DNA of 46,199 nucleotides from Ignavibacteriota bacterium (GTDB taxonomy: Bacteria; Bacteroidota; Ignavibacteria; UBA10030; SZUA-254). The translations under genes and the position numbers were made by a program. Where the stretch lies: the NCBI GenBank assembly GCA_025358305.1, contig JANYJZ010000014.1, positions 1-46,199 on the forward strand. Reading direction: 5' to 3'. This document shows, piece by piece, positions 1 to 46,199 of the stretch (positions within the stretch are counted from its first letter, which is position 1; every line of letters starts with the position of its first letter). The notes beneath the pieces are model-generated. The model was not told where the DNA came from. It saw nothing but the letters and a program-made list of their open reading frames with translations, and did no database searches.

Positions 1-1017
1 CGACGCGGGACGGAACCCGGCGCCCTGCTCCACGACGAAGTTCGCGTTGCGCTCCTCCTGGCCCGGTATCGGGTCGAGGACGAGCATGGGGAGGCCTTTC
101 GAAAGTGCTTCGGCCGTCGTGAGACCTCCGGATTTTGTGACGATCACGTCCGCACAGTCCATGAGTCTGTCGACGAACGGCACGAACGGAAAAAGCTTCA
201 TGCGCACGTTCGCCGGCATGGCCACCTGCGCGAGGCGCGCGTGGAGAGCGGCGTTCTTCCCGCAGACGACAAGGAGGCAGAACTCCCGATCCTGGTAGCG
301 CGCGAGGAAGTTCGCGATGCCCGGAACGAGGCCGTCCGCGAAGTTGACGCCATAGCCGCCCGACATCAGGAGAATGGTAAACGCCTTCGGAGGAACTCCG
401 AATTCGGTGCGGGCGCTCCGCCGGGCCGAGTGCGCAAACGCCGGCATCACCGGAATGCCGGTGACGCGGATACGCTCCTCGGCAATTCCGTGCGACTGGA
501 GCGTCCAGGAGGTCTCCTCGTTTGCGACATAGTATCGGCGGACCGACGGATCGACCCAGAGGGCGTGCGCATCGAAGTCCGTGGGGACGGAGAAGAACGG
601 GATGCGCCACTCGGGCGCACGGAGCCGGTCGGTGATAGCGGCGTAGGGAAGAAAATGCGTGCACAGGACGGCGTCGGGCCGGAGCCGGCGAAGGGCCTCG
701 CTGTAGCGCCGGTAGTTGAAATGATCGAACGCCCGGACGAGCCGGGAGCGCTTGCGCCCCGCCCCGCCGGATTCCGTCTTCCTGTAGAAATAGCCCCAGA
801 GCTCCGGCGAGCGGTCGACGACCGCGAAGTAGGCCTCGCTGTAGATCTTCCGGTAGAGGGGAGAAGTGTACTCGAGGATGTCGTGATGCTCCGCGGTGAT
901 CCGGTGTCCCATCGCTTCGGCGGCCGCCATGAGCGCCTCGGCGGCACGGGTGTGGCCGGCGCCGGCGGTCGCGGAAAGGAGAAGAACGCGGGCGGGAGAC
1001 GCCGGCCGCGCTTTCAC
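1..1017 (-). CDS. GT28-family (MGDG synthase/MurG-like) glycosyltransferase, 3' end outside window
   Basis: A partial protein of 339 residues is visible; the C-terminus lies beyond base 1. The N-terminus carries SATAGAGHTRAAEAL (about residues 15-29), the glycine-rich acceptor-side loop of processive diacylglycerol glucosyl/galactosyltransferases. Around residue 300 is VTKSGGLTTAEALSKGLP, followed by PIPGQEERNA, the nucleotide-sugar binding signature of the GT28/MurG fold. The family transfers a sugar from UDP-sugar to diacylglycerol at the inner membrane face. The start is a GTG that overlaps the stop of the upstream hydrolase gene (GTGA), so translation is probably coupled. The exact sugar and lipid cannot be told; MurG itself is less likely because the N-terminal region matches the MGDG synthase type better. 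Confidence 0.85.
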   Translation of the reverse strand, partial: MKARPASPARVLLLSATAGAGHTRAAEALMAAAEAMGHRITAEHHDILEYTSPLYRKIYSEAYFAVVDRSPELWGYFYRKTESGGAGRKRSRLVRAFDHFNYRRYSEALRRLRPDAVLCTHFLPYAAITDRLRAPEWRIPFFSVPTDFDAHALWVDPSVRRYYVANEETSWTLQSHGIAEERIRVTGIPVMPAFAHSARRSARTEFGVPPKAFTILLMSGGYGVNFADGLVPGIANFLARYQDREFCLLVVCGKNAALHARLAQVAMPANVRMKLFPFVPFVDRLMDCADVIVTKSGGLTTAEALSKGLPMLVLDPIPGQEERNANFVVEQGAGFRPAS

Positions 1018-1811
1018 GGGACCTTCCGGAGGAATGCGACGAGGAACTCGTTGAACATCGCGGGGTTCTCCATATTGCTCAGGTGTCCCGATTTTGAGAG
1101 GACGTGGATCTCCGCGTGGGGGATCTTTTCCTTCATCGCCTGAGACGCGGAAGGAGGCGTGAGCACGTCGTGCTGGCCCACGAGAATGAGCGTCGGGACC
1201 TTGAGCGTGAAGAGCGCGGGGGTGGAGTCGGTCCTCGCCGCAAGCGCGAGGAGCGTGCCGGCGACTGCGACGGGCGAGGTCTGGAGGATCATCGCGCGGA
1301 CGATCTCGACGGTGGCGGGGTCGGCCTCGAAGGTCCGTGCGCAGAAGACCCCCTGGAGGAACGGTTCGGCGAACTTCTTCATCCCGGAAGAGCGCACAAG
1401 CAGCGCCTGCTGCGCGCGCTTGATCTTTCCTTCGTTTCCGTCGGCCTCACTCCGGGTGTCCGCCAGGACGAGCCCGCGCACCCGATCGGGGTGGCGCTCC
1501 GCCGCGCGCAGGGCGATGTATCCCCCCATGGAGAGACCGACGAGGACCGCCGCGGAAATCCTCAGGTGGTCGAGGAGGCCGATGAGGTCGTCGACAAAGT
1601 ACTCAACGCTGTACTGGCCGTCGCCGACGTCGCTCTTGCCGTGGCCGCGGACATCGTAGGTGATGACGTAGCAGGTCTGCTTCAGTGCCTCCGTCTGGGG
1701 GCGCCACATCTCCTGGTGGAACGGGAAGCCGTGGATGAAAACGACGGGGAGCCCGGTCCGGGGGCCCTCGACGGCGTACTCCATCCCGAGTCCGTTGATG
1801 ACGGCCCTCAT
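1014..1811 (-). CDS. alpha/beta-hydrolase fold protein
   Basis: A 265-residue soluble hydrolase of ordinary family length. The oxyanion-side HGFPF motif (residues 27-31), the nucleophile elbow GLSMGG (Ser94), Asp215 in GQHDVLTPP and His243 in SGHLSNMENP form a complete catalytic triad. It resembles the 3-oxoadipate enol-lactonase/haloperoxidase-like branch, but nothing nearby belongs to aromatic degradation, so the substrate is unknown. The start codon overlaps the stop of the hemerythrin-like gene by 4 bases (ATGA) and the stop overlaps the start of the glycosyltransferase gene. It is therefore the third gene of a coupled four-gene operon. Confidence 0.9.
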   Translation of the reverse strand: MRAVINGLGMEYAVEGPRTGLPVVFIHGFPFHQEMWRPQTEALKQTCYVITYDVRGHGKSDVGDGQYSVEYFVDDLIGLLDHLRISAAVLVGLSMGGYIALRAAERHPDRVRGLVLADTRSEADGNEGKIKRAQQALLVRSSGMKKFAEPFLQGVFCARTFEADPATVEIVRAMILQTSPVAVAGTLLALAARTDSTPALFTLKVPTLILVGQHDVLTPPSASQAMKEKIPHAEIHVLSKSGHLSNMENPAMFNEFLVAFLRKVP

Positions 1812-2275
1812 GAGGGGACTCCGCGGCCTGGTCCGAGGGCGCGCCCGATGCGTTCAAGCTCGGCGCTCGGCAGATGCTCCTCGCACGCCGGAAAAAAGAC
1901 CCGCTCCTCGCTCCGGATGTGGTGCTCGAGGAGCTGCCCAAAGCGCATGAGAGAGCATTCCAGGTGCTTCTCGTCGGCCGCGGGGAGGGAGTCTGCAAGA
2001 GCCCGGAGCTCCGCGTGCTCGGCCAGGAGCTCCTTGGCGGCGGCCTTCAAGCCCGGGTTGGCGGCGGCGGCGGCGGGGAAGAGGTGCTCCTCTTCCGCAG
2101 CAAAATGATCCGTGAGGTGCTCGGCGAAGAACCGCGTCACGAATGCCGCCTGTGCGCGAAGGTCGTGCGACCAGAGCCGCGGAAGCGCTGCGCGCCCCTG
2201 CTGCAGCCGGACGGCGAGAAGGAGTCCGTCATGGTGCTCCTGCGAAAGCGGTACGAGGCTCGTGTGGCGCTTCAT
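1808..2275 (-). CDS. hemerythrin-like HHE-domain protein
   Basis: A 155-residue all-helical protein. Its spaced His/Glu residues are those of a diiron four-helix bundle: QEHHDG near residue 13-18, EHLTDHFAAEEEHLFP near 52-67, EHAELRAL in the middle and LLEHHIRSEERVFFP near 115-130. HHE proteins bind a non-heme diiron site and sense or store oxygen or handle iron and nitric oxide. No extra domain is present, so it is a single-domain form. It overlaps the TerC-like gene upstream and the hydrolase gene downstream by 4 bases each. The HHE fold is clear; the physiological ligand is not. Confidence 0.85.
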   Translation of the reverse strand: MKRHTSLVPLSQEHHDGLLLAVRLQQGRAALPRLWSHDLRAQAAFVTRFFAEHLTDHFAAEEEHLFPAAAAANPGLKAAAKELLAEHAELRALADSLPAADEKHLECSLMRFGQLLEHHIRSEERVFFPACEEHLPSAELERIGRALGPGRGVPS

Positions 2276-3195
2276 GATGCTTTCTCCTTCTCGCCGGGCG
2301 ATGCGACCGAGGCGAGGATCGCGGCCGTAATGGAGAGAAAGATCGTGAGGAGCGATGCAACGATCGAAATCTTGAACCAGGGCTCGATGATCATCTTCAC
2401 GCCGATGAACCCCAGGACGGCGGAGAGCCCGTACTTGAGAAACCGGAACTCCTTCAAGTATCCCGCGACGACGAAGTAGAGGGCGCGCAGGCCCAGGACA
2501 GCGAAGATGTTCGAGGTGAAGATGATGAACGTGTCGCGGGTGATGGCGAAGATAGCGGGTATGGAGTCGGTCGCAAACGCGATGTCCGTCGTCTCGATCA
2601 TGAGGAGGACGATAAGGAGGGGGGTCATGGAGATCCCGCCATCCCGGCGGACGACGAATGCGGACCCGTGGTAGTCACGTGTGATCGGCAGGATCTTCCG
2701 CGCAAGCCGAATGAACGGGTTCTTGTCCGGATGCACCGCTTCGTTGTCCTGGACCGCAAGGCGCACGGCGGTGTAGATGAGGAACGCCCCGAGGACGTAG
2801 AGGATCCAGTGGATCGCGCTCACGAGCGCCGCCCCGGCGACGATGAAGATTGCGCGAAAGACGATGGCGCTCAGGACCCCCCAGAAGAGGACCTTGTGCT
2901 GCGCCTCCTTCGGGACCGCGAAGTAGTTGAAGATGAGGATGAAGACGAACACGTTGTCGACGGAGAGCGCCTCTTCGACGATGTAGCCCGTGAAGAACTC
3001 GAGGGCTCTCGTCGTGCCGTACTCATGCCAGAGAAAGGCGCCAAAGCAGAGGGCGAGGCTGATCCAGACGATCGACCAGCCGATCGCTTCCTTCATGGTG
3101 GGAAAATGCGCCTTGCGCTGGATAACGCCGAAATCCAGCACGAGCATGGCGACGATGAAGATATTGAACAGGACGAGAACGGCTGTTTCGCTCAC
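2272..3195 (-). CDS. TerC/Alx-family integral membrane protein
   Basis: A 307-residue protein with about eight to nine hydrophobic segments. The two acidic signatures of the TerC family are present inside membrane segments: EALSVDNVFVFILIF near residue 75-90 and TTDIAFATDSIPAIFAIT near 200-218. Characterised members (Alx, MeeF and related proteins) export manganese or help metallate secreted proteins; the tellurium-resistance name is historical. The start is GTG with a weak ribosome binding site, and no in-frame ATG lies close upstream. It lies 57 bases downstream of gltA and overlaps the next gene by 4 bases, heading the TerC-HHE-hydrolase-glycosyltransferase set. Confidence 0.9.
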   Translation of the reverse strand: MSETAVLVLFNIFIVAMLVLDFGVIQRKAHFPTMKEAIGWSIVWISLALCFGAFLWHEYGTTRALEFFTGYIVEEALSVDNVFVFILIFNYFAVPKEAQHKVLFWGVLSAIVFRAIFIVAGAALVSAIHWILYVLGAFLIYTAVRLAVQDNEAVHPDKNPFIRLARKILPITRDYHGSAFVVRRDGGISMTPLLIVLLMIETTDIAFATDSIPAIFAITRDTFIIFTSNIFAVLGLRALYFVVAGYLKEFRFLKYGLSAVLGFIGVKMIIEPWFKISIVASLLTIFLSITAAILASVASPGEKEKAS

Positions 3196-3252
3196 CGGAC
3201 TTTTGATGTCATAGGGATGTCGTTCACCGCCCTCGCCCTGTTCACACGATGG

Positions 3253-4629
3253 CTACGCTTCGGACTTCGGCTTCTTTTCCTGGGGCCGCTTTCCCATCAT
3301 GGTGTATTCCCGCGCGTCGCGGCCGAGATAGATCTGGCGCGGCCGCGCGATCTTCTGCTCGGAATCGAGGAGCATCTCCTCCCACTGCGCGACCCAGCCC
3401 GGGGTGCGGCCGATGGCGAAGAGGACCGGGAACATTTCGACCGGGAACCCCATGGCCTGGTAGATCAGGCCGGAGTAGAAGTCGACGTTCGGATAGAGCT
3501 TTCGCTTCACGAAATAGTCGTCCTCGAGGGCGATGCGCTCAAGTTCGAGGGCGATGTCGAGCTTCGGATTGCGCCCCGTGACTTCGAAGACTTCGTCGGC
3601 GAGCTTCTTGATGACCTTCGCCCGGGGATCGTAGTTCTTGTAGACGCGGTGCCCGAATCCCATGAGCTTTCCCTTGCCCTCCTTCACGGCCTTCACGAAC
3701 GCCGGGATGTTGCTCTTCGAGCCGATCTCGTCGAGCATCTGGAGCACCGCTTCGTTCGCCCCGCCGTGGAGCGGGCCGTAGAGAGCGGAGGCGGCGCCGG
3801 CCGTCGCGCTGTACGGGTCGACGTGCGAGCTGGCGATGTTGCGCATGGCGCTCGTGCTGCAGTTCTGCTCGTGGTCCGCATGGAGGATGAAGAGGACGTC
3901 GAGGGCGTGCTCGAGGACCGGGTTGATCCGGTACTTCAGCTCCGTCATCTTGAAGAGCATGCTGAGGAAATTGCCGGCGTAGCTCAGGTCGTTGTCGGGA
4001 TAGACGTACGGCCGGCCGACGCTGTGCCGGAAGGCGAACGCGGCAAGGGTCGGCATCTTCCCGACGAGCCGGTAGATCTGGAGCGCGCGGGACTCGGGGT
4101 TGCTGATGTTCTTCGCGTCCGTGTAGAACGTCGAGAGCGCCGCGACGGTGCTGATGAGCATGCCCATCGGGTGTGCGTCGTAGTGGAACCCGTCGACGAA
4201 CTTCTTCACGTTCTCATGGATGAGGGTGTGCATCATGACGTTGTTCGCCCACTCCTCGTACTGGACCTTGTTCGGGAGCTCCCCGTAGATGAGGAGATAC
4301 GCGGTCTCGAGGAAATTGCTCTTCTCGGCGAGCTGCTCGATCGGGTATCCGCGGTACCTGAGGATCCCCTTGTCGCCGTCGATGTAGGTGATCCGGCTGA
4401 TGCACGACGCAGTGTTCATGAACGCCGGGTCGTACGTCATGAGGCCGAAGTCGTCGTCGCGGACTTTGATCTGGCGCAGGTCCATCGCGCGGATGGTCTC
4501 GTTCTCGATCTTGACGTCGTACTGCTTGCCGGTACGATTGTCCGTGATGGTGAGTGAGTTCTTCCCGTTCAGGGATGCTGTAGTCTTTTGCGAAAGGTCT
4601 TCTCCGATGGCAGGCTTATTATTGGGCAT
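3253..4629 (-). CDS. gltA: citrate synthase
   Basis: A 458-residue citrate synthase that condenses oxaloacetate and acetyl-CoA at the entry of the TCA cycle. The catalytic residues are visible: His288 in GPLHGGANE, His327 in GFGHRVYKN and Asp383 in VDFYSG, with the conserved ADHEQNCSTSAMR segment near 251-263. The N-terminal segment of about 45 residues before the core resembles the longer bacterial hexameric (type II) enzymes. The ATG at 4629 is preceded by an ACGGAG ribosome binding site. It lies downstream of the heme operon across a 158-base gap and upstream of the TerC-like gene. The long open frame on the opposite strand (2668-4557) is a GC-bias shadow. Confidence 0.97.
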   Translation of the reverse strand: MPNNKPAIGEDLSQKTTASLNGKNSLTITDNRTGKQYDVKIENETIRAMDLRQIKVRDDDFGLMTYDPAFMNTASCISRITYIDGDKGILRYRGYPIEQLAEKSNFLETAYLLIYGELPNKVQYEEWANNVMMHTLIHENVKKFVDGFHYDAHPMGMLISTVAALSTFYTDAKNISNPESRALQIYRLVGKMPTLAAFAFRHSVGRPYVYPDNDLSYAGNFLSMLFKMTELKYRINPVLEHALDVLFILHADHEQNCSTSAMRNIASSHVDPYSATAGAASALYGPLHGGANEAVLQMLDEIGSKSNIPAFVKAVKEGKGKLMGFGHRVYKNYDPRAKVIKKLADEVFEVTGRNPKLDIALELERIALEDDYFVKRKLYPNVDFYSGLIYQAMGFPVEMFPVLFAIGRTPGWVAQWEEMLLDSEQKIARPRQIYLGRDAREYTMMGKRPQEKKPKSEA

Positions 4630-4787
4630 GACGATCTCCGTGACGAGTGGAAAGGTGGAACAGCTTGGTGGTGAAATGTACGAAATATCCTCCGCAATTG
4701 CATCCTTCGCGGGAGCGGAATCTCCGATTTCTTCGGCGGCGCGCGGCCGATTTCGGGAGTCCCCGGTCCGGGATCGGCGCGGGGAGG

Positions 4788-6221
4788 CTACCTCAGGCCG
4801 GCGCGCAGGTATGTCTCGATGCGGCCGGCGACCGCGTACGCGCTCATGAGGCAGTCCCCCACGGCGATGCCCCCGCGGGCATTGCTGCAGAAGAACGAGC
4901 CCTGAAAGTTCTGTTCAAACCGGTCCATCGCTCTCAGGACCGAACGGTACCCGAGCCGGTACTGCGGAATGGCCTTCTCCCACCGGATAACGCTGACGAT
5001 CGAGGGCTTCCCCTCGAGCCCCAGGAGATCCCGGAGCTCTCCCAGGACGAGCTCGGCGAGCTCCGCATCGCTCCGGCCGGCGAGTTCGGGCTGGCGCGAG
5101 CCCCCGACGAATGAGGTGAGCGCGGCATGGCCGGCCGGCGCCCTTCCCGGGAAGAGGGAGGAGGACCAGATGCAGCCGAGGATCTTGCGGTTTTCCAGCT
5201 CCGGGACGAGGAACCCGAACCCGTCGAGGGGCTTGCGGATCTGGCCCGCCGGGATGCCGACGAACACCTCGGCGACCGGCGGATAATAGACCGAATCGAG
5301 CGTTTCCGCCATGGCAGGGTCGATCGGCCGGACGATCCTGGCCGAGGCGGCGGCCGGCGTTGCGTAGACGACGACTCCTGCTTCGCGCTGCGATCTGGCG
5401 CCGTTTTCCTTCGTCGTGACCGTATAGACAGGGCGCCTACCGGCGCGCATCGGGATGACCTGCTCGACGCCCGCTCCCAGACGGAGCGCGCTGCCGAGCG
5501 AGGCGGCCAAGCTCCTGGGGAGAGTCTGCATGCCATCGCGGAAGGAGAGCATCCGGGCGGTGTTCTTCGCGGTCTCTTTTCTTGCGCGGCGTTCCCTCGC
5601 CGAGAGGAGGGCGCCCTTGAGGATGCCGCCGTATTTCGCTTCGAGCGCGTAGAGCTTTGGAAACGCCTCCTGGACGGAGAGATCGCTGGGATTGCCTGCG
5701 TAGACGCCGGCGACGAACGGGTTGATGGCATAGTCGAGGAACTCGCGGCCCAGCCTCCGCTCGACGAACTCCGCGATCGATTCCTCGCGCGCCGCCCGTC
5801 CGATGAAGGGCTCGCCCAAAAGGCGGAGCTTTCCCCGCCATGACCAGAGGGGCGAGGCGAGGAACGCCCCCGCGCCCGTCGGGAGGGGATGCAAGATGCC
5901 GTTCCGGACGATGTACCGGTTCGTGGAGACATCGCTTGCGTAGAGGACGTCGGTTTCGAGACCGAGCTCCCGGAAGAGCTCTCCGAACAGGGGCGTCGTG
6001 TCGAGCGCGCTGTTCGGCCCCGTTTCGATGAGCCACTCGCCGCTGCGGGACGACTTCATTGTTCCGCCCGCCTCGGCGCCGGCCTCGAGCACCGTCACGC
6101 TGATATTCTTCTTCCGGAGCCAGTACGCGAGGCAGAGGCCGGAGATGCCGGCGCCGATCACGACGACGGATTCCGCCGCGGCGGGGAGGTAGGCGTCCGG
6201 GGAGAGGTCGGCCGCCGTCAT
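4788..6221 (-). CDS. hemY: oxygen-dependent protoporphyrinogen IX oxidase (FAD)
   Basis: A 477-residue FAD enzyme that oxidises protoporphyrinogen IX to protoporphyrin IX, or coproporphyrinogen III in the coproheme branch. The N-terminal dinucleotide-binding motif VVIGAGISGLCLAYWL and the following EAGAEAGGTMKS lie near residues 18-55, and the C-terminal GGIAVGDCLMSAYAVAGR closes the FAD site. The frame stays open far upstream, but the start at 6221 (MTAADLSPDAY) overlaps the hemH stop as ATGA and gives the family's usual length. It is the last gene of the heme operon. Because HemE, HemF and HemH are all encoded alongside, the classical protoporphyrin route is the likelier one. Confidence 0.93.
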   Translation of the reverse strand: MTAADLSPDAYLPAAAESVVVIGAGISGLCLAYWLRKKNISVTVLEAGAEAGGTMKSSRSGEWLIETGPNSALDTTPLFGELFRELGLETDVLYASDVSTNRYIVRNGILHPLPTGAGAFLASPLWSWRGKLRLLGEPFIGRAAREESIAEFVERRLGREFLDYAINPFVAGVYAGNPSDLSVQEAFPKLYALEAKYGGILKGALLSARERRARKETAKNTARMLSFRDGMQTLPRSLAASLGSALRLGAGVEQVIPMRAGRRPVYTVTTKENGARSQREAGVVVYATPAAASARIVRPIDPAMAETLDSVYYPPVAEVFVGIPAGQIRKPLDGFGFLVPELENRKILGCIWSSSLFPGRAPAGHAALTSFVGGSRQPELAGRSDAELAELVLGELRDLLGLEGKPSIVSVIRWEKAIPQYRLGYRSVLRAMDRFEQNFQGSFFCSNARGGIAVGDCLMSAYAVAGRIETYLRAGLR

Positions 6222-7294
6222 CTCGCCTGGCCGGAGTTCCAGAACGGGCAGAGGACGGGCGTGCGGGTGGCCAGCGGCGTCCCGGGGAGCGCCTGACACG
6301 ACCGGAGGCCCGTGGGCGTTCCGGAGGCGGACTTCCGGACGAGGTCGGCGAGGCACGCGATGAACTTCGGGTGGTCGTTGAGGGCGGGCATCATCTCGAA
6401 CTGCTCGATCCCGAGCTCGAGGGCCTCTTGGCGCGTCTCGATGTTGATCTCGTGGAGCGTCTCGATATGCTCGGTGACGAACGCCACGGGGATGATGAGG
6501 AGGTGCTTCCGTCCCTGCGCGGCGAGTTCGTGGATCGTGTCGTCGAGGGACGGCTTGAGCCACTGCGCCGGGCCGACCTTGCTCTGGAAGCAGAGCCGGT
6601 GCGGGGACTTCCATGCCCCCTTTTCGACGGTGAGCCGCACGGTCTCCTCGATGTGGAGCTTGTAGGGATCGCCAGCGGCGATGAGGCTCACGGGCACGCC
6701 GTGCGCGCTGAAGACGAGCTCGACCTCGAGAGGATCGAGGTGGGAGAACTTCGCGTACGCTGTGTTGATGTTGTCGACGATCCCCTCGATGTAGAGCGGA
6801 TGGTTGTGGTAACAGCAGATGGTCGAGGTGGGCGCGTCTTGGAACCCCAAGAGGGCAGATTGCTTCTGCCACTCCTTCATGCTCGAGATGGTCGTCGCCT
6901 TCGAGAACTGCGGATAGAGGGGGAGAAGGACGATCTTCTCGTAGCGGCCGCGCTTGAGCTCCGCGATGACATCCTCGGTGAACGGGCGCCAGTAGCGCAT
7001 CGCGACGAACACCCGGGCGTCCGGGCCGAGCTCGCGCTCGAGAGCCCGAGCTTGGGCGCCTGTCAGGTCGACGATGGGGGACTTGCCGCCGATCTCCGCA
7101 TAGTGGGCGGCGACCTTCTTTGACCGGCGCGTCGAGATGAACCGGGCGAGCCCTTTTCGGGCGAGGAAGGCTCCCGGGAAGTTGATGATGTCAGGATCGC
7201 AGAAGAGATTGTAGAGGAAGGGCTCCACCGCTTCGAGCGAATCGGGGCCGCCGAGCTGAAAGAGTACGACGGCGATCTTCTTGTCTGGTGTCAT
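6218..7294 (-). CDS. hemH: ferrochelatase
   Basis: A 358-residue ferrochelatase that inserts ferrous iron into protoporphyrin IX. The catalytic His198 sits in VFSAHGVP and Glu275 in FVTEHIETLHEI; the EIGGKSPI substrate loop is near residue 67-74. Translation could be read from a TTG six bases upstream, but the ATG at 7294 overlaps the hemF stop (7291-7293) as ATGA. That is the coupling pattern used elsewhere in this operon, so I chose it. The C-terminus extends some 25 residues past the conserved core, including ATRTPVLCPFWN with a single cysteine. No 2Fe-2S cluster pattern is evident. Confidence 0.95.
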   Translation of the reverse strand: MTPDKKIAVVLFQLGGPDSLEAVEPFLYNLFCDPDIINFPGAFLARKGLARFISTRRSKKVAAHYAEIGGKSPIVDLTGAQARALERELGPDARVFVAMRYWRPFTEDVIAELKRGRYEKIVLLPLYPQFSKATTISSMKEWQKQSALLGFQDAPTSTICCYHNHPLYIEGIVDNINTAYAKFSHLDPLEVELVFSAHGVPVSLIAAGDPYKLHIEETVRLTVEKGAWKSPHRLCFQSKVGPAQWLKPSLDDTIHELAAQGRKHLLIIPVAFVTEHIETLHEINIETRQEALELGIEQFEMMPALNDHPKFIACLADLVRKSASGTPTGLRSCQALPGTPLATRTPVLCPFWNSGQAR

Positions 7295-8190
7295 ATCCAA
7301 GTTTGTGATTGTCGCAGTACGGTAATGAGCGCCGCCTCGCGGCTCCCGGCCGGCGGTTCGTGATCGTACTCCCAGGCCGCTTCCGGGGGAAGCGACATGA
7401 GGATGGACTCCGTCCGGCCGTTCGTCTCGAGGCCGAAGAGGGTGCCGCGGTCGTAGACGAGGTTGAATTCAACGTACCGGCCCCGGCGGATGCGCTGCCA
7501 GCGTTTTTCCTCCGGACCCCACGGCTCACTCCTCCGGCGCTCGAGGATCGGGAGGTAGGCGGGGAGAAAGGCGTCGCCGAGAGCGCGGACGAACGCGAAC
7601 GTCCGGTCCGGCTCACCGCGCACGTAATCGAAGAAGACGCCGCCCACGCCCCGGGTCTCCCCGCGGTGTCGGATGAAGAAATATTCGTCGCACCAGTGCT
7701 TGAATTTCGCGTACGAAGATGGGTCGTGGGTATCGCATGCGGCCTTGAGCGTCCTGTGGAAATGCCGCGCATCCTCCTCGAACAGGTACCAGGGAGTGAG
7801 GTCCGTGCCGCCGCCGAACCAGGCGTCGCCGCTCTCGAGTCTGAGGTAGCGCGCGTTCATGTGGACCGTCGGGGCCATCGGACTCGCCGGGTGGAGGACG
7901 AGCGAGATACCTGTCGCAACGATCTCTTGGGCCGGGACATGCATCTTCGCCGCAAGGGCACTCGAGAGCTGGCTCGTGACCGAAGAGAAGTTCACTCCTC
8001 CCTTTTCGATGAGCGTCCCGCGCTCCATGACGCGCGTCGCGCCGCCCCCGCCGCTCGGGTGCTGCCAAAGGTCTTCCCGGAACGTGGCGGTGCCGTCGGC
8101 GAGTTCCAGCGCGCGGCAGATCGTGTTCTGGAGCTCCCGGAAGTACCGTTCGACGCTCTCGTGAAACGGTGGTGATGGTGCGTTGGCCAT
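7291..8190 (-). CDS. hemF: oxygen-dependent coproporphyrinogen III oxidase
   Basis: A 299-residue enzyme that decarboxylates coproporphyrinogen III to protoporphyrinogen IX using molecular oxygen. The family signature around residues 105-130 (SGDAWFGGGTDLTPWYLFEE) and the downstream GVGGVFFDY near 178 are intact, as are the C-terminal SLPPEAAWEYDHEP residues. Its presence shows that heme can be made aerobically; no HemN is seen in the window. The ATG at 8190 has only a weak ribosome binding site. It follows the ferritin-like gene after a 98-base gap that contains a hairpin, and overlaps hemH by 4 bases. Confidence 0.96.
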   Translation of the reverse strand: MANAPSPPFHESVERYFRELQNTICRALELADGTATFREDLWQHPSGGGGATRVMERGTLIEKGGVNFSSVTSQLSSALAAKMHVPAQEIVATGISLVLHPASPMAPTVHMNARYLRLESGDAWFGGGTDLTPWYLFEEDARHFHRTLKAACDTHDPSSYAKFKHWCDEYFFIRHRGETRGVGGVFFDYVRGEPDRTFAFVRALGDAFLPAYLPILERRRSEPWGPEEKRWQRIRRGRYVEFNLVYDRGTLFGLETNGRTESILMSLPPEAAWEYDHEPPAGSREAALITVLRQSQTWI

Positions 8191-8232
8191 GGATGGGGTG
8201 ATTGGGTGAATGCCGCTGTGATGCCCTGGCCT

Positions 8233-8261
8233 CAGAGCGGGAGCGTCATGCCCCCGCTCTG
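8233..8261 (-). other. intra-operon hairpin between the ferritin-like gene and hemF
   Basis: CAGAGCGGG (8233-8241) and CCCGCTCTG (8253-8261) form a perfect 9-bp GC-rich stem with an 11-base loop, in the 98-base gap inside the heme operon. No U-tract follows on the minus strand, so it is not a standard intrinsic terminator. It could be an RNA-processing or stability element separating the early genes (hemA to ferritin) from the late genes (hemF, hemH, hemY). Seen directly; the function is inference. Confidence 0.5.
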
Positions 8262-8288
8262 AAGGAAGGAGAGATTGATGACGTCGTG

Positions 8289-8708
8289 CTACATGCCCCG
8301 CAAGATGCGCTCGAGCTTCTCGGCGTGGCCGGTCTCATCCATGATGATCTCCTCGAGCTTGATCTTGAGACCGAGCTCGCCCGCCTCTTCGGCCTGGATG
8401 GAGCGCTGGCGGTATCCCTCGACCGCTTCGCGTTCGAGCTTCAGGTCGAACTTCAGCATCGCTTTCACGTCCTTCGGGGACGCATGCTGACGCGGCACGG
8501 TCGTCGGCTTGCCGCCCAAGGCGGCGATCTTGTCGGCGAGGAAGATGGCATGGCCCATCTCGTCGGTGATCTCTGGCGTCAGGAGTTCGCGGAGTTCCTC
8601 GCCCGCCCAACCGGTGGCCGTGGAGGTCTGATACATGTAGAGGATCGATGCGCCGAGTTCGTTCGCGAGGTCCTCGTTGAGTCCGTCGATGAGTGCTTTT
8701 TTGTTCAT
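8289..8708 (-). CDS. ferritin-like (bacterioferritin/Dps-type) diiron protein
   Basis: A 139-residue four-helix protein with two Glu...ExxH half-sites. The first is ELGASILYMYQ with ITDEMGHAIF (near residues 17-55) and the second is LEREAVEGYRQR with MDETGHAEKL (near 93-133). That is the metal-binding layout of the ferritin-like superfamily. It is shorter than classical bacterioferritin (about 158 residues) and has no clear heme-ligand methionine. A strong ribosome binding site (AGGAGA) precedes the ATG at 8708. Sitting between hemE and hemF, it may buffer iron for ferrochelatase; that role is inference from location. Confidence 0.82.
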   Translation of the reverse strand: MNKKALIDGLNEDLANELGASILYMYQTSTATGWAGEELRELLTPEITDEMGHAIFLADKIAALGGKPTTVPRQHASPKDVKAMLKFDLKLEREAVEGYRQRSIQAEEAGELGLKIKLEEIIMDETGHAEKLERILRGM

Positions 8709-8720
8709 GGTGTTGTTCTC

Positions 8721-9767
8721 CTATGATGAATGATACTGCGTGCTTTCTTCGCGTACAGCCTGGATGAACGCTTTGACATGGTCGACCGGTATGTCCGGTA
8801 GGATGCCGTGCCCGAGATTGAAGATGTGGCCCGGCCCCCGGCCGAACTTCTTGAGGATGGAGCGCACCTCGCGCCGGATCGTCTCGGGCGAGGCGTACAG
8901 GATCGTCGGATCGAGGTTGCCCTGGAGGGCGACCTTCGCGCCGATGCGCGCGCGCGCATCGTCGATGTCGATGGACCAGTCGAGTCCGACGACGCTGCAC
9001 CCGGTCGCCGCGATCGCCTCAAGCGAGTGGGCACAATCCTTCGCGAACACGATGACCGGCGTCTTCGTCGGTGCGATCTCCCGGACGATCCGTTCGATAT
9101 ACGGAAGGGAGAACTCCCTAAACGCGTCGATCGTGAGGATGCCCCCCCAGGTGTCGAAGATCTGCACGGCCTGTGCGCCCGCTTCGATCTGCGCCTTCAG
9201 GTAGAGCGTGACCGCTCGTGTGAGCTTGTCGAGGAGCGTGTGGGTGAGTTTCGGGTTGTTGTACATCATTTCTTTGATGTACCGGAAATTTCGGGAGCCG
9301 TGCCCCTCGACCATGTACGAGGCGAGCGTCCACGGGGCGCCCGAAAATCCGATGAGCGGGACCCGGCCGCCGAGTTCCTTGCGCACGAGCCTCAGGGCGT
9401 CCATGACGTACCGGAGCTTGTCGTCCGGGTCGGGGACCGCGAGCGCCTCTACGGCCGCTTCGGTCCGGAGCGGCGTGGGGAACTGGGGACCGCCTTTCCC
9501 CTCCTCGATGATGAGAGGCATGCCCATCGCCTCCGGGATGACGAGGATGTCCGAGAAGATGATCGCGGCGTCCACGCCAAGGATGTCGACCGGCTGGAGC
9601 GTCACCTTCGCGGCGAGTTCTGGTGTCTTACAGAGCGTGAGGAAGTCGACGGTCGAGCGCACCTCCCGGTATTCGGGGAGAAATCGGCCCGCCTGGCGCA
9701 TGATCCAGACGGGCGTCCGGGTGACCGGCTCCCGGCGGCATGCTTGGAGAAAGAGTGTGTTGGACAT
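8721..9767 (-). CDS. hemE: uroporphyrinogen decarboxylase
   Basis: A 348-residue enzyme that removes four acetate carboxyls from uroporphyrinogen III to give coproporphyrinogen III. The N-terminal signature PVWIMRQAGRFLPEYRE (near residues 19-35) and GFSGAPWTLASYMVEG (near 140-155) are intact, as is the active-site DAAIIFSDI segment. The frame is open for some 480 bases further upstream, but that stretch overlaps hemD and reads as Arg-rich shadow sequence. The start MSNTLFLQA at 9767 fits the family N-terminus and lies 14 bases after the hemD stop. Confidence 0.96.
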   Translation of the reverse strand: MSNTLFLQACRREPVTRTPVWIMRQAGRFLPEYREVRSTVDFLTLCKTPELAAKVTLQPVDILGVDAAIIFSDILVIPEAMGMPLIIEEGKGGPQFPTPLRTEAAVEALAVPDPDDKLRYVMDALRLVRKELGGRVPLIGFSGAPWTLASYMVEGHGSRNFRYIKEMMYNNPKLTHTLLDKLTRAVTLYLKAQIEAGAQAVQIFDTWGGILTIDAFREFSLPYIERIVREIAPTKTPVIVFAKDCAHSLEAIAATGCSVVGLDWSIDIDDARARIGAKVALQGNLDPTILYASPETIRREVRSILKKFGRGPGHIFNLGHGILPDIPVDHVKAFIQAVREESTQYHSS

Positions 9768-9781
9768 GAGTTCTGTGCGTG

Positions 9782-10579
9782 TTAGGGTTGTACGTTCGCT
9801 TTCTGGAAATACCCGACGATCGCCTCCAGGAGGGCTTCCATCGTTGAATGCGGTGCGACGACCTGCGCCGGAACGCCGGCGGCCTCGAGCGCCGAAGCCG
9901 TCACCGGCCCGATCGCCGCGAACGCGGTCCGGCGTGCGATGGACCGCATGGTTTCGTCGGGGAAGAGGGCGGCGAAGTGGCGCACCGCGCTCGGGCTCGC
10001 GAACGTCACGAGATCGACACCCCCGGTCTTGAGCATTGCCGATATCGTCTCGACGTCCGCCGGCGCGGGCTGGATCGTCCGGTAGACCTCTGCGCATTCG
10101 ACGAGCGCCCCCCGAGAACGCAGGCCTTGGGCGAGGACCTCGGTGCCGAGATTGCCGCGCGGAAAGAGGAACCGCTTCCCCGCGAGCTCCTCGGCAGCGA
10201 TGGCCACCACGAGATCGGCGGCGGTGTACTGTTCCGGGATGCAATGAACGGTGAGGCCGTGGCGTTCGAGTGCTTCCTTCGTTCTCGGTCCCACGGCGTA
10301 GACGGTCATTTGGGCGAGGATCTCCGGTTTGGTCCCGCGCGCCCCCGTCCTGTGGAAGAATCCTTCTGCTCCGTTCGCGCTCGCGAAGAGGAGCCCCTGG
10401 TAGCGTTCGATCGAATCAAGCGCCTTGTCCAGAGCCTCCCACGAGTGGGGAGGGGCGATCTCGATCATGGGGAAGAGGACCGCGCGTCCGTTCCTCTCGA
10501 CGATCGCGCGGACGAACTCCTCCGCCTGGCTGGCGGCGCGCGTCACGAGGATCGTCCTGCCGGTGAGGTCCGGTGTCAT
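9782..10579 (-). CDS. hemD: uroporphyrinogen-III synthase
   Basis: A 265-residue protein of the poorly conserved HemD family, which closes and inverts ring D of hydroxymethylbilane. The N-terminal GRTILVTRAASQAEEF, the mid region RFLFPRGNLGTEVLAQGLRS and the C-terminal DLVTFASPSAVRHFAALF followed by AAIGPVTASALEAAG are typical. It is a stand-alone enzyme, not fused to a methyltransferase or to HemC. The ATG at 10579 overlaps the hemC stop by 4 bases. Confidence 0.93.
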   Translation of the reverse strand: MTPDLTGRTILVTRAASQAEEFVRAIVERNGRAVLFPMIEIAPPHSWEALDKALDSIERYQGLLFASANGAEGFFHRTGARGTKPEILAQMTVYAVGPRTKEALERHGLTVHCIPEQYTAADLVVAIAAEELAGKRFLFPRGNLGTEVLAQGLRSRGALVECAEVYRTIQPAPADVETISAMLKTGGVDLVTFASPSAVRHFAALFPDETMRSIARRTAFAAIGPVTASALEAAGVPAQVVAPHSTMEALLEAIVGYFQKANVQP

Positions 10580-11529
10580 TGCGGGGCCGCCGCGCTGCGG
10601 ATCTCGTCGAGGATGGCCTTGCCGCCGCTCGCGATAAGGGTGCGGGCGAGCTGCTCGCCCAGGGTGCGTGCGTCCTCGGGCGCGCCTTTGATCGAGCCGC
10701 GCACGATCCGCTTGCCGTCGAGGCTGCCGATGATCGCGTCAAGCGAAAGTTCATTGTTCTCGATCCTTCCGTAGGCGCCCAAGGGGATCTGACAGCCCCC
10801 CTCGAGGACCCGAAGGAGCGCGCGTTCGCTCTCGGTGGCCCGAAAGGTGGCCTCGCTGTGTATCGGCTTGAGGAGCGCAAGGACGTCTCGGTCCTCTTCG
10901 CGCAGTTCGAGCCCGAGGGCCCCCTGGCCGACCGCCGGGAGCATATGTTCGAGGGAGATCGTCTCGCTGATCCGCTGGGCCATCTCGAGGCGTACGACCC
11001 CCGCACGGGCGAGGATCATGCCGTCCCAGGAGGAGGCTTCGAGCTTCGCAAAACGGGTGTTGAGATTGCCCCGGAGGTCGATGATCGAGAGATCGGGCCG
11101 GCGGTGGAGGAGCTGCGAGCGCCTCCGGAGGCTCCCGGTCGCGATCGTCCCTCCCTTGGGGACCTCGTCGATCGTCTTGTGGCGCTTGTGCGGATGGGCG
11201 ATGAAGACGTCTCGGACGTCTTCCCGGCGGCTGATCGCGCCGATCGTGAGGCCCGGTGGCAGCGCCGTCGGGACGTCCTTGAGGCTGTGGACGGCGAGGT
11301 CGATGCTTTTGTCGAGAAGGGCGTGCTCGATCTCCTTCGTGAAGAGGCCCTTGTCGCCGATCTGGGAGAGCGGGGAATCAAGGATCGCGTCGCAGGTCGT
11401 CTTGATGATCTCCAAGCGCACCTCGAGGTGCGGGTGGTGTTCTTCGAGGGTCTTCTTCACCCAGTGCGCCTGCCACAGGGCGAGCTGGCTGCCCCGAGAG
11501 CCGATCGTGACGCTAGTCCTTGTTCTCAT
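10576..11529 (-). CDS. hemC: porphobilinogen deaminase (hydroxymethylbilane synthase)
   Basis: A 317-residue enzyme that polymerises four porphobilinogen units. Asp85 in VHSLKDVPT is the catalytic acid, and Cys246 in LEGGCQIPLG is the attachment point of the dipyrromethane cofactor. The N-terminus GSRGSQLALWQA is the family's opening motif. I chose the ATG at 11529 because it begins nine residues before that motif; the in-frame extension upstream overlaps the hemA coding sequence and has no family match. The start overlaps the 3' end of hemA by 17 bases. Confidence 0.96.
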   Translation of the reverse strand: MRTRTSVTIGSRGSQLALWQAHWVKKTLEEHHPHLEVRLEIIKTTCDAILDSPLSQIGDKGLFTKEIEHALLDKSIDLAVHSLKDVPTALPPGLTIGAISRREDVRDVFIAHPHKRHKTIDEVPKGGTIATGSLRRRSQLLHRRPDLSIIDLRGNLNTRFAKLEASSWDGMILARAGVVRLEMAQRISETISLEHMLPAVGQGALGLELREEDRDVLALLKPIHSEATFRATESERALLRVLEGGCQIPLGAYGRIENNELSLDAIIGSLDGKRIVRGSIKGAPEDARTLGEQLARTLIASGGKAILDEIRSAAAPQ

Positions 11530-12799
11530 GATGTGTGCGTTTGTCGAGTCCGAAAAGATGGCGGATGAAGTAGACCTTCGTGCGGGTATCATCCGACGCG
11601 TGTTCCCCCGTGCCGTTCTTCAGATTTGACATGGGGGCGTGGAGGATCTTGTTGATGATGCGTTTTGTCAGCATGTCGACGGCTTCGCTGGTCACCGGGT
11701 CGAAGTGGTGGCTGTGTTTGCCGACTTCCTCGCTCCGGATCGCCTCGAACGCTTCCCGAAGCTCGACGATGGTGGGGCTCACGTCCAGGGACGCGTGCCA
11801 CTGTTCGAATACGGCCGCTTCCTCGTTGATGATCCGTTCCACTTTCGGCGTCTGGGCCCGGCGGTGGGAGAGGTTACCGTCGATGATCTGGTTCAGTCCG
11901 TCGATATCATGGAGGAAGACGTTGTCGATCGTGTTCGCCGCGGGGTCGATGTTTCTGGGGACGCCGATGTCGATGATGAACAGCGGGCTGTTCCCCCTGC
12001 TCTTCATGGCCTGGCGCAGAGCCGGGGCGGTCAGGACGTGGGTGTTGCTGTTCACGGAGCTGATGAGGATGTCGACGCCCTGGAGTTCCAAGGCAAACCG
12101 CTCGAAGTCGACGACGACGCCGCCGAGGATCTCCGCAAGATGTTCTGCGTGCGCCCGAGTCCGATTGGCGAAGATCATCTTCCCGAGGTTCCTCCCCTTG
12201 AGGTGCTTCGCGGTGAGCTTGCCTGTCTCGCCCGCGCCGATGAGCATCGCGGTGCGCCGCGAGAGGTCTTCGAAGATTTTCGAGGCGAGCTCCGCAGCCG
12301 CGTAGCTCACGGACACGGCCCCCTCGCCGATCTCGGTCTCCGAGCGCGACCGTTTGCCGACATGGAGCGCCGTGTTGTAGAGCCGGTTCAGGAGGATGCC
12401 CGTGCAGTGGTTCGCCTGGGCGCACGCAAAGGCTTCCTTCACCTGGTTGATGATCTGGACGTCGCCGAGGACCATGGAGTCGATGCCGGAAACGACGCGG
12501 TAAAGCTGCCGGACGGCATCCATGCCCGAGTAGGAGTAGAAATGCTCGTCGCGGAACGCCTCGGCGGCGTTCTTTTTCGCCGCGAGCGTCGGCCAGAGCG
12601 GCGACCCGTTCGTCACGCCGGGTGCGGGGACGTAGTAGAGCTCGGTCCTGTTGCAGGTGGAGACGAGGGCGCATTCGGCCATCCGGCCCTCCTTCAGGGA
12701 GGCGAGGACCCCGGGCAGCTCCGCGTCGGAGAACCAGAGCTTTTCCCGGACCTCGATCGGAGCGGTGCGGTGGTTGATGCCGAGGCAGTGGATGTTCAT
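11513..12799 (-). CDS. hemA: glutamyl-tRNA reductase
   Basis: A 428-residue enzyme that reduces glutamyl-tRNA to glutamate-1-semialdehyde, the committed step of C5-pathway heme synthesis. The N-terminal GINHRTAPIEVREKL and the nucleophile Cys49 in STCNRTELYY are present. The NADPH-binding AMLIGAGETGKLTAKHL lies near residue 185-200, and the C-terminal dimerisation helices follow. It needs a partner HemL aminomutase, which is not encoded in this window. It lies 34 bases downstream of the HemX/CcsA-like gene, an association also found in other lineages where HemX influences HemA levels. Confidence 0.97.
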   Translation of the reverse strand: MNIHCLGINHRTAPIEVREKLWFSDAELPGVLASLKEGRMAECALVSTCNRTELYYVPAPGVTNGSPLWPTLAAKKNAAEAFRDEHFYSYSGMDAVRQLYRVVSGIDSMVLGDVQIINQVKEAFACAQANHCTGILLNRLYNTALHVGKRSRSETEIGEGAVSVSYAAAELASKIFEDLSRRTAMLIGAGETGKLTAKHLKGRNLGKMIFANRTRAHAEHLAEILGGVVVDFERFALELQGVDILISSVNSNTHVLTAPALRQAMKSRGNSPLFIIDIGVPRNIDPAANTIDNVFLHDIDGLNQIIDGNLSHRRAQTPKVERIINEEAAVFEQWHASLDVSPTIVELREAFEAIRSEEVGKHSHHFDPVTSEAVDMLTKRIINKILHAPMSNLKNGTGEHASDDTRTKVYFIRHLFGLDKRTHHENKD

Positions 12800-12833
12800 G
12801 CGGGGTCGGACCCCTTGCAGTCGCGGTTTGGCA

Positions 12834-13658
12834 TCAATAGAACTTATGGAAGCCGGTGAAGAACATGTTCACGATGCTCATGGAAAAAAGCGCGATGGCG
12901 AACCCCGCGACGGAAAGAACCATGATCCGCCTTCCCTGCCAGCCGGCGATCTGCTTCGCGCCGAGCCCGACGGCGTAGATGCACCAGATCGCGACCGTGC
13001 CGAGGAGCTTCGGATCGGTGTAGGAATAATCGACGATCGCGCGCGGGAGCCAGATGAGGCCGACGATGATCGCGACCGTCAGAAGGAGGAAACCCGAGAG
13101 CGTTGCGGTGAAGCTCATCCGTTCGAGCATCTCCAAATTCGGGAGGCGCTTGTAGATGACACTGAAATGGCTCGATTTGATATCATGGTAGAGCATGAGA
13201 TAGAGAAAACCGTAGACGGCCGAGATCGTGATGGCGGCATAGCCAAAAAGGGCGCTGAACACGTGAAAACCGAGGAGGTTGCTCCGGAGGATCGGGGGTA
13301 TCTCCCCCAGTTCCCTGATGAAGAGCGAAGAGAGGAGCTGGAAGAAGAAGGGAAAGATGAGGATGAAGTACCCCGTCGCGGTGTTCTTCGTCTTGAGCTC
13401 GATGAGGGCGTAGACCAAGGCCACCGTCAAGGACATGAGGGACAGGATCTCGAAGATGGAGGTGATCGGCGGATGACCGTACTCGACGGACCGGAGAACG
13501 ATATAGAGGATGTGGCAGGCGATCGTGCCGAACAGGAGAGGCGTCTTGATTGCTTCCGCCTCTTTGACGCTGCTGAAAAATGCACGGGCATAGGCCCAAA
13601 TAGTTCCGAAGTAGAGTATCGGAAGCAGAATTTGCAGAGCGGCAGTCAGAAGATGCAT
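12834..13658 (-). CDS. HemX/CcsA-like cytochrome c assembly membrane protein
   Basis: A 274-residue protein with about eight membrane segments and the CcsA/HemX fold. The C-terminal half has DPKLLGTVAIWCIYAVGLG, the helix equivalent to the DPKE...W..Y part of CcsA. The tryptophan-rich WWD heme-handling segment of true CcsA is not recognisable: only single tryptophans occur in GLIWLP and IWCIY. It therefore looks more like the HemX type, which affects HemA abundance in Bacillus, than a full heme-ligating CcsA. It is the first gene of the heme operon, 20 bases downstream of the predicted transcription start. Confidence 0.85.
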   Translation of the reverse strand: MHLLTAALQILLPILYFGTIWAYARAFFSSVKEAEAIKTPLLFGTIACHILYIVLRSVEYGHPPITSIFEILSLMSLTVALVYALIELKTKNTATGYFILIFPFFFQLLSSLFIRELGEIPPILRSNLLGFHVFSALFGYAAITISAVYGFLYLMLYHDIKSSHFSVIYKRLPNLEMLERMSFTATLSGFLLLTVAIIVGLIWLPRAIVDYSYTDPKLLGTVAIWCIYAVGLGAKQIAGWQGRRIMVLSVAGFAIALFSMSIVNMFFTGFHKFY

Positions 13659-13684
13659 GTCGGTTCCGTAGGTATGCTTCTCAG

Positions 13685-13713
13685 AAGATACTCAAATCGA
13701 CGGCCATTTTCAA
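13685..13713 (-). promoter_or_regulatory. sigma-70-type promoter of the heme operon
   Basis: On the minus strand TTGAAA (13713-13708) is followed after exactly 17 bases by TATCTT (13690-13685), putting the start of transcription near 13678, about 20 bases before the ATG of the first heme operon gene. Directly upstream of the -35, ACGAC (13721-13725) and GTCGT (13731-13735) form a small inverted repeat that could be a regulator site. The hexamers are seen; promoter activity is inferred. Confidence 0.7.
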
Positions 13714-14013
13714 ACGCCGAACGACGTTGGGTCGTGGGAACTACAACGCTGGTATGCACGAGATTGATGTCCCTTCCGACATTACGTCGACCTTGACCGC
13801 TCCCTGCTTCGTGATCGCACATGCTCTTTCGCACCGCAGTGATGAGATGTATCAGGGGAAGAAGTCTGTACCACATGCAATCGTTCCAGTATTCGTACAA
13901 GAAGTCCTCGCGACATCGATCGATGTCGGAGGCCCTCAAGGGTGCGGAACGTACACATGCATACTTCAGGTTCTCTCATAATGGCTGGAAGACGTGAAAG
14001 AGGGTAACATAGA
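13714..14013. other. non-coding stretch with a perfect 18-bp palindrome
   Basis: This stretch between the divergent heme operon and the hip cassette is less GC-rich than its surroundings and holds no convincing gene; the short open frames in it have no recognisable content. At 13911-13928 lies CGACATCGATCGATGTCG, a perfect 18-bp palindrome with no spacer. It may be a protein-binding site, a remnant of integration or chance. Nothing else in the stretch could be identified. Confidence 0.5.
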
Positions 14014-14031
14014 AGTGCAAGATATTGCACT
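14014..14031. promoter_or_regulatory. operator-like inverted repeat 1 (putative HipB site)
   Basis: AGTGCAA-GATA-TTGCACT is a perfect inverted repeat with 7-base arms and a 4-base spacer. The same 18-bp layout recurs at 14106-14123 and 14167-14184 around the hip promoter. HipB-type antitoxins bind such repeats and repress their own operon, so these are the natural candidates for its operators. This is the most distal and most perfect copy. Confidence 0.65.
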
Positions 14032-14044
14032 ATATGTCTTTACC

Positions 14045-14062
14045 TTCGACACTTTTGTCGAA
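14045..14062. repeat. second type of 7-4-7 inverted repeat
   Basis: TTCGACA-CTTT-TGTCGAA is a perfect inverted repeat with the same 7-4-7 geometry as the hip operators but a different half-site. It lies between operator copies 1 and 2. It may bind a second regulator or form a short hairpin; it is too AT-rich and lacks the U-run needed for a convincing terminator. Confidence 0.5.
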
Positions 14063-14105
14063 TTTAGGTTCGTGCTCACTACTCGTACATAACATTCTGC
14101 AAATA

Positions 14106-14123
14106 AGTGCAATATAGTGCACA
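14106..14123. promoter_or_regulatory. operator-like inverted repeat 2 (putative HipB site)
   Basis: AGTGCAA-TATA-GTGCACA repeats the left half-site of copy 1 exactly and keeps five of seven positions of the right half. It ends seven bases before the -35 hexamer of the hip promoter, a position from which bound HipB could block RNA polymerase. Confidence 0.65.
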
Positions 14124-14129
14124 ATAGAC

Positions 14130-14158
14130 TTGACTTTTCACGTAAAGTCTCCTATGTT
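14130..14158 (+). promoter_or_regulatory. sigma-70-type promoter of hipBST
   Basis: TTGACT (14130-14135) and TATGTT (14153-14158) are separated by 17 bases. The predicted start near 14165 lies at the edge of operator copy 3, and copy 2 lies just upstream. The promoter is thus bracketed by operator-like repeats, as expected for an autorepressed toxin-antitoxin operon. Confidence 0.75.
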
Positions 14159-14166
14159 GGCTTAGA

Positions 14167-14184
14167 AGTGCATTATATGACACT
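14167..14184. promoter_or_regulatory. operator-like inverted repeat 3 (putative HipB site)
   Basis: AGTGCAT-TATA-TGACACT keeps the outer AGTG...CACT of the repeat and the TATA spacer of copy 2, and is the most degenerate copy. It covers the predicted transcription start and ends 13 bases before the hipB start codon. Confidence 0.55.
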
Positions 14185-14197
14185 ATTGTGAATTGTT

Positions 14198-14404
14198 ATG
14201 TCAGAATTGGATGAAATAGTAACCGTCATCAAGGAGCGAAGGAAACTCCTCGGTGTCAACCAAGAAGATCTTGCCCACATCGCGGGGATCTCCGTTCGAC
14301 GATTGAAAGCCGTAGAGTCCGGCGTCGCTAATCCAAGTTTCGCGCTTCTTCTCAAGATCCTTGGTGCGCTTGGGATGACGCTCAGGGTGGGCACGAAGCC
14401 ATGA
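14198..14404 (+). CDS. hipB: HipB-type antitoxin, XRE-family DNA-binding protein
   Basis: A 68-residue protein that is essentially one helix-turn-helix domain. Helices run from ELDEIVTVIKERRKLLG through VNQEDLAHIAGISVRRLKAVESG (recognition region about residues 24-43) to ANPSFALLLKILGALG. It should dimerise and bind the three 18-bp inverted repeats upstream. In HipBST modules HipB is the repressor while HipS does the neutralising. No good Shine-Dalgarno precedes the ATG. The stop overlaps the next start as ATGA, so all three genes are translationally coupled. Confidence 0.88.
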   Translation: MSELDEIVTVIKERRKLLGVNQEDLAHIAGISVRRLKAVESGVANPSFALLLKILGALGMTLRVGTKP

Positions 14405-14724
14405 TGGAACGACGCGGAAAGGTGTATTACGACGGCACGCTTGCCGGCACCATCATCAAGCGCGGAGATGAGTACATCTTCCGGTATGAGCCAACATATC
14501 TCGCAGATGCCTCCTTGCCGGCGATCAGCCTCACGCTTCCCAGGACGCAGGCCGAGTACCGGTCAGCGGCGCTCTTCCCCTTCTTTTTTGGCCTCCTCTC
14601 CGAAGGTGAGAACATGACGCTCCAATGCCGAACTCTGAAGATCGACGAGACGGATCACTTTACCCGTCTCTTGAAGACGGCGGCGACAGATACGATCGGC
14701 GCGGTGACGGTAGTCGAAGAATGA
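14401..14724 (+). CDS. hipS: HipS-like antitoxin (stand-alone HipA N-subdomain 1)
   Basis: A 107-residue protein corresponding to the first N-terminal subdomain of HipA (Couple_hipA type). It has GKVYYDGTLAGTIIKRGDEYIFRYE in the first third, SLPAISLTLPR near 38-48, LFPFFFGLLSEGENM near 58-72 and the closing DTIGAVTVVEE. In the E. coli O127:H6 HipBST system this piece is split from the kinase and acts as the antitoxin, inserting a conserved tryptophan into the HipT active site. This protein has no tryptophan at all; the corresponding position appears to be Leu or Phe in FFFGLL. The start at 14401 overlaps the hipB stop; an ATG three bases later is an equal alternative. Confidence 0.85.
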   Translation: MMERRGKVYYDGTLAGTIIKRGDEYIFRYEPTYLADASLPAISLTLPRTQAEYRSAALFPFFFGLLSEGENMTLQCRTLKIDETDHFTRLLKTAATDTIGAVTVVEE

Positions 14725-15743
14725 ACGCGCTCACCGTCTGCCCAGGTTGTCTCCGGGACCAGCATACGAGCTACTGCCCAGCCTGCCGCAGGAACCTTTT
14801 CGGCGGGGTCCCTGTCAGTCACGTTCTGCCCTTTACCCGGCCCGAATACAACGCGCGCAAAGCGCAGAGTGCCGGTGAACGAATGTCTATTTCCGGCGTC
14901 CAGACGAAACACTCCCTGCGGCTCGCGTCGGGTAGCTTGGTGCTCACGGAGCGAGGAGGAGAGTACATTCTCAAGCCGGTCCCGCATGGGTCGTTCGAGC
15001 GGCTCGATCTCCTGCCTGCCAATGAACACGTGACGATGCAGATCGCCTCTCAGGTCTTCGGTATCTCGACCGCGATCAACGGGCTTGTCTTTTTTCCGGA
15101 CGGGACGCCCGCCTACCTCACGCGCAGGTTTGACGTGCTTGCCGATGGGAAGAAGCGGGGCCAGGAGGATTTTGCACAGTTCGCTGGCCGGACGGCGGAA
15201 TCAGCTGGGAAAAACTATAAGTACGACTTCTCCTATGAGGAGATCGGTGAACTCCTTAAGCGGTATGTCGGCGCATATCAAGTGGAAGTGGAAAAGCTCT
15301 TTACCCAGATCCTCTTCAGCTACGTTGTGCAGAACGGGGACGCGCACCTGAAGAACTTCTCGCTTTTCCGGTCAGAAAAGTTTGGCGACCACCTCATGGC
15401 GCCCGCCTACGACCTCCTCAACACGCGGATCCACGTGCCGGTGGAGCCGGATACCGCGCTGAACCTCTTTAAAGGGGATTTCACCACCGACAGCTCTGCG
15501 GTGAACGGGAAGTACTGCCAGGACGACTTTACTGAACTCGGCCGCAGATTCGGGATGCAGGAGGAGCGTGTCAAACGGATCATGGGGAGGTTCGCCATGC
15601 CTGCTCTCCCGGGCGTCCAGCGGCTGCTCGACAGGTCGTTCCTCCCTCCTGATGTTCGGGAAACCTACCTGGCGCATGTTCGGCAGCGGATCGGACGTCT
15701 GGAGTACTCAGACAAATCTGAATTTCCACCATCATCAGGATGA
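14721..15743 (+). CDS. hipT: HipT-like serine/threonine kinase toxin with N-terminal Cys4 motif
   Basis: A 340-residue HipA-fold kinase lacking the first N-subdomain. The gly-rich loop reads MSISGVQTKHSL with Ser56 and Ser58, the double autophosphorylation site (SIS) described for HipT. The catalytic Asp207 lies in NGDAHLKN and the metal-binding Asp231 in APAYDLLN; Glu103 in NEHV completes the active site. All look intact, so the toxin should be active. Residues 7-22 hold CPGC and CPAC, a likely zinc ribbon seen in HipT relatives of the Bacteroidota. Known HipT phosphorylates tryptophanyl-tRNA synthetase; the target here is unknown. The ATG overlaps the hipS stop as ATGA; the frame can be read further upstream, but only inside hipS. 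Confidence 0.9.
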   Translation: MNALTVCPGCLRDQHTSYCPACRRNLFGGVPVSHVLPFTRPEYNARKAQSAGERMSISGVQTKHSLRLASGSLVLTERGGEYILKPVPHGSFERLDLLPANEHVTMQIASQVFGISTAINGLVFFPDGTPAYLTRRFDVLADGKKRGQEDFAQFAGRTAESAGKNYKYDFSYEEIGELLKRYVGAYQVEVEKLFTQILFSYVVQNGDAHLKNFSLFRSEKFGDHLMAPAYDLLNTRIHVPVEPDTALNLFKGDFTTDSSAVNGKYCQDDFTELGRRFGMQEERVKRIMGRFAMPALPGVQRLLDRSFLPPDVRETYLAHVRQRIGRLEYSDKSEFPPSSG

Positions 15744-15764
15744 TTCGGTCCCACGGCCGCAGGA

Positions 15765-15793
15765 TTGCAACTCGAAACCCCCTTTAGTATATT
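15765..15793 (+). promoter_or_regulatory. sigma-70-type promoter of the M20 peptidase gene
   Basis: TTGCAA (15765-15770) and TATATT (15788-15793) are spaced by 17 bases, giving a start near 15800 and a leader of about 44 bases before the peptidase ATG at 15844. The -10 is an excellent match. It lies just after the hipT stop, so the peptidase is independent of the toxin-antitoxin operon. Confidence 0.65.
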
Positions 15794-15843
15794 GGATTGC
15801 ATTCGCAGGGTGTATGCTCCTATGACCACGTAAAGGCTATCTC

Positions 15844-17229
15844 ATGCAAGATGTGCTCCAATTTATCGAAGCGAACAAAGCGCGCTATCTCGACGAGCTC
15901 ACAGAGCTCATCGCCATCCCGAGCGTCAGCACGAATCCGGAGAACGTGCCCGATATCCGGCGCTGTGCCGAGTGGATGAAGGCGCATCTCACCCGGATCG
16001 GCATGGAGAAGGCCCAGATCTTCCCGACGGCGGGCCATCCCATCGTCTACGCCGAGTGGCTCGGCGCCCCCGGCAAGCCGACGATCCTCCTCTACGGCCA
16101 TTACGACGTCCAGCCGGTCGACCCGGTCGCTCTCTGGACCACGCCGCCCTTCAAAGCGACGATCCGGAATGGCAATCTCTACGCCCGCGGCACGGCGGAC
16201 GACAAGGGCCAGGTCTTCATCCACCTGAAGAGCATCGAAGCGTTCATGAAGAAGTCCGGCGCTCTTCCCATCAACATCAAGGTGCTCATCGAGGGGGAGG
16301 AGGAGATCGGGAGCGAACATCTTGACCCGTTCGTCCGGAGCCACAAGGAGCTCCTCAAGGCCGATCTCGTGCTCATCTCCGACACGTCGATGTTCGCGCG
16401 CGGTGTTCCGTCGGTCTGTTACGGCTTGCGCGGCCTTTCCTACATGGAGATCGAGGTCATCGGCCCGAACAAAGACCTCCATTCCGGTTCGTACGGCGGA
16501 TCCGTGCACAACCCGATCCAGGCCTTGGCGGAGATCATCGCGGAGCTCCACGACAAGAACGGCCGGATCACGATCCCGGGGTTCTACGACGACGTCCGCA
16601 CCCTGACGAAGAAGGAGAAGGACGCGTTCAAGAAGCTTCCCTGGAGCGACGCGAAGTACGCCAAGGAGCTCGGCGTCCTCGCCCTCTACGGCGAGAAGGG
16701 CTATACGACGCTCGAGCGCCTCTGGGCGCGGCCGACGCTCGAATGCAACGGCATCTGGGGGGGATTCACGGAAGAAGGGGCGAAGACGGTCCTCCCCTCG
16801 ACGGCGTCGGCGAAGATCTCCATGCGACTCGTCCCCGATCAGAAGGCGGACACGATCGCGGCGCTCTTTCTCAAGCACGTGAAGAAGCTCGCACCCCGGA
16901 CCGTCACCGTGAAGGCCCGGTACGTCCACGGCGGCGAGGCGGCCATTACCCCGATCGAGAGCCCCGGCGTCCAGGCCGCGGTGAAGGCCCTCGAAAAAGG
17001 CTTCGGCAAGAAGCCCCTCTACCAGCGCGAAGGGGGGTCGATCCCCATCGTCGTCCAGTTCAAGAAGATCCTTGGCCTCGACACCGTCTTGTTGGGGTTC
17101 GGCCTCCCGGACGAGAACGCCCACGCGCCCGACGAGTTCCTGAACCTCGACAACTTCTACGGCGGCATTCGGACGGCGGCGCACTTCTACAACGAACTCC
17201 CCGCGTTCATGAAGCGAGGGAAGCGATAG
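15844..17229 (+). CDS. M20-family metallopeptidase (dipeptidase/carboxypeptidase)
   Basis: A 461-residue dizinc hydrolase of the M20 family. Metal ligands and catalytic residues are visible: His86 and Asp88 in LLYGHYDVQP, the bridging Asp120 in GTADDKGQ, the Glu cluster 150-154 in IEGEEEIGSE, and Asp in SDTSMF. The central lid domain (GLRGLSYMEIEV to about residue 330) is present. Length and motifs fit the cytosolic dipeptidase/CNDP-like branch rather than ArgE or DapE. No signal peptide is seen. It has its own promoter and is followed 34 bases later by the cobalamin adenosyltransferase gene, with which it may be cotranscribed. Confidence 0.93.
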   Translation: MQDVLQFIEANKARYLDELTELIAIPSVSTNPENVPDIRRCAEWMKAHLTRIGMEKAQIFPTAGHPIVYAEWLGAPGKPTILLYGHYDVQPVDPVALWTTPPFKATIRNGNLYARGTADDKGQVFIHLKSIEAFMKKSGALPINIKVLIEGEEEIGSEHLDPFVRSHKELLKADLVLISDTSMFARGVPSVCYGLRGLSYMEIEVIGPNKDLHSGSYGGSVHNPIQALAEIIAELHDKNGRITIPGFYDDVRTLTKKEKDAFKKLPWSDAKYAKELGVLALYGEKGYTTLERLWARPTLECNGIWGGFTEEGAKTVLPSTASAKISMRLVPDQKADTIAALFLKHVKKLAPRTVTVKARYVHGGEAAITPIESPGVQAAVKALEKGFGKKPLYQREGGSIPIVVQFKKILGLDTVLLGFGLPDENAHAPDEFLNLDNFYGGIRTAAHFYNELPAFMKRGKR

Positions 17230-17263
17230 GAATGGGCATGCAGATGAACGGACGGCGCACGCG

Positions 17264-17803
17264 ATGAAGATCTACACCAAGACCGGCGACGCCGGCAAGA
17301 CGTCGTTGTTCGGCGGGACGCGCGTCGAGAAGGATGCCTTGCGGATCGAAGCGTACGGCACCGTCGATGAACTCAACAGCGTCATCGGCGTCTGCCGGTC
17401 CATGAACACCGTCCGGGAGATCGACCGCATCCTCGGCCAGATCCAGAACGACCTCTTCACGCTCGGCGCGGATCTCGCGACGCCGCGCAAGACACGCCGG
17501 AAGATCCGGCGCGTCACGGCCGCCGACGCGCGCCGGCTCGAGCGGCACATCGACGTTTTGCAGCCGATGCTCGCGCCCTTGAAACACTTCATCCTTCCCG
17601 GCGGCGGCCGTACCGCCGCCATGGTGCAGTTCGCCCGCACCGTCTGCCGCCGGGCCGAACGGCTCGTCGTGCACCTGGCGCGCACCGAACCCGTCGGCGC
17701 CCATCCGGTCGTCTACCTCAACAGACTTTCAGACCTTCTGTTCGTCCTTGCACGGCGCGTCAACGCCCTAGGCAATACGCCCGAGACGATCTGGCGCCCG
17801 TAA
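17264..17803 (+). CDS. PduO-type ATP:cob(I)alamin adenosyltransferase
   Basis: A 179-residue all-helical enzyme that transfers the adenosyl group of ATP to cob(I)alamin, forming coenzyme B12. The ATP-binding N-terminus YTKTGDAGKTSLFGG (residues 4-18), the YGTVDELNSVIG segment near 36-47, and the C-terminal CRRAERLVVHLA and YLNRLSDLLFVLAR are the family signatures. It stands apart from any cobalamin synthesis cluster, which suggests a role in salvage or in charging a B12-dependent enzyme encoded elsewhere. Confidence 0.96.
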   Translation: MKIYTKTGDAGKTSLFGGTRVEKDALRIEAYGTVDELNSVIGVCRSMNTVREIDRILGQIQNDLFTLGADLATPRKTRRKIRRVTAADARRLERHIDVLQPMLAPLKHFILPGGGRTAAMVQFARTVCRRAERLVVHLARTEPVGAHPVVYLNRLSDLLFVLARRVNALGNTPETIWRP

Positions 17804-18074
17804 CACCTGAAACCACATAGTGTTGCGTACGCGTTGACTTTCGGGGAAACGATGGACCGGGAGTGGGTGCGACGGATCGGAGTGGACAAAAAAAATGAGC
17901 AGCGGGGAAGTTTGGCATTCTAACTTGGGAGGCGAAGTCAGAAACCGTGGGTCTTGCCCTGCTGCTCGCCCGTAAGATACGACACTCTTTTTAGAAAGTC
18001 AAGCGCATTTTGCACCGGACACGACTCCCGTGCATTTTTCTCCGCACCCGCCTTTTGGGCCTCCGCCAGGCGTT
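17804..18074 (+). other. intergenic region between cobalamin adenosyltransferase and nuoA
   Basis: No protein-coding content is evident. The stretch holds a 71-nt structured element (17897-17967, listed separately). Two weak hairpins followed by T-runs come after it: TGCAC...GTGCA then ATTTTT, and CGCCT...AGGCG then TTTT, ending at the nuo promoter. They could end transcription coming from the left before nuo starts. A TTGACT at 17836-17841 has no convincing -10 behind it. Confidence 0.4.
17897..17967 (+). ncRNA. candidate structured RNA, three-helix element
   Basis: GAGCAGCGGGG (17897-17907) pairs with CCCTGCTGCTC (17957-17967) over 11 positions with one G-U pair. Inside, AAGTT (17908-17912) pairs with AACTT (17922-17926), and GGCgAAG near 17931-17937 can pair with CTTGCC near 17954-17959 as an alternative to part of the closing stem. 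The compact, closed 71-nt shape between two genes suggests an RNA element, but it matches no RNA family I can name: it is not a tRNA (no T-loop) and lacks cobalamin-riboswitch core sequences. The strand is assumed from gene direction. Confidence 0.35.
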
Positions 18075-18103
18075 TTGACTTTCAGACAAAATCTTTCTAT
18101 ATT
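18075..18103 (+). promoter_or_regulatory. sigma-70-type promoter of the nuo operon
   Basis: TTGACT (18075-18080), a 17-base spacer and TATATT (18098-18103) give a near-consensus promoter with transcription starting near 18110, about 60 bases before nuoA. Its position also settles the nuoA start, since upstream in-frame starts would precede the transcript. Confidence 0.8.
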
Positions 18104-18170
18104 CCTGCGCTTAAATTTTAACGCTTCAGCCCTTTTCGCAAGACTTGAACAAGAATTCTTCGCCTCGTCC

Positions 18171-18599
18171 ATGATCACTGAATTCGGCCGCGTTTTTATC
18201 TTCTTCATCGTCGGAGTGGTCTTCACCGCGGGAGGTTTGATCTTTGCATGGCTCATTCGTCCGAGCCGCGCGTATCCCGGCAAGCTCACCACGTACGAAT
18301 GCGGCGAAGATCCCGTCGGTTCTCCCTGGGTCAAATTCAACATTCGCTTCTATGTCATCGCGCTCATCTTCCTCGTCTTCGAGGTGGAGACGGTCTTCCT
18401 CTTCCCATGGGCGCTCGCATTTCAAAAACTCGGCATGTTCGCGTTCGTGGAGATGCTCATCTTCCTCGCGATCCTCTTCGTCGGCTACGGCTACGTCTGG
18501 ATGAAGGGCGATCTGGACTGGGACATGCCCGCTCCGACCATCCCCGTCGTGCGCTCGAGCGCCGTTGCGGCCGCGGCGAGGGAAGAGGCGCGGGTCTAA
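18171..18599 (+). CDS. nuoA: NADH-quinone oxidoreductase subunit A
   Basis: A 142-residue membrane subunit of complex I with three membrane helices. The TM1-TM2 loop has the conserved [20 protein letters not shown] (about residues 42-61), and [12 protein letters not shown] near 70-81 is the acidic TM2 signature. It helps form the quinone access region next to NuoH and NuoJ. The C-terminus is extended by a Pro/Ala-rich tail. The ATG at 18171 is chosen because the promoter lies inside any longer reading. It is the first gene of the nuo operon. Confidence 0.96.
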
Positions 18600-18609
18600 A
18601 GGAATACAC

Positions 18610-19101
18610 ATGGGACTTCTCGACAAACAGTTCAACAATAGCAACGTCATCATCACCTCGATCGACGGCCTCCTCAACTGGGCGAGGCTCTCGTCGCTCT
18701 GGCAGATGCAGTTCGGCCTCGCCTGCTGCGCCATCGAGATGATGGCCGCGGCGGCCTCGCATTACGATTTCGACCGTTTCGGCGTCATCCCCCGCGCGAC
18801 CCCGCGCCAATCCGACGTCATGATCGTCGCCGGCACGGTGACCCTGAAGATGGCGAGCCGCGTGAAGCGCCTCTACGACCAGATGTCCGAGCCGCGCTAC
18901 GTCATCTCCATGGGAAGCTGCTCGAACTGCGGCGGTCCCTACTGGGAACACGGCTACCACGTCCTCAAGGGCGTCGATCGGGTGATCCCGGTCGACGTAT
19001 ACGTCCCGGGCTGCCCCCCGCGCCCCGAGGCGCTCATGGAGGGACTCATCAAGCTTCAGGAAAAGATCCGCAACGAAAGCCTCGTCAGGAAGACCGCCTA
19101 A
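18610..19101 (+). CDS. nuoB: NADH-quinone oxidoreductase subunit B
   Basis: A 163-residue subunit carrying the terminal [4Fe-4S] cluster N2. The cysteine pattern is complete: tandem cysteines in [11 protein letters not shown] near residues 37-47, a third in MGSCSNCGG near 102-110 and a fourth in PGCPPRPE near 134-141. It passes electrons to quinone at the interface with NuoD. The ATG at 18610 lies 10 bases after the nuoA stop; the stop is immediately followed by the nuoC ATG. Confidence 0.98.
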
Positions 19102-19581
19102 ATGACCCCCCTGGAGATCACCGACCGTCTCAAAGCAAAGCTCGGCGACAAGGTCGTCGATGCGAAGATCGACGGCGTTCCCGATCCGTTCGTGAAGATC
19201 GCACCCGGGGCCATTTTGGACGCGGCGCTCCTGCTGCGGAACGATGCGGAGATGGAGTTTGATTTTCTCATGTGCCTCAGCGGAGTCGACAACGGGAAGG
19301 GGATCCTCGGCGTCGTCTACCACCTCTATTCCATGACGAACCGGCATAAGATCACCGTCAAGATCGATATTCCCGTCGCCGAGCCGGCCGTTCCGTCGGT
19401 CTCCTCGGTCTGGGCCGGCGCCGACTGGCACGAGCGCGAGGCGTTCGACATGTTCGGCATGACCTTCACGGGCCATCCCGACCACCGCCGGATCCTCCTG
19501 CCGGAAGATTACCCGGGCCACCCCTTGCGCAAGGACTTCAAGGTCCCTGAGTTCTACCAGGGCATGAAAGTTCCCTACTAA
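19102..19581 (+). CDS. nuoC: NADH-quinone oxidoreductase subunit C
   Basis: A 159-residue peripheral-arm subunit with the 30-kDa signature [22 protein letters not shown] near residues 112-133, followed by [14 protein letters not shown]. It stabilises the N2/quinone module with NuoB and NuoD. NuoC and NuoD are separate genes here, unlike the fused NuoCD of enterobacteria. The ATG directly abuts the nuoB stop (TAAATG). Confidence 0.96.
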
Positions 19582-19600
19582 GCCTCTGACTCCAGAACTC

Positions 19601-20761
19601 ATGAACGACCTTCTTACCCATCCCTTGAAGACCTCCACCGGCAGGACCATCCGCTCGGAGGAGATGATCATCAATATGGGTCCGCAGCACCCGTCGACGC
19701 ACGGCGTGTTGCGCCTCGAGATCGTCGTCGACGGCGAGATCGTCGTCGACGTCATCCCGCACGTCGGGTATCTCCACCGCTGTTTCGAGAAGCACTGCGA
19801 GTCGATGACGAACTACCAGCAGGTGATCCCGTACTGCGACCGGCTCGACTACATCGCCTCGATGAACATGGACTGGGCGTACTGCCTGGCGGCGGAAAAG
19901 CTCCTCGCCATCCAGGTCCCGGAGCGCGTCCAGTATATCCGCGTGATCATGGCCGAACTCCAGCGCATCGCCTCGCATCTCATCGCTTTGGGGACCTACG
20001 GCCTGGACGTCGGCGCGTTCACCCCGTTCCTCTTCATGTTTAGGGACCGCGAGCGGATCCTCGACCTCTTCGAGATGACCTGCGGCGCGCGCCTCCTCTA
20101 TAATTACATATGGATCGGCGGCGTCTCGCACGACCTGCCCCCCGGGTTCGTCGACAAGGCGAAGGCGTTCTGCAAGTATTTCCGGCCGAACATCAAGGAA
20201 TTCAACGACCTGCTGACGTACAACGAGATCTTCATCAAACGCACCGCGAACGTCGGCGTCCTCCCCAAGGATGTCGCGATCGCCTACGCCTGTTCGGGGC
20301 CGATGCTCCGGGGTTCGGGCGTTTCGTTCGACTTACGGAAGGACGACCCCTATTCGATCTACGACCGCTTCGAGTGGTCCGTCCCGGTGGGCAAGGGCGA
20401 GGTCGGCACGATCGGTGACTGCTGGGACCGGTACATGGTCCGGATGCGCGAGATGACGGAGAGCCTCAATATCCTCGAGCAGGCGCTCGCACAGATCCCG
20501 GACGGCGACGTCGCCTCCGCGATCCCGAAGCGCATACGGCCGAATGCAGGCGACGCCTACGTCCGGTCCGAAAGCCCCCGCGGCGAGATCGGATTCTACA
20601 TCGTGTCGGACGGGTCCGGAACGCCGTACCGCGTGAAGGCGCGCTCCCCGGCCTTCGTCAACTTGAGCGTCACGCCAGAGATCTGCCGCGGATCGATGAT
20701 CGCGGACCTCGTGGCCATCGTCGGCAGCGTCGACATCGTCTTAGGCGAGGTGGACAGATAA
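19601..20761 (+). CDS. nuoD: NADH-quinone oxidoreductase subunit D
   Basis: A 386-residue 49-kDa-type subunit lining the quinone cavity, related to the large subunit of NiFe hydrogenases. It has [15 protein letters not shown] (near 26-40) with the quinone-contacting histidines, the [21 protein letters not shown] helix near 85-105, and the C-terminal [16 protein letters not shown]. The hydrogenase cysteine ligands are absent, as expected. The stop is one base before the nuoH start. Confidence 0.97.
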
Positions 20762-20762
20762 T

Positions 20763-21812
20763 ATGGAACCACTCCTCAAAGGCCTCCTCGGCAACGACAT
20801 CATCACGTATGTCATCATGGCGTTCGTGCCGCTCCTCTGGGTCGTTCCGTACGCCTTGTTCGCGGTCTGGCTCGAACGCAAGGTCTCCGCGCACATGCAG
20901 GACCGGCTCGGCCCGATGCGGGTCGGCGGGTGGCACGGGTGGGCCCAGACGATCGCGGATATCCTGAAGCTCATCCAAAAGGAGGACATCGTCCCGGCGG
21001 CGGCCGACAAGAAGCTTCATTTCCTGGCGCCGTTCGTCGTCTTCATCGGTTCGTACGCTGCGTTCGCGACGATCCCGTTCTCGAGCGCGTACGTCGGGAG
21101 TAACCTCAACATCGGACTGTTCTACATCGTCGCGGTCTCCTCGCTCGTCGTCGTCGGCATCCTGATGGCCGGGTGGGGATCGAACAACAAGTGGTCGCTC
21201 TTTGGGGCGATCCGGTCCGCGGCGCAGATCATCAGCTATGAGATCCCGACCGCGCTCGCGCTCCTGGTGGCGGTCATGCTCACCGGCTCGCTGAGCCTCC
21301 AGGAGATCACGAAGTACCAGGACGGGGGGATGCAGAACTGGATCCTCTTCGGCGGCCCTGCGTCGCTCCCCGGTAAGTTCCTCCTCATGCCCTTCACGTT
21401 CGTCTCGTTCATCATCCTGTTCGTCGCCTCCCTGGCGGAGACGAACCGGACGCCGTTCGACATCCCTGAGGCGGAATCCGAGCTCGTCGCGGGGTACCAT
21501 ACGGAGTATAGCGGCATGAAGTTCGCGCTTTTCTTCCTGGCGGAGTACGCCAACATGTTCGCCGTCTCGGCGATCGCCGCAACGCTCTTCCTCGGGGGCT
21601 GGACGAGCCCGTTCGGGAGCTTCCTCGGCGGGCCCATCTGGGGCGTCTTCTGGTTCCTGTCGAAGGGGATGTTCTTCGTGTTCGTCCAGATGTGGCTGCG
21701 CTGGACCCTGCCCCGGATGCGCGTCGATCAGCTGATGTACATCTCCTGGAAAGTGCTCACCCCGTGGGCGTTCGCCTGCGTCCTCGGCGTCGGCTTCTAT
21801 CTCGTGATGTAA
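20763..21812 (+). CDS. nuoH: NADH-quinone oxidoreductase subunit H
   Basis: A 349-residue membrane subunit with about eight helices that joins the peripheral arm to the membrane arm and forms the quinone tunnel. Conserved parts are [20 protein letters not shown] near residues 38-57, [14 protein letters not shown] near 66-79, EIPTALALL in the middle, and the acidic loop [20 protein letters not shown] near 225-245. No truncation is evident. Confidence 0.97.
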
Positions 21813-21828
21813 CGGATCATAGGAACGT

Positions 21829-22461
21829 ATGACACAGTATTTTCACCAAATATTCACGTCGGTCTGGTCGGTGCTCATCGGGATGAAGATCACCTTCCGG
21901 CACATGTTCACGCCCGCCGTCACGATCCAGTACCCGGACGTCCGGCTGAAGCTGCCGGAACGGGCCCGGAACCGTCTCTACGTGAACATGGACGACTGCA
22001 TCGGCTGCGACCAGTGCTCCATGGCATGCCCGGTCTCCTGCATCGACATCGTGACGGCGAAGGCGATGCCGACCGAGGACCTCGGGATGACCTCCACCGG
22101 CCAGAAGAAGCGTCTGTGGGTGACGACGTTCGACATCGACATCGCAAAGTGCTGCTACTGCGGCCTCTGCGTCTACCCGTGCCCGACCGAATGCATCAAG
22201 ATGACCGACGTCTACGAGTTCTCGGAATTCAACCGCGGGAATCTTATCTATAATTACGTCACCGTCACCGAAGCGGAAGTGGCGGTCATCAAGCAGAACG
22301 CGGCGGCGATGGAAAAGGAAGCCGCAGCGAAGAAGGCAGCCGCAGCGGCGGCTGCTGCCGCGGCAAAGGCCGCAGCGCCACCGGCCGCTCCCGCAGCCCC
22401 GGTCGCGGTGAAACCCGCCGTTCCGCCGGCACCGCCCACGACGCCACCAGCACAATCGTAA
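21829..22461 (+). CDS. nuoI: NADH-quinone oxidoreductase subunit I with Ala/Pro-rich tail
   Basis: A 210-residue subunit carrying two [4Fe-4S] clusters (N6a, N6b). The two ferredoxin motifs are CIGCDQCSMACPVSC (near residues 59-73) and CCYCGLCVYPCPTEC (near 108-122). After about residue 155 the protein runs into a tail of some 50 residues made almost only of Ala, Pro, Lys and Val. This tail is not part of the family and is probably disordered, or a surface linker. The motifs are intact, so electron transfer should be normal. Confidence 0.96.
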   Translation: MTQYFHQIFTSVWSVLIGMKITFRHMFTPAVTIQYPDVRLKLPERARNRLYVNMDDCIGCDQCSMACPVSCIDIVTAKAMPTEDLGMTSTGQKKRLWVTTFDIDIAKCCYCGLCVYPCPTECIKMTDVYEFSEFNRGNLIYNYVTVTEAEVAVIKQNAAAMEKEAAAKKAAAAAAAAAAKAAAPPAAPAAPVAVKPAVPPAPPTTPPAQS

Positions 22462-22465
22462 GCGC

Positions 22466-22993
22466 ATGAGCCTGTTCGATATCGCTTTTTACTTCTTTGC
22501 CCTGATCACCGTCGCATCGGCGGCCCTCGTGGTCTTTTCCCGGAACATCATCTACTCCGCGTTCGCGCTCCTGTTCACGTTCTTCGGCGTCGCAGGGCTC
22601 TATGCGCTCCTGGGCGCCGACTTCGTTGCGGTCGCCCAGCTTCTCATCTACGTCGGCGGCATCCTCGTCCTCCTCCTGTTCGGCGTCATGCTCACGACGA
22701 AGCTCGTGAGCGTCGACATGAAGACCGGCACGCTTCAGGCCCTGCCTGCGACGCTCTTGTTCGCGGCGGTCGCCGGGGCGCTCTCGGGCGTGTACATCAT
22801 CACCGACTGGAACGTCTTGGCCGGCGCGCCCGATGCGGCCACGACCGCGGTGACGATCGGCGACATGTTCCTTACTACCTGGCTCCTCCCGTTCGAGATC
22901 GCCTCGGTCGTCCTCTTGGTCGCTCTCGTCGGCGCCGCGATGATCGCCCGGAGGGACGCCCGTTCAAAACCAACACAACAGGCCGCGCTATGA
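22466..22993 (+). CDS. nuoJ: NADH-quinone oxidoreductase subunit J
   Basis: A 175-residue subunit with five predicted membrane helices. The third helix region [29 protein letters not shown] contains the conserved segment that refolds during turnover. The C-terminus [21 protein letters not shown] is typical. The stop overlaps the nuoK start as ATGA. Confidence 0.95.
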
Positions 22994-23304
22994 TGCTCGA
23001 GGTCGGACTGACACATTTTCTCCTTGTGAGCGCTCTGCTCTTTTCCCTCGGGCTCTACTGCGTCATGACCCGGAGGAACGCGATCATCGTCCTCATGGGG
23101 ATCGAGCTCATCCTGAACTCCGCGAACCTCAATTTCATCGCCTTTTCCCGGTTCGGCGGGGCGAAGCTCGACGGACAGATGGCGGCCATCTTCGTCATCA
23201 TCCTCGCGGCGGCCGAGGCGGCCATCGCGTTGGCGATCGTCCTCAATATCTACGCCCGGTTCGCCACCGTGAATGTCGACGAAATCAATCAACTGAAGGA
23301 GTGA
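22990..23304 (+). CDS. nuoK: NADH-quinone oxidoreductase subunit K
   Basis: A 104-residue, three-helix subunit. The conserved membrane glutamates are in [19 protein letters not shown] (near residues 36-54) and in [19 protein letters not shown] (near 70-88), the charged residues of the fourth proton path. Start and stop are tightly packed, overlapping nuoJ by 4 bases and ending 4 bases before nuoL. Confidence 0.97.
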
Positions 23305-23308
23305 TCGC

Positions 23309-25552
23309 GTGACGCCCGCAACGATCATACAGCTGTCGCTCGCCATACTTCTCCTTCCGCTCTTCAGCTTCGTCACGCTCATCTTCCTCGGGAAGCGCAT
23401 GCCCCGGCAAGGGGACTGGTTCGGGCTCGGGATGCTCATGATCTGCCTCGCCATGGCCGTGGCCGTCCTGGCGAGCTCGCTTGGGAGCGAGGAAGCGGCC
23501 GTGCTCAACATTCCCTGGGTGAACTTCGGCACGCTTCCGGTGATCGGCCCCTTGCAGATGCAGATCGGGATCAGTGTCGACCACCTCACGGCGATCATGC
23601 TCGTCGTCGTGACGCTCGTCAGCACGCTCGTGCATCTCTTTTCCATCGGCTACATGCAGGGCGACATCCGGTACTCGCGCTACTTCGCCTACCTGGGGAT
23701 CTTCACCTTCTCGATGCTCCTCATCGTCCTGACGAACAACTTCTTCCTCATCTACGTCGGCTGGGAGCTCGTCGGATTGAGTTCATACCTCCTCATCGGC
23801 CACTGGTACGAGAAGAAGTCGGCCTCGGACGCCGCGAAGAAGGCGTTCATCGTCAACCGGGTCGGCGACATCGGCATGTTCACCGGCATCATGATCCTGT
23901 ACTATAACTTCCGCACGTTCGGATTTACCGAGATCTTCCATGCGATCGGCTCCGGCCAGATCCCCATGGGAAGCGAAGCGTGGCTGACGGCCGCCGGCAT
24001 CCTCATCTTCTGCGGCGCCGTCGGGAAATCGGCCCAGTTCCCCCTGCACGTCTGGCTCCCGGACGCGATGGAAGGCCCGACGCCCGTGAGCGCCTTGATC
24101 CACGCGGCCACGATGGTCGCGGCCGGCGTCTACCTCGTCGCCCGGACGTTCCCCATGATGACGGCGGACGCGCTGATGGTCATCGCGTACACCGGCGCCA
24201 TCACGGCGTTCATCTCCGCGACGATCGCGATCGCCCAAAACGACATCAAGAAGGTCCTTGCCTACTCGACGATCTCCCAGCTTGGGTACATGGTCATGGG
24301 CCTCGGCGTCGGCGCGTACACGGCCGGGTTCTTCCACCTTGTCACGCACGCCATGTTCAAGGCGGGCCTCTTCCTCGGGTCCGGGTCCATCATCCACGCG
24401 ATGCACCATGCGATGCACCACGAGAACGATCACCACTCCGATCCCCAGGATATCCGCAATATGGGCGGTCTGAGGAAGAAGATGCCGATCACGTTCCTGG
24501 CGTTCCTTATGTACACGCTCGCGATCTGCGGCGTGCCGTTCACTTCCGGGTTCCTCTCCAAGGACGAGATCCTTGCCGGTACGCTCGCCTACGGGAACCT
24601 CACCGGGCATCTCCTCATCCCGATCGTCGGGTTCCTCGTCGCCGGGATGACGGCATTCTACATGTTCCGGATCGTCATCCTCGCGTTCCTGGGGCACCAT
24701 GCCGATGAGAAGCGCTACGCCCACATCCATGAGTCGCCCGCGACGATGACCATCCCCCTGGTCATCTTCGCGGCCTTGAGCTTCTTCGCGTTCTATTCGT
24801 TCAACCCGTTCGGCGCAAGCGACGGTTGGTTCTTCCACGCCGTCGAACGGCCGCAATCGGTCGTTCCAGCTTCCGTCCAGGCCGCCGGCATCGAGGCGTT
24901 CGAAGAAGCGGCCCACCACGCCCACATCCCGGCGATGGGGCTCTCGCTCCTGGTCGCGGCCATCGGCATCCTCACCGCGTTCGCCACCTATCAGTGGAAG
25001 AAGATCAGCGCGGACGCCTGGGCGACACGCATGAAGGGCGTCCACACGTTCCTCGTCAATAAGTGGTATTTCGACGAACTCTACGGGGCAGTGGTGGTCG
25101 GAGGGACGCTCGCTATCACGCAGTTCCTCCGGTGGATCGACGAGAACATCGTCGATGGTCTCGTCAACGGCACGGCAAGCTGGACGCTCGCGGTGGTCTT
25201 CGGCTACTCGGACCACGCCAAGGGGAAGAACCTCTCGGCGAAGATGTTCCTTCTCGTCGGGTTCGCCTCGGCCGTCCTGGCCGGGCTCTGGATGGGGCAG
25301 TGGTTCTGGCCCTACCACAGCGCCGCGGGCTCGGTCGCAGTGGGGGTCCTCGCGGGGCTCCTCACGCTGTTCTTCTTCTGGTCCGGGGCCGGCGGGTTCG
25401 ACAAGTATATCGTCGACGGGATCGTCAACGGCGCGGCGTACACCTCCGGGTTCTTCGGGATCCTGTTCAAGAAATTTCAAACCGGCAAAGTACAGAGCTA
25501 TCTTGTCCTGGTCATCCTGGGCGTGATGCTCTTCTTCTTCTGGTTCAAATGA
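23309..25552 (+). CDS. nuoL: NADH-quinone oxidoreductase subunit L, extended C-terminus
   Basis: A 747-residue antiporter-like subunit, roughly 100 residues longer than E. coli NuoL. The proton-path core is present: NNFFLIYVGWELVGLSSYLLIG near 145-165, PLHVWLPDAMEGPTPVSALIHAATMV near 247-272, and the lysine-bearing FKAGLFLGSGS. A His-rich loop (HAMHHAMHHENDHH) lies near 365-378. Near the C-terminus a segment is duplicated: IDENIVDGLVNGTA near 609 and FDKYIVDGIVNGAA near 696, each followed by hydrophobic sequence, which adds membrane helices. Translation starts at GTG 23309. Confidence 0.96.
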   Translation: MTPATIIQLSLAILLLPLFSFVTLIFLGKRMPRQGDWFGLGMLMICLAMAVAVLASSLGSEEAAVLNIPWVNFGTLPVIGPLQMQIGISVDHLTAIMLVVVTLVSTLVHLFSIGYMQGDIRYSRYFAYLGIFTFSMLLIVLTNNFFLIYVGWELVGLSSYLLIGHWYEKKSASDAAKKAFIVNRVGDIGMFTGIMILYYNFRTFGFTEIFHAIGSGQIPMGSEAWLTAAGILIFCGAVGKSAQFPLHVWLPDAMEGPTPVSALIHAATMVAAGVYLVARTFPMMTADALMVIAYTGAITAFISATIAIAQNDIKKVLAYSTISQLGYMVMGLGVGAYTAGFFHLVTHAMFKAGLFLGSGSIIHAMHHAMHHENDHHSDPQDIRNMGGLRKKMPITFLAFLMYTLAICGVPFTSGFLSKDEILAGTLAYGNLTGHLLIPIVGFLVAGMTAFYMFRIVILAFLGHHADEKRYAHIHESPATMTIPLVIFAALSFFAFYSFNPFGASDGWFFHAVERPQSVVPASVQAAGIEAFEEAAHHAHIPAMGLSLLVAAIGILTAFATYQWKKISADAWATRMKGVHTFLVNKWYFDELYGAVVVGGTLAITQFLRWIDENIVDGLVNGTASWTLAVVFGYSDHAKGKNLSAKMFLLVGFASAVLAGLWMGQWFWPYHSAAGSVAVGVLAGLLTLFFFWSGAGGFDKYIVDGIVNGAAYTSGFFGILFKKFQTGKVQSYLVLVILGVMLFFFWFK

Positions 25553-25587
25553 CGCGCATTTTTCCAAACCTAAAGGACCGATAACCG

Positions 25588-27186
25588 ATGCAGCTTCTCG
25601 GAATAGGCATACTCTCGTGGATCACGTTCCTCCCGGTCGCAGGGATGATCTTGATCCTGCTGCTCCCGAAAGACAACAAGAACCTGGTCCGGTGGTCCGC
25701 CGCCGCGATCACGGGACTGCAGCTCCTCCTGGCGGTCGTGATCTTCATGAAGTTCGATCGGTCGCTCACGGGCATCAACACGGAAGCGGGGTTCCAGTTC
25801 CTCGAGAAGGCCCGGTGGATCGACATTCCGGCGCTCTCCTGGTTCGGCCGCATCCAGATCGACTACTTCCTCGGGATCGACGGCATTTCCGTTCTCATGG
25901 TCATCCTGACGGCGCTCATCTCGTTCATCGCCGTCTTTTCCTCATGGGGCATTGAGAAGTCCTTGAAGGGGTATTTCGCACTCCTTCTGCTCCTTGACGC
26001 CGGCATGATGGGCGTCTTCGTCTCGCTCGATTTCTTCCTGTTCTACGTCTTCTGGGAGGTGATGCTTCTCCCGATGTACTTCCTCATCGGCATCTGGGGC
26101 GGTCCGCGCCGAGAATACGCCGCGATCAAGTTCTTCCTCTATACCCTTTTCGGGAGCGTCTTGATGCTCTTGGCCGTTATCGCGCTGTATTTCAGCGTCT
26201 CGATCGCCGATCCGTCCACCGGCGAGCACGTCCATACGTTCAACATGCTCGCGATGATGAACCCGTCGAACTACGCCGCGGATTCCATCCTCGGCGGGAT
26301 CAACACGTCGATGCGGTACCTCGCGTTCGTCGCGCTGTTCATCGGGTTCGCCATCAAGGTGCCGATCTTCCCGTTCCATACGTGGCTCCCCGACGCCCAC
26401 GTCGAGGCCCCGACCGCCATCAGCGTCGTCCTGGCCGGCGTCCTTTTGAAGATGGGCACGTATGGCATCTTGAGGGTCTGTTACTCGATGTTCCCCGACG
26501 CCTCGGCCCACTACCAGATCCCGATCGCCATTCTCGGGTTCATCAGCATCGTGTACGGGGCCCTTGTCGCCATGGCGCAGACGGATTTCAAGAAGCTCAT
26601 CGCCTACTCGAGCATCAGCCACATGGGCGTCGTCGTCCTGGGGATCGCGGCCCAAAATACACAAGGGATCATCGGCGGCGTCATGCAGATGTTCAATCAC
26701 GGCACGATCACCGCGATGCTCTTCCTCATCGTCGGCGTCATTTACGACCGCGCTCACACGCGCGGATTGAACGACTTCGGCGGCCTCATGAATCAGATGC
26801 CGAAATACGCCGGCATCATGACCATCGCTTTTTTCGCGGCCTTGGGCCTGCCGGGCTTGAGCGGCTTCATCAGCGAGATGTTCTCATTCCTCGGCGCGTT
26901 CCAGGCCTTCCGCGGAATCGCGATCGCCGCCACGATCGGCATCGTCCTGACGGCGGCGTACATGCTCTGGACGCTCCAGCGTTTGTTCCTCGGGACGCTC
27001 CCCGACAAATGGAAGACGCTCCCTGACATCAACGGCCGTGAGCTCTTCATGCTCGTGCCGCTGGCCGTGATCGTCATCTTCCTGGGCCTCTATCCGGCGC
27101 CCATGATCGATCTCATGTCCTCGTCGGTGAACACGCTCGTCGGCGTATTCAAGCCGGAACTCGGTGCCGGCCTCATCGGCCATTGA
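25588..27186 (+). CDS. nuoM: NADH-quinone oxidoreductase subunit M
   Basis: A 532-residue antiporter-like subunit with about fourteen membrane helices. Key parts are FYVFWEVMLLPMYFLIGIWGG near 150-170 with the conserved glutamate, FPFHTWLPDAHVEAPTAISVVLAG near 262-285, and KKLIAYSSISHMGVVVLG near 335-352. The ATG at 25588 lies 35 bases after the nuoL stop and lacks a strong ribosome binding site. Confidence 0.97.
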   Translation: MQLLGIGILSWITFLPVAGMILILLLPKDNKNLVRWSAAAITGLQLLLAVVIFMKFDRSLTGINTEAGFQFLEKARWIDIPALSWFGRIQIDYFLGIDGISVLMVILTALISFIAVFSSWGIEKSLKGYFALLLLLDAGMMGVFVSLDFFLFYVFWEVMLLPMYFLIGIWGGPRREYAAIKFFLYTLFGSVLMLLAVIALYFSVSIADPSTGEHVHTFNMLAMMNPSNYAADSILGGINTSMRYLAFVALFIGFAIKVPIFPFHTWLPDAHVEAPTAISVVLAGVLLKMGTYGILRVCYSMFPDASAHYQIPIAILGFISIVYGALVAMAQTDFKKLIAYSSISHMGVVVLGIAAQNTQGIIGGVMQMFNHGTITAMLFLIVGVIYDRAHTRGLNDFGGLMNQMPKYAGIMTIAFFAALGLPGLSGFISEMFSFLGAFQAFRGIAIAATIGIVLTAAYMLWTLQRLFLGTLPDKWKTLPDINGRELFMLVPLAVIVIFLGLYPAPMIDLMSSSVNTLVGVFKPELGAGLIGH

Positions 27187-27214
27187 TGAATCGTTTCATA
27201 AGGTAACCGCACAC

Positions 27215-28714
27215 ATGCTCCAGCATATCATCGATAGCTCTCACCTCTTTCGCCCGGAGACGGCCCTCACGGCGACATTCTGCGTCGTTCTCCTGGTCGA
27301 TCTCTTCCTCAGGAAACGGACCTCCATGCCGGCGTACGTCGCAGTGCTGGGACTTGTTGTGACCGGCTGGTTCATCGCGGCCCAGTACGGCGGCGCACCG
27401 GCGACGCTCTTTTCGAACATGCTCGCCGTCGACCCGTTCTCGATCTTCTTCAAGAGTCTGACCTTGGCAAGCACGCTCGTGATCGTGCTTTTTTCGCTCC
27501 AATCGAACGAACTCCGGGACTCGAAGCGGATGATGGGGGAGTATTACGCGCTCCTGGTCTCGCTCACGCTTGGGATGTTCCTCATGGCCGGGGCGACGAA
27601 CCTCATCATGATGTACCTCTCGATCGAACTGACGAGCATGTCATCCTACATCCTGTCGGCGTTCACGAAGGAAGCGGATGATTCGAGCGAGGCGTCATTG
27701 AAGTACGTCATCTTCGGAGCGGTCTCTTCCGGGCTCATGCTCTACGGCATGTCGATCCTCTACGGGCTCACCGGGTCGTTGGACATCTACGGCATCAATC
27801 GCGCCCTGATCGCCGGGAACGTCAACAACGTGACGCTCCTCATCTCCGTCGTCCTCATGACCGCCGGGTTCGGGTACAAGATCTCCGCTGTACCGTTCCA
27901 TTTCTGGACGCCCGACGTGTACGAAGGCGCCCCGCTTCCGGTCACCGCGTTCCTCTCCGTCGCTTCGAAGGCGGCGGGGTTCGCGATGATGATGCGGTTC
28001 TTCAAGGTCACGTTCATCGACGCTGCGGTCGGCGGCTCGTACTTGGGCTCGTGGATCTCCGTGCCGGGATTCGAGTGGAACCACCTCCTGGCGATCCTAG
28101 CGGTCCTTTCGATGACCATCGGAAACCTCATCGCGGTCTGGCAGACGAACCTCAAACGCCTCTTGGCCTATTCGAGCATCGCGCACGCGGGCTATCTGTT
28201 GTTGGGCGTCGTCGTCTTGTCGAACGAGGGATACGCCGCCGTGCTCATCTATCTCGCCGTCTACTTCTTCATGAACTTGGGGGCGTTCTTCGCGGTCATG
28301 ATGGTCGCGAACAAGATCGGGAGCGAGCACATCGACGACTACAAGGGGCTCGGGTACCGTTCCCCCTTGCTGGGGGTCTGCTTCACGATACTCTTGTTAT
28401 CGCTCACGGGGATACCGCCCACGGCCGGGTTCGTCGGAAAACTATACCTCTTCTCGGCGCTCCTGAACGCGAAGTGGATCTGGCTCGCGGTCGTCGCAGC
28501 CTTGAACAGCGTCATCTCGCTCTACTACTACCTGCGGATCCTCAGGAACATGTTCCTCACACAGCCTGACCCGGCCGGCGCGCCGATCCGGTTTGGCGCC
28601 GTCCAGATCGTCATTCTTCTCATGTTCGTGATCCCGACGATTCTCCTGGGCGTCTACTTCGGACCGCTCGTCCAGTACGCCCAGGCCTCCATCACGATGT
28701 TCACGAACCGGTAG
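27215..28714 (+). CDS. nuoN: NADH-quinone oxidoreductase subunit N
   Basis: A 499-residue antiporter-like subunit and last gene of the operon. It shows NLIMMYLSIELTSMSSYILSAF near 128-150, VPFHFWTPDVYEGAPLPVTAFLSV near 225-250, and KRLLAYSSIAHAGYLLLG near 312-330. The frame continues upstream into nuoM, but the ATG at 27215 follows an AAGGTAA ribosome binding site and fits the family N-terminus. A strong terminator follows 34 bases after the stop. nuoE, nuoF and nuoG are not in the operon. Confidence 0.97.
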   Translation: MLQHIIDSSHLFRPETALTATFCVVLLVDLFLRKRTSMPAYVAVLGLVVTGWFIAAQYGGAPATLFSNMLAVDPFSIFFKSLTLASTLVIVLFSLQSNELRDSKRMMGEYYALLVSLTLGMFLMAGATNLIMMYLSIELTSMSSYILSAFTKEADDSSEASLKYVIFGAVSSGLMLYGMSILYGLTGSLDIYGINRALIAGNVNNVTLLISVVLMTAGFGYKISAVPFHFWTPDVYEGAPLPVTAFLSVASKAAGFAMMMRFFKVTFIDAAVGGSYLGSWISVPGFEWNHLLAILAVLSMTIGNLIAVWQTNLKRLLAYSSIAHAGYLLLGVVVLSNEGYAAVLIYLAVYFFMNLGAFFAVMMVANKIGSEHIDDYKGLGYRSPLLGVCFTILLLSLTGIPPTAGFVGKLYLFSALLNAKWIWLAVVAALNSVISLYYYLRILRNMFLTQPDPAGAPIRFGAVQIVILLMFVIPTILLGVYFGPLVQYAQASITMFTNR

Positions 28715-28748
28715 TCCGCTCGGGCAAACGTCCGCTTTGAGATTTTGA

Positions 28749-28783
28749 GCATCCCCCTCTCCGAGTGAGGGGGATGCTTTTTT
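28749..28783 (+). terminator. rho-independent terminator of the nuo operon
   Basis: GCATCCCCCTC (28749-28759) and GAGGGGGATGC (28767-28777) form a perfect 11-bp stem with a 7-base loop, followed by six T (28778-28783). This is a textbook intrinsic terminator separating nuo from the two-component genes. Confidence 0.93.
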
Positions 28784-28831
28784 CTTCTCTCCCTCCCCCC
28801 GTGCGGGTTACGGCGGGCGGCGGGAAAGGCG

Positions 28832-28860
28832 TTGACCTTCTACCGGATTTTTTGTAGTAT
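28832..28860 (+). promoter_or_regulatory. sigma-70-type promoter of the two-component operon
   Basis: TTGACC (28832-28837) and TAGTAT (28855-28860) are separated by 17 bases. Transcription should start near 28867, leaving a leader of about 17 bases before the response regulator ATG. Confidence 0.75.
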
Positions 28861-28883
28861 GGCTGTACAGAAGAGACCCCCCG

Positions 28884-29612
28884 ATGACAAAAAAAGCACA
28901 CACTGAAGAAAAAGCTCCCCTGCCCCGTCCGGGCCGGGAGGTCTTCATCCTCGTCGTCGAAGATGAACGCCACTTGGCAGACTCGGTCGCCCGGCGGCTC
29001 CAAGAAGAAGGCTATACCGTCGATGTCTGCCACGACGGGGAGGATGGGTATCAGCTCGCCTCCTCGAAGAAGTACCACGTCCTCATTCTCGATCTCCTCC
29101 TTCCGCGCAAGGACGGCATGCAGGTCCTCCGAGATCTCCGACGGAACAAGGTCCAGAGCATGGTGCTCATACTGACGGCGAAAAGCACGGTCGAGGACCG
29201 CGTCGACGGCCTCCGTGCCGGTGCGGACGACTACCTCCTGAAACCCTTCGCCTTCGCCGAGCTCCTCGCGCGCGTCGAGACGCTCCTCAGACGCCAGGGC
29301 GTCGAGCCAAAGACACTCATGCAGGTCGCGGACCTGGAGCTCGACGTCGAGTCGCGCAATGTCCGCCGGGCCGGCCGCAACATCCACTTGACGGCGAAGG
29401 AGTTCATGCTCCTGGAGCTCCTCATGCGGAACAAGAACCGGATTCTTACCCGTCGCGCGATCGCCGAGCAGGTGTGGGGGTACACCTTCGACACGGGGAC
29501 GAACGTGGTGGACGTCTACGTGAACTACCTCCGGAAGGCGATCGACGAGGGGTTCCCGAAGCGTCTCGTTCACACGGTCCGCGGCGTCGGGTTCATCCTG
29601 AAGGACGAATAG
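28884..29612 (+). CDS. OmpR/PhoB-family response regulator
   Basis: A 242-residue two-domain regulator. The receiver has the acidic pair in VVEDE (Glu26, Asp27), phospho-acceptor Asp70 in LILDLLLP, Thr98 in LILTAKS and Lys120 in YLLKPF. The C-terminal winged helix (from about residue 150) has LTAKEFMLLELLMRNKNRILTR and ends VNYLRKAIDEG...HTVRGVGFILK, the OmpR-type DNA-binding domain. A charged N-terminal extension of about 18 residues precedes the receiver. It is followed directly by its kinase gene (TAGATG). The signal and target genes cannot be told. Confidence 0.96.
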   Translation: MTKKAHTEEKAPLPRPGREVFILVVEDERHLADSVARRLQEEGYTVDVCHDGEDGYQLASSKKYHVLILDLLLPRKDGMQVLRDLRRNKVQSMVLILTAKSTVEDRVDGLRAGADDYLLKPFAFAELLARVETLLRRQGVEPKTLMQVADLELDVESRNVRRAGRNIHLTAKEFMLLELLMRNKNRILTRRAIAEQVWGYTFDTGTNVVDVYVNYLRKAIDEGFPKRLVHTVRGVGFILKDE

Positions 29613-30995
29613 ATGCTTCGGTCCATCCGGTTCAAGCTCACCTTGTGGTATTCCACGATCGTCGCGGTCACGTTCTTCGTCGTCGGGTTCGCCACCTACC
29701 AGTTCGTCAGCCGGATGCTCAACGCCTCCCTGGACCAGTCGGTCACGAACGAGGTGCAGTGGATCGCCGCGCACATGGAGAAGCAGGACGAGCGCCAGGA
29801 ATCGGCGGCCAACATGCGCGATGAGATCCAGGAACACTCCCGGTTCTCGCCCCTGAAGGAATATGTGGAGATCTGGGATACGGCCGGCCACATCTTCTAC
29901 CAGTCCCGAAACCTCACCGGGGACACGCTCGCGCATTATCTCATCGCGCCGCCCGATCACCGATGGCTCCTCGAGACCCCGACAAACTTCCGCGACCACG
30001 ACATCCGCCTCGCGTTCAATAAGACGAGCCGGGCGTCGATCTATCTCGCCATGCCGACCACTATCGTCACCAGTGCGCTCAGCGAGCTCCTGAACATCCT
30101 CGGCTGGATGGGACCGGCGGTACTCGTCCTCGCCGTTCTCGGGGGGTTCTTCCTCGCACGGAAGTCCCTCTCGAAGGTGACGAAGGTGACCGAGGCCGCC
30201 AAGCGGATCACGGCCGACAGGCTCCACGACCGCATTCCCGAGACGGCCGTCGACGACGAGCTCGGGAACCTCATCCTCACGTTCAACGAGATGATCTCGC
30301 GCCTCGACGCATCGTTCGAGCAGATGAAGCAGTTCTCCGGCGACGCCTCCCACGAGCTCCGTACTCCCTTGACGGTCATTCGGACCCAGCTCGAGACCGC
30401 CCTCAACAGCAAGGTCTCACCGGCGGAGACGAAGATGATCATCGCCCGGTGCCTCGACGAGGCGATCCGGATGAGCGGCACGATCGAGAACCTCCTCCTC
30501 CTGGCGAGGTCCGATGCGGGTCAGGTCGCGATGAAGGCGGACAGGGTCGACGTGAAGGAGCTCATGGTCCAGACCTACGAGGAGAGCGTCATTCTTGCGT
30601 CGCAGAAATCGATCACCGTGACGCTCCAGAAGGCAGATCCGGTGACGGTCCAGGGGGACGAATACCGGCTCCGGCAGATGCTCCTCAACCTCATCGACAA
30701 TGCGATCAAGTACAGCCGCCAGAAAGGCGCGATCAACCTCCGGCTCGTGCGTGAGCAGAACGCAGCGAGGATCATCGTCTCCGATAACGGCATCGGCATA
30801 CCGGAAGCGGACCTTCCGCGGATCTTCGATCGGTTCTACCGCGTGGACCGGGCTCGGTCCCGGGAGATGGGGGGCGCCGGGCTGGGTCTCTCCATCACGC
30901 GCTGGATCGTGGAGGCGCACGGAGGCACGCTCTCGGTGAAGAGCGATCTGAGCGTCGGGAGCGAGTTCACGGTGACGTTGCCCGTTTCGGGCTGA
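29613..30995 (+). CDS. HAMP-domain sensor histidine kinase
   Basis: A 460-residue membrane kinase. TM1 spans about residues 10-30, a periplasmic sensor of about 130 residues follows, TM2 is about 163-183, then HAMP (185-240). The phospho-accepting His247 lies in FSGDASHELRTPLT. The ATPase has N-box LLNLIDNAIKYS, G1 DNGIGIPEAD, F-box IFDRFYRVD and G2 GAGLGLSI. All catalytic boxes are intact. The sensor region has no recognisable named domain. It should phosphorylate the regulator encoded just upstream. Confidence 0.95.
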   Translation: MLRSIRFKLTLWYSTIVAVTFFVVGFATYQFVSRMLNASLDQSVTNEVQWIAAHMEKQDERQESAANMRDEIQEHSRFSPLKEYVEIWDTAGHIFYQSRNLTGDTLAHYLIAPPDHRWLLETPTNFRDHDIRLAFNKTSRASIYLAMPTTIVTSALSELLNILGWMGPAVLVLAVLGGFFLARKSLSKVTKVTEAAKRITADRLHDRIPETAVDDELGNLILTFNEMISRLDASFEQMKQFSGDASHELRTPLTVIRTQLETALNSKVSPAETKMIIARCLDEAIRMSGTIENLLLLARSDAGQVAMKADRVDVKELMVQTYEESVILASQKSITVTLQKADPVTVQGDEYRLRQMLLNLIDNAIKYSRQKGAINLRLVREQNAARIIVSDNGIGIPEADLPRIFDRFYRVDRARSREMGGAGLGLSITRWIVEAHGGTLSVKSDLSVGSEFTVTLPVSG

Positions 30996-31037
30996 GGACG
31001 CTGGGGGGGGGAGGGAACAGGGATGGATGTGTAGTGT

Positions 31038-31068
31038 GAAGGGGTAAGCGCCGGGCGCTTACCCCTTC
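31038..31068. repeat. perfect 14-bp inverted repeat across the coaX stop codon
   Basis: GAAGGGGTAAGCGC (31038-31051) and GCGCTTACCCCTTC (31055-31068) flank a 3-base centre. It lies between the convergent kinase and coaX genes and includes the coaX stop codon (31059-31061). The stem would be very stable on either transcript, but no U-run follows on either side. It may work as a barrier between convergent transcripts or as a factor-dependent 3' end. Confidence 0.7.
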
Positions 31069-31856
31069 GCCGTCTTGCGGGCGCGCCGAGCCCGGCGATG
31101 CTCATAGAGAATGCGCGCACCCACCAGGACGAGCGCTGGTTCGACGATCCGAATGAACTTCGAGTGCCGACGGAGGAACTCTGCATGCCCGCCGGTGGCG
31201 ACGACGGTCGTTCCCGCTCCGGTGACCTTCCGGATCCGGCGTATCATCCCGTCGACCGCGTCGATCGCCCCGTAGATGACGCCCGACTGCATGCACTCGA
31301 TCGTCGACCTGCCGACGACGGCAGGGGGGAGTTCCAGCTTCACCTCCGGTAAGGCTGCGGTGCTTCTCGTGAGCGCCCGGGCCGCCGCCGCGATGCCGGG
31401 GGAGATCGCGCCGCCGGCGTACGCGCCCGACCTCAGGAGGACATCAAAGGTGATCGCGGTGCCCGCATCGATGACGATCGCCGGGGCGCCGTAGAGATGT
31501 CGTGCGGCGGCGGCGTTGCAGAGACGGTCGGGGCCGAGTGTCCCCGGCGTGCGGTACCGAACGCGAAATCCGGCCGGATCGCTTCCCGCGATAGAGTAGG
31601 CGTTGATCCGGAACCGCTTCCGGATCACGCGGACGAGCATTGCCGATGCGCCGGGATGGACTGACGAGATGACGGCGCCCCCGAGCTTTCCGCCGCCTGA
31701 TTCCTGAAGGAGGAGCGCGATCGTCTGGCCGGTGCGCGGGGCGCTTCGCAGGGAGGAGGTCGGCGTGCGCCATTCTGCGGCGAGGGTCTCGCCGCAGAAG
31801 ATCCCGAAGACCGTGTCCGTGTTGCCGATATCTGCAGCGAGAAGGAGGCCGTTCAT
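31059..31856 (-). CDS. coaX: type III pantothenate kinase
   Basis: A 265-residue ASKHA-fold kinase that phosphorylates pantothenate in the first step of coenzyme A synthesis. The N-terminal phosphate loop LAADIGNTDTVFGIF (residues 5-19), GTLGPDRLCNAAAARHLYG near 105-123 and VIDAGTAITFDVL near 128-140 with the catalytic aspartates are complete. Type III enzymes are insensitive to CoA feedback. The ATG overlaps the birA stop by 4 bases, the common birA-coaX pairing in bacteria. Confidence 0.96.
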   Translation of the reverse strand: MNGLLLAADIGNTDTVFGIFCGETLAAEWRTPTSSLRSAPRTGQTIALLLQESGGGKLGGAVISSVHPGASAMLVRVIRKRFRINAYSIAGSDPAGFRVRYRTPGTLGPDRLCNAAAARHLYGAPAIVIDAGTAITFDVLLRSGAYAGGAISPGIAAAARALTRSTAALPEVKLELPPAVVGRSTIECMQSGVIYGAIDAVDGMIRRIRKVTGAGTTVVATGGHAEFLRRHSKFIRIVEPALVLVGARILYEHRRARRARKTAKG

Positions 31857-32623
31857 CGCAGTGTGACGTCCCCGGCGCGGATGGTCATGATCCCGGCAGA
31901 CGTTTCAAGAAGGAGACCGCCGTCGGGAGCGATGCCCCTGGCCGTCCCTTCGTGGAGTGTGCTCCCGTCGGTCACGCGCAACGGCTTGCCGATGATGGGA
32001 GAGACCGCCGTCCACCGGGCGATGATCGTGTCGGCCCCGCCCGATTGGAGGATCTCATAGAGCGCTTCCATGCGGCCGAGGAGGCGCGTGAGGAGGAGCG
32101 TGCGGTCATGTTCTCGGCCGGAGGAGAGGTACAAGGACGTCGCTCGGTCGCCGAGTCCGACAGGAAAGGAGGCCTGGTTGACGTTGATGCCGATACCGAC
32201 GATGACAGCGCTCGACATGTCACCCTGGTGGACCGCCTCCGAGAGGATGCCTGAGATCTTCTTCGTGCCGATGAGGACGTCGTTCGGCCACTTGCATTCC
32301 GAGGGTACGTGGTACTCTTCCCGCAAGGTCTCGCAGACCGCCGTGCCGGCCAGAAGGGGGAGGAGCCCAAGAAGTATGTGCGTGAGATGCGGGCGAAGGA
32401 TGATCGAAAACGTTAGGTTCTTTCCCTTCTCCGACTCCCAGGAACGGCCAAGCCGACCCTTGCCCGCACGCTGGTCCTCCGCGGTGACCACCGTCCCTTC
32501 GAGGGCCCCTTCCTGGGCAAGTTCTTTCGCCGTGCTGTTCGTCGAATCGATCGTCTCGAAGGAACGGGTGATAGCTCCAAAGGTGGTTGGCGGGAGGCGG
32601 GGAATGGTCGTCCGGAGTGTCAT
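31853..32623 (-). CDS. birA: biotin--[acetyl-CoA-carboxylase] ligase, monofunctional
   Basis: A 256-residue enzyme that makes biotinyl-AMP and attaches biotin to carrier protein lysines. The catalytic core shows ETIDSTNSTAKEL near 23-35, the biotinyl-AMP loop EDQRAGKGRLGRSWES near 49-64 and CKWPNDVLIGTKKISGIL near 113-130, with a small C-terminal SH3-like domain from about 205. There is no N-terminal helix-turn-helix, so it cannot act as the biotin repressor. The predicted promoter puts the transcript start within about three bases of the ATG, so the mRNA may be almost leaderless. Confidence 0.95.
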   Translation of the reverse strand: MTLRTTIPRLPPTTFGAITRSFETIDSTNSTAKELAQEGALEGTVVTAEDQRAGKGRLGRSWESEKGKNLTFSIILRPHLTHILLGLLPLLAGTAVCETLREEYHVPSECKWPNDVLIGTKKISGILSEAVHQGDMSSAVIVGIGINVNQASFPVGLGDRATSLYLSSGREHDRTLLLTRLLGRMEALYEILQSGGADTIIARWTAVSPIIGKPLRVTDGSTLHEGTARGIAPDGGLLLETSAGIMTIRAGDVTLR

Positions 32624-32632
32624 GGTGTTAAA

Positions 32633-32661
32633 ATGTTAGCAAAAATGGGCGCAAAAGTCAA
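32633..32661 (-). promoter_or_regulatory. sigma-70-type promoter of birA-coaX
   Basis: On the minus strand TTGACT (32661-32656), a 17-base spacer and TAACAT (32638-32633) form a good promoter. Only nine bases separate the -10 from the birA ATG, predicting a nearly leaderless mRNA. The spacer contains one arm of the 12-base inverted repeat whose partner lies at 32769-32780. Confidence 0.7.
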
Positions 32662-32780
32662 GGTGATACTTTTGTCAGATGGGATTGACGAACTGTCATA
32701 TTTTAGAGCTCCACTGACACTGTGACCGCATAACGGGGGTTTTCAAGAGACGGAGTGAATATGGGATAGCCCATTTTTGC
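32639..32780. repeat. split 12-base inverted repeat between birA and dnaK
   Basis: GCAAAAATGGGC at 32639-32650 is repeated in perfect inverted orientation as GCCCATTTTTGC at 32769-32780, 118 bases apart. The first copy lies inside the birA promoter spacer and the second 30 bases upstream of the sigma-54-like element of dnaK. A protein that binds this sequence could couple the two divergent promoters. The repeat is seen; its role is inference. Confidence 0.55.
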
Positions 32781-32810
32781 AAATTTAGGGGCATCTCCGG
32801 GGTCCCTCAC

Positions 32811-32826
32811 TTGGCATACCTCTTGC
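32811..32826 (+). promoter_or_regulatory. sigma-54-type -24/-12 promoter upstream of dnaK
   Basis: TTGGCATACCTCTTGC has the invariant GG and GC exactly 10 bases apart and matches the sigma-54 consensus (TGGCA...TTGC) at nearly every conserved position. Transcription would start near 32838, with a leader of about 80 bases before dnaK. No sigma-70-type hexamer pair of comparable quality and no CIRCE element is seen in this intergenic region. Control of dnaK by RpoN would be unusual. Confidence 0.7.
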
Positions 32827-32916
32827 GATAACAGGGAGAGAACATTGGCTTTGTAACGCTCCACAACTACGAATGACAACGGACGACTATACCTTTTATG
32901 AAGGAGGGTTTTGAGA

Positions 32917-34857
32917 ATGGCAGGTAAAATCATCGGAATCGATCTAGGAACCACCAACTCTGTGGTTGCTGTGATGGAAGGAAACGACCCAGTCGTCATC
33001 GCGAACTCCGAAGGCGCGCGGACGACCCCGTCGATCGTCGCCTTTACGAAATCGGGCGAACGGCTTGTCGGCCAGGCTGCGAAACGCCAGTCGGTGACGA
33101 ACTCCCAAAATACGGTCTTCTCGATCAAGCGCTTCATGGGAAGGTTCCAGAACGAGGTGACGGAAGAGATGCGCCTCGTCCCCTACAAGGTCGTCCAGGG
33201 CGAAGGCAACACCGCTCGGGTCCAGATCGGGGACCGCGTCTATTCCCCGCCCGAGATCAGCGCCATGGTGCTCCAGAAGATGAAGCAGACCGCCGAGGAC
33301 TATCTCGGTACGAAGATCACCGACGCCGTCATCACGGTGCCGGCCTACTTCAACGACGCGCAGCGTCAGGCGACGAAGGATGCCGGCGAGATCGCCGGGC
33401 TCAACGTCCGCCGGATCATCAACGAGCCGACGGCCGCGGCGCTCGCCTACGGCCTCGACAAGAAGCATAAGGACATGAAGGTCGCCGTGTTCGATCTCGG
33501 CGGCGGCACGTTCGACATTTCCGTCCTGGAGCTCGGCGAAGGGGTCTTCGAAGTGAAGTCCACCAACGGCGATACGCACCTCGGCGGCGACAATTTCGAT
33601 CAGCGTCTCCTCGAGTTCATCGCCGACGAGTTCAAGAAGCAGGAAGGCGTCGACCTCCGGAAGGATCCGATGGCCCTCCAGCGCATCCGCGAGGCGGCCG
33701 AAAAGGCGAAGATGGAGCTCTCGCAGCTTCTCCAGACGGAAGTGAACCTTCCGTTCATCACGGCCACCGCGGACGGTCCGAAGCATTTGAATCTCACCAT
33801 CACGCGCGCGAAGCTCGAACAGCTTTGCGAGGACCTCATCCAGCGGTGCGTACCGCCGGTCGAGAAGGCCATGAAGGACTCCGGCCTCAACCCAAGCCAG
33901 ATCGACGAGGTCATCCTCGTCGGCGGCATGACGAGGATGCCTCGGGTCCAGACGCTCGTCCGGGAGATCTTCGGCAAGGAAGGGCATAAAGGGGTCAACC
34001 CCGACGAGGTCGTCGCGGTCGGCGCTGCCATCCAGGGCGGTGTCCTCTCCGGCGACGTGTCGGATGTGCTCCTGTTGGACGTCACGCCGCTCACCTTGGG
34101 CATCGAGACCCTCGGCGGCGTCATGACGCCGATGATCCAGTCAAATACGACGATCCCGACGAAGAAGAGCGAGATCTTCTCCACGGCATCGGACAGCCAG
34201 CCTTCGGTGGAGATCCATATCCTCCAGGGAGAGCGGCCGATGGCCACGGACAACCGGACACTCGGACGGTTCCACCTCGACGGCATCCCGCCCGCTCCGC
34301 GCGGCGTCCCCCAGGTCGAAGTGATCTTCGACATCGACGCGAACGGCATGCTCCACGTCCTGGCGAAGGACAAGGCGACGAGCAAGGAACAGAGCATCCG
34401 TATCACGTCCTCGAGCGGCCTGTCGAAGGAAGAGGTCGAGAAGATGAAGCACGACGCCCAGGCTCACGCCTCCGAGGACAAGAAGCGCAAGGACGAGATC
34501 GATTCGAAGAACCAGGCGGACAACCTCGTCTTCCAGACCCGAAAGCAGCTGAAGGAATTCGGGGAGAAGATGCCCGCGAACCTCAAGGCGAAGGTCGAAA
34601 CAGCGGCCGACGAACTCGACGCGGCGATCAAGGGGGGCAACAGCACCGAGATCAAGGCGAAGATGGAATCGCTCAACACGGCGTGGAACGATGCCTCGGG
34701 CGCGATGTACCAGTCGGCGACGGCCGGTGCCCAAGCCGGGACACCTCCTCCTTCTGCCGACGGCGGCCCCGAGTCGGCCGGAACCGAGCCGAAGACAGAG
34801 GACAAGGCGGTCGAGGACGCGTCATTCGAAGTGGTCGACGACAAGGACAAGAAGTAA
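32917..34857 (+). CDS. dnaK: molecular chaperone DnaK (Hsp70)
   Basis: A 646-residue Hsp70. The ATPase domain opens with [34 protein letters not shown] lies near residue 190 and [14 protein letters not shown] near 330. The substrate-binding domain begins with [14 protein letters not shown] near 390, and the C-terminal lid ends in an acidic tail (EVVDDKDKK). A strong AAGGAGGG at 32901-32908, eight bases before ATG 32917, fixes the start over an in-frame TTG two codons upstream. No grpE, dnaJ or hrcA is adjacent; clpB follows. Confidence 0.98.
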
Positions 34858-34869
34858 CCGAACATCACA

Positions 34870-34979
34870 CCGTCCCCGCCCGGAATGTTCGCGGCGGGGA
34901 CGGCCACAACATACGAAGCCGCCGTTTCCCCCCGGAAGAGAGTAGAGCTCTCTTCTTGTGAGGTTCGAGCGGCTTCTTT
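34870..34979 (+). promoter_or_regulatory. two stem-loops in the dnaK-clpB gap
   Basis: First, CCGTCCCCGCC (34870-34880) pairs with GGCGGGGACGG (34893-34903), an 11-bp stem 12 bases after the dnaK stop and without a U-run. Second, GAAGCCGC (34915-34922) pairs with GCGGCTTC (34969-34976), is followed by TTTA, and encloses an inner AGAGAG/CTCTCT hairpin. Ending 13 bases before the clpB ATG, this second structure could act as a partial terminator or control clpB translation. Pairings are seen; function is inferred. Confidence 0.5.
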
Positions 34980-34991
34980 ATTGAGGGACAT

Positions 34992-37610
34992 ATGAACTTC
35001 CAGAAATTTACGATCAAATCACAGGAGGCGGTCCAGAACGCACAGGAGATCGCCGCCAGCTATGGGAACCAGGCGATCGAGCCGGAACATCTCCTGGCGG
35101 CGCTCGTCCAAGACAGCGACGGGCTCGTCGTCCCGCTTCTCCAGAAGGTCGGCGCGAACCTCGACTACATCAAGATCAAGGTGAACGACGCCGTGGGCCG
35201 CATCCCGAAGGTCACCGGCGCCGGCGCCGGGAACCAGCACCTCTCTCCGGCGCTCGCACAGCTCTTTGACGCGGCCCTGAAGGAGGCCCAGGCGCTCAAG
35301 GACGAGTATGTGAGCACGGAGCACCTCTTGCTGGCGCTCATGGCAGGAAAGTCATCCGCCGGCGCCCTCCTCGCGGACCAGGGCGTGACGAAGGACCAGG
35401 TGTACAAGGCCCTCAAGGAGATCCGCGGCACGCAACGGGTCACCGACCAGAGTCCCGAGGAGAAGTACCAGTCGCTCGAGCGCTTCGGCCGCGACCTCAA
35501 CGAGCTCGCGCGCCAGGGAAAACTCGACCCGGTCATCGGACGCGACGAAGAGATCCGCCGGGTGCTCCAGGTCCTCTCCCGGAGGACGAAGAACAACCCC
35601 GTCCTCATCGGGGAACCGGGCGTGGGGAAGACCGCCATCGCAGAGGGTCTCGCCCACCGGATCGTCCAGGGGGACGTCCCCGAGAACCTGAAGACGAAGC
35701 GCATCATCGCCCTCGACATGGGATCGCTCGTGGCAGGGACGAGCTTTCGCGGCCAGTTCGAGGAGCGGCTCAAAGCGCTCCTGAAGGAGGTCACCGAGAG
35801 CCAGGGGGAGATCATCCTCTTCATCGACGAGCTCCACACGCTCGTCGGCGCCGGGGCCGCCCAAGGCTCGGTCGACGCTGCGAATATGCTGAAGCCCGCC
35901 CTGGCGAAGGGCGAACTCCGGGCCATCGGGGCGACGACGATCGACGAGTACCGGAAATACATCGAGAAGGACCCCGCACTCGAGCGGCGGTTCCAGCCCG
36001 TGATGATCAACGAGCCCGACGTGGACGACACGATCTCCATCCTCAGAGGCCTCAAGGAGCGGTACGAACTCCACCACGGGGTCCGGATCACCGACGGCGC
36101 GATCGTCGCCGCGGCGCAGCTCTCGTACCGCTATATCAGCGACCGGTTCCTCCCCGACAAGGCGATCGACCTCGTCGACGAGGCGGCCTCCAAGCTTCGG
36201 ATCGAGATCGATTCCATGCCGGAGGAGCTCGACGAGATCGAGCGGAGGATCAAGCAGCTCGAGATCGAGCGCGAGGCGGTCCGGCGCGAAGAGGACAGGG
36301 CGGGGCACGCGCGTCTCGACATCATCAACAAGGAACTCGCCGACCTGAACCAGAAGCGCTCGGGGCTCCGGGCGCACTGGCAGAACGAGAAGCAGCTCAT
36401 CCAGTCGCTCAGGAAGTCGAAGGAAGATGTGGAACAGGCGAAGACGGAGGCGGACGCGTTCGAGCGCCAGGGCGAGCTCGCGAAGGTCGCTGAACTCCGC
36501 TACGGCGTCATCGCCGGACTGGAGAAGAAGCGCGCCGCGGAGTCCCTGAAGCTCGCTGAGGTCCAAAAGGATAAGAAGATGCTGAAAGAGGAGGTGGACG
36601 CCGAGGACATCGCGGAGATCGTCGCACGGTGGACCGGCATTCCGGTCTCGCGGATGCTCGAAAGCGAGCGCACGAAGCTCCTCCATCTTGAGGACCGGCT
36701 GCACGAGCGTCTCGTGGACCAGGTCGAGGCCGTCCATGCGATCAGCGACGCGATCCGACGCTCGAGGGCGGGGATGCAGGACGAGAAGCGCCCCATCGGC
36801 TCGTTCATCTTCCTCGGCACGACCGGCGTCGGGAAGACGGAACTCGCACGGGCGCTCGCGGAGTTCCTCTTCAACGACGAGAATGCCCTCGTTCGGATCG
36901 ATATGAGCGAGTACATGGAGAAGTTCAGCGTCTCACGGCTCATCGGCGCGCCGCCGGGCTACGTCGGGTACGATGAGGGGGGACAGCTCACCGAGGCGGT
37001 GCGGCGCAAGCCCTACTCCGTCGTGCTCCTCGACGAGATCGAAAAGGCCCATCCGGAGGTGCTCAACCTCCTCCTCCAGCTCTTGGACGAGGGGAGGCTC
37101 ACCGACAACAAGGGCCGCACGGTGAACTTCAAGAATACGATCGTCATCATGACGTCGAACCTCGGGTCGCACCGGATCCAGGAAAAGCTCTCAGGCGCGC
37201 GGGCCGAGGACGAGGACGTCGAGAAGCTCTACGAGGAGCTCCGCGTCGAGCTCTACGAGATGCTCCGGCAGTCCATTCGACCGGAGTTCCTCAACCGGAT
37301 CGACGAGTTCATCCTGTTCAAACTCCTGTCCCAAAAGGACATCCGACAGATCGTGGAGCTCCAGCTGCGCCGGGTCGAAGCGAGCCTCAAGCAGAAGGGA
37401 ATCATCATCACCTTTACCGACGAGGCGAAGGACTGGCTCGGCAAGCTCGGGTACGACCCGACCTTGGGCGCGAGGCCACTCAAGCGGGTCATCCAGAAGC
37501 AGGTCGTGAACCGGCTCTCGGAGAAGCTCCTCTCCGGGGATGTCGCCCCGGGCGATACGGTGAACGTCCGTTTGGACACGCAAGGCCTCATCGAGTTCGC
37601 GCGCGGGTAA
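34992..37610 (+). CDS. clpB: ATP-dependent disaggregase ClpB
   Basis: An 872-residue Hsp100. It has the double Clp_N repeat domain (1-145), NBD1 with Walker A GEPGVGKT (207-214) and Walker [10 protein letters not shown], a long coiled-coil middle domain (about 410-530) and NBD2 with GTTGVGKT near 609 and [12 protein letters not shown]. The middle domain identifies ClpB rather than ClpA or ClpC, and no ClpP-binding loop is evident. It works with DnaK to rescue aggregated proteins, which fits its position next to dnaK. No separate promoter is clear, so readthrough from dnaK is likely. Confidence 0.97.
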
Positions 37611-37626
37611 GATACACGATCACGAT

Positions 37627-37664
37627 CGGGCGCCTTCCGGATGCAAGCGGAAGGCGCCCGTTTT
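37627..37664 (+). terminator. rho-independent terminator of clpB
   Basis: CGGGCGCCTTCCG (37627-37639) and CGGAAGGCGCCCG (37648-37660) form a perfect 13-bp GC-rich stem with an 8-base loop, followed by TTTT (37661-37664). It begins 16 bases after the clpB stop. Confidence 0.9.
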
Positions 37665-37676
37665 CCATGCGGTGTT

Positions 37677-37705
37677 TTGTAAATCCTCCCGCTTTTTCGT
37701 ACCTT
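37677..37705 (+). promoter_or_regulatory. possible sigma-70-type promoter of the asparaginase gene
   Basis: TTGTAA (37677-37682) and TACCTT (37700-37705) are 17 bases apart, directly after the clpB terminator. The predicted start near 37712 gives a leader of about 35 bases before ATG 37747. The hexamers are weaker than those of the other promoters here. Confidence 0.5.
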
Positions 37706-37746
37706 CTCCAAACGCGCATCCAGAGCAACTCGAGGCCAATCCGAGA

Positions 37747-38649
37747 ATGATCTCACTCATCGTACATGGCGGGGCATGGAACATCCCTGATGATACACTC
37801 GAGGCGCACCGTACGGGCGTCGCGCAGGCTCTCCAGATCGGCTGGGAGGTCCTGCGGACCGGCGGCACGTCCGTCGACGCCGTGGAGCAGTCATTGCGGT
37901 GCCTGGAAGACGACGGCACATTCGACGCGGGATGCGGGTCCCATTTCAACGCTCAGGGGGTCGTGGAGCTCGACGCGAGCATCATGGATGGCAAGACGTT
38001 CCGTTGCGGCGCCGTCGGCGCCGTCCGCCGAGTGAAGAACCCCATCACGCTTGCCCGCAAGATCATGGAAGATAGCGAGCACATCCTCCTCGTCGGGGAA
38101 GGCGCGGAGTTGTTCGCCTCCCGGAACGGCGTCCCGACATGCGATCCGTCGGCGCTTCGTTCCCCTCGGGAGGTGAAGCGGTGGGAATCGATCCGCGCGA
38201 CCGAAGGCTTTACGACAAAGATGGCGTTTGGCGACCACGCGTCGGATACGGTGGGGGTCGTCGCACTCGATGAGCGCGGAAACCTCTGCGCCGGCACATC
38301 GACCGGCGGGACGCTCAATAAGCACCCGGGCCGCATCGGCGATTCCCCCTTGATCGGCTGCGGCACCTACTGCGACAATGCGGTCGGCGGCGTATCGACG
38401 ACCGGCTGGGGCGAGGGTATGATCAAGGTTGTCATGGCGAAGACCGTCGTCGACTACATGGACCAGAACGGCGGCGACGCCCAGGACGCGGCCGAGCGGG
38501 GGGTGGCGCATCTGAAACGGAAGGTCGACGGTCTTGGCGGGGTCATCGCCTTGAACGTCCTCGGAACGTTCGGCGTCGCGTTCAATACACCGCGCATGGC
38601 ACGTGCGTACATGAGTTCTGCGATGCACGACCCGTTTGTCGCCGTATGA
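37747..38649 (+). CDS. isoaspartyl peptidase/L-asparaginase (Ntn hydrolase)
   Basis: A 300-residue plant-type asparaginase precursor. Autocleavage before Thr168 in HASDTVGVVALD would give alpha and beta subunits, with Thr168 as nucleophile. The downstream TSTGGTLNKHPGRIGDSPLIG region (residues 185-204) holds the substrate-binding residues, and HGGAWN (7-12) opens the alpha chain. The family hydrolyses beta-aspartyl dipeptides and asparagine. The start at 37747 (MISLIVHGG) fits the family; the in-frame extension upstream runs into the promoter. The stop overlaps the rsmB-like start as ATGA. Confidence 0.94.
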   Translation: MISLIVHGGAWNIPDDTLEAHRTGVAQALQIGWEVLRTGGTSVDAVEQSLRCLEDDGTFDAGCGSHFNAQGVVELDASIMDGKTFRCGAVGAVRRVKNPITLARKIMEDSEHILLVGEGAELFASRNGVPTCDPSALRSPREVKRWESIRATEGFTTKMAFGDHASDTVGVVALDERGNLCAGTSTGGTLNKHPGRIGDSPLIGCGTYCDNAVGGVSTTGWGEGMIKVVMAKTVVDYMDQNGGDAQDAAERGVAHLKRKVDGLGGVIALNVLGTFGVAFNTPRMARAYMSSAMHDPFVAV

Positions 38650-39968
38650 ACCTCGGCTCTCTCGTCGGGCACGTCACAGAACTCCTTCTCCACACCCAAG
38701 GATCGGCCAAGCCGGTCGATCGGCTTGTGTCCGCCTTCTTCCACGCACGGACGTATCTCGGTTCCCGGGACCGGCGGTTCATCTCCGATGAGGTTTACCG
38801 CGTCATCCGGAACCGGCGCTACCTTGAAGCGCTCCTCGAAGAATACCTCGAAGAATTTCCCGATGCGGCCGAACTTGATCTCCCGGAAAAACGCTTTCTC
38901 GCCGTCTATGCGGTCTCCGCGCTGACCCTGGGGGCCAGAACGGGCGACGACGCCGTTCCCCCTTCGCTCTGGACGACCTCCTTCCCCGCGGTGAAATTCG
39001 GCGACTTCGCCGCGTGGGTAACTGATCACAAGGATCTCCCGTTCATCGACCCGAAGACGCTTCTCGGCGTCCGTGAGTCGTTCCAGGACTGGATGGTCGA
39101 GAGATGGAAGGCGCAGGTGGGGAAGGAGCTCCCTGAACTTCTCGCCGCGCTCAACATCCCTGGGGGAGTGACGCTCCGTGTCAACGCGATCCGGTCCTCG
39201 CCCGAGGAATGCGCGGCACGGCTCGCCCTCGAGGGGGTCGTCACGGGACCAGCACGCTACTGCCCGCAGGGGCTCATCGCAGAAAAGCGGTTCAACGCGC
39301 AGGCGTCGAAGACCTTTTCGGAAGGATGCTACGAGATCCAGGATGAGGGAAGCCAGATCGTCTCGATCCTGGCCGCACCGCGTCCCGGGGAAGTGGTGAT
39401 CGACGGGTGCGCCGGTGCGGGTGGAAAGACGCTCCACATGGCGGCGCTCATGGTGAACACCGGCGAGATCGTCGCGATCGACAACGAGCCGAAGCGTCTC
39501 CGAGAACTTGAAAAACGCTCGCGCCGGGCGGGCGTCCGGATCGTCCGGGCCCTCCTCAAGTCCGAGATGCTCCCCGACGACCTCCTTGGTACGGCGGACC
39601 TCGTCCTGGTCGACGCGCCCTGCAGCGGCTCAGGAACGATCCGGAGGAACCCTTCGTTCAAATGGACGCTTTCGGAGTCGCTTGTCGGACATTACCAGGA
39701 GCAGCAGGCGGAGATACTCGCGTTCAATGCACGGTTCGTGAAGCCGGGGGGAAGGCTCGTCTATGCCACCTGTTCGCTCTTCCGCGAGGAGAACGATGAG
39801 GTTATTGAGGCGTTCCTGGCCAAGGAGAAGGGGTTCCGGCTCGTATCGTTGAAGGAACCAGCCGCGAAGCTGGGCATCACGTCCGAATCTGAGACGCTCA
39901 CCCTTTATCCGCACCGTTCACACACCGACGGGTTCTTTCTGGCTCTCCTGACCAGAACCGTCCGGTAG
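38646..39968 (+). CDS. rsmB: 16S rRNA m5C methyltransferase, RsmB-like
   Basis: A 440-residue Fmu/RsmB-type enzyme with an N-terminal NusB-like helical domain (about 1-125) and a Rossmann methyltransferase domain. The SAM loop is DGCAGAGGKT (253-262). The two catalytic cysteines of RNA m5C methyltransferases are Cys326 in DAPCSGSGT and Cys376 in YATCSLF. It probably methylates a cytosine of 16S rRNA (C967 in E. coli), although a paralogue with another target site cannot be excluded. It is translationally coupled to the asparaginase gene. Confidence 0.9.
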   Translation: MNLGSLVGHVTELLLHTQGSAKPVDRLVSAFFHARTYLGSRDRRFISDEVYRVIRNRRYLEALLEEYLEEFPDAAELDLPEKRFLAVYAVSALTLGARTGDDAVPPSLWTTSFPAVKFGDFAAWVTDHKDLPFIDPKTLLGVRESFQDWMVERWKAQVGKELPELLAALNIPGGVTLRVNAIRSSPEECAARLALEGVVTGPARYCPQGLIAEKRFNAQASKTFSEGCYEIQDEGSQIVSILAAPRPGEVVIDGCAGAGGKTLHMAALMVNTGEIVAIDNEPKRLRELEKRSRRAGVRIVRALLKSEMLPDDLLGTADLVLVDAPCSGSGTIRRNPSFKWTLSESLVGHYQEQQAEILAFNARFVKPGGRLVYATCSLFREENDEVIEAFLAKEKGFRLVSLKEPAAKLGITSESETLTLYPHRSHTDGFFLALLTRTVR

Positions 39969-40075
39969 GCCCCAGGTTCCGGAAGCCGATCGTTGCGATT
40001 GTCGGTTATCGTTCCAGACACAGCCAAGCGACGTCCCCCATTCTAAAGAATCGTGATTCCACTCTCACATAAAGG

Positions 40076-40119
40076 CCGAGCGCCGTGCATCTCGATGCTT
40101 TGGCGCTCGGCCTGTTTAG
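40076..40119. terminator. bidirectional terminator between convergent genes
   Basis: GGCCGAGCGCC (40076-40086) and GGCGCTCGGCC (40104-40114) form a perfect 11-bp stem with a 17-base loop. TGTTT follows on the plus strand and TTTAT on the minus strand. It lies between the rsmB-like gene and the convergent small secreted protein gene and may serve both. Confidence 0.75.
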
Positions 40120-40147
40120 GCATACGTGCGACTGTTAACGAGCGATG

Positions 40148-40435
40148 TCAATAGGTCGGCGGCGGCGGAGGGGGCGGTGGCGGCCCGCTGCCCGGATCTT
40201 GGCTTGTAACGACGGTGCTGTCCGAGGGGCTTGTCCCACTCGTTGCGGATGTCGTCGTATTGGTTGCAGAGGTGAGGAATGAGGTGATCGACTGGATCAT
40301 CGATGTGAGCGGATCCGTGCCGGAGGTCGTGGTCGCCGATGCGATGGACTCGATGAGGAGCGTCGAGAACACGATCGCGCAGACCGCCCGGAAAAGAAGA
40401 GAGGTGCGCCCAGAAGTGTGTCGTGGATATTGCAT
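40148..40435 (-). CDS. small secreted Thr/Ser-rich protein with polyproline C-terminus
   Basis: A 95-residue protein of no recognised family. A signal peptide is likely: basic MQYPRHTSGRTSLLFR, hydrophobic AVCAIVFSTLLI, then a probable cleavage site after SIASA. The mature part is almost only Thr and Ser with few charges (LTSMIQSITSFLTSATNTTT), then QDPGSG and nine consecutive prolines before the terminal TY. The ATG at 40435 has AAAGGA upstream and a good promoter behind it, so I trust this start over a longer reading. A surface-exposed or cell-wall-associated role is possible, but the function is unknown. Confidence 0.65.
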   Translation of the reverse strand: MQYPRHTSGRTSLLFRAVCAIVFSTLLIESIASATTTSGTDPLTSMIQSITSFLTSATNTTTSATSGTSPSDSTVVTSQDPGSGPPPPPPPPPTY

Positions 40436-40529
40436 GATGGTTCCTTTCTTGTGATGGTGGTTGTGGGGTACAGGGTGATCGCTACGAGAGCCAGAGTAAG
40501 GGTGTCCTCCCGCGAGCGAATGTAGTAGA

Positions 40530-40558
40530 AATATGGGAATTGCCGACGAAAAAGTCAA
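40530..40558 (-). promoter_or_regulatory. sigma-70-type promoter of the small secreted protein gene
   Basis: On the minus strand TTGACT (40558-40553), 17 bases and CATATT (40535-40530) predict a start near 40523 and a leader of about 88 bases before ATG 40435. The long leader leaves room for post-transcriptional control. Confidence 0.7.
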
Positions 40559-40869
40559 TCCGTTACGAACTCACGTAAATATTTAATTTTCGATTCAGCG
40601 TCACCCTGGGGTATCCAGTGAAGGTCGTTGAAAAAGTGCGAAAATGAGCAATTCCGGGACATGTTGCCGCATCCTGCCGATTGAGACGAATGGTGTAGTG
40701 AGCGCTCGCCGTATGAAATAAGTTGTATCTGTTCGCCAAAACCGTTATCTTTTCCGAAGCACCGGGTGCAGTGTTGTGTGGAAGAGGGCCGGCCACACGC
40801 GAATGTATGACCTCCGTATTGCTGTTGAAGTAGGTTCTCGTCGTTCATCTCCCTTCATCTGCAAATGAT
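40559..40869. other. intergenic region between divergent genes
   Basis: About 310 bases with no convincing gene; short open frames on the minus strand have no recognisable content. The stretch holds the promoter for the membrane protein gene (40723-40751) and is less GC-rich than its flanks. A palindromic AGCGCT lies at 40701-40706. Nothing more could be assigned. Confidence 0.5.
40723..40751 (+). promoter_or_regulatory. sigma-70-type promoter of the membrane protein/regulator pair
   Basis: TTGTAT (40723-40728), 17 bases, TATCTT (40746-40751). The predicted start near 40758 leaves a leader of about 110 bases before ATG 40870. Confidence 0.55.
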
Positions 40870-42018
40870 ATGAAGCAGGAACTGAAGATCGTCATCGGAT
40901 ATGCGGTGCTCCTTGTACTCCTTGGAGCAGCTGCGTTTCTGTTTCCTCACCGGGAGTTCGACACCGTGGGTGTGGTGAACGTCTCGCTTCAACTCTTGCT
41001 CGCCTTCCTTTCCATCCTCATCATGAAGAATAGTGACGATGCGTCCCAGCAGGGCATTTTCTTCTTTTCTTCTCTCTTATTCGGCTCAGGGCTCCTCCTT
41101 CTCCTGAGTTTGTTCGCAGGTTCCTCGTTCCTCAAAGGAAGCACGTATGGTCCATTCCTCTACTACCTCTACGTCAATAAGGCCGGTCTCGCGCTCGTAT
41201 CGAGCCTCGCAGTCCTGAGCGTCGCGGTCGATTACGTCTTTCATCGGTTCTCAGCGATGCGGAAGCTCCTCTTGACACTCGTCCTGGCGGGCACGCTCGT
41301 CTATTCATTATTTTCGTCCTTTGTGGTGCACCCCTTCAATCTGTTCAAGGAATGGGATTACCTCGTGCTGTACGGCATGACACAGGCGCAGTCCACGCTT
41401 CAACCGGGAAACGTCGCTCGATTGAGCGATGCAGATCTTGCAGCCACGATAAGCCGTCAGGCTCCCAAGACAAGCCCTCTTTCTGTGGCCAGGACCAACT
41501 CAGAGGAGTTGACTGCTGACGTGGGCCGGCTCCGGGAATATCTCCAGGGAGACGGTCTGACCAAGGTGTTTTGGAGGCCGCTTGATCTCGCGCTGATTTA
41601 TCTCCGCGTCGCGCTTCTCGCCGTCATTGCTCTGCTACTGGCAATGTTCTATCGCACGAACGCCCATCTGGGGGCGTATGTCGACAAGATCTTGATCCTC
41701 TTCTTTCTTTTCTTCTCGATGGAGATTTTCCATACGGCGGGGTTCCTTCTAACGTCGAACCCGGAGGCGTTCCACACGGTGTTCCGGGTGGGACAGTACT
41801 TTACGATCTTTTGCCTCCTCCTCATGGTGTACGCATATGACCTGAAACTGCGGTTTGTTCTTTCCGTCGCCGGAAAGTACTATGAGTTTGCGGTGCAGCG
41901 GACTCCTGAGAAGGTCACGCGGTGGAGGGATGAACTCGATCAGCTGATCCTGCGCGCGTTTCTCAAGCGAAATCACGGTTATAACAAACTCGGCACATTC
42001 TCACAAACTGAAGACTGA
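40870..42018 (+). CDS. polytopic membrane protein of unknown family
   Basis: A 382-residue protein I do not recognise. Hydrophobic segments lie near residues 6-24, 32-51, 61-83, 94-116 and 128-147, then 233-256, 268-288 and 300-320. Between the fifth and sixth is a hydrophilic loop of about 80 residues, and the C-terminal 55 residues are charged (FAVQRTPEKVTRWRDELDQ) and presumably cytoplasmic. The layout could suit a membrane sensor. Only 25 bases separate its stop from the start of the NtrC-like gene, so the two probably work together. No enzymatic motif, signal peptide or lipobox is seen. Confidence 0.75.
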   Translation: MKQELKIVIGYAVLLVLLGAAAFLFPHREFDTVGVVNVSLQLLLAFLSILIMKNSDDASQQGIFFFSSLLFGSGLLLLLSLFAGSSFLKGSTYGPFLYYLYVNKAGLALVSSLAVLSVAVDYVFHRFSAMRKLLLTLVLAGTLVYSLFSSFVVHPFNLFKEWDYLVLYGMTQAQSTLQPGNVARLSDADLAATISRQAPKTSPLSVARTNSEELTADVGRLREYLQGDGLTKVFWRPLDLALIYLRVALLAVIALLLAMFYRTNAHLGAYVDKILILFFLFFSMEIFHTAGFLLTSNPEAFHTVFRVGQYFTIFCLLLMVYAYDLKLRFVLSVAGKYYEFAVQRTPEKVTRWRDELDQLILRAFLKRNHGYNKLGTFSQTED

Positions 42019-42043
42019 AACTGATCAAAGGAGGCTCGAAGAG

Positions 42044-42925
42044 ATGGAAACGACACTTATTGGCAATTCATCGGCAGTCAAGAAACTACGTAAGGAGCTC
42101 GCGAAGCACGCTGCCGGCAAGAAACACCTCGTTCTCATAGGCGAACGGGGGACAGGGAAGTCGACATTTACACGGCTGCTCCACCAAGAGGCGAGGTCGG
42201 GCGAGTTGTACATGCTCCATCCTGCGACGATCAAGGAATTGAAGATCGAAGGTGCGTGGACCGGACCGCTCGCCAAGACGACGACCCTCCTCATTCAAGG
42301 GTTCGACGAGTTCACCTACCTTGACCAGGCGGCGATCCTGAACCTCATTCAGGCCCTTCCGGTGCGACCTTTCCGTCGCGTCGTCATCACGTTAAGGGAA
42401 CCTCTGGAGTCATTGCTGAAGAAGAATACCATCGTCCGGGCGGCCAAAGAGGTGCTGAAGCCGTTCGACGAGATCGGTTTTCCGAATCTCAAGGAGCGGG
42501 CCGAGGATATACCCCATTTCATCGAGCATTTTGTCGCCGAGACCTCCCGTGAGCTCGGGAAGGAAGTTCGAGCGATCGATATCAACGCGATGGACTTTCT
42601 TTCGAGACGCCTCTGGGCTGACAATATCCGGGAGCTCAAGTCGGTCATCGAACAGTCCGTCTACATGTCCGGCGAGTCCGCGATAGAGCTGCCGGCGCAC
42701 CTCGTGGACGAGTATTCGCAGCTCGAAGGGATGATCGCCAAGTTGAAGGAGAAGAAATCATTCCTCTTTGACGAATCCCTCTCCAACCTGGAAAAGACGC
42801 TCATTGAACGCACTTTGGAAATCGCAGGTTTCAATCAATCGAGAGCCGCCGAGCTCTTGAACCTCTCGGAAGCGAATCTCCGGTACAGGCTCAAGAAGTT
42901 CCACATCAAAGGCGCTCAATCCTGA
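42044..42925 (+). CDS. compact NtrC-family (sigma-54 activator-like) protein with degenerate AAA+ core
   Basis: A 293-residue protein without a receiver or sensory domain. Walker A GERGTGKS (33-40) is good, but the segment to the sigma-54 contact loop is about 12 residues short and the loop reads GAWTGP (70-75) in place of GAFTGA. Where LFLDE is expected the sequence is TLLIQGFDE (81-89), so the Walker B Asp-Glu appears replaced by Gln-Gly. The later parts are well kept: FPNLKERAEDIPHFIEHF (146-163), LWADNIRELKSVIEQSV (190-206) and a Fis-type helix-turn-helix NQSRAAELLNLSEANLRYRL (264-283). A strong AAAGGAGG at 42027-42034 precedes the ATG. It may bind ATP and DNA without hydrolysing ATP. Confidence 0.85.
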   Translation: METTLIGNSSAVKKLRKELAKHAAGKKHLVLIGERGTGKSTFTRLLHQEARSGELYMLHPATIKELKIEGAWTGPLAKTTTLLIQGFDEFTYLDQAAILNLIQALPVRPFRRVVITLREPLESLLKKNTIVRAAKEVLKPFDEIGFPNLKERAEDIPHFIEHFVAETSRELGKEVRAIDINAMDFLSRRLWADNIRELKSVIEQSVYMSGESAIELPAHLVDEYSQLEGMIAKLKEKKSFLFDESLSNLEKTLIERTLEIAGFNQSRAAELLNLSEANLRYRLKKFHIKGAQS

Positions 42926-43187
42926 CGATCTCCGCCCGTCTGCGCGCCGAACGGGCACGTCCGGTGCGTTTGGGCACAGGACAGATCATGTTCTAGGCCT
43001 CGCCGCCCCAAAAACGGGGCGGTGAGCGCATCGACATTGTACTGCCTTTCGGTGCGCCCCATGCCGAGAGACGGGATCATTGGATCTCATCGGTCTTCTC
43101 CGCCGTTCCTCCCGCACCATCCCCCCTTGCGCCCCCCTCCCGAAGAGAAAAAGAATAAAAGATATTTCTACATCTCGAAAGTAATTC
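42926..43187. other. intergenic region with a GC-rich hairpin
   Basis: No credible gene is seen. CTCGCCGCCCC (42999-43009) can pair with GGGGCGGTGAG (43016-43026) over 11 positions with one G-T pair, in the right place to end the membrane protein/regulator transcript, although no U-run follows. Beyond it lie pyrimidine-rich sequence and an A-rich stretch (43142-43160) leading into the promoter at 43188. Confidence 0.45.
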
Positions 43188-43216
43188 TTGACAATGACCG
43201 CCAAAAGGCCTATACT
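43188..43216 (+). promoter_or_regulatory. very strong sigma-70-type promoter
   Basis: TTGACA (43188-43193), exactly 17 bases, TATACT (43211-43216): the closest match to consensus in the window, with an A/T-rich upstream region resembling an UP element. Transcription should start near 43223, some 355 bases before the likely ATG of the next gene. Confidence 0.85.
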
Positions 43217-43222
43217 CAAGTG

Positions 43223-43577
43223 GCGGGCCGTACGGCCAACGGCCGTCCCGTTCGCCTGCGGCTCGAGTGGTACGTGAGTAAGTGGACACCGGCGTCTTCA
43301 CGAGTGTCGTCGGAGATGCGTTGCACTCCTATCCTACTGGGAGGCGTGCACCTGCCGTTCGGCGATACCTGTAGCGGCAGGATCCGGCCCTGCGAGACCG
43401 ATCGCGACCCCGTGGATGGTCGTTTCGGTTTCCGAGTTTTCCGGCTCCTGCCCGCCCCGGTGGCGTTTTGCACCGACCGGTCCGTGTCCGATCCCACGAC
43501 CAGAGCGCCAGATGCGCACGCGTGTGAAGTGTTTGAGTTACAATTTCGCCGCAACCCCTATCACCAGGAACGACGCG
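43223..43577 (+). other. long leader or possible small RNA
   Basis: The roughly 355 bases between the strong promoter and ATG 43578 have no recognisable protein, although frames stay open because of base composition. Near the 5' end GGCCGTACGGCC (palindromic) and a further GGCCGT can form stable hairpins. This is either a regulatory leader of the PIN-like gene or a separate small RNA. A TACAAT at 43539-43544 might be a second -10 close to the gene, but lacks a good -35. Confidence 0.4.
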
Positions 43578-45824
43578 ATGAGTCATACTGATTCCGGGGT
43601 GTACGAGGCATTCGCCGAGTATGCCCGAACGATCCGGGAGAGCATCGAGCAGATCGAGTCCGACCGCGTGCTCCTGCGGTCTGGGCATCAGCTGCTCTTC
43701 GCCGTCGATTTCGCGGAGATCAGACAATGCCTTCAGCCGCGCACGGACGTCGACGGCAGCCTCATGACGGCCGCGATCCCCGGCGAGTCGACAGAGAACC
43801 GATATGCCAGGCAGCAGCTGGCCTATTCGTCCATCTTTGGCCAGCTCGGCCACGACCTCCTCATCCTTCCTCCTCACCAGATCGAGATGAGCGACCACTT
43901 CCATCTCCGGCGTTCCCTCTACCAGCAGCAAGGGGTACGCGATCCTCATCGGATCGAAGAATATCTGGCGAGACATCTCACCGATCACAGGGGTTTTCGG
44001 GCCATTGCCGCCATGCTTGAGAAAGATCCCGACTCCGAGGCGTTGACGTCCGAGAAGATGAAAAGGATCTCCCTGTATGTCCGAGAGAACTTCAAAGAAC
44101 TGATGTTCCTGACACTTCCACACCCGTACGGCCGGGTGGAGGAGGACGAGCCGGTCAGGCATATGCTCCAACACCTGGGGATCAGACCGTATGCGGACTT
44201 CTTCAAGGACTCTGAACTGCAATTCGACGCCTTGTTCCCGGGTTCCGCGGCGTGGTTCGACATCCTGAACGATGGGAAGCATCCTGAAGGGGAGTGCGCT
44301 GCCTACACCGACAGTCTCGCTTGCGCGTACCTGGAACAGACGAACGGGATGATCAATCCAAGGAATGAGTCGCTCTTGTTCATTACAAGTTCTCGTACCG
44401 TCGCCGCGGCCCTTCGCGAAAAGGAGCTGGGCCGAAGCGGTTCAACCATGCACCGCGCCTCTCTGACGAGGGACGTGAACTACTTCTCGACGCTCTTCCA
44501 CCACCGCCGGAACGACCCTCGGGAGATGGACGAAGAACTGGCCCGGACGATGCGCCACTGTGAAGAGTTGTGCCGCATCTTGGGCGAAGCGGTTCAACCG
44601 AGGGCCGAAGAGCTTCCGGCATCGTTTGAAAAGGCGTCCGCCGGCGCGTGTGACGCTCTGCTTCGAGCGTTCACAGCGAAAGAGAACCTCGGTCTGGCGA
44701 TCGCCGGCGTGGGAGGATCCCTCGATGAAGGTGAGGGACGCTCCATCGGCCATCTTTCCCCGCGGAATTCGAACAGCATACGAAAGATCGTTCGGCTCGT
44801 CGCCACGAACGAGGATGTGCGCGGAGTGCTTCGGGAGGACTTTGCCCGCGTGGCGACCGGGATCGCACGACATCTATCGGACATGGACCTGCTGCTCAAT
44901 TCCCGCAGGCGCGGGGTGCGACAATTCCACCAATCACGCGCATACATATCCGCCGCGGATTCGAAGCTTATACTTGAATCGCTCGCATCCGAGATGCCGG
45001 CAGAGGTGTATGTCCATAACCCCCACGTCCACCGGATCGCGTTCAGCGTGTTGTCTCGATACGGCAAGCAATTCACGAACAAGGCGTGGCATGCCGGGAT
45101 CCTCACCCTTGCGAGCGTCCAGGCAGGTGTTCCGGAGCTCCATACGTTGCGGGCGTACCACTTCGCGACGATCGAGAACTGGTCGTCGGCGCTCTCGGAG
45201 GTCCGCATGGGTCTACGTGACAGGCCGTTGAGCGACGACGCGAGGCGTGAACTGCTCCATATCAAAACGGTCGTTCACCGCATGCAGGATCAGACCGCAG
45301 ATGGGCTGATCGCCTGTACCGACGGTCTGAAGCTGAGCGCGTCGGACCCGCGCCTGAGTCACGAACTCGCGATCCTCCTCTGGCAGGTGCTCCAGAGCAA
45401 GCATCCGGCGGAACGGAAGAGCTTAACGGATCTCGTGAAGAGGCTCATCGGACAGGAGACGGACTATGTCATGGCGCTCGACGCCGTCGGACGTGCGCTC
45501 GAAGCCCTCGGGAGTTCCGCGACCGGGCTCGACGGCGACCAAAGGCTGCCCCTCTACTCACACGCATTAAACACGTCCGCATTCCTCGCGCTCGAGATCT
45601 TCCGCGTTCGCCGGGACGTCATGTATCTCAAGCTCGCAGAGCAGCGCATGGCGGAGCTTCGCGCCGTACTGCCGGAAAAGAAGTGGGTGAAAAAGTTCTT
45701 TCACACGATGGGCTGCATTCTCTTCGAACGCTGGGATCTTTCGAGAGAACATGTCGACGAGCTGAGGGCTGCGAAGAAGTATCTGAAAGAGACGGTAGGC
45801 GACGTGCTCATGCCCGCGTCCTAA
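43578..45824 (+). CDS. large PIN-like nuclease candidate with helical C-terminus (frame continues past TAA)
   Basis: A 748-residue protein of no family I can name. The pattern of a PIN-type nuclease is discernible: Asp44 at the end of a strand (LLFAVDFAEIRQ), Glu103 after LLILPPHQIE, then a helical insertion of about 130 residues, Asp245 in YTDSLACAYLEQTN and LLFITSS (267-272). PIN domains cleave RNA or DNA with bound metal. The rest (about 300-748) is helical, and the last 200 residues resemble TPR-like repeats. No signal or membrane segment is present. The start MSHTDSG at 43578 has AGGAA upstream. The frame stops at TAA 45822-45824 but continues in frame with coding-like sequence. Confidence 0.6.
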   Translation: MSHTDSGVYEAFAEYARTIRESIEQIESDRVLLRSGHQLLFAVDFAEIRQCLQPRTDVDGSLMTAAIPGESTENRYARQQLAYSSIFGQLGHDLLILPPHQIEMSDHFHLRRSLYQQQGVRDPHRIEEYLARHLTDHRGFRAIAAMLEKDPDSEALTSEKMKRISLYVRENFKELMFLTLPHPYGRVEEDEPVRHMLQHLGIRPYADFFKDSELQFDALFPGSAAWFDILNDGKHPEGECAAYTDSLACAYLEQTNGMINPRNESLLFITSSRTVAAALREKELGRSGSTMHRASLTRDVNYFSTLFHHRRNDPREMDEELARTMRHCEELCRILGEAVQPRAEELPASFEKASAGACDALLRAFTAKENLGLAIAGVGGSLDEGEGRSIGHLSPRNSNSIRKIVRLVATNEDVRGVLREDFARVATGIARHLSDMDLLLNSRRRGVRQFHQSRAYISAADSKLILESLASEMPAEVYVHNPHVHRIAFSVLSRYGKQFTNKAWHAGILTLASVQAGVPELHTLRAYHFATIENWSSALSEVRMGLRDRPLSDDARRELLHIKTVVHRMQDQTADGLIACTDGLKLSASDPRLSHELAILLWQVLQSKHPAERKSLTDLVKRLIGQETDYVMALDAVGRALEALGSSATGLDGDQRLPLYSHALNTSAFLALEIFRVRRDVMYLKLAEQRMAELRAVLPEKKWVKKFFHTMGCILFERWDLSREHVDELRAAKKYLKETVGDVLMPAS

Positions 45825-45932
45825 AAGCGCGCCTACGAACAGGACCTCGAGCAGATCTCCGCGCTCTTGCGGCGGCTCGGTTACAGTGATCATACGGAGC
45901 TCCGCCCGGTCTTAGGCGAACACTTCGCCTGA
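45825..45932 (+). pseudogene. in-frame continuation of the PIN-like gene after TAA
   Basis: Directly after the TAA the same frame gives 35 more residues (KRAYEQDLEQISALLRRLG, then YSDHTELRPVLGEHFA) ending at TGA 45930-45932. Codons end mostly in G or C as in neighbouring genes, and the peptide looks like a genuine amphipathic helix. A hairpin AGACTCG/CGAGTCT (45936-45942, 45955-45961) follows this second stop, as expected at a real gene end. The likeliest reading is a recent nonsense mutation that removes the last helix; readthrough or a sequencing error are alternatives. Confidence 0.6.
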
Positions 45933-46106
45933 CGAAGACTCGGCCCTTGGCGCACGAGTCTCGCGTTTGTGTTCGCACCGAAAGCTCCATCGCGCATCAA
46001 AGATCCATGAGCCGACCCAATTGGAATTCCCCGCCCCCCCCCGCGCGCGCGGCAGAATCTGAACCGTCCGTTTCTCCCCTCACAGCGAACACCGCTCGTC
46101 ATGTAG
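45933..46106. other. intergenic sequence after the PIN-like gene
   Basis: Apart from the hairpin at 45936-45961 no feature is evident. A run of C followed by alternating CG (about 46031-46052) is low-complexity. No coding frame is convincing. Confidence 0.4.
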
Positions 46107-46154
46107 TAACTCGATAGATATGTCAGGTATCTTAACTCGATAGAAGTGTCAGGT
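46107..46154. repeat. two 22-bp direct repeats, possible insertion-sequence end
   Basis: Units at 46107-46128 and 46133-46154 share 20 of 22 positions, beginning TAACTCGATAGA and ending TGTCAGGT, with a 26-base period. Repeated transposase-binding units close to an end that carries TGT are typical of IS21-like and some IS481-like elements. The transposase would lie beyond the window, so the assignment is tentative. Confidence 0.4.
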
Positions 46155-46199
46155 TCGAGCAGGAGTTGAAGATACTACTTTTCCTTCTGTGGTGTTAGC

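Follow-up and report, generated by a model that had tools for sequence, protein, structure and literature searches.

The window, as we call the whole 46,199-nt stretch of DNA analyzed (positions 1 to 46,199 of contig JANYJZ010000014.1, Ignavibacteriota bacterium, assembly GCA_025358305.1; genome of 3.2 Mb), encodes on its forward strand a membrane protein of 382 amino acids (aa) (40870..42018) and a regulator of 293 aa (42044..42925). The spacing from the membrane-gene stop to the regulator start is 26 nt and contains a strong ribosome-binding site for the regulator (AAAGGAGG, 42027..42034, forward strand). A small secreted-protein gene of 95 aa lies back to back with the pair on the reverse strand (40148..40435). 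The regulator matches three Pfam families above the cut-off: AAA_lid_14 (E = 4.2e-17), Sigma54_activ_2 (E = 1.5e-12), and HTH_8 (E = 1e-11). As the initial annotation had read it, the protein keeps an intact Walker A motif GERGTGKS (residues 33 to 40, 42140..42163; GERGTGKST from residue 33), the C-terminal AAA+ signatures, including the sensor II motif DNIREL (residues 193 to 198, 42620..42637) and the AAA lid, and a Fis-type helix-turn-helix (HTH; residues 246 to 286, 42779..42901), all on the forward strand. It has neither a receiver nor a sensor domain. Among the best 25 of its 30 Pfam matches there was no LytTR domain, DNA binding being assigned to HTH_8, and no TPR family, which was also absent from the Pfam results for 23 membrane proteins. 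Elsewhere in the window, an 802-aa protein (43416-45824) has no Pfam match.

The AAA+ domain of the regulator lacks the equipment of sigma-54 activators. Its Walker B region, TLLIQGFDE (residues 81 to 89, 42284..42310, forward strand; QGFDEF from residue 85), is degenerate, with Gln-Gly replacing Asp-Glu as originally proposed: when orthologues and canonical activators encoded in the same genome are aligned with it, the Asp-Glu columns of Walker B contain Gln85-Gly86 with no gap, and Asp88-Glu89, the alternative candidates for that position, align with the residues three and four places later. The five other window-type regulators also differ at this position (Gln-His, Gln-Asn, Arg-Asp, Lys-Glu, and Ala-Asp), so the replacement is a feature of the clade and not a sequencing slip. 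The initial annotation had further taken GAWTGP (residues 70 to 75, 42251..42268, forward strand) for a shortened L1 loop. Alignment ruled this out: no member of the six-regulator window-type clade has the L1 segment, the other five read EAFAK, QSFDQ, NVLSD, DLIEK, and ESLEE opposite GAWTG, and GAWTGP, missing from orthologues, is a chance look-alike. The structure model of the regulator, built from a two-sequence alignment (window and L058), is too poor (mean pLDDT of 45.9) to confirm the strand register; the strand it places at residues 79 to 87 would fit the Walker B register.

These losses extend well beyond the window. We aligned 47 distinct regulators of the family, with five canonical activators from the same genome as controls. 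GAFTGA was absent from every family regulator (0/47), as was the first arginine finger (0/47); the second finger was present in 4 of the 47, the Walker B Asp in 1, and the Walker B Glu in 39. By comparison, the Walker A Lys was retained in 46, the remaining one being a truncated read, and the sensor II motif N-x-x-E-L in all 47. All five controls have G[AS]FT, the Walker B Asp-Glu, and both arginines. L113 (genome G019, third subfamily) is the sole family regulator with a Walker B Asp-Glu. The same equipment is missing in genomes where the family regulator is the only member found. From the counts over 47 regulators, its loss is therefore a family trait, older than the window copy, and the window-type clade is, judging by the alignment, degenerated beyond the rest of the family, with L1 deleted and Walker B replaced in its six regulators. 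Because GAFTGA, Walker B, and the arginine fingers are lost, the alignment points to ATP being bound but not hydrolyzed to do work, and the regulator is unlikely to drive sigma-54 open complexes.

The own genome encodes RpoN and has 17 regulator-like places (E ≤ 0.001), counting the regulator itself and the canonical activators. A sigma-54 activator remnant could be pictured as a decoy, repressor, or subunit poison that acts on the true activators and has its sensor in the membrane protein. The fold family is the right one, RpoN and true activators are encoded in the genome, and the L1 and Walker B residues are indeed gone; however, the same loss runs through all 47 regulators and predates the window copy, Walker A is kept, and the pairing with a membrane protein and a secreted peptide is conserved, as described below. 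We consider this explanation unlikely. The interpretation in the initial annotation is partly supported: the protein is unlikely to drive sigma-54, and its membrane partner belongs to a conserved module, but the picture of a lone miniature activator gone wrong, acting as decoy or poison, was not supported.

The membrane protein, a candidate receptor, is predicted from hydropathy and a poor, low-confidence structure model (again a two-sequence alignment of the window protein and L058) to have about eight transmembrane helices, arranged as five helices, an outer segment of some 80 residues, three helices, and a cytoplasmic tail. The hydrophilic segment between helices 5 and 6 (approximately residues 157 to 237, 41338..41580, forward strand) is, by hydropathy, charge, and the same low-confidence model, a candidate extracytoplasmic sensing region. 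The C-terminal tail (residues 327 to 382, 41848..42015, forward strand), probably cytoplasmic and a candidate contact for the regulator, holds five of the seven invariant columns in a 23-row alignment of membrane proteins (F329, Y338, E339, D354, and D357). The window protein has no Pfam match. Over 23 membrane proteins of the family, the best Pfam match was PAP2_3 (3 of 23 proteins, E = 0.0037), and the membrane-protein profile matched a single solved structure (E = 0.22); both were judged to be noise.

Single-protein searches across 60 related genomes detected the regulator in 36 (E of 1e-20) and the membrane protein in 32 (E of 0.001). At loci with both ends in view, a receptor-like gene always accompanies the regulator. 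Distances in the regulator and membrane-protein trees are correlated (r = 0.90 over 39 same-locus pairs, 0 of 2000 permutations), a value that is also expected from plain joint vertical descent. Conservation of the gene pair, a check named in the initial annotation, is borne out. More broadly, a profile of 23 membrane proteins matched 37 of 294 genomes in a sample of the class and 10 of 395 in a sample of the phylum; the phylum matches all fall within the own order, and the class matches fall there or in a single genus that belongs to another order. In the trees, the window-type regulators group in a single clade, as do their membrane proteins, and the window-type pair was found in five genomes of the family examined. 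The own genome also carries a paralogous cassette of the more widespread form (G000:C29). Within the third subfamily, genome G019 has two tandem membrane genes ahead of one regulator (L067:5281-7616). Two window-type regulators (L062:1797-4220 and L066:3804-6194) adjoin large secreted proteins (GH18 and plastocyanin-like) that carry a sorting signal at the C terminus.

The conserved gene set includes a third member, overlooked in the initial annotation's two-gene signalling pair. In the widespread form, including the paralogue in the own genome, a small open reading frame (ORF) divergent from the membrane gene encodes a leader followed by 2 to 9 near-identical units of 11 to 15 aa. The leader is of the type KRxRSxxxTLxxxxATNxAISxA, with the Asn invariant in 22 rows. 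The units, exemplified by SGVMNIPDPPRP (near neutral by reading) and the SGIALNPSGTPRP type, all or in part end in PRP or PKP in 21 of 26 precursors, and in most precursors the final unit lies at or near the stop with no linker residue. GGAG stands just upstream of the start in 24 of the 26. We scanned 2,586 small ORFs of 45 to 260 aa in 477,565 bp (41 loci, comprising the pair neighborhoods and the window) for a hydrophobic N terminus combined with a repeated hexapeptide. Thirty-four ORFs were returned. Of these, 26 are precursors adjacent to the membrane gene and the remaining 8 share sequence with a precursor but are read in a different frame or strand; none lies elsewhere. Searches against NCBIfam gave the precursors sub-threshold matches only, including BimA (1e-4) for one proline-rich precursor. 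At L080:8789-9290, two adjacent precursor genes share the leader and differ in part of their units.

The repeated units are strongly constrained at the peptide level. Pairwise comparison of units within one gene gave 844 synonymous versus 43 nonsynonymous differences (pS = 0.50, pN = 0.010, pN/pS = 0.02); these counts are non-independent, and the unit patterns, which we wrote ourselves, would miss strongly diverged units and so lower pN. One precursor gene has nine units in nine DNA versions with zero amino-acid change, a pattern that is difficult to account for unless the peptide itself is selected. The peptide sequence of the unit differs from genus to genus.

A profile of 22 precursors (E of 0.01, 60 genomes) matched 29 of 35 regulator-bearing genomes (regulator presence at E of 1e-80) versus 0 of 25 without the regulator (Fisher, 1.5e-11), 18 of the 29 having supplied profile sequences and 11 not. 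The other six regulator genomes gave no match at this threshold, some loci being cut by contig ends. Precursor match and membrane gene are on different contigs in G003, G005, and G057, and three weak extra matches (E of 2.6e-4 to 0.007) lie apart. At the five loci of the third subfamily, no precursor was found with a filter for a hydrophobic N terminus and a ribosome site. Across 23 loci, divergence of the outer segment of the membrane protein did not track that of the peptide (partial r = −0.13, p = 0.82), and the rest of the receptor tracked it weakly (r = 0.22, p = 0.02). The third subfamily without a precursor and the untracked outer segment both count against a simple version of the signaling model set out below.

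For 23 of the 26 precursors, a codirectional M50 protease gene comes next, no more than 1.2 kb away; of the three precursors without one, one sits 59 bp from the end of its contig. At L114 (genome G107), which represents another order of the class, the genes run M50, precursor, membrane gene, regulator, and glycosyltransferase, and the precursor there is single-copy and contains ..SGNSMLPDSPDP... No M50 gene was seen beside window-type pairs. An assignment of the conserved neighbors to a MoxR/Bat operon proved wrong, Pfam identifying them as M50, glycosyltransferase, uridine kinase, and M16. The genes after M50 at L061:11585-15952 (of unknown, FlgD_ig, and outer-membrane types) recur in several cassettes and may be coregulated.

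These precursors could also be bacteriocins or other antagonistic peptides, with the membrane protein conferring immunity or export and the regulator controlling production. Multicopy proline-rich peptides ending in PRP resemble insect proline-rich antimicrobial precursors, and species-specific sequences would suit warfare. Against this, units such as SGVMNIPDPPRP are not strongly cationic, the neighbors examined included no ABC exporter or modification enzyme, and, at loci with both ends in view, the constant companion of the regulator is a receptor-like gene. We therefore regard antagonism as improbable.

The small gene of the window itself is a candidate single-copy signal-peptide precursor by position and layout. 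Its product has a hydrophobic N terminus, a Ser/Thr-rich middle, and a proline-rich C terminus ending in ..DPGSGPPPPPPPPPTY. A ribosome-binding-like AAAGGA precedes the ATG, and a putative sigma-70-like promoter, TTGACT-N17-CATATT, faces the gene (40530..40558, reverse strand), by a pattern that was written after the sequence had been seen. Five small ORFs of the same layout occupy the same place in four related genomes (G003, G005, G008 with two, and G009), and such ORFs adjoin all window-type membrane genes whose upstream sequence is available, the membrane gene in G003 being a fragment at a contig end. The five counterparts are 22 to 30% identical to the window protein, which makes their kinship plausible only. 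Since the window protein also has no repeats, the role assigned to it rests mainly on position and layout. Sub-threshold matches to pilins were obtained (TrbC/VirB2, E = 0.004, with a longer ORF; VirB2, E = 0.087). The structural case for the widespread cassette is strong; for the window copy, a diverged paralogue whose proline-rich product is single-copy, it is weaker and is based on paralogy and layout.

The divergent regions between the small gene and the membrane gene contain TTGACA-type sites facing one or the other. The word CTTGACAA, present in 15 of 26 regions, was rejected as a regulator site because it corresponds to the -35 element. Three of the 30 divergent regions contain, upstream of the membrane-gene TTGACA, an exact copy of a dyad chosen by eye, TTTTTAT-N4-ATAAAAA. 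In the 3.2-Mb own genome it occurs once, at the paralogous cassette, and it is absent at the window copy; it may be an AT-rich promoter element instead of the regulator's site. Of the 30 regions, 11 have CRP/FNR-type sites (GTGA-N6-TCAC), compared with a mean of 0.1 after shuffling, and one Crp-type HTH protein of the own genome scored above the cut-off. No region of the 30 had a sigma-54-like site (at least 9 of 11 consensus positions), which says little against a sigma-54 remnant because the shuffles gave none as well. A structural role of the small proteins (at the cell surface, in a matrix, or as pilin-like proteins), with the pair switching in response to envelope stress or surface composition, might be indicated by the FlgD_ig and outer-membrane-type genes after M50, the sorting-signal proteins adjoining window-type pairs in two genomes, the weak pilin matches, and the global input suggested by the CRP-like sites. 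We consider it very unlikely: the units are short, constant within a gene, and different between genera, and in most cases the last unit, lacking the linker, closes the chain, unlike structural repeats.

We conclude that the pair is probably the receptor and regulator of a dedicated peptide-signaling module. The copy in the window would be a paralogue of that module that has diverged and encodes a single-copy proline-rich peptide of its own. The conserved gene set carries a back-to-back gene for a small secreted proline-rich peptide, which argues for such a system and not for a faulty sigma-54 activator. In the proposed mechanism, the small protein would be exported by its N-terminal signal sequence, as its leader suggests, and processed to a short peptide rich in proline. 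Precursors of the widespread form would release several copies of it, with the neighboring M50 intramembrane protease as the likely processing enzyme. The multispanning membrane protein would sense the peptide outside the inner membrane, and its conserved cytoplasmic tail may hold or release the AAA+/Fis-HTH regulator. The regulator, probably an ATP-binding oligomer without a power stroke, would bind DNA at the divergent promoter region and, together with ordinary sigma-70-type polymerase, raise or lower expression of the cassette.

Most known peptide pheromones come from Gram-positive bacteria. We lean, with some reserve, toward a new class of Gram-negative cell-cell peptide signaling in which one cassette combines a multicopy propeptide, an M50 protease, a new receptor family, and an ex-sigma-54 regulator, and in which duplication has placed in the window a second channel that uses a separate proline-rich peptide. 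If this is correct, a self-contained cassette in a deep Bacteroidota-type lineage would open a new signaling class to testing, with multicopy precursors like that of yeast alpha-factor and receptor and precursor families that match no named ones in the libraries searched. It would also mean that AAA+ activators were repurposed after losing sigma-54 contact, Walker B, and the arginine fingers, which puts the purpose of the retained Walker A in question. We recognized no prior description of the cassette or the regulator type in the literature searched, bioRxiv and most subscription journals being outside its scope.

The cassette shares features with several known systems and none of the defining receptors or regulators of the first three considered here. 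The LytTR regulatory systems (LRS; HdrRM and BrsRM) are modules of a regulator and a membrane protein without a kinase (PMC6193735), and the pair is likewise a kinase-free two-protein module. An autoregulatory repeat of the LRS stands just upstream of the -35 element (PMC6193735), a position that the dyad upstream of TTGACA, a candidate regulator site, may share. An LRS encodes a membrane inhibitor together with its regulator; a conserved membrane partner is encoded in the cassette as well, and any inhibitory role of it is putative. In contrast, the LRS regulator is a LytTR protein and that of the cassette an AAA+/Fis-HTH protein; the cassette membrane protein matches no named family, and the cassette includes a dedicated gene, in back-to-back orientation, for a secreted precursor. 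In RRNPPA systems, a small exported precursor adjoins the receptor gene, as it does here with export judged from the leader, and a minority of propeptides contain several copies of the mature peptide, whereas multicopy precursors are the rule in the widespread cassette form (PMC9765709). The RRNPPA receptors are cytoplasmic TPR proteins of Firmicutes, in contrast to a membrane protein with an AAA+/HTH regulator (PMC9765709). The Eep/RseP site-2 (M50) proteases process exported signal-sequence fragments into pheromones; the likeness lies in the M50 gene that follows the precursor in most cassettes, and the difference in its being encoded within the cassette, with a putative substrate (PMC10202637).

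The regulator itself resembles, in parts, the bacterial sigma-54 activators (bEBPs such as NtrC, PspF, and NifA), with which it shares Walker A, an AAA lid with sensor II, and a Fis-type HTH; it differs in that its family has no GAFTGA, a changed Walker B Asp in 46 of 47 members, and no first arginine finger. TyrR/PhhR-type relatives of the bEBPs work with sigma-70 and carry ligand-binding N-terminal domains. Like them, the regulator is bEBP-derived and without sigma-54 function, but in the cassette, sensing seems to have moved to a separate membrane protein.
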